DNA from: an uncultured Granulicella sp.
Lineage (GTDB): Bacteria > Acidobacteriota > Terriglobia > Terriglobales > Acidobacteriaceae
NCBI GenBank assembly: GCA_937873145.1
Contig: CALMVK010000147.1
Location: 1-41,715, forward strand
Length of the DNA: 41,715 nt
Direction: 5' to 3'
The position numbers and the translations under genes were made by a program. This document shows, piece by piece, positions 1 through 41,715 of this stretch. The first letter of the stretch is position 1. Each line of letters starts with the position of its first letter. Below the pieces are notes generated by a model. The model ran no database searches. It was not told where the DNA came from and saw only the letters and a program-made list of their open reading frames with translations.

Positions 1-33
1 TTTTTAAGCCGCTCTGGCTGAACCAGATGATGT

Positions 34-125
34 AACCTTAAGGTTGAACGGCCGCTAAGTCCATCGTAATCAATCATCTACACGCATAATAAACAGCTTA
101 CGTTACTAAGGTAACAAGCTTGTTA
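34..125. promoter_or_regulatory. Cluster of short perfect palindromes (AACCTTAAGGTT at 34-45; TAACAAGCTTGTTA at 112-125) plus GTTAC-TAAG-GTAAC at 102-115, upstream of the first gene
   Basis: Palindromes read directly; AT-rich non-coding region ahead of the CDS at 328. Function unknown. Confidence 0.3.
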
Positions 126-327
126 ACGTTCTGGTTATTAGCACGCTGGTTGGATGCATAAGAGGTTTGGCATGGAACCTGCGTTCGCGTTCTACGCCTC
201 TGTTGCAGGTCGGAAACAGGTAGAAGCGTGCTCCTAAAAGCAAAGCAGGAACGGCCCAACGCATCTCAATCAACAGCACGGGGATGCCGTTTTACTGCTT
301 TAAGGCTTCACAGACTTTCTGCGAGGG

Positions 328-1284
328 GTGTACCGGATGTTGCGGGTGATGATGTTCTGCTTGGCGCTTTGCGGTCCGATGGCTGGACTTGCCCATGCTT
401 CCCTGACTGTTTTGGTGGGGGAACCGTTTGGACGCTGGGGAACGATCATGCCGGTAGGACACGTTTCGCTCTATTTGGACCGCGTGTGCGCCGATGGACC
501 GGTCAAGCTGCGGATGTGTCTTCCGGGCGAGCCGCAGGGAGCTGTCATCGCGCGGCTGGACAAGATCGGGCAGCTAGATTGGATCGGGTCGCCGGTTTTG
601 GATTTCCTATACGGGACCTCCCAGCCGGACCAGATTCTTCCCGTTACCACGAAAGACACGGTCGACGCGCTGCGCCAGAAGTACCGGCAGGAGCATCTGG
701 CCAGCTACTTTCCGGATGGGACGGAAAAGATCAAGCAGGATCGCGAGTGGTGGGAGACTGTGGGGGTCCTCTACTCGCGCAAGGTGTATGCCTATCAGTT
801 GGATACGACGCGGGAGCAGGATGAGCGGTTTGTCGCCCTGATGAACAGCAGCCAGAACCGGCACTCCTACCGCCTGCACAGGTGGAACTGCGCGGACTTC
901 GTGGCGGACGCAGTCGACTTTTACTATCCAGGCATTGTGCGGAGCAATCATGCGGCAGACTTCGCGCTGATGACGCCCAAGCAGGTGGCGCGATGTGTGT
1001 GGAACTTTGGCGAGCAACATCCAGAGGCTCACTTGAAGATGTACGAGATGCCCCAGGTTCCGGGGACGCTGCGCCGCAGCCGTCCAGTTCGTGGAAGTGC
1101 GGAGATGGTTCTGAAGACGAAGCGATACTTGGCGACCCTGCTCGTGATCCAACCGGAGTTGGTGGTGACGTGCGAGATTCTTTACCTGCATCGCGGCCGT
1201 TGGTCCATGGACCAGGGTGGCCCGTCCGAGGGGCCGATGGCGTTCGTGCAGAAGACCGAGCAGCCTACCGTTGCTTCGCGCTGA
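328..1284 (+). CDS. Secreted hypothetical protein with a possible circularly permuted papain-like (NlpC/P60, LRAT-like) fold
   Basis: Signal peptide-like N-terminus MLRVMMFCLALCGPMAGLAHA; His in VGHVSLYLD followed later by HRWNCADFVADAV. Family assignment tentative. Confidence 0.7.
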   Translation: MYRMLRVMMFCLALCGPMAGLAHASLTVLVGEPFGRWGTIMPVGHVSLYLDRVCADGPVKLRMCLPGEPQGAVIARLDKIGQLDWIGSPVLDFLYGTSQPDQILPVTTKDTVDALRQKYRQEHLASYFPDGTEKIKQDREWWETVGVLYSRKVYAYQLDTTREQDERFVALMNSSQNRHSYRLHRWNCADFVADAVDFYYPGIVRSNHAADFALMTPKQVARCVWNFGEQHPEAHLKMYEMPQVPGTLRRSRPVRGSAEMVLKTKRYLATLLVIQPELVVTCEILYLHRGRWSMDQGGPSEGPMAFVQKTEQPTVASR

Positions 1285-1300
1285 ATGCTAGGTTTTAGAG

Positions 1301-2587
1301 ATGAAAGTTTTAGTTGTAGGTGGAGGCGGCCGGGAGCATGCGCTGGTTTGGGCGCTGCGAAAGAGCCCTCGCGTAACGGAGGTCGTCTGTGCCCCTGGAA
1401 ATGGCGGCATTGCGGACCTCGCCCGATGCGAGCGGCTTGAGGTAACAGACACTCAAGCGCTGGAGCGGCTAGTAAGCCAGGAGCAGCCAGACCTAGTGGT
1501 GATTGGACCGGAGATACCGCTGGCTGCCGGGGCTGTGGACGCGCTGCAGGCCTCCGGAGTTCGGGTCTTCGGACCGACCCAGGCGGCGGCTCAACTCGAG
1601 ACAAGCAAGGCGTTTGCCAAAGATTTTATGCAACGTTGGGCGATTCCGACCGCGGCGTACCAGGTCTGCCGTTCGCTGGCGGAGGTGGACGCTGCCCTGC
1701 CGCGCTTGCCCGGCGGCCTCGTCGTAAAGGTGGATGGACTGGCGGCGGGCAAAGGGGTGGTCGTTTGCGAGACGCAGCAGGAGGCCCGACGGGCGGCGGA
1801 GCAGATGTTCTCCGGGGAGTTGCTCGGGGTGGCGGTGACTCGTGTGCTGCTTGAAGAGAGATTAGAGGGGCCGGAGATCTCGTTTTTCGCGGTGTGCGAT
1901 GGGACCCGTGCGGTGACGCTGGGGGTGGCTCAGGATCACAAGCGGATGGGTGAGGGCGATACGGGGCCGAACACCGGGGGCATGGGCGCTTACTCGACCG
2001 ACGATCTCGTCTCGCCGGAGACAAGCGCGTGGCTGCTCGAGCAGGTGGCACAGCGCGTAGTGGACGGCATGCGCGCGGAGCATATGCCTTTTGCGGGCGT
2101 ACTCTTCGTCGGGCTGATGATGACGGCGGATGGACCGAAGGTGCTCGAGTTCAACACGCGGTTTGGCGATCCGGAGACCGAGGCGCTGGTGCTTCGGCTG
2201 GAGACGGATTTGCTGGACATTCTGGAAGCGGCGGTCGAAGGGCGTGCCAGCTCGGTGGCGATTCGCCTCAAACCCGGCGCCAGTGCATGCGTAGTCGCCG
2301 CCAGCGCGGGGTACCCAGGCACGTACGAGACCGGCAAGCCAATCAGCGGCGAACTTCGCGCAGCCGCGGAAGCGCTCGTCTTCCATGCCGGGACAAGGCT
2401 TGAGAGCGACGGCCAACTGGTGACTTCCGGCGGCCGGGTGCTGGCGGTCTCCGCGGCTGGCGCTGACCTGAACGAAGCACTCACCAGGGCCTATGCCGCA
2501 TTGAACAACATCCAGTTCCCCGGCATGCAGTTCCGTCGCGACATCGGCTGGCGCGCCTTGCAGCAAGGGTCTCCGCGCTCAGGGTGA
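1301..2587 (+). CDS. purD: Phosphoribosylamine--glycine ligase
   Basis: MKVLVVGGGGREHALVWAL start, VKVDGLAAGKGVVV, GDTGPNTGGMGAYS, VLEFNTRFGDPETE ATP-grasp motifs. Confidence 0.97.
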   Translation: MKVLVVGGGGREHALVWALRKSPRVTEVVCAPGNGGIADLARCERLEVTDTQALERLVSQEQPDLVVIGPEIPLAAGAVDALQASGVRVFGPTQAAAQLETSKAFAKDFMQRWAIPTAAYQVCRSLAEVDAALPRLPGGLVVKVDGLAAGKGVVVCETQQEARRAAEQMFSGELLGVAVTRVLLEERLEGPEISFFAVCDGTRAVTLGVAQDHKRMGEGDTGPNTGGMGAYSTDDLVSPETSAWLLEQVAQRVVDGMRAEHMPFAGVLFVGLMMTADGPKVLEFNTRFGDPETEALVLRLETDLLDILEAAVEGRASSVAIRLKPGASACVVAASAGYPGTYETGKPISGELRAAAEALVFHAGTRLESDGQLVTSGGRVLAVSAAGADLNEALTRAYAALNNIQFPGMQFRRDIGWRALQQGSPRSG

Positions 2588-2743
2588 CTCAGTGTAGCCA
2601 TAAAGGGTGCGCTTGGGGTGAGCTTGCGCGGCGCAGCGGCCTGGGTTAGGCTCTCATCCATAGATCGACGAAGTAGCTTCTCCCCCGTACCGCTGTTCTC
2701 CTCCTTCCCTGGTCTACCATCTGATGTTTCACCTGGAGACCCT

Positions 2744-4918
2744 ATGTCTTACACATCCCGTTTTATCTCAAGGCTGATGGCAGCAACGCTGTTTTCCGCT
2801 TCCTGCTTGCCATCGCCTGCGCAGAATCTACGCCGCTCCGTCATGACTGAGAAGGTCGATGATGCGAAGCTGGTCAACCTGCCGGGCAACGTCCGCTCGG
2901 CAGCGCTCGATCCCGCGAACGATCGAGGTGCGGTCGAAGATACCCTGCCGCTCGATCACATGCTGCTCCAGCTCAAGCGATCCGACGCCGCGGAGGCAGC
3001 GCTGACCGCATATCTGGCAACGCTGAACGACGCGAACTCACCCAACTACCACAAGTGGCTCACGGCGGAGACGCTCGGGCAGCAGTATGGGCCGGCTGCC
3101 TCCGACCTGGCGGCCGTGACCTCCTGGCTGGCCAGCCATGGGCTGACCGTCAACCAGGTCTATGCCAATGGCATGGTGATTGACTTCTCCGGGACGGCGC
3201 GGCAGGTCAATGCGGCCTTTCATGCGAACCTGCACCGGCTTCTCGTCAAGGGCGAAGCACACTTTGCCAATACGCAGGACCCGGAGATTCCGGCGGCGCT
3301 GGTGGGCGTGGTGGCCGGCGTGACCAGCCTGAACGACTTCCGTCCGCATCCGATGCACAAAGAGCTGAATACGAACCGCAGCAATGTGCACGCCAGCGCG
3401 CAGAGCACGGCTTCTCCCAACTACACCTTCAACTCCGACGGAAATACCTTGGAAGCCGTCGTTCCGGCTGACCTGGCGACGATCTACAGCTTGAATAAGC
3501 TGTTCAATGCGGGCTACTCAGGTCAGGGGCAAACGATCGTCGTGATCGAGGACACCAACGTCTTCTCGACCACGGACTGGACTACCTTCCGCAGCACCTT
3601 CGGGCTTTCCTCCTACAAATCGGGCTCCTTCACGCAGGTGCATCCGGGGACGAACTGCACCAACCCGGGGGTCACCTCCGACGACCGCGAAGCGATTCTC
3701 GACGCGGAGTGGGCGAGCGCCGCGGCACCCTCGGCAGCGATCGTTCTGGCAAGCTGCGCCAATACCAACACGACCTTCGGCGGCTTGATCGCACTTGACA
3801 ATCTTCTTAGCGAATCCAATCCGCCGAAGATCGTCAGCATCAGCTACGGCGATAGCGAAAGCGAGAACGGCGCGTCCGCAAACTTCTCCTACTCCACCGC
3901 CTACCAGACCGCAGTAGCGGAAGGTGTCTCGGTCTTCGTCGCTTCGGGCGATGAAGGCGCGGCCAGCTCCGACGCCGGCAACACCGTCGCGACCCAAGGC
4001 ATTACCGTCAGCGGTTTCGCCAGCACACCCTATAACGTCGCGGTCGGCGGCACCGACTTCGGCGATACCGTAACGGGCACGACAGCCAACTACTGGAACT
4101 CGGCGAACAGCAAAACCTTTGGTTCGGCCCTGAGCTATCTCCCGGAGATCCCGTGGAACGACTCCTGCGCAAGCTCGTTGCTGGCGGGTTTCTTAGGCTA
4201 TAGCCAGACCTACGGCACCAACGGCTTCTGCAATTCCACCACCGGTCAAACGTTCCTCACGACCGCCGCCGGATCTGGAGGTCCCTCCGGCTGTGCTACC
4301 GGCGTGCCTTCCGTCGCCGGCGAGGTGAGCGGCACCTGTAAAGGTTACGCAAAACCCTCCTGGCAGAAGTTGGTAGGCGTCCCGCAGGACGGCGTACGCG
4401 ACCTTCCGGATGTCTCGCTCTTTGCGGCAAACGGCCTTTGGGGCCACTACTACGTGTACTGCAATACGGATACGAACAATGGTGGCGCCTCCTGCTCGGG
4501 AGCGCCCAGTACGTGGTCAGGCGGCGGGGGTACCAGCTTCGCCTCGCCCATCATGGCGGGCATTCAATCCATGGTCAACCAGTACACGAAGTCTAGCTGG
4601 GGCAATCCAAACCCAACCTACTACGGCCTGGCCAGACTCGAGTACGGCAGCAGCGGTAGCACAACCTGCAACTCAAGCAATGGCAGCGGCGTAGGCGGGA
4701 ACTGCTACTTCTACGACGTGACCTCTGGAGACAACGACCTGGTCTGCACGGGAACCGTCAATTGCTACGATCCTTCCGGCACCTTCGGCGTACTTTCAAC
4801 CTCAAGCAAAAGCTACCTGCCAGCTTACGGCACGACAACTGGCTGGGACTTTGCTACCGGGATCGGCTCCTTGAACGCCACCAACCTGGCGCTCTATTGG
4901 AATTACGCGGCTCACTAA
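2744..4918 (+). CDS. S53 family (sedolisin/pro-kumamolisin) secreted peptidase
   Basis: Pro-domain, REAILDAEWASAAAPSAAI, GGGGTSFASPIMAGI catalytic Ser motif. The in-frame ATG at 2744 gives a better signal peptide (MSYTSRFISRLMAATLFSASC) than the 2618 start in the ORF track. Confidence 0.93.
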   Translation: MSYTSRFISRLMAATLFSASCLPSPAQNLRRSVMTEKVDDAKLVNLPGNVRSAALDPANDRGAVEDTLPLDHMLLQLKRSDAAEAALTAYLATLNDANSPNYHKWLTAETLGQQYGPAASDLAAVTSWLASHGLTVNQVYANGMVIDFSGTARQVNAAFHANLHRLLVKGEAHFANTQDPEIPAALVGVVAGVTSLNDFRPHPMHKELNTNRSNVHASAQSTASPNYTFNSDGNTLEAVVPADLATIYSLNKLFNAGYSGQGQTIVVIEDTNVFSTTDWTTFRSTFGLSSYKSGSFTQVHPGTNCTNPGVTSDDREAILDAEWASAAAPSAAIVLASCANTNTTFGGLIALDNLLSESNPPKIVSISYGDSESENGASANFSYSTAYQTAVAEGVSVFVASGDEGAASSDAGNTVATQGITVSGFASTPYNVAVGGTDFGDTVTGTTANYWNSANSKTFGSALSYLPEIPWNDSCASSLLAGFLGYSQTYGTNGFCNSTTGQTFLTTAAGSGGPSGCATGVPSVAGEVSGTCKGYAKPSWQKLVGVPQDGVRDLPDVSLFAANGLWGHYYVYCNTDTNNGGASCSGAPSTWSGGGGTSFASPIMAGIQSMVNQYTKSSWGNPNPTYYGLARLEYGSSGSTTCNSSNGSGVGGNCYFYDVTSGDNDLVCTGTVNCYDPSGTFGVLSTSSKSYLPAYGTTTGWDFATGIGSLNATNLALYWNYAAH

Positions 4919-4934
4919 CACTCAGCAAGAAGCG

Positions 4935-4964
4935 AAAACGCGGAGCCTTCGGGTTCCGCGTTTT
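4935..4964. terminator. Bidirectional terminator hairpin between convergent genes
   Basis: AAAACGCGGAGCC-TTCG-GGTTCCGCGTTTT: 13-bp stem (one G-T), UUCG tetraloop, A- and T-rich ends, between convergent CDS ending at 4918 and 4972. Confidence 0.85.
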
Positions 4965-4971
4965 CTTTGGC

Positions 4972-6243
4972 TCAGCGGCTTGCGGTGGTATTCGTCGCAG
5001 GCTTTGGCGCAGCCGGCAGCAGACCGGGCGTGGGCCGATGACCAGTGTGAATCCACAGGATCAGCTCATCGAAGCTGCGGCCAATCTCGTCGGCAGTGAA
5101 GGTGCAATGGCCGTCACGGTGAACGTATTGCTGCACCAGATTCTGTGAGAATCCGGCAATCGCAACCTGCTCGTTATAGAGCGCCAGGGTGTTGGTAGGA
5201 ATGCGCGGATCATAGGTCGTATGCAGCGCCAGCATGGGCCGGTTGAGCTGGCCATTTGGCGTGTAGTGGTGCACCAGGTACTCGCGTGCGTGCGGGTCTG
5301 CTGTGTAGCGGTGCACGCCATCGTTCAGCGCATTGTCCGAAGCAGAACTCCCTGGGCTGGTTCCGGCGTAGAGAAGATTGCGATTGTCGAACGGATTGCC
5401 TCCCGCGCGGCGCTGCATATCGGCAATCACGTAGGTAAAGTACACCATCGCATCGGCGACCTCGACATCCGTATGCAAGCCGGTCAGGTTGCGCATGGAG
5501 GTCGCTGCCACTGGATTGGTTTTGAGTGCATCCTCAACCCGCCGACGCAGACTGCGGGACTCCTGGAACTCCGGCGGTGAAGGAACCAGCGTCGGCAGCA
5601 AGCCCGGAAAGTAAAAATCGAAGGCGGCTCGCCAGGCAAAGCGCCGTTGGAAGGCGAGATCGGTCGGTCCAACCGATCCACATAGATCGAGCCCTCCGGC
5701 GTAGGGCTTGGGGTTGAGTTCCAGCTCCGCCGTTACCAGCGCGCCGCCCATCGAGCCTCCCTCGACAAGCGTCTCCATTTGCCTGGCGGCTTTTTTGCCC
5801 TCCGCCGGTTGTCCGTAGTGCTTGATGAAGTACTGGCGTAGCTGCTCCGTCTCCGGGTAAGCCTCGGCCATCGCCCAGCCGGTAGCGGAGTAGCCGGACT
5901 GGATGATCGCGTAACCGCGATCGAAGATTGGCTGTGTCTGCTCGCTCAATGGACTGCTCAATCGATAGGTAAACGGGCCTTCCGCGTAGCCATGAAAATA
6001 CACCACGAGCGAATGATTCCAGGCGGCCGGAACGTCGATCCGGTATGGAACCGCCCTCAGTGTGCCGATCTCCGTCGTCCCGGCGGCCGTGTGAGTCACC
6101 TCAGGCTCGGGGCTGCCCGCAGCCTGGGCCACTGCCGTGCCGATGCGGCCCGCGCCCAAAATCCACGCCGCCAGAAGCAAGGCGGGGCGTACCTTCCGGA
6201 CGGAGCGTAGATCGCGTGACAGCAAGCATTGAAAACTTAACAT
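4972..6243 (-). CDS. Secreted alpha/beta hydrolase (peptidase/esterase-like)
   Basis: Signal peptide; SLVVYFHGYAEG oxyanion region; VEGGSMGGALVTAE nucleophile elbow; YDPRIP and RDGHCTF Asp/His candidates. Confidence 0.75.
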   Translation of the reverse strand: MLSFQCLLSRDLRSVRKVRPALLLAAWILGAGRIGTAVAQAAGSPEPEVTHTAAGTTEIGTLRAVPYRIDVPAAWNHSLVVYFHGYAEGPFTYRLSSPLSEQTQPIFDRGYAIIQSGYSATGWAMAEAYPETEQLRQYFIKHYGQPAEGKKAARQMETLVEGGSMGGALVTAELELNPKPYAGGLDLCGSVGPTDLAFQRRFAWRAAFDFYFPGLLPTLVPSPPEFQESRSLRRRVEDALKTNPVAATSMRNLTGLHTDVEVADAMVYFTYVIADMQRRAGGNPFDNRNLLYAGTSPGSSASDNALNDGVHRYTADPHAREYLVHHYTPNGQLNRPMLALHTTYDPRIPTNTLALYNEQVAIAGFSQNLVQQYVHRDGHCTFTADEIGRSFDELILWIHTGHRPTPGLLPAAPKPATNTTASR

Positions 6244-6380
6244 AGCTGCAATGTAGCGTCATTCTACGCGTTGGCGCGTTCCTCCGCGAACTCGCCGCCA
6301 GAGATAGGGACGTACCTCTTCAGCGCCCAAGCTCTCCAAGTACGGACAAGCGAGGCTGATCGGACGAGCGAAGTAGGACT

Positions 6381-6671
6381 TCAGTTCGGCGAAGGCATCG
6401 TTGCGCTCTCGACGACCAAGATCGGTATACTGGCTTTGGACGGCACCAGCTTCAAACCCAGTTGATCATTCAGAGCATCGTTCACGATCGAAAAGGGAAA
6501 GGTAAGAGGCTCGGCACTATCCGGAACTTGCCATTTGACTTCTACCGCGTAGACGCCGGGCAATCCGGTGCGATCGATAACATTCGTCATAAGCTGGCCA
6601 GTAAGTGCCGAGGCGAATCCATCCATATCAATGGAATCGCAATGGCAAATTAATTGCAAAAATCTTCGCGT
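6381..6671 (-). pseudogene. C-terminal fragment of a TIGR03435 family (acidobacterial) protein
   Basis: SMDGFASALTGQLMTNVIDRTGLPGVYAVEVKW...LNDQLGLKLVPSKASIPILVVESATMPSPN matches the family C-terminal signature; an in-frame stop (TGA, forward TCA at 6672-6674) lies just upstream and no N-terminal domain is present. Only a TTG start is available. Confidence 0.65.
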
Positions 6672-6754
6672 TCAGCTTAATGAAATGTCGCAGGCTGCCG
6701 ATAAGGAAAGGGAGAGGCGGGAAGAAGAAGTCCCGCTCGAATGGGATTGGGAGA

Positions 6755-6937
6755 ATGAAGATGAAAGATAGTTTACGGTGGCGCGACCGGCTGCTTTCCG
6801 AAGACGGCCAGGATGTCGTCGAATATGCGCTGGTGATTACGCTAGTGGGATTCAGTGCAATCGTTTGCATGAAAGGATTTGCGTCCACAATCTCTTCATT
6901 GGCGAACATCGGAGCCAGCATTATCAGCACCTTGTAA
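6755..6937 (+). CDS. Flp/Fap family type IVb pilin (orphan)
   Basis: 60 aa MKMKDSLRWRDRLLSEDGQDVVEYALVITLVGFSAIVCMKGF...; G/XXXXEY prepilin processing motif (G-QDVVEY) followed by a hydrophobic helix; GGGAG-like RBS upstream of ATG 6755. Confidence 0.8.
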   Translation: MKMKDSLRWRDRLLSEDGQDVVEYALVITLVGFSAIVCMKGFASTISSLANIGASIISTL

Positions 6938-7036
6938 TCATGCCTATGCAAACCGCACCGCCACAAACCTTGTTGTTCTTTTTGCTTGATACCGCTTTTG
7001 GAGGAGGTACGCGGCTTTACTTCCGCAAGCGACATC

Positions 7037-8458
7037 CTATCCATTCTTCCGCAGCGCCTGCATGGCGGCGATATACGCCTTTGCATCGAATTTCTTGCTT
7101 GTACTCGCGCCGGACATGTAGCGGATCTTGCCGAAGACGGCTCGCTCTCCCCATGCCCGGTCGAACTTTCCTACCATGGACCAGGCGAGACCCGAATAGC
7201 CATTCGGGTCTCGCCCATCGAGAAAATACTTGTCGTTCAGATACACGCCATATTTCATGGCCGTCGCTACGTCTGGAGTCCATTCCAGAATCTTTTTACC
7301 CCAGTACATCCGCATATAGTTATGCGTCCAGCCGTTTTCCACCATCTGGATTTGCGCTGCGTTCCAAAGTTCGTCATAGGTCTCGGCGCGCTCCAGTTGT
7401 TCCAGGCTGTACAGCGGATTTCGAATATCATGCGCATGTGCCGCAATCGTCTTCTTCGCCCAATCCTCCGCGCACTCAGCCGAGTCATACAGCGGGTTGT
7501 ACTTAACAAAGTTGATCGAGAGTTCCCGCCAGGCAATCAGTTCGTTGAAATAGCTCTCCTTGGCCTCTTTGAGCGCAGGATTTCCTTCTGCCGCTTTGGC
7601 CACCGCCAAAGCGATCGTCTGCGAACCCACGTGACCGTAGTGCAGGTAAGGCGACATCGCCGAAGTGCCGTCCGTCTCCGGATGATTGCGCGTTACGGTG
7701 TATTTGCCGAGCATCGTGGCGGTAAACCGCTCCAGCCGGGCCAGACCGGCATGCGTTCCACCCTTCCACGCCGCCACCGGCTTTACGCTGCGATCGAAGT
7801 CCGTCCAACCCTCCGTGATATCTGCACGCACGTCATCGGCATAAAAGTTTGCCGGGCGCTTCCAGGCATGCTCGGCGTGCGGGTTCTCGTAAGGCACCAG
7901 ATACTCCGGCAGCAGCCTATAAAGTCGCGGCCGGATGGTGTACGCACCGTACTGCGCCTTCTCCATCAGCTTCGACGGCACAATCACATCTGCGTCGACT
8001 GTCCAGAAAGGGATCCGGATACGTTCCGCCAGTTGCTTGCGCCAACGCTCCGGCTCACGCATCGGGTTCTCGTCACCAATGACCATTGCGGCCTGAACGT
8101 CTGCTAAGAAACGCTCATGCGACTCATTTGGGGCACGGCGCATGACAAAGCTGATATTGCGTTTCGCTAAATCCTCCTCAATGTCGGGAAGACCTTGATT
8201 GAGAAAGACGTAATGACGCAGATTGGCATGGGGAAAGTTCGAGATGCCGGCAAAATACACCACCAAGGGAAGCGCAAGCTCATTCGCAAGGGCAACCGCC
8301 AGGTTTACGGCATGGTTATCAACCCCGCGTTCAGCTCTTTGCATCCAGTACACAATGCACTTTCCCTTTGGGTCGGGAGTTCCTTCACGACGGATAGTGA
8401 TACGTGTATTCTCGGCAAGGTGCCGAACGTCTGGCTGTGCTTTTTGACTCGATGCCAT
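7037..8458 (-). CDS. phr: Class II deoxyribodipyrimidine (CPD) photolyase
   Basis: YWMQRAERGVDNHAVNLAVALAN N-terminus; LDGRDPNGYSGLAWSMVGKFDRAWGERAVFGKIRYMS C-terminus typical of class II enzymes. Confidence 0.92.
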   Translation of the reverse strand: MASSQKAQPDVRHLAENTRITIRREGTPDPKGKCIVYWMQRAERGVDNHAVNLAVALANELALPLVVYFAGISNFPHANLRHYVFLNQGLPDIEEDLAKRNISFVMRRAPNESHERFLADVQAAMVIGDENPMREPERWRKQLAERIRIPFWTVDADVIVPSKLMEKAQYGAYTIRPRLYRLLPEYLVPYENPHAEHAWKRPANFYADDVRADITEGWTDFDRSVKPVAAWKGGTHAGLARLERFTATMLGKYTVTRNHPETDGTSAMSPYLHYGHVGSQTIALAVAKAAEGNPALKEAKESYFNELIAWRELSINFVKYNPLYDSAECAEDWAKKTIAAHAHDIRNPLYSLEQLERAETYDELWNAAQIQMVENGWTHNYMRMYWGKKILEWTPDVATAMKYGVYLNDKYFLDGRDPNGYSGLAWSMVGKFDRAWGERAVFGKIRYMSGASTSKKFDAKAYIAAMQALRKNG

Positions 8459-8667
8459 ATCTTTCGAAGTCTAGTACAAACGTATCGATCTAGCGGACGG
8501 TCAAGAACATGCGCTTCATGTCACGGCAACAGGAACACCGCCGTCTATGACTTCCAATCAACAGCAGCGCAATACACAAGGATCTTTAGCATGATTTACT
8601 AAAACTGAATTTGATACGCCGCCAGCCTGGCATGTCTTCCAGCGCCTACGATTGTCTACAGCTTCCT

Positions 8668-9009
8668 CTACCAGAGACCCCAAGCGCGACTTACATAGTC
8701 TGAGAGCGTCATGGTAATCAGCACGATAAACGTAAAGAACCCCGCGCCAACCGTAATCTTGATCAGCCGCGATTGATACTTCACATGCATGAAGAAGAGG
8801 ATGACGACTGTCGCTTTAAAGCAGGCAATGCCTAAAGCCACGATTGGATTGAAGACCCCGAGCTCTACCTTTGCTGCCAAAACCGTCAAGATGGTGCCGA
8901 CCAGCAAAGTGGCATAGACATAGCTGTATTGGAGCGGCGTGACGATATGAGCTTCGGAGTGCTCAGGATTGGTGACGTTCAGTGCATCGTTCTTATCGGA
9001 CACCTGCAA
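8668..9009 (-). CDS. Cytochrome c oxidase subunit IV family protein
   Basis: Three-TM small protein with VILFFMHVKYQSRLIK motif; downstream of coxC. Confidence 0.88.
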   Translation of the reverse strand: MQVSDKNDALNVTNPEHSEAHIVTPLQYSYVYATLLVGTILTVLAAKVELGVFNPIVALGIACFKATVVILFFMHVKYQSRLIKITVGAGFFTFIVLITMTLSDYVSRAWGLW

Positions 9010-9034
9010 CTCCTAAAGGTAAACTGGGCGCGAG

Positions 9035-9799
9035 TTAGTGCGCTAACGGATGACGATTGATCAGGTAGAGCAGCGGAAACAGAAATAACCAAACAATATC
9101 GACAAAGTGCCAATAGAGCGCAAAGTTCTCTATTGGCGCCACATACCCCGCGGTAAATTCACCACGTTGTGCTCTCCACAGAAACCAGAACAGGATGCCG
9201 ATGCCGATAATCATATGGACGGCATGCATTCCAGTCATGGCGAAGTACAGGAAAAAGAAGACTTGGGTTTTCTGCGCCATATCCGGCGCCAGCGGCTTCT
9301 CCGCTAGATGGTAGTCAGCAGGATTAATAAACTGCGAAGCATTGAAGTCCGCACCGGGAATATGGTGCATTTCCCATTTTTCGTGGTACTCCACGCTCTT
9401 GATCCCTAAAAATGCAAGCCCAAAGAGCGTAGTTAATGCTAAACAACCTACCAACATCGTGCGGTTACGAACCTCCGCGTAATACACGGCCAAGGCCATG
9501 AAAAATCCGGAGGTAATCAGGATCAATGTATTGGCTGTTCCCAGCGGCACGCTTAGTTGGTTCGAAGCTGAAACGAAAGCATCGTAGTACCAATTGCGAT
9601 ACAACAAATACGCGAAAAACATTCCACCGAAGAACATGATCTCGGTCAGGAGAAACAGCCACATGCCAAAACTTCCGGCCTCACGCTGCTGTTCCTCCGT
9701 CTCGAAATGATGCCGATGCTGCGGAATCGCGATGTGATCGTATACATCGTGCGCCGTGTCGACCGGCCCATGCTCGGGGACAATGATCGTATTAGCCAA
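9035..9799 (-). CDS. coxC: Cytochrome c oxidase subunit III
   Basis: [54 protein letters not shown] motifs. Confidence 0.95.
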
Positions 9800-11465
9800 C
9801 GGTCGTTACCTCATTTGCAGTTTTGTTTGCCAACCATTCGTAGTCGTATGCTTCATGGTCGACCACCGGGACTTCGGTAAAGTTCTCTGTGAGTGGCGGC
9901 GACTGCAGCTGCCACTCAAGCCCGGTTGCCTGCCAAGGATTATTCCCTGCAATTGCACCATACTTGAGGGACCAACCCAAATAAAGCAGAGGCAACATAT
10001 AGCCTACGCCAAGCACGGTTGCGCCCGCGGTCGACAGTACGTTCAACACCTGAAACTCCGGCGGATAGGCGTGATAGCGACGTGGCATACCGAGATAGCC
10101 CAAGATGAACTGAGGAAGGAAAGTGAGGTTGAAACCAATGAAAGTAACCACCGCGGCCAGCTTTGAGATGGCTTCAGGATACATCCTGCCCGTCATCTTC
10201 GGCCACCAGAAGTGGATACCGGAGAGGAAGGCCATCAGCATGCCACCCACCATCACGAAGTGGAAGTGAGCCACGATGAAGTAAGTCTCGGTCAGATGAA
10301 TATCCATCCCAAGCGAGCCAAGAAAGATCCCAGTCAAGCCACCGATGGTAAATAAACCGATGAAGCCGAAAGCGTACAACATCGGTGTCTCAAACGTGAT
10401 GGAGCCCTTTTGCAGCGTGAAGGACCAGTTGAAGATCTTGATCGCCGAAGGAACCGCGACAAGCATGGTCAGCAGAGAGAAGATCAATGCAGAGTAGTTC
10501 GAGACACCCATGATGAACATGTGGTGCGCCCATACAAAGAAGCCGAAGACAGCAATCGCTACCGAGGAGAAGGCGACCGCGGTATAACCAAATACCCTCT
10601 TCCGGCTAAAGGTTGAGATAACCTCCGAGATGACACCGAAGCCAGGCAGAATCATGATGTAGACGGCCGGGTGAGAGTAGAACCAGAACAAGTGCTGGAA
10701 TAACAGCGGATCGCCGCCCTTACTCGGATCAAAGACGCCAATGCCAATCAGACGCTCAAGACCGACCAGCACCAAGGCAATGGCTAGAACCGGAGTTCCT
10801 AGCACCATCAGCACCGAAGCCGCGTAGTTCGACCATACAAAGAGGGGCAGACGGAACCAGGTCATGCCCGGCGCGCGCATGCGATGGATGGTCACGATGA
10901 AGTTCAACCCGGTAAAGATTGAGCTGAAACCTGCGATAAAGATCGCCGTCGCTGCAGTCACTACGTGGGTATTCAGATAGTGCGTTGAGAGTGGCGTGGT
11001 AAACGTCCAGCCCGTGTCTACGCCGCCGAGGACCAAGGCTGCCAGCGTCAACAAACCGCCAGTTAGATACAGATACCAACTCAGCAAGTTGATCTTTGGG
11101 AATGCCAGATCCTTGGCGCCAATCATGATTGGAATCAGAAAGTTTCCCAAAGTCGCCGGCACGGACGGCACCAGAAACAGGAAGATCATGATAATGCCGT
11201 GCATCGTGAAGAACTTGTTGTAGGTGTCAGAGGCGACCAGGTCGGGCTGCGGCGTCAGCAGTTCAAGACGAATCATGCCCGCGAACGCACCTCCAATAAA
11301 GAAGAAGAAGGTGATTGAGATGAGGTAAAGCATCGCAATGCGCTTATGGTCACCGGTGAGCAACCAGCTCAGGATTCCATGCTCATTGTTCAGATAGTTG
11401 CGGCGCGGCAGGGTGGCCGTCCGCTGGTCTGGAAGACTGACGATTGTTGCATTCGCTGCGCTCAT
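9792..11465 (-). CDS. coxA: Cytochrome c oxidase subunit I, A2-type heme-copper oxidase
   Basis: [42 protein letters not shown] (YSHP signature), [20 protein letters not shown]. Confidence 0.97.
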
Positions 11466-12512
11466 TTACTTCCCCATCCCCGGCGCGACCGGAGCCGTAA
11501 GGTTCGATTGTTGTGTGCCCAGGGTTTGCTGAACACGATAGTTGCTGTTCAGATTCTTAATGTATTCGACTAAGTCGATCAGGCCATCTTCACTGATCTG
11601 CCCTTGATACGTCGGCATGATCGGTGCATATCCCGCGGTAACGTGCTGCGACGGATTCAGGATTGAGTCACGCAGATAAGCATCGTTGACCAAGACCTGC
11701 GAACCGTTCGCGAGATTCAGCTTTGATCCGTACACTCCCGCAAGATTCGGTCCACGCGCCTCTGCGTTGCCGTTATGGCATTGATTGCAGGCCATGCTGG
11801 CGAAGAGCCGCTCTCCGTTCTGCGCCAGCGACTGACCGCTCGTGGACTGCTGCGTCCAGCGCTGGTAGTCCTCTGGCGTCAGAGCCGTTACTTCGCCGAT
11901 CATGCCGGAGTGCTTGGTCCCGCAGTATTGCGTGCAGAAGATGTGGTATGTGCCGGGCGTCGTCGCCTGGAACCACACCGTGGAGTAGCGCCCAGGAATG
12001 ACCTCACGCTTGACGCGGAAATCGGGAATCGAGAAGCTGTGGAAGACGTCCTGGGAGATCATGGTCAGTTGGACCGGACGTCCGGTCGGAACATGCAATG
12101 CGTTGATCTCATGCTGACCGCCGGGATGCTCCGCCTTCCACATCCACTGCTTACCCACGACGTAGATATTCATGGAATTAACAGGAGGATTGTAGATACG
12201 GAAGTACAGCAGCGCGCCCCAGACGAATGTCACTAGAAAGATCGCGAGCGGGATAATGGTCCACGTCGCCTCAAGTAGAGTTGATCCTTCTACCTGCGTG
12301 GCAACCGGGCTCCGCGATTTGCGGTAGCGAATCGAGAAACCGAAGACCAGCACGCCCACCAGAAGAAGACCGGTCAACGTCATGCCAATCAGGAAGAAAT
12401 ACAAAGCGTCGGCCCAAGGTGCCATCGTAGACGCCTCGCGCGGAAACAGCGCGGACGACGCCAGCCACTTGGTTAGAAACTCCCACAAAACCGGACTGAT
12501 AAACCTGCCCAT
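11466..12512 (-). CDS. coxB: Cytochrome c oxidase subunit II with C-terminal cytochrome c domain (caa3-type)
   Basis: CuA motif HIFCTQYCGTKHSGM; heme c motif CNQCH in a C-terminal domain; two N-terminal TM helices. Confidence 0.95.
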   Translation of the reverse strand: MGRFISPVLWEFLTKWLASSALFPREASTMAPWADALYFFLIGMTLTGLLLVGVLVFGFSIRYRKSRSPVATQVEGSTLLEATWTIIPLAIFLVTFVWGALLYFRIYNPPVNSMNIYVVGKQWMWKAEHPGGQHEINALHVPTGRPVQLTMISQDVFHSFSIPDFRVKREVIPGRYSTVWFQATTPGTYHIFCTQYCGTKHSGMIGEVTALTPEDYQRWTQQSTSGQSLAQNGERLFASMACNQCHNGNAEARGPNLAGVYGSKLNLANGSQVLVNDAYLRDSILNPSQHVTAGYAPIMPTYQGQISEDGLIDLVEYIKNLNSNYRVQQTLGTQQSNLTAPVAPGMGK

Positions 12513-12514
12513 CG

Positions 12515-13447
12515 TTACCCTTTATCCCTCTCGCCCGCCAGGTCGTGCTCGCGACCCAGCTTGATGTCCCGGCGAAACATCAAAAACATAAAACCACCCA
12601 AACCTGCCATCGTCACCATGCCCCCCATCTGCACCACTCGAGCCACAATGAGCGAATGCTTATTCGTCTGTGGGTCATAGTGGTAACAGTAGGTCAGAAT
12701 ATTGGCGACAGGAGAACCAATCTTGTTTCCGGAGGCCTCAATCAACCCCAGCAACACGTCCTTCGGGGAATACTCCACGCCCATGTAGTACTGGGCAATC
12801 TGCCCAGAGGTGGTGACCACCTCAAGCGAGCTGGCATGCGCAAACTGGGACAGTGTTCCGTCCGGTCCGGCCACTTTCACATATCCGAAACCAACGGCAC
12901 TGGACACCGCATCGATCGCTGGCTTTTTGCCTGTAAGAAAGTGCCATCCGGCTGCCGTCTCGGGACGGCCGTAACGCTTTACATAAAAGGCTTTCTTCTT
13001 GGCTGCGAGCTCCGGCGTGTCCGCAGGGTCAATGCTGATCACCAGTACGTTGAAGTCCTTGCCGGGATTCAATTTGACCATCTCAAGCGAACTGGTGACG
13101 CCGTCCAGCTCTTCCGAGCAAAGCATGGTGCAGTTGAAGTACACCAGCGAAAGAAGGGCGGGCTTCTTGCCAAAATAATCGCCCAGCTTGACCGTATTTC
13201 CCATCTCATCCACGAACTCAGCATTGAGCGGAAGCTGCTGGTTCAGATGCTGCGTTACCGCCACACCCTTCAAGACGGTAGGCAGTTCATCGCCACGATT
13301 GTCCCCTTGCTGCTTGTCTCCATACCCGGAGACCTGGGCAGCGAGGGTGGGAGTTGCAAGCCAGCCAGTCAGCAGAAACCCGGCAAGCACGACAGCGCGT
13401 GCGGCCCGCATGCTGGTGTTCCATCGGATTCTCAGCTGTCTACTCAT
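12515..13447 (-). CDS. SCO1/SenC family copper chaperone
   Basis: ALLSLVYFNCTMLCSEELDG (CxxxC) and VISIDPADTPELAAKKKAFYVKRYG. Confidence 0.92.
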   Translation of the reverse strand: MSRQLRIRWNTSMRAARAVVLAGFLLTGWLATPTLAAQVSGYGDKQQGDNRGDELPTVLKGVAVTQHLNQQLPLNAEFVDEMGNTVKLGDYFGKKPALLSLVYFNCTMLCSEELDGVTSSLEMVKLNPGKDFNVLVISIDPADTPELAAKKKAFYVKRYGRPETAAGWHFLTGKKPAIDAVSSAVGFGYVKVAGPDGTLSQFAHASSLEVVTTSGQIAQYYMGVEYSPKDVLLGLIEASGNKIGSPVANILTYCYHYDPQTNKHSLIVARVVQMGGMVTMAGLGGFMFLMFRRDIKLGREHDLAGERDKG

Positions 13448-13505
13448 ATTCTCTATTCCTCTAAGACAATGCTATCGCTTTCCCGTCTCCCGCAATCGAG
13501 CTCAA

Positions 13506-14243
13506 TCAGGGATGCTTCACCGGCTTCAACTCCGCATGCTCCGATGTCGCTCTACCAAAAGCCATCTTTTGCTCGCGGGCTTCGATCGTGTCCAGCTCAT
13601 ACCCCGTACGCGCAAATCCACTTGTCAGCGGAGCCGTTACGACCGGCTTCGAGTCCTCAGCCAGCATCTGACCCGACTGGGCTGCAGTTGTAACGGGGAG
13701 ACCGCGTTCCACGATCAACTGCATCGCACGGTCGATCGGAATCCGGATTCCCTGCTCTCCCGGAGCGCGACTGTAATGATCCAGCAGCAGATCCTCGCGT
13801 GCGTGAAGATCGGCCGTGTCTTGATTGCCATCGTCGGTCTGCAGGCGCGGCCCGGGAAACGAGGTCGTCATGGTTTGCAGCTCTTGCTGCACGATCACTG
13901 CGTTGCTCTTCAGGTCTTCGCGTTTTCCGCGCTCTTCTTTGCCATCTACCTTGACGTCCTTGGCTCCGGCAAACATCGACGGTGTCTGGTGCCAACGGTC
14001 CGCCGGCCCATCCTGCTTCTGGATTGCCTCGTTGATGACCCGCCCCATGAAGAAGCAGAAGAAAAAGAAGACAAGAACAAAGGAGGCCAGCCCGCCGATG
14101 AAGACGATAATTCCGCCCGCATTTACGTCGGTTGTCTCATAGCCGACCTCGGCACTCCCCGGACCGGACTTCGGGTAGTCGACGATATCGCCGCTTGGCG
14201 CCTTGTAGTCCCCTGCTTTGTTCTTGGGTGCATTAGTGGCCAT
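13506..14243 (-). CDS. Uncharacterised single-TM protein within the ACIII/caa3 cluster
   Basis: One TM segment (GGIIVFIGGLASFVLVFFFFCFFMG), soluble C-terminus with REDLLLDHYSRAPGEQGIRIPIDRAMQLIVERGLP; its 5' end overlaps the 3' end of actF. No CxxCH or Fe-S motif. Confidence 0.88.
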   Translation of the reverse strand: MATNAPKNKAGDYKAPSGDIVDYPKSGPGSAEVGYETTDVNAGGIIVFIGGLASFVLVFFFFCFFMGRVINEAIQKQDGPADRWHQTPSMFAGAKDVKVDGKEERGKREDLKSNAVIVQQELQTMTTSFPGPRLQTDDGNQDTADLHAREDLLLDHYSRAPGEQGIRIPIDRAMQLIVERGLPVTTAAQSGQMLAEDSKPVVTAPLTSGFARTGYELDTIEAREQKMAFGRATSEHAELKPVKHP

Positions 14244-15555
14244 GATCGGGCTCCAAAATCTCTCTTAGGTGAGGGTCGTTGAGGGCGACAAGTGGCCGCG
14301 CCATCAACTGGGTAAAGTAATACGCCGCCCATAACGACAGCACGGCAAGCGGCACGGTGACGTAGGCGAAGATGCCCCAATTTTCCCCAACCAGGTTGCT
14401 GGCCGCATCCTTGAAGTTGGGCTCGATCAACCAGAACATGTCGAGGCAGCGGGCGAAGATCATAAAGATGGCCAGCGCGGAGAGCCGCCGTTTATCACGC
14501 TTCAGATCGCGCGAGAGCAGGAGACAAAACGGGATAAGCCAGTGGCAGACAAAGTCCGCCACGCAGACATACCACCAGCCTCCCCGGGTACGCGCCAGAT
14601 ACCAGGGAATCTCGTCCGGTACATTGCCTGACCAGATAATCAGAAATTCTGCGAAGGAGAGATAGATATTCAACATCACAAACGCAAACGCAAACTTGCC
14701 CAGATCGTGCTGCTCGGTCACACGCAGCAAGGTGTGCATGGGCTCCACCCTGGAGAGCTTGATCACGGTCAGGATGCCAAGCGCCAGGACGGCAAAACCT
14801 TGTCCAACCAGGAACTGCAACCCCCAGATCGAGCTGTACCAGGTCACGTCGAGCGACATGATCCAAAGGAGGGCGCCATCTGTGAGCAAGATGACATACA
14901 GCAGGATGCTGGGCCCGGAGAGGTTCTCAAAACGGGTACGCCACCGATCGAAGCTGACGGGCGTGCCACGCTGCGGATCGGCATCCTGCTCGAGCGACCA
15001 CTTGCTCAGCAACGAGGCCAACACGATCAGCACGCCGAAGATGATGGCGGTTTGAAGCACGGCGCTGGCAGGATTGAACATAGTGTGCTTGAGGTTGGCC
15101 GTGAGCTGCTGCTCCTTGGTCATCAGCCCTCTTGAGAAGGCGTCCGCCGTGGCAGCTGCATTGGGATACGCCCACCACTGATAGAGCCGCTTGGCGAACA
15201 GGCCGACCGGAAGAATCATCAAGGCTACCAGCGGCAAGGTGCGCGACATCGCCTCAAACGGCCGCCGCAGCAGCATGCCCCACTTGCCGCCGGAGACGTA
15301 CTGCAGCATCAGCATGACGAGACCGCCGCCGGCAAAGCCGAAACACATCATAAAGCCCAGCAGATAGGCGCGCAGCATATGCGTCTTGCCACCAGGAGGA
15401 ATCAGGAAGGCCAGCGACAACAACGTTGCGACGGCAAAGACGATCAATGCTCTAAGCCGCCACGCCGTGAGCGTCGGGATGGAGCGAAGATCGGCCGGCA
15501 GGGTGCGCGACCCCTGATGGGAGTGAGCTTCGGGTTGTGCCAGTGCGGAGGACAT
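14233..15555 (-). CDS. actF: Alternative Complex III quinol:cytochrome c oxidoreductase membrane subunit ActF
   Basis: Polytopic NrfD/PsrC-like protein in act gene order; WYSSIWGLQFLVGQG and YLSFAEFLIIWSGN. Confidence 0.88.
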   Translation of the reverse strand: MSSALAQPEAHSHQGSRTLPADLRSIPTLTAWRLRALIVFAVATLLSLAFLIPPGGKTHMLRAYLLGFMMCFGFAGGGLVMLMLQYVSGGKWGMLLRRPFEAMSRTLPLVALMILPVGLFAKRLYQWWAYPNAAATADAFSRGLMTKEQQLTANLKHTMFNPASAVLQTAIIFGVLIVLASLLSKWSLEQDADPQRGTPVSFDRWRTRFENLSGPSILLYVILLTDGALLWIMSLDVTWYSSIWGLQFLVGQGFAVLALGILTVIKLSRVEPMHTLLRVTEQHDLGKFAFAFVMLNIYLSFAEFLIIWSGNVPDEIPWYLARTRGGWWYVCVADFVCHWLIPFCLLLSRDLKRDKRRLSALAIFMIFARCLDMFWLIEPNFKDAASNLVGENWGIFAYVTVPLAVLSLWAAYYFTQLMARPLVALNDPHLREILEPDHGH

Positions 15556-15627
15556 GGATGCTAAGCCTTCATGAAAGTCAAAGTTGAGCGCTGCCGTTGA
15601 TCGCCTTTGGTGCGTTGTGTGCCTTGC

Positions 15628-16449
15628 TTATTTACCCGGTTCATGAGCCTCTGGCGGGTAGCCTGTGCTGGCTTGTGCTGGGACCGGACCGGCATCGCGA
15701 TAGCTGGGCGTTTGAATGTGCGCCGCTACCTTGCCGATATCCGCTGGAGGAATGACGTAAAGCTCTCCCGAGGGCGTGCCCGAGACCGCTGTGGGTGGAA
15801 GCAACCAGTCGGATACGAAGCTCGGAGACAGTCCTTCACTCGTGGCGATCTCACCCAGCGGCTGCACATGCTGCCCGGTCGCAATGTCCGCGTCCTGTGC
15901 GTTCTGGCTTAGTTGCAACGCCTTGATGTACGCGACGACGGACCAGCGCTCCGCGGGAGTCAACTGCGCCGAGTAGTCCGGCATAGCTCCGTAACCGTTC
16001 GAGATCACATTATAAAAATGTCCGAGAGGAGCCGCGTTCAGGCGGGCGGTATGGAAGTTGCCCGCCCGGGCATAGCCGCGCTGCACAATCATCCCGACGC
16101 CGTTTCCGACGCGCGAGTGACACGGCGTACAGAAGACGTTGTACTCTTCCTGGCCGCGGGCCAACACATCCATCGTTACGGGAAACGGCATCGACGTGCC
16201 TTCAACGCCGTTGACCATTCCGGTGTAGAAGTAATTGTCCTCGTGCAACTGGCCGCGGGCGACCGTGTTCTCAACCTGCGGACGCACGGAACGACCATCG
16301 GCATAAAAAGTTGAGCCACGCTGCGGATAGAACTTGGGCTGGTTATGCATATCCTGACGGCAGCCGGAGAGCACGGCGGCTGAAGCCAGCAAAGACACTG
16401 TTCCTAGGCGGCTTACATGCTGTTGCGCGTTTGTTTCTGACTTCTTCAA
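15628..16449 (-). CDS. actE: ACIII monoheme cytochrome c subunit ActE
   Basis: Lipoprotein-like signal (LLASAAVLSGC), one CTPCH heme motif, ERWSVVAYIKALQLSQ. Confidence 0.9.
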   Translation of the reverse strand: MKKSETNAQQHVSRLGTVSLLASAAVLSGCRQDMHNQPKFYPQRGSTFYADGRSVRPQVENTVARGQLHEDNYFYTGMVNGVEGTSMPFPVTMDVLARGQEEYNVFCTPCHSRVGNGVGMIVQRGYARAGNFHTARLNAAPLGHFYNVISNGYGAMPDYSAQLTPAERWSVVAYIKALQLSQNAQDADIATGQHVQPLGEIATSEGLSPSFVSDWLLPPTAVSGTPSGELYVIPPADIGKVAAHIQTPSYRDAGPVPAQASTGYPPEAHEPGK

Positions 16450-16991
16450 TTGTCTACCTCAACCACGGAGACCGCGGGAAACTGTTCAAGAAACTTGCGC
16501 GATTCTCCCAGCGAAAATTTTGGATCGTACGCCTCGAGACAAAGAAAGAACTTGTCCGTCGTTGCACCGTTGCGGAAGTTCGGCGCATTGAACACGGGAT
16601 GATAGGTTTGCGGCAGCCCGTTGAGCGCAATCATGCCAAACGCCGCCGAGAGCCCGGAGAAGAGAATCGTCCATTCATAAGCCGGGATAATGAAAGCCGG
16701 CCAACTCCACAACGGTCGGCCTGCAATGTTTAGCGGATAACCCCAAACATTGATCCAGGTCTGCATTAGAAATGCGGTTGTGACTCCCATGAGGCCGCCC
16801 AAAAGGCACATCAAGGGAACGCGCGTCTTGTGAAAGTGCAAGGCGTCGGCTGCTTCTTCCACTGGATAGGGGGTATAGCACTCCATTCTACGGTAGCCGA
16901 ATTTATGCGCAGCCTGAGTAGCCTCAACCAGCTCGCCGGGCGTATTGAACTCTGCGAGCAAACCGTAGATGCCTTCGCGGGGAACAGCCAT
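16446..16991 (-). CDS. actD: ACIII subunit ActD (DUF3341)
   Basis: YGLLAEFNTPGELVEATQAAHKFGYRRMECYTPYPVEEA signature. Confidence 0.92.
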   Translation of the reverse strand: MAVPREGIYGLLAEFNTPGELVEATQAAHKFGYRRMECYTPYPVEEAADALHFHKTRVPLMCLLGGLMGVTTAFLMQTWINVWGYPLNIAGRPLWSWPAFIIPAYEWTILFSGLSAAFGMIALNGLPQTYHPVFNAPNFRNGATTDKFFLCLEAYDPKFSLGESRKFLEQFPAVSVVEVDN

Positions 16992-18433
16992 TAGACCACC
17001 TCGTTGATTGTGGTTTCGGCAACTTCGCCGCCATGCCTAATCTTTGTTTGCGGAAGCATGGTCCGGATTTCAGACATCGGGATCATAGGCAGGAACCGCA
17101 CGAAAAGAAAGAAGAGCACTGTAAACAGACCCATCGTTCCGACATAGATCATGTAGTCCCACTTGGTGGCGCGGTAGGTTCCCCAACTGGAGGGCAGGTA
17201 GTCGCGATAGAGCGAGGTGACAACGATGACGAAGCGTTCAAACCACATGCCCGTGTTGATGATCAGCGATAGAACAAAGAGAAACACCACGTTGACGCGC
17301 AGCTTACGGCTCCACAGTGAAGTCAAGGGAATCGCGATATTGGTCAGGATCAGAATCCAATAGGCCCAGCCCATTGGTCCGAACATCCGGTTCCACATCA
17401 TGAAGAACTCCCAGTGGCTGGCCGAAAACCAGCTCATGAAGATCTCCATGCCGTACCCGTAGGCAACGATCGATCCCGTCGCCAACATGACCTTGGCCAT
17501 ATTGTCCAAGTGCCGCAGCGTGACCAGATCTTCCATGTGATAGAACTTGCGGATTGGAATGGCCAAGGTGAGCACCATCGCAAACCCCGAGTAGACTGCA
17601 CCTGAGACGAAGTACGGCGGGAAGATAGTGGTGTGCCAACCGGCCAGCGCGGCTACCGCAAAGTCAAAACTGATGACCGTGTGCACGGAGAGCACCAACG
17701 GGGTCGAAAGACCTGCAAGCAACAGCGAAGCCGACTCATAACGGATCCAGTGCCGGGTGGACCCGCGCCAACCCAGCGAGAGCAGACCGTAAAAGTATTT
17801 GGCGATCGGCATCGTTGCGCGATCACGCAAGGTGCCGAAGTCGGGAATCATGCCGATGTACCAGAACACAATCGAGATGGTCGCATAGGTTGAAACCGCA
17901 AACACGTCCCAGGCAAGCGGGCTGCGAAACTGCGGCCACAGATTCATGGTGTTGGGATACGGGAAGAGCCAGTACGCCAGCCAGGGACGACCGACGTGAA
18001 TCAACGGAAAGGTTCCCGCACAGACCACAGCGAAGATGGTCATCGCCTCTGCAAAGCGATTGATCGAGTTGCGCCAGGTTTGCTTGAACAACAGCAGGAT
18101 GGCGGAGATCAGCGTGCCGGCGTGACCGATGCCGATCCACCAGACGAAGTTGATGATCGCAAAGCCCCAGGCACCGGGAATCGTCACTCCCCAGATGCCG
18201 ACTCCCTTGAGGAAGAGCCAGGTGATGCCGATGACCACGCCCGTGGCCACGCCCGCGCCAACCGTCAGCCCGGCAAACCAGCCGAGCGGCGTGTTCGACG
18301 TCAGCACGACTCCAGCGATCTTCTGCGTGACCGACTTGAAGCTGTGACCGGGCGCAATGACCGCGTACTCCCCGGTGTAGGGGTCGATCATCGGGTCGAC
18401 GGAAGGATCGTGAATAGGTCCTTTAGTAGCCAT
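16991..18433 (-). CDS. actC: ACIII NrfD-like integral membrane subunit ActC
   Basis: Polytopic NrfD/PsrC family; GVTIPGAWGFAIINFVWWIGIGHAGTLISAILLL. Confidence 0.95.
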   Translation of the reverse strand: MATKGPIHDPSVDPMIDPYTGEYAVIAPGHSFKSVTQKIAGVVLTSNTPLGWFAGLTVGAGVATGVVIGITWLFLKGVGIWGVTIPGAWGFAIINFVWWIGIGHAGTLISAILLLFKQTWRNSINRFAEAMTIFAVVCAGTFPLIHVGRPWLAYWLFPYPNTMNLWPQFRSPLAWDVFAVSTYATISIVFWYIGMIPDFGTLRDRATMPIAKYFYGLLSLGWRGSTRHWIRYESASLLLAGLSTPLVLSVHTVISFDFAVAALAGWHTTIFPPYFVSGAVYSGFAMVLTLAIPIRKFYHMEDLVTLRHLDNMAKVMLATGSIVAYGYGMEIFMSWFSASHWEFFMMWNRMFGPMGWAYWILILTNIAIPLTSLWSRKLRVNVVFLFVLSLIINTGMWFERFVIVVTSLYRDYLPSSWGTYRATKWDYMIYVGTMGLFTVLFFLFVRFLPMIPMSEIRTMLPQTKIRHGGEVAETTINEVV

Positions 18434-21400
18434 CTATGCCAGCTCCGGATTCGGGTTGATCACGCCTGCCGTGTAGGTCGTGCGTGGCTTGTAGTTGAGA
18501 TCGGCAAGCACAGGATAGTCGCGCTCGGCAGCCTTGCGCCGCGCCACCTTGCTGGTCCGGTCATTCTTGTTGCCGAAGATAATTGCGCCCGTCGGGCAGG
18601 CTTGCTGGCAGGCAGTGATGATCTCGCCATCCCGGACTGCCCGGTTTTCCTTGTCCGCTTCGAGCTTGGCCGACTCGATCCGCTGCACGCAATAGGTGCA
18701 CTTTTCCATCACGCCGCGCGAGCGAACGGTGACGTCCGGGTTGCGCATGAACTTCAAGCTCTCCGTGTCGTAGTCCGAATACAGCAGGAAGTTGAACCGG
18801 CGCACTTTGTACGCGCAATTATTTGAGCAGTAACGTGTGCCCACGCAGCGGTTGTAGACCATCGTGTTGAGGCCCTCCGGCGTATGCACCGTTGCCCCTA
18901 CCGGGCAGACGAGCTCGCAGCCGGCGTTCTCGCAATGCTGGCAGGCCATCGGCTGGAAGTGTGCCTTGGGCGCGGAAAGATCGCCCTCAAAGTAGGTATC
19001 GATGCGGATCCACTGCATGTTGCGGCCTACCTTCACCTGCTCGCGGCCGACCACAGCAATGTTGTTCTCCGCATAGCAGCTGACAATGCAGGCATTGCAG
19101 CCAATGCAGCTATTTAGATCAATCGACATTGCCCACGCATTCTGCAGGAGTTGCGAGGACTCATCGGTATGATCGTACGCAAATTTATCCGCGGAGAGAC
19201 TGTCGTCGTGGGCTGGATCTTCTCCTTGCGGTCCGTAGCCAACCTTGTTGACCAGGGTGCCGCTTGCCCCTTCATGCGCAAAATTCGGCTTGGTCTTTGC
19301 TTCGGAGACAGTCGCGTAACGGATGATCGAGCGCTCTTCGGCCTCATGGCCAGGCAGCGAGTAGGTGCCTTTCTTGTCCGAGACGGGACGCTCAAGATCG
19401 TGCTGCGCGTACGAGCCGCGATGGTCGATCGAGTGCACCTTGGTGACGCACAGATCGTAGCTGCCCTTGCCGCGCGTTACCTTCACCCCTGCAGCCGAGT
19501 TGGGAGCATCGCTGCCGCGGAGCGCGTATGCATTGAAGCCAACGCCCGATCCGACCCGGCCGGCATCGCTGCGGCCTCCACCGTAGTGGACGGTAATCAC
19601 ATCGTCGGCATGGCCTGGTACGCCCAGCACCGGAGCAATCACCCGCCGTCCGTTCAGCTCAAGCTCGATCGCCTCATTCTCGGCAATCTTCAGCTTCTCA
19701 AGCGTAGCCAGGCTCATCAGCGCGGCGTTGTCCCAGCTCATGCTGGTGACCTGCTTAGGCAACTCCTGCAGCCAGCCGATATTGGCATAACGCCCATCGT
19801 AGAGCGACGAATCGTTTCTGAAGAGGATCTCTATGCTGCCCGGTGCGCTGGCGGTAGAAGTCTGCGCTGCGACGGCGTTTGGGCTGCCGGCCTTCGGGGT
19901 GAACGCTGTTCCCTCCACCCAGCCATCGTGCAGCGCCTTGCGCCACGCCGCGTCCGGATCGCCCTTCAGCAAGGGACGCGTGTTGGCTAACACAGCGTCA
20001 TAGGCGGAAGCCTGCGGATTGTCGAGCAGACCCTGAAGAATGTCATGGGCGCTGTGGCCGTTGTAGAGCGGCTCAATCATCGGCTGCACAATCGAGAGCG
20101 TGCCGTCATACGCGCGCGCATCGGACCACGACTCAAGATAGTGAGTCATATTGATATGCCACGTTGTGTGCAGGCCGGTCTCGTCGATTAGGTTTGCCAG
20201 ATGCGCCGTGTAAGGGACGCGATCGACAAGGCTGCCGAACTGGAGATCGGCGGGCGCCGTATAGACCGGGTTGCCGCCCAGCATCACCAGCCACTGCACC
20301 TTGCCGGCCTGAATGTCGGCGGCGAGCGAACGCAGATCCGCAAGCTGCTCACTCGGCATCGGCGCGACGGTCTCGGTGTAGACGACGGTCTTGCCTACCG
20401 CACCTAAGCTGGCATTCAGACGATAGGCAGCGAGATGCACCTCGGGGGAGGCTCCCTCGCCCGGAATGACCACACAGCGTCCGTTGGCCGATTTTAGATC
20501 GGCAGCCAGCACGCTTAGGAACTTAGCCGCGTCCGGATTGGAGAAGCTTCCACCCGCGCCGCCGGAAGCAAGCGCACCGGCAAAACCGGCAAGCTCGCTC
20601 GGCTTCAACGTCAGCCGATGCTCCGCCTTGAAACCGGTTACGCTCGCCATGCTCTCGACAACGTAGAGCCGATTCATGGGCTTGGTGGGATTTTCAGCGT
20701 CAAAACTGTGACGCTCAGCGTAGTCTGCCGCCAGAGGCAGGAAGCCGGGGTGGGCGATGCCTCCCAGGAAATCCGCATCGAGCGAGACAATCACGTCTGC
20801 GTCCGCAAGCCGGTACTGCGCGTCGGTGTAGCTGCCGAAGGCAGCCTTCGATGCCGCACGCGAGGAATCCTGATTTACGCCATCCCACTGCAGGAATTTA
20901 GCGTTGGGGTAAAGCTTCTGAACGGCCTGCCACTGCGCCGCCAGCGTCGGCGAGGTTACCGTTTCAGAGAGGAAGTAGAGACCCTGGCCACCCTGCATTC
21001 CCTTCGCCGCCTGGAGCAGCGCCGTCTGGAAGTTTCCAAAGGAAGAGGTCTGGTCTTTGTAGATAGTGTCGTGCGCGCGATCCGGATCGTACAGCCCTAA
21101 CAGCGTTCCCTGAGTGATGGCATCCGACTTGCCTTTCGACATCGGATGATCGGGGTTCCCCTCAAGCTTGATTGGCCGGAAAGCATCCGACTTGACCAGA
21201 ATCGGGATCGCTCCGGTCGGAAACGGGTGCGCGGTCGCAAAGTACTTTGCCTGGCCGAGCACCAGGTCCTCCGGCTGACGAATATACGGGTAGATTGGCT
21301 CGTCAGGCTGCTTGGTGCAGCCGGCCATGCCGGCAAACGCCAGCGAAGCTCCCATGACCTTCAGAAAGCCACGCCGCGAGACTGCGTCCACCCACTCACT

Positions 21401-21679
21401 CTGCCCGAAGACAGAGCCGGTCTGGCGGGGGAACTCTTCCGTCATCAGCTCGTTGAACTCCGGCGTAGCCGCAAGCTCATCCAGATTCTTCCAGAAGCGC
21501 CGCCCGGTTTGCCCAGCAAGCTTGGTCCGAACTGCCTCGAGCGTCATCTTGGGCTGCGGCACAGGAGCGATGCTGGTTACAAGCTGCACGTCTGCCGCAG
21601 CAACGGCCTCGAGCGAGATCTCTTCAGTCTGCTGCAAATTCTTCATGGTCTCCATCGGAATATTGCTCATCGGTGGCAC
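18434..21679 (-). CDS. actB: ACIII ActB: fused molybdopterin-oxidoreductase-like and four-cluster Fe-S subunit, Tat motif
   Basis: SRRGFLKVMGASLAFAGMAGC Tat-like motif; ferredoxin cysteine groups CIGCNACIVSC, CQHCENAGCELVCP, CVGTRYCSNNC, CTYC...CQQACP. Confidence 0.95.
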   Translation of the reverse strand: MPPMSNIPMETMKNLQQTEEISLEAVAAADVQLVTSIAPVPQPKMTLEAVRTKLAGQTGRRFWKNLDELAATPEFNELMTEEFPRQTGSVFGQSEWVDAVSRRGFLKVMGASLAFAGMAGCTKQPDEPIYPYIRQPEDLVLGQAKYFATAHPFPTGAIPILVKSDAFRPIKLEGNPDHPMSKGKSDAITQGTLLGLYDPDRAHDTIYKDQTSSFGNFQTALLQAAKGMQGGQGLYFLSETVTSPTLAAQWQAVQKLYPNAKFLQWDGVNQDSSRAASKAAFGSYTDAQYRLADADVIVSLDADFLGGIAHPGFLPLAADYAERHSFDAENPTKPMNRLYVVESMASVTGFKAEHRLTLKPSELAGFAGALASGGAGGSFSNPDAAKFLSVLAADLKSANGRCVVIPGEGASPEVHLAAYRLNASLGAVGKTVVYTETVAPMPSEQLADLRSLAADIQAGKVQWLVMLGGNPVYTAPADLQFGSLVDRVPYTAHLANLIDETGLHTTWHINMTHYLESWSDARAYDGTLSIVQPMIEPLYNGHSAHDILQGLLDNPQASAYDAVLANTRPLLKGDPDAAWRKALHDGWVEGTAFTPKAGSPNAVAAQTSTASAPGSIEILFRNDSSLYDGRYANIGWLQELPKQVTSMSWDNAALMSLATLEKLKIAENEAIELELNGRRVIAPVLGVPGHADDVITVHYGGGRSDAGRVGSGVGFNAYALRGSDAPNSAAGVKVTRGKGSYDLCVTKVHSIDHRGSYAQHDLERPVSDKKGTYSLPGHEAEERSIIRYATVSEAKTKPNFAHEGASGTLVNKVGYGPQGEDPAHDDSLSADKFAYDHTDESSQLLQNAWAMSIDLNSCIGCNACIVSCYAENNIAVVGREQVKVGRNMQWIRIDTYFEGDLSAPKAHFQPMACQHCENAGCELVCPVGATVHTPEGLNTMVYNRCVGTRYCSNNCAYKVRRFNFLLYSDYDTESLKFMRNPDVTVRSRGVMEKCTYCVQRIESAKLEADKENRAVRDGEIITACQQACPTGAIIFGNKNDRTSKVARRKAAERDYPVLADLNYKPRTTYTAGVINPNPELA

Positions 21680-22626
21680 ACCTCACAGCTAGACAACTGG
21701 TTGGCGCTGCGGATGTGGTATTGCGAGGTCAAATAGCGGCCTAAATCCACCTGGCTCGTAAACTTCTTGTAAGTGACCGGCAAAGGAATAATCTCCGCTG
21801 GCGGGACCCCGGTTGCGTTGACGTCCGGACTGGTTGCATGCGGATCCAGGTTTGTGCCGGAACCCGGATTGGTATGGCCCATGCTGCGCGGATGGAAGTC
21901 CAACTCCTGCAGCATCGCGATCTGCGGATTGTCGCGGCTTGGATCCTTGGTGGTGCAGCTAATGGCCTGCGCGGTGGGAACTCGCTGTCCTTGCGGACCG
22001 TAACTATTGGCGCCCGCCGCGCGCGTCGTGTCGGCGCACCAGACCGGCTTGTCCGAACTCGGCCCGGCCCACGCCATGTTGTAGATCTCGCTCGTCGGCC
22101 GAAGGTTGACTGCCGGATTGCGATGGCAGTTCAAGCACCACTCCATCTGCAACGAATTCTGCTGATACATCAGCGGCATCTCGTCCACGCGTCCATGACA
22201 ACTGGCACAGCCGATGCCCTTGTTCACGTGAATGTAGTGATTGAAGTACACGTAGTCCGGCAGGTCGTGGATACGGATCCAGCGGATCGACTCGCCCGTG
22301 GCCCAGCTATCGCGTACCGGCTGCAGCAGTTGGGCGTTGGTCCAGATCTGCGCATGACAGTTGATACAGGTCTTGGTCGGAGGAACGCCGGCATAGGCCG
22401 CTTTCTCCACCTGCGTGTGGCAGTACTGACACTGCAACCCGAGACCTTCGACGTGATGCTTATGACTGAACGCGACCGGCTGGTCCGGACGCTGGCCCTG
22501 CCGGGTGACCCACGGCGAACGCTGCAGCGAGTTCAAGCCAACGCCTACCGCGATAATAATGACTCCGGTAAGCACGAGGCTCGCGCGGGCCAGGGCGTTC
22601 GAACTGCGATCAAAGACTTGCGCCAT
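21667..22626 (-). CDS. actA: ACIII pentaheme cytochrome c subunit ActA
   Basis: Five CxxCH motifs counted: CQYCH, CINCH, CASCH, CLNCH, CEVCH; N-terminal TM anchor. Confidence 0.95.
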   Translation of the reverse strand: MAQVFDRSSNALARASLVLTGVIIIAVGVGLNSLQRSPWVTRQGQRPDQPVAFSHKHHVEGLGLQCQYCHTQVEKAAYAGVPPTKTCINCHAQIWTNAQLLQPVRDSWATGESIRWIRIHDLPDYVYFNHYIHVNKGIGCASCHGRVDEMPLMYQQNSLQMEWCLNCHRNPAVNLRPTSEIYNMAWAGPSSDKPVWCADTTRAAGANSYGPQGQRVPTAQAISCTTKDPSRDNPQIAMLQELDFHPRSMGHTNPGSGTNLDPHATSPDVNATGVPPAEIIPLPVTYKKFTSQVDLGRYLTSQYHIRSANQLSSCEVCHR

Positions 22627-22732
22627 GAGTTGCTTCCTGCTTCCTCTGGTTCAATTCCCGGCTCACCCAAAACAAACCGAGAATGATCAGGGCTTGCTGT
22701 GGGGCTTCCTGGGTGACGGAAACCACTTCCCT

Positions 22733-22750
22733 CGTACTGACTCCAGTACG
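22733..22750. repeat. Short perfect inverted repeat CGTACTG-ACTC-CAGTACG upstream of actA
   Basis: 7-bp arms, about 107 bp upstream of the actA start codon. Confidence 0.45.
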
Positions 22751-23090
22751 CTTGGGACCTTTGAACTCTCAATATAGCAGTCGAAATTAGACAGCGGTGC
22801 TCTGCTTCCATGGCGCTTCTTCATTTTTCGTGCGGAACATTCGATTATCGAAACAGGTCAAAACTGGATGCATAGAAAACGGTGCTTAATGCTGCCAAAT
22901 CCACGCATCCGCGTTGTAAATAGAACCACTTAGGTCCTAATTCATTGGCTCAAAAAACTGGATGGCGTCTTCTACTCCTACCCTTTAGAGATAAATTTTC
23001 GCAATCTGCGCTCTCACTCAAAATGCCCGGAAATACTAAGCACTGGACGGTAAGCCGTTCCAGGGACCGGTGCGATAGGCTGCCTAAAGC

Positions 23091-23819
23091 ATGGCTCGTA
23101 CTCTCAAACGTCCGCGCGCTCCAGCCTACGATTCTTTCGCCGCTTTGCGGGAGCTCGCGCAGGCCGACCCCAAACTGGGCCGCTTGATCGAGCGCGCAGG
23201 GCCTTACACGTTGAAGCTGGCCAGCTCGCTCTCTCCGTTTGAGGCTTTGCTGGAATCGATCGTCTACCAGCAGTTGCATGGCAAGGCCGCCGCCGCCATC
23301 CATGCCAGGCTTCTTGGCAGCTTCGCGGAGCCCGGTGCTAATCAAGCCCATCTCGCGCCGCACCCGACCGCGCAGCATCTGCTCGACGCACCGAACGAGC
23401 AGTTGCGGCAGGCCGGCCTCTCCCATAACAAGGCACTCGCCATCCGCGATCTCGCCGCCAGGACGCTCGACGGCACAGTACCTACGCTCGCGCGCATCCG
23501 GCGCATGACGGACGCCGAGATCATCGCGCATCTGACGCAGGTGCGCGGCATCGGCCGCTGGACGGTGGAGATGTTCCTGATCTTTCGCCTGGGCCGGCCG
23601 GACATCCTGCCTACCAGCGATTACGGCGTCCGAAAGGGTTTCGCCCTCACGTTCGGAAAGCTGAAGCCGGCAGACAAGGTGACCCCGGCCGACCTGCCCA
23701 AGCCAGAGGCAATGGAGAAGCGCGCCCGCAAGTGGCACCCCTGGTGCTCGGTGGCGAGCTGGTATCTGTGGCGAGCCTGCGACCTGGCCAACGTGGAAAA
23801 AGCTACCAGGGAGATCTGA
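23091..23819 (+). CDS. alkA: DNA-3-methyladenine glycosylase II (AlkA family)
   Basis: VRGIGRWTVEMFLIFRLGRPDILPTSDYGVRKGF HhH-GPD motif with catalytic Asp. Confidence 0.93.
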   Translation: MARTLKRPRAPAYDSFAALRELAQADPKLGRLIERAGPYTLKLASSLSPFEALLESIVYQQLHGKAAAAIHARLLGSFAEPGANQAHLAPHPTAQHLLDAPNEQLRQAGLSHNKALAIRDLAARTLDGTVPTLARIRRMTDAEIIAHLTQVRGIGRWTVEMFLIFRLGRPDILPTSDYGVRKGFALTFGKLKPADKVTPADLPKPEAMEKRARKWHPWCSVASWYLWRACDLANVEKATREI

Positions 23820-23836
23820 CGCCGGCGCTGGCAGGA

Positions 23837-24238
23837 TTAGGGCAGGTCAGCCGTTTTTAGAGCGACACGGCGTACCACCCACGCCGTCCACTCGTCTTCG
23901 CCGATCTCCCCCGCAGCCGCTCGCAGGACCATCGCGGTCTCTTCGACTTCCGAGCAGGTCAGGCGATGGCCGTTCAGTTCGAGAAAGATGGTAAGCGCCG
24001 CGAACGCAACTCGTTTGTTGCCATCGACAAACGGATGGTTCCGCAACAGCGACCAGGTCAATGCAGCGCCAAGCTCCGCAACGCCGGCCGCCTCGGCATA
24101 GGCTTCCAAATTTCGCGGCCGGCTGACGGAGGACTCAAGGGCATTCTCGTCTCGAATCCCGGCGAGCCCTCCGTAGCGCTCAATCAGGCGGCCATGCACG
24201 TTGCGCAGCACGTCCGCTCGAACGAACTGCAAGCTCAC
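23837..24238 (-). CDS. doc: Doc family (death-on-curing) toxin
   Basis: IERYGGLAGIRDENALESSVSRP and NHPFVDGNKRVAFAALTIFLELNGHRL; GTG start in a 4-bp GTGA overlap with the antitoxin. Confidence 0.92.
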   Translation of the reverse strand: MSLQFVRADVLRNVHGRLIERYGGLAGIRDENALESSVSRPRNLEAYAEAAGVAELGAALTWSLLRNHPFVDGNKRVAFAALTIFLELNGHRLTCSEVEETAMVLRAAAGEIGEDEWTAWVVRRVALKTADLP

Positions 24239-24456
24239 TTCGCCAGTTCGCGGTAGGTATTACGATGAAGCGCTTCCGTCCGCAGAAAGGCCTCCACCTG
24301 ACGGGTAAACTCCTCGTCGAGAGGCTTGATTCGATACGTTCCGTTAATTTTCTCGACATCGAGCAAGGAGCCCTCCTTGAGAGCAAGTTCTTCCATGAGC
24401 TGCTTAGGGAGCAGCACGCCATAGCCATTCCCAACTTTGCGCACTTTGGTCTGCAT
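24235..24456 (-). CDS. AbrB/MazE/SpoVT family antitoxin
   Basis: MQTKVRKVGNGYGVLLPKQLMEELALKEGSLLDVEKING swapped-hairpin signature; overlaps doc. Confidence 0.92.
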   Translation of the reverse strand: MQTKVRKVGNGYGVLLPKQLMEELALKEGSLLDVEKINGTYRIKPLDEEFTRQVEAFLRTEALHRNTYRELAK

Positions 24457-24462
24457 GTATTG

Positions 24463-24516
24463 TTTATAACGTGGTTATAACTTACTTGCAAGCAGAATTT
24501 ATAATGAAGTTATAAC
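24463..24516 (-). promoter_or_regulatory. Predicted promoter and operator of the abrB-doc pair
   Basis: On the minus strand TTGCAA (24486-24491), 17-bp spacer, TATAAA (24463-24468), ATG 6 nt later; TTATAAC/T copies at 24464, 24475, 24499 and 24510. Confidence 0.6.
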
Positions 24517-24581
24517 TGCCCAACGTTCTCCCTCGTTCAGCAGCGGCGATCGCCTCGTTCCGGTAGCATAAGCACATTCTC

Positions 24582-27251
24582 ATGCTGAAGACGCAACCTG
24601 GCCCCGCTCCCACTCACTCCTCCCCGAAGCCGGGTTCCGCGCCCCTGCGCTTCGTCTGCGTGCATGGCCACTTCTACCAGCCGCCGCGGGAAAATCCCTG
24701 GCTCGAAGTGGTGGAGATGCAAGAGTCGGCCGCGCCCTACCATGACTGGAACGACCGCATTACGGCCGAGTGCTACGCCCCCAACGGCGCCTCGCGCATC
24801 CAGAATAAGCGCAACGAGATCGTCCGCATCGTCAATAACTACGCCCGAATGAGTTTCAACTTCGGGCCGACGCTGCTGAGCTGGCTGCATGACAAAGCGC
24901 CTCGCGCCTACCGCATGATCCTCGATGCCGACCGGACCAGCGCTCAGCGGTATGGCGGCCACGGCTCGGCGATTGCGCAGGTGTACAACCACATCATCAT
25001 GCCGCTGGCCAGCCGCCGGGACGCGGTCACGCAGATTCGCTGGGGCGTGGCCGACTTCGAGTTTCGCTTCGGGCGTAAGCCGGAGGGCATGTGGCTGGCT
25101 GAAACCGCGGTCAACCGCGAGGTGCTGGACCTGATGGCGCAGGAAGGCATCCTGTTCACCATCCTGGCGCCGAACCAGTGCGCCCGCGTACGGCGGCTCG
25201 CGCCCGCGACAGAAGAGACATCCACTCTGCCGGAGCTGCCGTGGTCTCCAACCCCGGACGCCTCGGTCGACCCGAGCCAACCTTACCTCGTCCAGCTCGA
25301 CGAAGGCCGCTCGATTGCCGTCTTCTTCTACGATGGGCCGCCCTCGCGAGCGATCGCCTTTGAGGGGCTGCTGGACTCCGGGGAGAAGTTTGCCGGACGC
25401 CTGCTGGGTGGCTCGCGCGCTACACCTGCCGCGCCGGGCGATCGGCCCGCGCATCTCTCGCACGTCGCCACCGACGGCGAATCCTACGGCCACCACCATA
25501 AGCACGGGGAGATGGCGCTCTCCTTTGCCATGCACTACATCGAGGAGCAGGGCCTGGCGGAGCTGACCAACTATGGCGAGTTCCTGGAGCGCTTTCCTCC
25601 CACGTGGGAGGCAGAGGTGGCCGAGAATACCTCCTGGTCGTGCGCGCACGGGGTGGAGCGCTGGCGCTCCGACTGCGGCTGCAACGGCGGCAAGCCGGGC
25701 TGGAACCAGCGCTGGCGCAAGCCGCTACGGGAGGCGCTGGACCTGCTGCGCGACCGCACCGCACCCCTGGCCGAGCAGCGGACCAAAGGCCTGCTCAAGG
25801 ATCTGTGGGCCGCGCGCGACGCCTACATCCACGTGGTGCTCGACCGCTCTCCGGCTGCCATGGCCCGCTTCTTTGAAGCCCAGCAGGCGCGTCCGCTCAG
25901 CGCGGAAGAGCGCATCACGGTGCTTGAGCTGATGGAGATGGAGCGGCACGCGCAGCTAATGTACACCTCCTGCGGCTGGTTCTTCGACGAGATCTCCGGC
26001 ATCGAGACGGTGCAGATCATCGCCTACGCGGGCCGCGTCATCCAGCTGGCGGCCAAGCTGTTCGGCGCGGAAGGCGCATCGCTCGAGGCGGAGTTTCTGG
26101 CCATCCTGGCCGAGGCCAAGCCCAACGCTCCCGACCTGCAGGACGGCTCAGAGGTGTACAAGCAGTACGTCACTGGCTTGAGGATCGGCCTCGAGCAGGT
26201 GGGCGCGCACTATGCGATCTCCTCGGTCTTCCGCAACTACCCGGAGGACGGCGAGCTGTTCTGCTTTGAGGTGCACCGCGATGGACATGAGGTCTTCTCC
26301 TCGGGCCGCGGCCGGGTGGCGCTGGGGCGCGCGCGCCTGCGTTCGCGCATCACGGAGGAGCAGGAGGAGATCTGTTACGCGGTGCTGCATCTGGGCGATC
26401 AAAACCTCTCGGCCGCGGTACGCCGCTATACCGAAGCGGATGAGCCAGCCTTTGTCGCCTTCTCCGCCGAGGTGCGCGCAGCGATCCGCAAGGCCAATCT
26501 GCCGGAGGTGATCCGGCTGATCGACCGCTTCTTCTCGAAGCCTGGCGAGCCGGCGGAGCGAAAGCCGCTGGCACCTTCAGCGCCCGGTCTAACCCAAAGC
26601 GGAGACGCGTCAGCGGAGACCGTGGCCGACGGCAAGGCTCCAACCTCCTACTCTCTGGCAAGCCTGTTTGCGGACGAGCAGCACCGCATTCTGCGTACGA
26701 TCCTGAACCAGACCGTCGGCGAGATGGAAGATTCTCTCCGCAAAATCTACGAGGACCATGCGTCGCTGCTGCACTTTCTCACCGAGTCCGGCGTGAATCC
26801 TCCACCGGCGCTGGCCCTGGCGGCGAGCTTCGCCATCAACGCCAGTCTGCGGCGCGCAATCGAGGCCGAACCCTTCGACGCCGAGGCGGTCGCCGACCTG
26901 CTGCATCGCGGAGCCAACGACCGGGTGACGCTGGATGCAACCATCCTGGCCTTCGCGGCCAGCCAACGCATGAAGCGCGCCATGGTCAAGCTTGAGGCCA
27001 CGATGGCCGGATCGAACCCGCAGACAGCCCGGGCAGCGCTGCAGGAGGCGCTGGCGATTGCGGACCTTATCCGCTTTATGCCGTTTGAAGTGGTGCTTTG
27101 GCAGGCACAAAATATCTGGAACGATTTACTGTGCCGCGTGGACAGCGATTATCTTTCGCGGCCGTGGAAGGATGAGTTCAAGCGGCTGGGGCAAGCGATG
27201 AATATCGCCGTCGATGAACTGGTAGTGGAAGAGGGTGTGACGACTTTCTGA
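24582..27251 (+). CDS. DUF3536 / glycoside hydrolase family 57-like protein
   Basis: FVCVHGHFYQPPRENPWLE...MSFNFGPTLLSWL...GMWLAETAVNREVLDLMAQEGI...ATDGESYGHHHKHGEMALSF. Confidence 0.92.
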   Translation: MLKTQPGPAPTHSSPKPGSAPLRFVCVHGHFYQPPRENPWLEVVEMQESAAPYHDWNDRITAECYAPNGASRIQNKRNEIVRIVNNYARMSFNFGPTLLSWLHDKAPRAYRMILDADRTSAQRYGGHGSAIAQVYNHIIMPLASRRDAVTQIRWGVADFEFRFGRKPEGMWLAETAVNREVLDLMAQEGILFTILAPNQCARVRRLAPATEETSTLPELPWSPTPDASVDPSQPYLVQLDEGRSIAVFFYDGPPSRAIAFEGLLDSGEKFAGRLLGGSRATPAAPGDRPAHLSHVATDGESYGHHHKHGEMALSFAMHYIEEQGLAELTNYGEFLERFPPTWEAEVAENTSWSCAHGVERWRSDCGCNGGKPGWNQRWRKPLREALDLLRDRTAPLAEQRTKGLLKDLWAARDAYIHVVLDRSPAAMARFFEAQQARPLSAEERITVLELMEMERHAQLMYTSCGWFFDEISGIETVQIIAYAGRVIQLAAKLFGAEGASLEAEFLAILAEAKPNAPDLQDGSEVYKQYVTGLRIGLEQVGAHYAISSVFRNYPEDGELFCFEVHRDGHEVFSSGRGRVALGRARLRSRITEEQEEICYAVLHLGDQNLSAAVRRYTEADEPAFVAFSAEVRAAIRKANLPEVIRLIDRFFSKPGEPAERKPLAPSAPGLTQSGDASAETVADGKAPTSYSLASLFADEQHRILRTILNQTVGEMEDSLRKIYEDHASLLHFLTESGVNPPPALALAASFAINASLRRAIEAEPFDAEAVADLLHRGANDRVTLDATILAFAASQRMKRAMVKLEATMAGSNPQTARAALQEALAIADLIRFMPFEVVLWQAQNIWNDLLCRVDSDYLSRPWKDEFKRLGQAMNIAVDELVVEEGVTTF

Positions 27252-27344
27252 CTGGATCGCGTTCCCCGTCAGCGTCACACCCCACTCCGGCTTGGCTACA
27301 GTGACAACCTAATGCTGTGTTACTGGAAAACAACAATACGGGGA

Positions 27345-27361
27345 TTCTGGCTTCGCCAGAA
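27345..27361. repeat. Hairpin TTCTGGC-TTC-GCCAGAA, REP-like or terminator
   Basis: Perfect 7-bp stem in the gap between convergent genes (27252-27399). Confidence 0.5.
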
Positions 27362-27399
27362 GGACGGTGGTTGCAAGCTATAGCTGGCAAAGGTTTGCT

Positions 27400-28431
27400 T
27401 TAGCCCAGGTCGTGCGCACTATCGCCGCCATTGACGTCGTAGCAGGCACCGGTCACCATCTTGGCCGCGTCCGTCGCCAGGAACACAGCGACCGGAGCTA
27501 CCTCTTCCGGCTGCAGCCAAGGCACACCCAGCGGCGTTCTCGGCAGCTTCGCCTTCGCCGTCTCTTCTTCCGTGGGATGCTCGGGTGGAGGCGTCGTCAT
27601 CGTCTCGCCGACAGCCTCGCTCCAGCGCTTGTCGTTGTGAGTCATCGCGGTATCGATCAGCCCCGGCTCAATCGTGTTCACGGTGATCTTGTATTTGCCC
27701 AGCTCAAGCGCCGCGCTCTTCATCAGGCCGATAATGCCCCACTTCGAAGCCGAGTAGGCAGAACCGTTCTTGGTTCCATACCGCCCCTGCATGGAGGAGA
27801 TGAAGATAATCCGGCCGCCTTTGCCTTGCTGCACCATCGCCGGGGCAAACGCTCGCAGTGTGTTGCAGCTTCCGGTCAGATTATTCGCAATGACATCGTC
27901 CCAATCGTGGTCTTCCATCTCCAGCAGAGGCTTGAACGCCTGGATCGCGGCATCGGCGACGACGATATCCACGTGGCCCATCGTTTGCGTCGCCTGCGTT
28001 GCCGCCGCCTTCAGTGCGGCCCGGTCGCGGATGTCCGCCGTGATGCCCAGGAACCTGCGTCCTCGCTGCTTGACCAGCTTGCCTGTCTCTTCCAGGTCGC
28101 TGGGCGTCGCGGCAATGTACTGAACGATCGGCGAGACCGAAGCGTTGATGTCGATGCCGACGATGTCTGCCCCGTTTGCCGCCATAGCCACGGCGATCGA
28201 GCGGCCGATGCCGCGCGCGGCTCCCGTAATGACAGCGACCTTGCCCTTTAGAGGCGCATTCCAAACCTCGCCGTCCCAGGTCTGTCCATCGATCCGCGCC
28301 TGCTCATTCGCTCCGGCGTTGCCACCCTTTGTTTCCTGTGCCATGGCCATTCCTCCCAGTCCCACAGCGGCAATTGCTCCCGCTGCAGCGACGATTTTGC
28401 GTCGTCCGCTATCCATTGCGTCCTCCCTCAC
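27400..28431 (-). CDS. SDR family oxidoreductase with Tat-like signal
   Basis: SGRRKIVAAAGAIAAVGLGGMAMAQ leader; VAVITGAARGIGRSIAVAMA; FISSMQGRYG...AYSASKWG (Ser, YxxxK). Confidence 0.93.
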   Translation of the reverse strand: MREDAMDSGRRKIVAAAGAIAAVGLGGMAMAQETKGGNAGANEQARIDGQTWDGEVWNAPLKGKVAVITGAARGIGRSIAVAMAANGADIVGIDINASVSPIVQYIAATPSDLEETGKLVKQRGRRFLGITADIRDRAALKAAATQATQTMGHVDIVVADAAIQAFKPLLEMEDHDWDDVIANNLTGSCNTLRAFAPAMVQQGKGGRIIFISSMQGRYGTKNGSAYSASKWGIIGLMKSAALELGKYKITVNTIEPGLIDTAMTHNDKRWSEAVGETMTTPPPEHPTEEETAKAKLPRTPLGVPWLQPEEVAPVAVFLATDAAKMVTGACYDVNGGDSAHDLG

Positions 28432-28538
28432 TGATCGCGCTCTTACGATAGATGCATTCCGTACGCATGAGGGGCGAGGTCAAGCTCCTCCCTGGTCGCA
28501 GGCCTTCAAGCCTTGGCGCAGGCTCAGTCACAGCCCGA

Positions 28539-29624
28539 TCAACTGCGCCAGTGCAGCGTGACCGGGCCGCTCAGCGGATGAGTGCCCGTTCCCGTCAGGC
28601 GAGCCTGCTTCAAGGCGAAGTACCATTTGGCGGGCTTGTCCGCGTCGTCGATCAGCATCAGGGCGGGGTGCGCCCGCAGACCCTGCGCCTGCTCGATCAT
28701 CGTCTCCTGATCCTGCCGGACGAAGCGTGCGCCAAAGAAACGGGCAAGGAACGTGACTCCCGGCACCCGGTAAAAGACATTCCAGGCGGCGGCAACGTCG
28801 ATGCGGCAGGTGGAAGGTGTTACGGGAGTGATCGTCGTCAAGGACGAAAACCACTTGTCGCCGCAGCGGATAGTCTCAACGCGGCGATTGGGCAGGACGA
28901 AGTCGATGGTCGTCGTGATCGGTTCGCCATAGACGCCCAGCAGCTTGTACGGCGCGGAGTTGCCGGAGGGCGCATGGGCGCTCATGCGGAAGCCTTGCGG
29001 GATAGGCTCAAAGTGCTTGTGCTTCTCGTGGATCGAGGCCCGGCTGCGCCACCACCAGGCCTGGTGCACGAAGGGTCCATGCGCCGGGTCCATCAGGCCG
29101 ATAATGCCGTGGTCGACGTTGCAGGGCAGGTCCGCGACGAGATGTGCGGAGCGGAACTTTGCGGAGAACTTGGGGACCTCGGGGACGGGCGGCAGCGTGG
29201 CAGCGATGCGGCCCGCGCCGGCCTCCGGAAGGTAGACCCAGGCGTAGCCATCGCGCTCCTGGCAGGGATAGCTGGTGGCGTAGATCTTTTCGGGCTGCAG
29301 GATGTCCAGGCCGGTGAGCGACGGGATCTCACGGCATTGGCCGGTCACAGGCTCGAAGCGCCAACCGTGGTACTTGCATTGCACGGTTTCGCCATCGAAC
29401 CAACCGGCGGAGAGCGGGATGCCGCGGTGCGGGCAAAGGTCGCGCATGGCGAACAGTGCGCCGTCCAGCTTGCGGCCAAGCAAAACGGGGACCCCAAGCA
29501 ACAACGCCGTGGACATTTTGCCCGGACGGAGCGTGGCGGCGCGCGCGGCCGGGTACCAGTCGCCGAAGAGCAGCTCGGTGGCTGGGCCGGGGGTGGCAGG
29601 GCCGGAGATGGCGCGGGTGCTCAC
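28539..29624 (-). CDS. Rieske 2Fe-2S aromatic ring-hydroxylating oxygenase-like protein
   Basis: CPHRGIPLSAGWFDGETVQCKYHGWRFEP Rieske motif; NVDHGIIGLMDPAHGPFVH metal-ligand region. Confidence 0.9.
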   Translation of the reverse strand: MSTRAISGPATPGPATELLFGDWYPAARAATLRPGKMSTALLLGVPVLLGRKLDGALFAMRDLCPHRGIPLSAGWFDGETVQCKYHGWRFEPVTGQCREIPSLTGLDILQPEKIYATSYPCQERDGYAWVYLPEAGAGRIAATLPPVPEVPKFSAKFRSAHLVADLPCNVDHGIIGLMDPAHGPFVHQAWWWRSRASIHEKHKHFEPIPQGFRMSAHAPSGNSAPYKLLGVYGEPITTTIDFVLPNRRVETIRCGDKWFSSLTTITPVTPSTCRIDVAAAWNVFYRVPGVTFLARFFGARFVRQDQETMIEQAQGLRAHPALMLIDDADKPAKWYFALKQARLTGTGTHPLSGPVTLHWRS

Positions 29625-29630
29625 TTCCTT

Positions 29631-31547
29631 ATGATAGCGGGGGTGGCCTGGCGTCTGTCGGATAGTCTGGAGGGCGTGGAAGCCTCCTCAAAACTGGTTC
29701 GGAGTTCCGTGCGCACAAACCGGTTGGCGCTGGTTCTGCTTTGGCTTGTGTTCTACGGCACGTGGACGTTATTCCGGCCGCCACTGCTGGACGACGCGGA
29801 CTCCGTACACGCAGAGGTGGCGCGGGAGATGCTGCTGCGCCACGACTGGGTGACGCTCTACGCGAATGGTATCCGCTATCTCGAAAAGGCGCCGCTTTAC
29901 TACTGGATGATGGCGGCGTCGATGAAGGTCTTCGGCGTCTCGACGGCGGCGACGCGGGTACCGCTGGCTGGCAGTGTGCTGGCGCTGACGCTGCTGCTCG
30001 AGGCCTTTGCCCGGCGGGCCTTCACAGCAGCGCGGGCAGGGCTGTACGCGGGGCTGATCGTGCTCTCGAGCTTCGGCATCTTCATCTTCTCGCGCATCAA
30101 CCTGCCCGATGTGCTGGTGTGCGCGCTGCTGACCTGGGCGGTGTTCTGCTACTGGCGGACGGAGCAGGACGAGGGGCCGCCAACCCGGCGCGCCTGCTGG
30201 GGGTTCGCCGCGGCGTGCGCGCTGAACGTGCTCAGCAAAGGGCTGATCGGGATCGTGTTTCCAGTGGGAATCGTCGGGATGCACCTGCTGCTGACGCGAG
30301 GCTGGCGCGGTGCCTGGGCGAGGGTGCGGGCGTTCCACCCGCTGTCTTCTGCGGCGGTGTTTCTGGCCATCGCCGTGCCGTGGCATGTGCTGATCGCACT
30401 GGCCAATCCGGGCCACGGCAATCCCGGGCACCTGGCGCGGGTAGACGGGCACTGGGTCGTCCCCTACCCGACCGACGGCAACGTGCATGGGTGGGCGTGG
30501 TTCTACTTCGTCAACGAGCAGGTGTACCGGTACTTGAACATCCGCGTGCCGCATGACTACGATACCTCGCCGCTGCTGCTGTTCTACGGCTTGATTGCCG
30601 TGTGGCTGATGCCCTGGTCGGCGATGCTGCCGTGGGCGTTTGCGCGGCTGGCGCGAGAGCGGACGCGCCTGCTGCTGGGCCTCTGGGTGGGGCTGCCGCT
30701 GCTCTTTTTTTCGCTTTCGACGCGGCAGGAGTATTACGTGCTGCCGTCGCTGCCGCCGCTGATGCTGCTGGTGGCGGGCCTGCTCGAGGAGGCGTGCCGG
30801 GTTGAGGAGTGGGAGGCCGGGCGCGCGCAGACCGCTGTGCGCCGGGCGGCCTGGATGCTGCTGGTGGCTGGAGTCGCAGGGGCGGGTGTGTGCTTGTGGC
30901 TGATCGCACGTACGCGAGCACCGGCGGCGGGGACGGATCTGGCGGTGCTGCTGGCGCGCAATCCGGACGACTACGCCCTTTCGTTTGGCCACTTTCTGGA
31001 CCTGAACGGCCCGGCGCTGGGCCTGTTTCACGGACCGCTAGCCCTGACGGCGGCCGTGCTGTTGGCCGGCGCAGTGGGGCCTTGGGCGCTGCGACGCTCT
31101 GGCCGGCCGCATGCGGCGACGCTTACGCTGGCCGCATCGGCCTTCGGATTCCTGGGCGCGGCGCAGTGGGGCCTGGCGACCTTCGCCCCGGTGCTCAGCT
31201 CCTACGCGCTGGCCGAGGCGATCGCGCCGCAGCTGCGGAGCGATGACCTGGTAGTCCTCCACGGCGAGTATGAGGCGGGCAGCACGCTGGGCTTCTATCT
31301 GCGGCGCAACGACCTGCACATCGTCGAGGGGCGAAGCTCCAATCTCTGGTACGGAAGCTTCTTTCCGGATGCACCCAAGATCTTCGAAACCCGACAATCC
31401 ATCGCGGCAAAGTGGAAAGGACCGCAGCGCATCTTTCTGTGGCAGGATCCAGGCGACCGCGAGCGGCCCGTGCTGCAATTGCCGGGGCCGGTCTACGTGG
31501 TAGCGCGCGGGGGCGGGAAAGAGATTCTCTCGAACCGTTTGCATTGA
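29631..31547 (+). CDS. ArnT/GT39-like membrane glycosyltransferase
   Basis: PPLLDDADSVHAEVAREMLLRHDWVTLYANGIRYLEKAPLYYWMMA plus multiple TM segments. Exact start uncertain; the 28452 start in the track reads antisense through the Rieske gene. Confidence 0.88.
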   Translation: MIAGVAWRLSDSLEGVEASSKLVRSSVRTNRLALVLLWLVFYGTWTLFRPPLLDDADSVHAEVAREMLLRHDWVTLYANGIRYLEKAPLYYWMMAASMKVFGVSTAATRVPLAGSVLALTLLLEAFARRAFTAARAGLYAGLIVLSSFGIFIFSRINLPDVLVCALLTWAVFCYWRTEQDEGPPTRRACWGFAAACALNVLSKGLIGIVFPVGIVGMHLLLTRGWRGAWARVRAFHPLSSAAVFLAIAVPWHVLIALANPGHGNPGHLARVDGHWVVPYPTDGNVHGWAWFYFVNEQVYRYLNIRVPHDYDTSPLLLFYGLIAVWLMPWSAMLPWAFARLARERTRLLLGLWVGLPLLFFSLSTRQEYYVLPSLPPLMLLVAGLLEEACRVEEWEAGRAQTAVRRAAWMLLVAGVAGAGVCLWLIARTRAPAAGTDLAVLLARNPDDYALSFGHFLDLNGPALGLFHGPLALTAAVLLAGAVGPWALRRSGRPHAATLTLAASAFGFLGAAQWGLATFAPVLSSYALAEAIAPQLRSDDLVVLHGEYEAGSTLGFYLRRNDLHIVEGRSSNLWYGSFFPDAPKIFETRQSIAAKWKGPQRIFLWQDPGDRERPVLQLPGPVYVVARGGGKEILSNRLH

Positions 31548-31599
31548 GGCTAACCTTGCACGTAGAACGTTAGACTGAGGCGGGGGAAAGGAGGTCGAC

Positions 31600-32409
31600 A
31601 TGCCATGTGATCCGAAGGAACTTCGCCACGTGTCTCTGTTTTCATTGCTGGACGAAGAAGAGCTGGCGGTACTGGCCTCGCAGGTCGAGTTGCGCAACTT
31701 TACGGCGCGGCAACGGATCTACAAGATCGGGGACACCGATGGGCGAGCCTATCTGTTGCTGAAGGGCGCGGTGTCGGTTTCAACCATCGATGAAGATCAT
31801 CAGGAGGTGCTGGTGGACGAGCCGCAGCACGGGGAGCTCTTTGGGCTGGCCTCCATGCTCGAAGGAACGGCACACCTGACGACGGCGATGGCCACCGAGG
31901 CCTCGCAGTGCCTGGAGGTGGACCGCAACGATATCTCGGTGCTGATCCAACGCAAACCGCTGGCCGGCCTGGACATGCTGACGGTGGTAGCGCGCCAGAT
32001 GCATGCGTCGCAGGAACTGATCCGGGCCCGCGCCAGCCGCAACCCGAACCTCCTGATCGAGGAGGAAGAGACCTTCGGGGAGCGGGTGGCGGACGTGGTC
32101 GCGAGCTTCGGAGGATCGTGGACGTTCATCATCCTGTTCGCCATCGTGCTGTCGATCTACACCGTGGTGAACATTCTGCTGCGCGGCAAGGCATGGGACC
32201 CCTACCCGTTCATCCTGCTGAACCTCTTCCTCTCCATGCTGGCGGCGATCCAGGCGCCAGTCATTATGATGAGCCAGAACCGGCAGGACAAGAAGGACCG
32301 GCTGCGGTCGGAGCTGGACTTTGAGGTGAATGTCCGGGCAGAGAGCGAGATCCAAACCCTCAGCCGGCGCATGCATGAGCTGGTGGAGCGACTGGAGGAG
32401 AAGAGTTGA
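31600..32409 (+). CDS. Cyclic nucleotide-binding domain plus DUF1003 membrane protein
   Basis: N-terminal cNMP-like fold (FTARQRIYKIGDTDGRAYLLLKGAVSV); C-terminal FGGSWTFIILFAIVLSIYTVVNI...DPYPFILLNLFLSMLAAIQAPVIMMSQNRQ; near-perfect AAAGGAGGT RBS. Confidence 0.92.
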   Translation: MPCDPKELRHVSLFSLLDEEELAVLASQVELRNFTARQRIYKIGDTDGRAYLLLKGAVSVSTIDEDHQEVLVDEPQHGELFGLASMLEGTAHLTTAMATEASQCLEVDRNDISVLIQRKPLAGLDMLTVVARQMHASQELIRARASRNPNLLIEEEETFGERVADVVASFGGSWTFIILFAIVLSIYTVVNILLRGKAWDPYPFILLNLFLSMLAAIQAPVIMMSQNRQDKKDRLRSELDFEVNVRAESEIQTLSRRMHELVERLEEKS

Positions 32410-32437
32410 ACGCGGCGGAAGCCGGGGAATGAGCGAT

Positions 32438-32614
32438 TCAGCGAGGTCGCTCCTCCCCCGTGGGCGGCCCGGCGACGTGCAGGGAGATGGTTTGTATCTC
32501 GTTGCCGCGCATGGTGGCTACCAGGATACAGGGCTGTTTGAGGCCTTCGGACGCCGTAATCTGCCACGGCATGAAGTGCACGTCATCGCGCAGGGTGTGT
32601 TTTTTGTTGTGCAC
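32438..32614 (-). CDS. Small hypothetical protein (about 58 aa)
   Basis: GTG start at 32614 preceded by AGGAG with 5-nt spacing: (M)HNKKHTLRDDVHFMPWQITASEGLKQPCILVATMRGNEIQTISLHVAGPPTGEERPR. Confidence 0.5.
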   Translation of the reverse strand: MHNKKHTLRDDVHFMPWQITASEGLKQPCILVATMRGNEIQTISLHVAGPPTGEERPR

Positions 32615-32753
32615 GGACACTCCTATTCACAGAAATGTAATGCCTTCCTGCAAGATGCTCTCCCCCGAGCGTGGTGACAATGGCACATTTGAGTCACCGA
32701 TGCATTTTTTGTAGACCTTTCGAGCAAAACTTCCGGAGCTTGCCCCTGGCACA

Positions 32754-33464
32754 CTACTGCGCCTTCTGGCCGAAAGGACAAAGGCTGAGCAGAGGGCAGG
32801 CGGAGCAACGCGGCTCCGCGAAGACGCACAGAGTCTGCGCATGCAGCTTGACCAGCGCGTGGTGCTCGTCGAGCATGAGGGCGTTCCAGTCCTCGGGAAT
32901 CAAGCGCATCAGGCGCATCTCCGTTGTGGCGGCATCCGCACGCGGCGTCAGGGCAAGCCGCTGCACCACGCGCAGGTGGTTGGCGTCCACGCACAGCGCG
33001 CGCCGGCGCAGGGTGGAAAAGTTCACCACGGCGGCCGAGATCTGCGCGCCTACGCCTTCAAAATTCTCCAGCCACTCGCGAATCTTCTCCGTACGATATT
33101 TTTCAAGGAAATCCAGGGTAAGCCGTCCATAGCGCTCGGAGATACCGATGAGGATGGCCTTCAGACGCGGCGCCTTTACCTCCGCGAAGGTCACCTGCTG
33201 GAGTAAGCTTTCGATCTCGGCGAGCGGTGCGTCGCGCAGAGCCTCCCACGCGGCATTCCCAGTGCGGTAGCGGCTCTCGAGCTTGCGCATCGTGGCGTCG
33301 GAGTCCTCGGTGCGGGTGCGCGAGGCGAGCAGAGAGTAGATCAGCTGGGAGAGCGGATCGCGCGGCACACGCGGCGGAGGCTGGCCGTAGTGCTCGAGCA
33401 ACGCGCGATGTACCTCTAACAGACGAGGGTCGGATCCGTGTAGAAACAGTGGTGCGGGTTGCAT
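32754..33464 (-). CDS. Endonuclease III-like HhH-GPD protein with 4Fe-4S cluster
   Basis: FEGVGAQISAAVVNFSTLRRRALCVDANHLRVVQRL; CVFAEPRCSACPLLSLC (C-x6-C-x2-C-x5-C). Confidence 0.9.
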   Translation of the reverse strand: MQPAPLFLHGSDPRLLEVHRALLEHYGQPPPRVPRDPLSQLIYSLLASRTRTEDSDATMRKLESRYRTGNAAWEALRDAPLAEIESLLQQVTFAEVKAPRLKAILIGISERYGRLTLDFLEKYRTEKIREWLENFEGVGAQISAAVVNFSTLRRRALCVDANHLRVVQRLALTPRADAATTEMRLMRLIPEDWNALMLDEHHALVKLHAQTLCVFAEPRCSACPLLSLCPFGQKAQ

Positions 33465-33551
33465 GCGTCGATTCTAGTGCGTCCCACCGTAACAACTTCT
33501 TCTCGCGGACAGAAGTACGACCGGCAGCAGCGGCCTTGCATCCAAGACGGC

Positions 33552-34547
33552 ATGACTCGAACGTTGGGAACATCCAGCCAACTGGGAAACTCTGAAATGC
33601 GGATTTCGTCCATCGGCTTTGGCGCGTGGGCGATCGGTGGCGAGGATTGGCAGTTCGGCTGGGGACCCCAGGACGACACAGACTCAATCGCCGCGATTCA
33701 CGCTGCCCTCGATGGCGGCATGAACTGGATCGATACTGCTGCCGTCTATGGGCTGGGACACTCCGAGGAGCTTGTCGGGAAAGCGCTGCAGGACAGAAGC
33801 GACAAGCCCTATGTCTTCACCAAGGCCGGCATGACCTGGGGCGAAGACCGCAAGGTTGTGCAGACGCTCACCAAGATCCGCACCGAGGTGGAGCAGAGCC
33901 TGCGCCGCCTGCAGGTGGACGTCATCGATCTCTACCAGGTCCATTGGCCGGTTCCCGATGCCGAGGTGGAAGAGGGTTGGACGGCGATGGCGGAGTTGCA
34001 GCGGGAAGGCAAGGTCCGTTTCATCGGGGTCTCGAACTTCAGCGTGGCGCAGATGGAGCGCGCGCTCAAGATTGCGCCAATCACCTCCCTGCAACCTCCC
34101 TACTCGATGATCAACCGCAGCGTGGAGCCGGAGATTCTTCCGTTCTGTCTCCAGCACGGGATCGGCGTACTGAACTACGCACCCATGCACAGTGGCTTGC
34201 TGACCGGCGCGATGACCAAAGAGCGCGTCATGAAGCTGCCGGACACCGACTTCCGCAAGCGCGCCAAGCAGTTCCAGGAGCCTCTGCTCTCGCGCAATCT
34301 CGACGTAGCACGGTTGCTGAGCGAGATCGGCGCGCGGCACCGGCTCAACGCTGGCGTTGTCGCGATTGCCTGGACCCTGCACCAGCCGGCCGTCACGGCC
34401 GCGATCGTGGGTGGACGCAACGCCGAACAGGTGCAGGGTGTGCTGCCCGCGGCGGAGTTCCGCCTAAGCGACAAGGAATACAACGAGATCACGGAGTTCT
34501 TGCGTGCGCGGCCGGAGCCTGCTCCCGATCCCGAGGCTCGCTCCTGA
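33552..34547 (+). CDS. Aldo/keto reductase
   Basis: GMNWIDTAAVYGLGHSEELVGKAL, DVIDLYQVHWP, IGVSNFSVAQMERAL. Confidence 0.94.
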   Translation: MTRTLGTSSQLGNSEMRISSIGFGAWAIGGEDWQFGWGPQDDTDSIAAIHAALDGGMNWIDTAAVYGLGHSEELVGKALQDRSDKPYVFTKAGMTWGEDRKVVQTLTKIRTEVEQSLRRLQVDVIDLYQVHWPVPDAEVEEGWTAMAELQREGKVRFIGVSNFSVAQMERALKIAPITSLQPPYSMINRSVEPEILPFCLQHGIGVLNYAPMHSGLLTGAMTKERVMKLPDTDFRKRAKQFQEPLLSRNLDVARLLSEIGARHRLNAGVVAIAWTLHQPAVTAAIVGGRNAEQVQGVLPAAEFRLSDKEYNEITEFLRARPEPAPDPEARS

Positions 34548-34604
34548 TCGTGATCCGAGTACGGACCCTAAACAAGAAGACCAACCGTACGGCAAGGAAT
34601 ATTT

Positions 34605-35900
34605 ATGCCACACTCACAGCTTCCTGATCCGGAGACAAAGAACGAGGCAGTCAGCGAAGAGCCAGACACGGTCTCCCGGCGAACCTTCGTCGGTTCAGCG
34701 GCACTGGCAGGCGCAGGTCTGCTGGCTGGCACAGCGGCCGCCGCGGCGCAGACCCGGCAGGAGCTGCTGGCCGGTCGCCAAGGCGCGAACGCCTCCGATC
34801 CTGGACCGGAAAACCAGCCTCTGGTAGCGCAAAATCCCGACCCGAACCTGCCGCCCTTCACGGACCACGGCAATCCCGGCACCCTGTGGTACTCCTTCGC
34901 CCTGACGCCGCGGCGCCTGCAGGCCGGAGGCTGGACGCACCAGGTTACGGAGCGCGAACTGCCTCTCTCGAAGGACCTGGCCGGCGTCAACATGCGGCTT
35001 ACCGCGGGCTCCTACCGTGAGCTCCACTGGCACCTGGCCGATGAATGGGCCATCATGCTCTCCGGCAAGGCGCGCGTCACGCTGATGCAGCCTGAGGGCA
35101 AGATGTTTGTGGATGACATTCAGCAAGGCGACCTTTGGTACTTCCCCGCCGGCCTGCCGCACTCCATTCAGGGTCTCGAGGGCGACGGGTGCGAGTTTTT
35201 GCTGGTCTTCGATCAGGGAGATTTCTCCGAAGACACCACCTTCCTTATCTCGGAGTTCCTGGCGCATACGCCTCCGGAAGTCGTCCAGAAGAATATGGGC
35301 TGGAATCGTCAGCAGTGGGACAAACTTCCTCCCACGCAGCTTTACATCTTTCCCGGCACTCTGCCTGGGACTCTCGAAGAAGACAAGCGGGCACTGGGAT
35401 CGCATCTCGAAACGGAGAAACAGTACACGTTCAAGGGAATGTCCACGATGAAGCCTACGGCGGAAAACGCGGGCGGCGCGGTGCGGATCGTCGATTCGCG
35501 TAACTTTCCCGTCTCGGCAAATATCGCAGCAGCCATGGTGACCTTAAAGCCCGGCGGCCTTCGTGAGATGCACTGGCATCCTAACGAAAGTGAGTGGCAG
35601 TACTGGATCAAAGGCAAAGGCCGCATGACGGTGATCACGACGGAAGGCAAAGCGCGCACGGTCGACTTCAACGCCAACGACGTTGGCTTCGTTCCGAAGA
35701 TGGCCGGCCACTACATCGAAAATACGGGCACGGAAGACTTGATCTTCCTGGAGATGTTCAAGGCCAGCAAGTTCCAGGATATCTCGCTCAACCAATGGAT
35801 CGCGCGCATCCCGGACGGCATAGCGGAAGCGCACCTGAAGCTTCCCCTCTCCGTCATCCGGCAAGCGCCCAAAGACAAGGAAACGGTGCTGCCGGGATAA
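34605..35900 (+). CDS. oxdC: Oxalate decarboxylase family bicupin with Tat signal
   Basis: SRRTFVGSAALAGAGLLAGTAAAAA; two cupins with ELHWHLADEWAIMLSG and EMHWHPNESEWQYWIKG; SEDTTFLISEFLAHTPPEVV. Confidence 0.92.
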   Translation: MPHSQLPDPETKNEAVSEEPDTVSRRTFVGSAALAGAGLLAGTAAAAAQTRQELLAGRQGANASDPGPENQPLVAQNPDPNLPPFTDHGNPGTLWYSFALTPRRLQAGGWTHQVTERELPLSKDLAGVNMRLTAGSYRELHWHLADEWAIMLSGKARVTLMQPEGKMFVDDIQQGDLWYFPAGLPHSIQGLEGDGCEFLLVFDQGDFSEDTTFLISEFLAHTPPEVVQKNMGWNRQQWDKLPPTQLYIFPGTLPGTLEEDKRALGSHLETEKQYTFKGMSTMKPTAENAGGAVRIVDSRNFPVSANIAAAMVTLKPGGLREMHWHPNESEWQYWIKGKGRMTVITTEGKARTVDFNANDVGFVPKMAGHYIENTGTEDLIFLEMFKASKFQDISLNQWIARIPDGIAEAHLKLPLSVIRQAPKDKETVLPG

Positions 35901-35936
35901 GCGGCCGCACCGTTCCTGCTTGGCAAGCATAGAAAG

Positions 35937-36566
35937 CTAGCTCTGCACTCCTAGCTTGCGTCGCCGGCGAACCATACCTGCCGCCCATACCAATCCTGTA
36001 CCCAAGGTCACGAAGGTAGAGGGTTCAGGAGTAACCACTGGATCGTAGTTGGTATCGGAGTAGGCATCCACCTCGATGTTAATGGGGTCGTTCAAGGCCG
36101 CGGTGGAGCTGTCGTTCAAAACGAGCACCAGATTCTGGCCTACAGGCAGAATGACGTCAAAAAAGTGGGCGTCGGTCAGACCGAAGTAGTTGCCGCTCGC
36201 TCCTTCATCGCCCAGCCAGTTTGTGCCTTGCGCGTTGACGTTGAAGGAGCCGGCATAGGCGGTCAGAAAGTCGGAGGCGCCGCCCTGGGTGTCTAGCACT
36301 GAGACCTCTACATACGGCGCGCCGGTAAAGAGCGAAGCAGCGAAGGTATAGGTCGTATAGGCAAAGGTGACGGTTGGATTGTTTTTACCTTCGTAAGTCT
36401 CGGCTCCGGTCCAGGTCTGCTGCACTCCGCTGCGGAAGGGCCGGCCCAGCTCGGTGGAGCTTGACGAGGTTAGAACACCGTTGAAGTTTGTGATGGTCTC
36501 GGCACTGGCCAGGGCAGGCAACGCGGAGAAGAGAAGAGCGGCGGGAACAAGAGCGCGTAAGGTCAA
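35937..36566 (-). CDS. PEP-CTERM sorting domain-containing protein
   Basis: Signal peptide; C-terminus VTPEPSTFVTLGTGLVWAAGMVRRRRKLGVQS. Confidence 0.9.
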   Translation of the reverse strand: MTLRALVPAALLFSALPALASAETITNFNGVLTSSSSTELGRPFRSGVQQTWTGAETYEGKNNPTVTFAYTTYTFAASLFTGAPYVEVSVLDTQGGASDFLTAYAGSFNVNAQGTNWLGDEGASGNYFGLTDAHFFDVILPVGQNLVLVLNDSSTAALNDPINIEVDAYSDTNYDPVVTPEPSTFVTLGTGLVWAAGMVRRRRKLGVQS

Positions 36567-36630
36567 CTGAGTCTCCAGGAGTTTGAGATCGATGGATCGA
36601 GAAGTGGTTGGAGAGTGCGTGTAAGACGAG

Positions 36631-36663
36631 AGCTGGAGCGTGCCGCGGCCGCAAGCTCCAGCT
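36631..36663. terminator. Strong hairpin AGCTGGAGC...GCTCCAGCT, terminator or leader structure
   Basis: 9-bp perfect outer stem with inner TGC/GCA extension; downstream of the S8 peptidase and upstream of the PEP-CTERM gene on the same strand. No clear U tract. Confidence 0.5.
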
Positions 36664-36668
36664 TCGTC

Positions 36669-36773
36669 CTAGGGAGACTCTGATTAAGTTCTGTGGCGGC
36701 AGTGAAAACGCAGATTCCCTGCGGGAATGACAACAAAGAAACTTTGAGACGGACTAAATCAGAGTATCCCTAG
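36669..36773. mobile_element. MITE-like / palindromic repeat element of about 105 bp
   Basis: Terminal inverted repeats CTAGGGAGACTCTGATTAAGT and (revcomp of right end) CTAGGGATACTCTGATTTAGT, 19/21 identical; internal ATTCCC-TGC-GGGAAT hairpin; CTAG at both ends. Confidence 0.6.
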
Positions 36774-38683
36774 TGTGAAAGCAGGGACTGGGCGAGCGCC
36801 ACGGCCGGCGGAGCCAACAGCAGGCCGTAGCCTGAGTCGCGATCGACTCCGGGAGCCATGTTGTCCACCGTGGTGCTGGTCAGGATCGTCCGGATCTGGG
36901 TATTGGTAAGCGCTGGATTGGCGGATTTGATGAGCGCGGCGATACCGGCAGCATGTGGTCCCGCGGCAGACGTACCGAAGAACGGTAGAAAGCCGGGAGT
37001 TGCCGTGCTGACGCCGTCGGCGCCGGTAGCATCGGGTTTCTGCAGCGTCGTTCCACCGTTGGTGGTGAACAGGTAATTGCCGGGAGTGATGGCGCTGCCA
37101 TCCGGGTTGTAGAAGATCTTGCGTGGGCCGTCGGAGCTGAAGGTCTCGACCGGGTCTGCCGCGCCTCCGGTAAAGATTCTGGCTCCCGTGTGGGCTGCGT
37201 TCCAGTACGTGGCGGCCATCGAGAAGGTGTTGGCACCCGCGTTGTGTCCGAAGGTGGCGCCGCTGGTGCCGAAGGCGAGGGTGGCGCGCTCAGTGTCGAC
37301 GTGCAGAGCGCGCGGCACTCCGTTGTAGAGTGCGACGAGCACCCGATCTCCCGCCGCCGGGCAGTAGCCGGTGGGCGTGGTCGTGCCGCAGGTGGAGCTT
37401 GGCTGGACGAACTCAAACGGATCCTGGGTTCCGGTTTGGGAGTTGGCGCCAAAGCCCTTTACGACCGTGCCGGTCGAGTCCAGGATGAACAGATCGTAGT
37501 CGTTGCTGGAGGCGGCGTTCGCGTCGGACCAGTGCAGATACACGCCGGAGGTGGGAGAAGAGGTAAGCGTGTCGTAGCTTTGCGGGCTGGCCGCGGTCGA
37601 AAAGTTGTTCAACAGGACCGGCGTGCCCTCAAGCGCGGTGACCAGTGGGTTGGTGCCCGCGGGCGTAAAGTCGCCTTCCCAGGTGCCGGACGTGCCGGAG
37701 TCCAGGTTGCCGGAGTTCGCTGCGGATGAAAAGTAGAGCGCGCCGTTGGCAGTTACAGCGTTGACGGCCTGGGCAATCAGGCCATCCTCAAAGACGGACT
37801 CATCGAAGTAGCTAATATCGTCGACGATGATGTCGCAGCCATAGGTGAAGCGCAGCGCTTCGATGTTGGCGGCGAAGGAGGCTTCGCTGGTAAAGGCCGT
37901 GGCGAAGTAGAGCTGCGCGCCGGGAGCCATGTCGTGCACGATCTCCATCATGGCGGCGCCCTCGTCTTCGCCGTTGCCGGCCTGGCCGGGCAGCACGACA
38001 GTGTTGGCGGGAAGGTCGCCCGAGGCAATCAGCGCAGCGACGCGCGCGGCCGAGGCGCTATCCGAGAGCACGCCCACCTTGACGCCGCTCCCGTTGATTC
38101 CCGCGGGAACGACCTTGTTGGCGCCCTCGGCAACGTAGCCCTGGGAGGTGATGGAGCCCACGTTGGTGCGGCGCGGCGCAGGCTCGCGCAGGCTGGTCAC
38201 ATCCGGCAGCGCGGCCAGGCGAGCAAGGTCGGCGGGCCGTACGCGCGCACGAAGATGAGTTCGCCGGTAGTTGGCCGGCGGCGGCTGGCCGGCGACGGCG
38301 TCGAAGCTGGCAACGTCACTCTGGAGCAGCGCGGCCGAGGCGAAACCGAGCACGTCCACCGCGAGAAGGCCCTGCGCATCCCTGGCCGGCGCAGTGTAGA
38401 AGCGAGCCATCGCGCCCAGGGGCCGCCCGGACGCAGCCCGTGAGGCGAGCACCAAAGTGGAGGACATCTTCTGCTCGGCGGGCGTAAACGTAGCCTTGAA
38501 GGCGTAAATTGCCTGCATCTCGCGGAGCGCGGATGGGGCAATCTGGTTCTGGGCTTGAGTTTGGGCTTGATTCTGGGCTTGGGCCAGCAGCGAACCCGCA
38601 GCCGCCAAAAGCAGACCGCAGCCAAGCAGCATGGAGCGAGACGCCGATCGGCGCGGATTGACTCGGGGGAAGGCAAGACGCAT
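36770..38683 (-). CDS. S8 family (subtilisin-like) secreted serine peptidase
   Basis: GSGVKVGVLSDSAS (Asp), EGAAMMEIVHDMAPGA, FFGTSAAGPHAAGIAALI (Ser). Start moved from 38785 to the ATG at 38683 (MRLAFPRVNPRRSASRSMLLGCGLLLAAAGSLLA). Confidence 0.9.
   Translation of the reverse strand: MRLAFPRVNPRRSASRSMLLGCGLLLAAAGSLLAQAQNQAQTQAQNQIAPSALREMQAIYAFKATFTPAEQKMSSTLVLASRAASGRPLGAMARFYTAPARDAQGLLAVDVLGFASAALLQSDVASFDAVAGQPPPANYRRTHLRARVRPADLARLAALPDVTSLREPAPRRTNVGSITSQGYVAEGANKVVPAGINGSGVKVGVLSDSASAARVAALIASGDLPANTVVLPGQAGNGEDEGAAMMEIVHDMAPGAQLYFATAFTSEASFAANIEALRFTYGCDIIVDDISYFDESVFEDGLIAQAVNAVTANGALYFSSAANSGNLDSGTSGTWEGDFTPAGTNPLVTALEGTPVLLNNFSTAASPQSYDTLTSSPTSGVYLHWSDANAASSNDYDLFILDSTGTVVKGFGANSQTGTQDPFEFVQPSSTCGTTTPTGYCPAAGDRVLVALYNGVPRALHVDTERATLAFGTSGATFGHNAGANTFSMAATYWNAAHTGARIFTGGAADPVETFSSDGPRKIFYNPDGSAITPGNYLFTTNGGTTLQKPDATGADGVSTATPGFLPFFGTSAAGPHAAGIAALIKSANPALTNTQIRTILTSTTVDNMAPGVDRDSGYGLLLAPPAVALAQSLLSH
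38547..38582. repeat. Three 12-bp repeats encoding a QAQN/QAQT Gln-rich segment
   Basis: TTCTGGGCTTGA / GTTTGGGCTTGA / TTCTGGGCTTGG, encodes AQNQAQTQAQNQ after the signal peptide of the S8 peptidase. Confidence 0.7.
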
Positions 38684-38913
38684 GGCGAAAACCTCTCTGG
38701 ACGGATCAACAAAGGCATACAGCTCCGCTAGGAGCCGCAAGGCACAGCTCTCAAGCAAGAGCGCAGCCCGGAGGACATCTGGCAAGCAAAATCAAGAGCA
38801 GAAGCGTGGTATGCCGCGAGTGTAGACCAGAGCCGCGAAAATGCAAACGAAAAAGTTACTGCCGTACTTTATCCAATGCTGCCGATAGTTACCTGGTCCC
38901 GGTAGTGGCTTTT

Positions 38914-39855
38914 TTAGAAGGAAAGGCTTAGTTCCTCATGGGTAACTCCGGCCCTCAGTTCGGCCTCGGTCGCCAATCCCCAGGCCATGCGCGGCGTATT
39001 GTGCGCCAGACCGACCGATCCATCCGGCCCAAGCACGATGATGCCGCCATGGCCTCCCAGCCGGCGATGCAGGTAGGCGATGGCGTCGGTGGCGGCCTGC
39101 TGCGGGCTGGCTCCGGCTTCGACGCGATCCACCGCCCATTTGCCCAGCACCAGCTTCATAATGGGCTCGCCCCAGCCGGTCAGCGAGACGGCGGCGGACT
39201 GGTTGTCGGCGTAGCAGCCGCAGCCGATCAACGACGAATCGCCGACGCGGCCGGGAGCCTTGTTGAGGGTGCCTCCGGTGCTGGTCCCCGCGGCCAAATT
39301 CCCTTCGCTGTCGAGAGCGACCGCGCCGACGGTGTCATGCGAGCCGAGCGTCCCCGAGAAGGTCGTGTCTCCAAGCCCCTTCAGCTCAGCCTCCTGCGCG
39401 GCGTACAGGCGGCGTTGCTCGCGCGGCAGCACCAGGTCCATGTTGTCGCAGGGCCGCATGCCGTGCTGGAGCGCGAAACGCTCCGCGCCGAGGCCGACGA
39501 AGTAGACGTGCGGGCTGTGTTCAAGCACCAGGCGCGCGGCCTGGATGGGATGGCGCAGATGCTCGACCGCGGCCACGCCTCCCGCGCGCAGGTCGGCGCC
39601 GCTCATCAGCAGCGCATCGAGCTGTACGCGGCCGTCGCGCGTCAGGAAGGAGCCTCGGCCGGCGTCGAAGGCCTCGTCGTCCTCCATCACGGTGATCGCG
39701 GCCTCCACCGCATCGAGCGCCGAGCCGTTGCGCGCGAGCACCGCGTAGCCCGCTTCGAGCGCGTTCCGGATGCCTTGCCGATGGGAGGAAACGTCGCTGT
39801 CCGGCATGGCCCAGGCGCCGCCGTGAATTAGAAGAATGGGCTTGTGTTCAGGCAT
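38914..39855 (-). CDS. Isoaspartyl peptidase/L-asparaginase (Ntn hydrolase, T2 family)
   Basis: MPEHKPILLIHGGAWAMPDS; GSHDTVGAVALDSEGNLAAGTSTGG nucleophile Thr. Start set at 39855 (AAGGA upstream); the track start at 40071 translates the tandem repeat. Confidence 0.94.
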   Translation of the reverse strand: MPEHKPILLIHGGAWAMPDSDVSSHRQGIRNALEAGYAVLARNGSALDAVEAAITVMEDDEAFDAGRGSFLTRDGRVQLDALLMSGADLRAGGVAAVEHLRHPIQAARLVLEHSPHVYFVGLGAERFALQHGMRPCDNMDLVLPREQRRLYAAQEAELKGLGDTTFSGTLGSHDTVGAVALDSEGNLAAGTSTGGTLNKAPGRVGDSSLIGCGCYADNQSAAVSLTGWGEPIMKLVLGKWAVDRVEAGASPQQAATDAIAYLHRRLGGHGGIIVLGPDGSVGLAHNTPRMAWGLATEAELRAGVTHEELSLSF

Positions 39856-39863
39856 GGTTCCTT

Positions 39864-39983
39864 GATTGTATGGAGCCTGCGCGGATTGTATGAAGCCTGC
39901 GCCGATTGTATGAAGCCTGCGCCGATTGTATGGAGCCTGCGCCGATTGTAGGGAACCTGCGCCGATTGTAGGGAGCCTGCGCG
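39864..39983. repeat. Six tandem copies of a 20-bp unit GATTGTATGGAGCCTGCGCC
   Basis: Copies start at 39864, 39884, 39904, 39924, 39944, 39964 with constant 20-bp period and few substitutions. Confidence 0.97.
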
Positions 39984-40046
39984 GAAGAAGTGTCAAACTG
40001 AAACGTGCGGCATCCAAGTGGGAGCACCGAAAGGGAAGAGCAAGGG

Positions 40047-41027
40047 ATGGGACTCCTCGACATCGTCGCACAGCATGGATACCTGGCGGTGTGCCTGGTC
40101 ATGTTCGTGGCCTCGGCCGGGCTTCCGGTGCCGAGCTCCATCATCTTGCTGCTGGCCGGCTCCCAGGCGCATCATGCGCTGCTGCTTCCGTGGCTGCTGC
40201 TGCTGGCCTGGGTCTCGGCGGTCACGGGCGATAGCCTGCTGTACGTCGGCGGCCGCTATACGGGATGGTGGCTGCTGGCGGGCATGTGCCGGCTCTCGAT
40301 GAACCCGGAGGGCTGCATCTTCTCCTCTTCGGCGTATTTCTACCGGCGCGGCTCAAAGACGCTGCTGTTTTCAAAGTGGATTCCCGGCCTGAGCAGCATG
40401 GCGGCGCCACTGGCGGGAAGCCTGAACATGCGCTTCTTCCGGTTCCTGGGGCTCGATGTGCTGGGCGTGGCCATGTATGTGAGCGTCTGGCTGCTGGTGG
40501 GCTACGTGTTCAGTACGTTTCTCAATCAAATTCTGGGCTGGGTGCACAGTCTGGGCCATGCATTTCTCATGCTTGGGCTCTTGGTGGTAGCCGGCTATGC
40601 CATCTCGGTGATTGTCTTTGCGATCCGCGCGCGCAAGTACAACCGCATCCAGAAGATCTCCGCCGACGACCTGCGGCAGCGCATAGAAACAAGCACGCTC
40701 GATAGCCTGGTCATCATCGCCGATGTGCGCAGCCACAACTACTACGATCCAGGCATGCAGCGGATCAAGAACTCCATCCGCGTGGAGCCTACGCGGCTCA
40801 AAGAAGAGCTTGAAGCTCTGCGTGAGTTCATGGCTCCGGAGTGCGAGATCTATCTCTACTGCTCCTGCATCCGCGACACGACCAGCAAGCGCGTCGCGCA
40901 TATGCTCGAGCAGCAAAACTGCAAGACCAAGGTGATCGACGGTGGATTGAAGGCGTGGGTACGGGCCGGCGGCGAGCTTGAAAGTGTTCCCGCCTCCGAT
41001 ATCCAGCGCCTGCCCCGCTTCGAATAA
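40047..41027 (+). CDS. DedA family membrane protein fused to a rhodanese-like domain
   Basis: DedA-like N-terminus with PSSIILLLAGSQA and FSKWIPGLSSMAAPLAG; C-terminal VIIADVRSHNYYDPGMQRIKNSIRV...EIYLYCSCIRDTTSKRVAHMLEQQN. Confidence 0.92.
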   Translation: MGLLDIVAQHGYLAVCLVMFVASAGLPVPSSIILLLAGSQAHHALLLPWLLLLAWVSAVTGDSLLYVGGRYTGWWLLAGMCRLSMNPEGCIFSSSAYFYRRGSKTLLFSKWIPGLSSMAAPLAGSLNMRFFRFLGLDVLGVAMYVSVWLLVGYVFSTFLNQILGWVHSLGHAFLMLGLLVVAGYAISVIVFAIRARKYNRIQKISADDLRQRIETSTLDSLVIIADVRSHNYYDPGMQRIKNSIRVEPTRLKEELEALREFMAPECEIYLYCSCIRDTTSKRVAHMLEQQNCKTKVIDGGLKAWVRAGGELESVPASDIQRLPRFE

Positions 41028-41230
41028 GAATTGTTTGCGCTGCTTCACTCTGTGCTTGCCTGAAACGTAGAACGTTGACGCTGCCAACACATTTGGCATC
41101 CCGCTGCCGCAAAATCCAGCTCCTTCCATCGCAAGGCTTGCGTGCCCGTCATCTTACGTCCGAGTGCAACGCCCAGCCGATCCATGTTGATCGAAGGGAG
41201 TAGAGGCGTCCGCACGACTAAGGAATAGCG

Positions 41231-41715
41231 ATGATTCAGAATATTCAAGAGTTGATGGTGACCGGCATGACGTATCTATTGAACTTCGAAGAGCAGGTAG
41301 CCCAGGCAGCGCCCAAGATGGCGCAGGCCACCAAGAACCCGGAGCTGAAAGAGCTCTTCAGCAAGACGCAAACCAAGAGCAAGGAGTATGGACAGCGGAT
41401 TGAACAGGTGTTTGGGAAGCTTGGGCGTCCCGTGCAGAAGAACGAAAACACCATTGCGAAGGCGATGATTCAAGAAGTGGAAGAGATGATCAAGAACACC
41501 GAGGCAGGTCCGGTGCGGGATGCAGCGCTGATCGTCGCGGCCAACCAGCAGCAGGCGTATCGTGTGTCGTCGTACGGCTCCTTATCGTCGTATGCCAAGC
41601 TGATTGGCAAAGAGGATGCAGTGAAGGCATTAGAGGAGAGCGTGAAGGACAGCAAGGAAGGCGACCAGAAGTTCACCTCGCTTGCCGAGAAGAGCGTGAA
41701 TCAGCAGGCCAAGGC
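41231..41715 (+). CDS. Ferritin-like DUF892 (YciE/YciF) family protein, truncated by the window end
   Basis: Open frame to the window edge: MIQNIQELMVTGMTYLLNFEEQVAQAAPKMAQATKNPELKELFSKTQTKSKEYGQRIEQVF...; absent from the ORF track because no stop lies in the window. Confidence 0.88.
   Translation, partial: MIQNIQELMVTGMTYLLNFEEQVAQAAPKMAQATKNPELKELFSKTQTKSKEYGQRIEQVFGKLGRPVQKNENTIAKAMIQEVEEMIKNTEAGPVRDAALIVAANQQQAYRVSSYGSLSSYAKLIGKEDAVKALEESVKDSKEGDQKFTSLAEKSVNQQAK

Follow-up and report, generated by a model that had tools for sequence, protein, structure and literature searches.

A putative ActG subunit of alternative complex III encoded between actF and sco in an uncultured Granulicella, with relatives far beyond Chloroflexus

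We analysed a stretch of 41,715 nucleotides (contig CALMVK010000147.1; "the window" hereafter) from an uncultured Granulicella sp. It carries an operon for alternative complex III (ACIII) and a caa3-type oxidase in the order actA-actB-actC-actD-actE-actF-actG-like-sco-coxB-coxA-coxC-coxD. The actG-like gene has actF on one side and the sco and caa3 genes on the other, just where a preliminary description had placed it. The identities of actD, sco and the caa3 subunits were confirmed by Pfam/NCBIfam models. The features are as follows.

8668..12512, minus strand: coxB with a cytochrome c domain, coxA, coxC and coxD (caa3-type oxidase)
12515..13447, minus strand: sco, SCO1/SenC copper chaperone (PF02630, E=3.4e-10)
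13506..14243, minus strand: actG-like gene, putative single-TM subunit of ACIII, 245 aa (from translation, ActG homology and synteny)
13509..13691, minus strand: C-terminal tail of Acidobacteriaceae type, residues 185-245 (PLTxGFxxT plus a predicted helix, 214-237)
13605-13631, minus strand: PLTxGFxxT, residues 205-213, inside the C-terminal tail
13692..13862, minus strand: conserved core, residues 128-184 (FPxPRLQ ... LHxREDxLLxxY ... RIPIDRAM), under the strongest purifying selection (dN/dS 0.16)
13695..13745, minus strand: family motif RIPIDRAMQLIVERGLP, residues 167-183, common to Chloroflexus ActG
14034..14114, minus strand: transmembrane helix, residues 44-70 (hydropathy; AlphaFold helix 42-78, pLDDT 80-98)
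14233..15555, minus strand: actF, membrane subunit (from position and homology of neighbours; no Pfam model match)
14251..14254, minus strand: Shine-Dalgarno sequence GGAG, 7 nt upstream of the actG-like ATG (read from the sequence)
15628..16449, minus strand: actE, mono-heme cytochrome c
16446..16991, minus strand: actD (PF11821, E=1.2e-62)
16991..18433, minus strand: actC, NrfD/PsrC-like (annotated equivalents in relatives)
18434..21679, minus strand: actB, fused molybdopterin-like and 4Fe-4S domains (annotated equivalents in relatives)
21667..22626, minus strand: actA, multi-heme cytochrome c

Just 3' of coxD and on the same strand lies a gene for a DNA photolyase-family protein (7037-8458, minus strand; PF00875). 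Positions 23837-24238 (minus strand) encode a Fic/DOC family protein with the sequence HPFVDGNKR (PF02661, E=1.5e-16), likely a Doc-type toxin.

The actG-like open reading frame encodes a real, constrained protein. Of 37 genomes of the genus that were searched, with that of the window among them, 36 carry an orthologue, and a codon comparison of twelve orthologues gave dN/dS values of 0.37 for the N-terminus, 0.22 for the TM helix, 0.39 for the linker, 0.16 for the core and 0.30 for the tail; a chance ORF is therefore excluded. Its first 11 nt are shared with the end of actF (14233-14243), bearing out the translational overlap proposed earlier, and the GGAG in front of it makes an ideal ribosome-binding site. 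In 56 of 72 related loci the start lies at most 10 nt from actF or overlaps it, a few of the large overlaps reflecting start-codon choices of our script. When the 245-aa protein was searched against Pfam and NCBIfam, no model was found at E up to 1, which explains why it looked uncharacterised.

The preliminary description of a protein with one TM helix and no heme or Fe-S motif also holds. There is a single hydrophobic segment (best 20-residue window 45-64, mean Kyte-Doolittle 2.8), and hydropathy revealed a second TM-like window in 0 of 46 homologues. A scan for cofactor motifs found no CXXCH and no Cys cluster. The motif noted earlier in the C-terminal part was located at residues 167-183. 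Among the residues invariant across the family are L154, I168, P169, I170 and A173; R172, M174, R180, G181 and P183 are nearly so. The claim of a soluble C-terminal domain was overstated, however. The AlphaFold monomer (pLDDT 61, pTM 0.25) shows after the TM helix only isolated helices at 115-128, 139-157, 170-179 and 214-237, joined by low-confidence linkers, and a compact fold is absent.

What, then, is this protein? Among all PDB chains, the sole match of the single sequence (phmmer) was ActG of the Chloroflexus ACIII (8k9e_G, E=0.0022), in an alignment that puts the motif over ActG residues 80-110 of 112. Since our first family alignment contained Chloroflexota, the profile was rebuilt without them, and this Chloroflexota-free profile recovered ActG from the PDB at E=9.7e-12. 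Comparison by hhalign with four Chloroflexota ActG sequences gave 99.0% (E=6.5e-18) over 48 columns. Significant similarity extends over only some 48 residues, those surrounding the motif; the linkers are unaligned, and the TM part aligns weakly but collinearly. Sequence comparison thus identifies the 245-aa protein as a homologue of ActG, an ACIII subunit that already has a name and solved structures, rather than the undescribed component that had been suggested. ActH (Rmar_1979) of Rhodothermus marinus is by its description likewise a small additional ACIII protein; its chain was absent from the matches of both PDB searches, by single sequence and by profile.

Chloroflexus aurantiacus ActG (PDB 8k9e_G, 8k9f, 8x2j, 9ilt) has the same plan: a single TM helix followed by a C-terminal arm with [RH]IPIDRAMxLIVERGLP at its end, no cofactor motif, and a gene placed after actF. 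In the Chloroflexus respiratory (Cr) operon, B-E-A-G-SCO-cox, sco and four cox genes come right after actG (PMC3150298), the slot that the gene occupies, following actF, in the window and its relatives; the earlier proposal of an ACIII/caa3-module member in the place of ActG is upheld. The two proteins differ in length, 112 aa in C. aurantiacus and 245 aa here: the N-terminus and the linker from TM to motif are longer here, and whereas Chloroflexota ActG ends 3-9 residues past the motif, the Granulicella protein continues into a conserved tail of about 60 residues. By description it also resembles ActG of Rhodothermus marinus, which was found in purified ACIII by peptide mass fingerprinting, has one predicted TMH and no cofactor, and is missing from some act clusters (PMC5928083).

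We then asked how widely this gene occurs. A scan with the degenerate DNA of IPI[DE]RAMx5RGLP, one genome per species, returned at least 80 loci, and on 80 of the 80 listed strict-motif contigs the ORF follows actF or, where the contig or stretch breaks off, lies immediately ahead of sco/cox. These listed loci belong to Acidobacteriota, Planctomycetota, Verrucomicrobiota, Binatia, Chloroflexota and Microbulbifer. Plasmids, searched by tblastn, added 17 further records, from Rhizobium, Mesorhizobium, Nitrobacter, Bradyrhizobium, Azospirillum, Methylobacterium, Martelella, Paraburkholderia and planctomycetes; each of the 17 has act genes upstream and cox downstream (unannotated records by tblastn). 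A check for homologues away from ACIII/cox loci had been proposed earlier, and the placement withstood it on the 80 contigs and 17 plasmids alike. A 2022 paper (PMC9316378) described ActG as Chloroflexus-specific, but the gene is far wider spread, and this distribution, together with a family that lacks a Pfam/NCBIfam model, is new here. Proteins named "hypothetical protein" in Acidobacteriota, Planctomycetota, Verrucomicrobiota, Chloroflexota and Pseudomonadota are now tied to ACIII. In one genome there are two act-ActG-sco-cox loci whose ActG copies differ, sharing 61% and 67% identity with that of the window; the assembly of this genome is listed as 6% contaminated. An ActF-ActG gene fusion, considered for three long ORFs (L054, L068, L099), was rejected: in two of them the overlap is in the wrong frame, and in L068 the join runs solely through masked N bases.

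The actG-like gene tracks ACIII rather than the oxidase or SCO. Among 247 Acidobacteriota genomes, the family profile matched 119 and ActD (PF11821) matched 185, with ActD present in 118 of the 119 ActG-positive genomes. ActG was thus found together with ACIII in 118/119 Acidobacteriota genomes and in 17/17 plasmid records, phyla beyond Acidobacteriota being sampled only through motif and plasmid matches. In Acidobacteriota, actD is no more than 8 kb away from 115 of 121 ActG matches, at a median distance of 2.0 kb; of the other six, four come from ActD-positive but fragmented assemblies, where they are on a different contig from actD, and two are weak (E about 1e-5). The window's own genome has one ActG and one ActD, in the same operon, but three CoxA and two SCO, and no ActG copy was found alongside its other CoxA/SCO genes, the second SCO included. 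On Methylobacterium radiotolerans plasmids the ActG gene is kept in an operon without sco, and at four Chloroflexales ActG loci (L085, L088, L100, L110) neither sco nor cox was seen downstream in the 1.4-6.4 kb read. Because the gene is kept without sco/cox and has no copy with the other CoxA/SCO genes, we assign it to ACIII.

From homology, gene slot and co-occurrence with ACIII, we infer that the protein is very probably ActG, a single-TM structural subunit of this quinol:cytochrome c oxidoreductase, anchored in the membrane and docking by its RIPIDRAM helix. It would be made coupled to ActF and inserted with its N-terminus inside, its helix packing beside the ActC/ActF membrane domain. The charges flanking the TM helix (1.4 vs 1.9 K+R) leave topology unsettled; the Arg-rich N-terminus of Chloroflexota members such as L110, taken with the positive-inside rule, points to a periplasmic C-terminal arm, on the side of the redox subunits. 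This extended arm may lie on the redox core, docked by the RIPIDRAM helix, which, sitting in the most constrained part of the protein, is the obvious candidate for a docking element. The predicted isolated helices without a compact fold would fit a subunit that folds or wraps onto its partners. ActG would then stabilise ACIII and carry no electrons. In the Chloroflexus structure paper of Xin et al. 2024, ActG is reportedly a contributor to complex stability.

Other explanations have to be weighed against a structural ActG. That the protein is unrelated and has only a short linear motif in common with ActG is highly improbable: although strong similarity is confined to those 48 residues or so, the gene slot is identical, the order of TM then motif is kept, and intermediates in many phyla align along their length. 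Equally far-fetched is a role as an assembly factor of SCO/CuA or caa3 rather than as a stable subunit, which the preliminary description had also entertained. For it speaks the immediate neighbourhood of sco; yet the gene is retained on the Methylobacterium plasmids where the operon lacks sco, has no copy found with the other CoxA or SCO genes of the window's genome, does without following cox genes in the Chloroflexales stretches read, and has a homologue resolved as a subunit in ACIII structures.

We consider it unlikely, though a good deal less so, that the protein is an ACIII-caa3 supercomplex linker, its arm or its Acidobacteriaceae tail binding CoxB or the cytochrome c domain of CoxB and so joining both complexes. 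In most phyla the gene has the act block on one side and the cox block on the other, the extra tail is conserved, with PLTxGFxxT in 25 of 77 sequences, and ACIII-A2 caa3 superoperons have been described and are transcribed in Acidobacteriaceae (PMC8407424). However, ActG is present at the four Chloroflexales loci, where ACIII is not linked to oxidase genes in the stretches read, and in the photosynthetic operon too (PMC3150298), and in the F. johnsoniae supercomplex the contacts are made by oxidase subunit III (Chem. Rev., PMC8361435). Since Chloroflexota ActG occurs without cox/sco following in these stretches, linking is unlikely to be the general role of ActG.

The tail itself merits separate attention. 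Tails of 48-76 residues past the motif, the Acidobacteriaceae type, occur in 25 of 77 sequences, and the P, L, T, G, F and T of PLTxGFxxT are invariant in 21 aligned tails. A search for a second tail copy in the window's genome gave only a chance match (E=1.2). Judged from these alignments, a conserved tail of about 60 residues with PLTxGFxxT on Acidobacteriaceae ActG is new. It probably makes one more protein contact, whose partner would be either another part of ACIII or the caa3 oxidase of the downstream genes. The bolder idea, that PLTxGFxxT and helix 214-237 form a lineage-specific docking arm gripping caa3 and turning an ancestral stabilising ActG into a supercomplex linker, is quite doubtful. 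An ACIII-caa3 supercomplex in Acidobacteriaceae is nevertheless plausible, because the ACIII-A2 caa3 superoperons described there are transcribed by some soil strains down to nanomolar oxygen (PMC8407424). For the same reason, a full list of ACIII subunits would be useful for structural work.

Most of the ActD loci read that lack an ActG match are laid out differently: either a cytochrome c protein fills the slot of an actABCDEF cluster, or coxA comes after actC-D-F and sco is missing. This agrees with the published observation (PMC5928083) that some act clusters have no actG. Divergent members of the family, reading MPIDAAI or LPLARAR, are encoded at two loci (L187, L193) whose genomes gave no ActG match; these two and L213, taken together, align to the family (97%). 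One Acidobacteriota cluster type, actABCDEF-?-sco-coxA-C-D-B, has in the slot a protein that combines a TM segment with a c-type cytochrome and ends in IPxRIPVxRAV (L194, 11335-12036; L199, 11327-12025; equivalents in L195, L197 and L198). It resembles ActG in its position between actF and sco and in an ending like the motif, but differs in its c-type heme domain (PF00034), and profile comparison with the ActG family gave 2.9%, leaving homology unsupported. A domain swap with CoxB in these clusters was likewise rejected, as CoxB there retains its own cytochrome c domain and the slot protein's homology to ActG is unsupported. In a second act-like type (L188-L191, L200-L202, L205, L207), actC-D-F adjoin coxA-C-D-B without sco or ActG, and A, B and E were not detected by tblastn. 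The gaps read in this type encode, between actF and coxA, a secreted beta-sandwich-like protein of about 240 aa with an HNVH motif.
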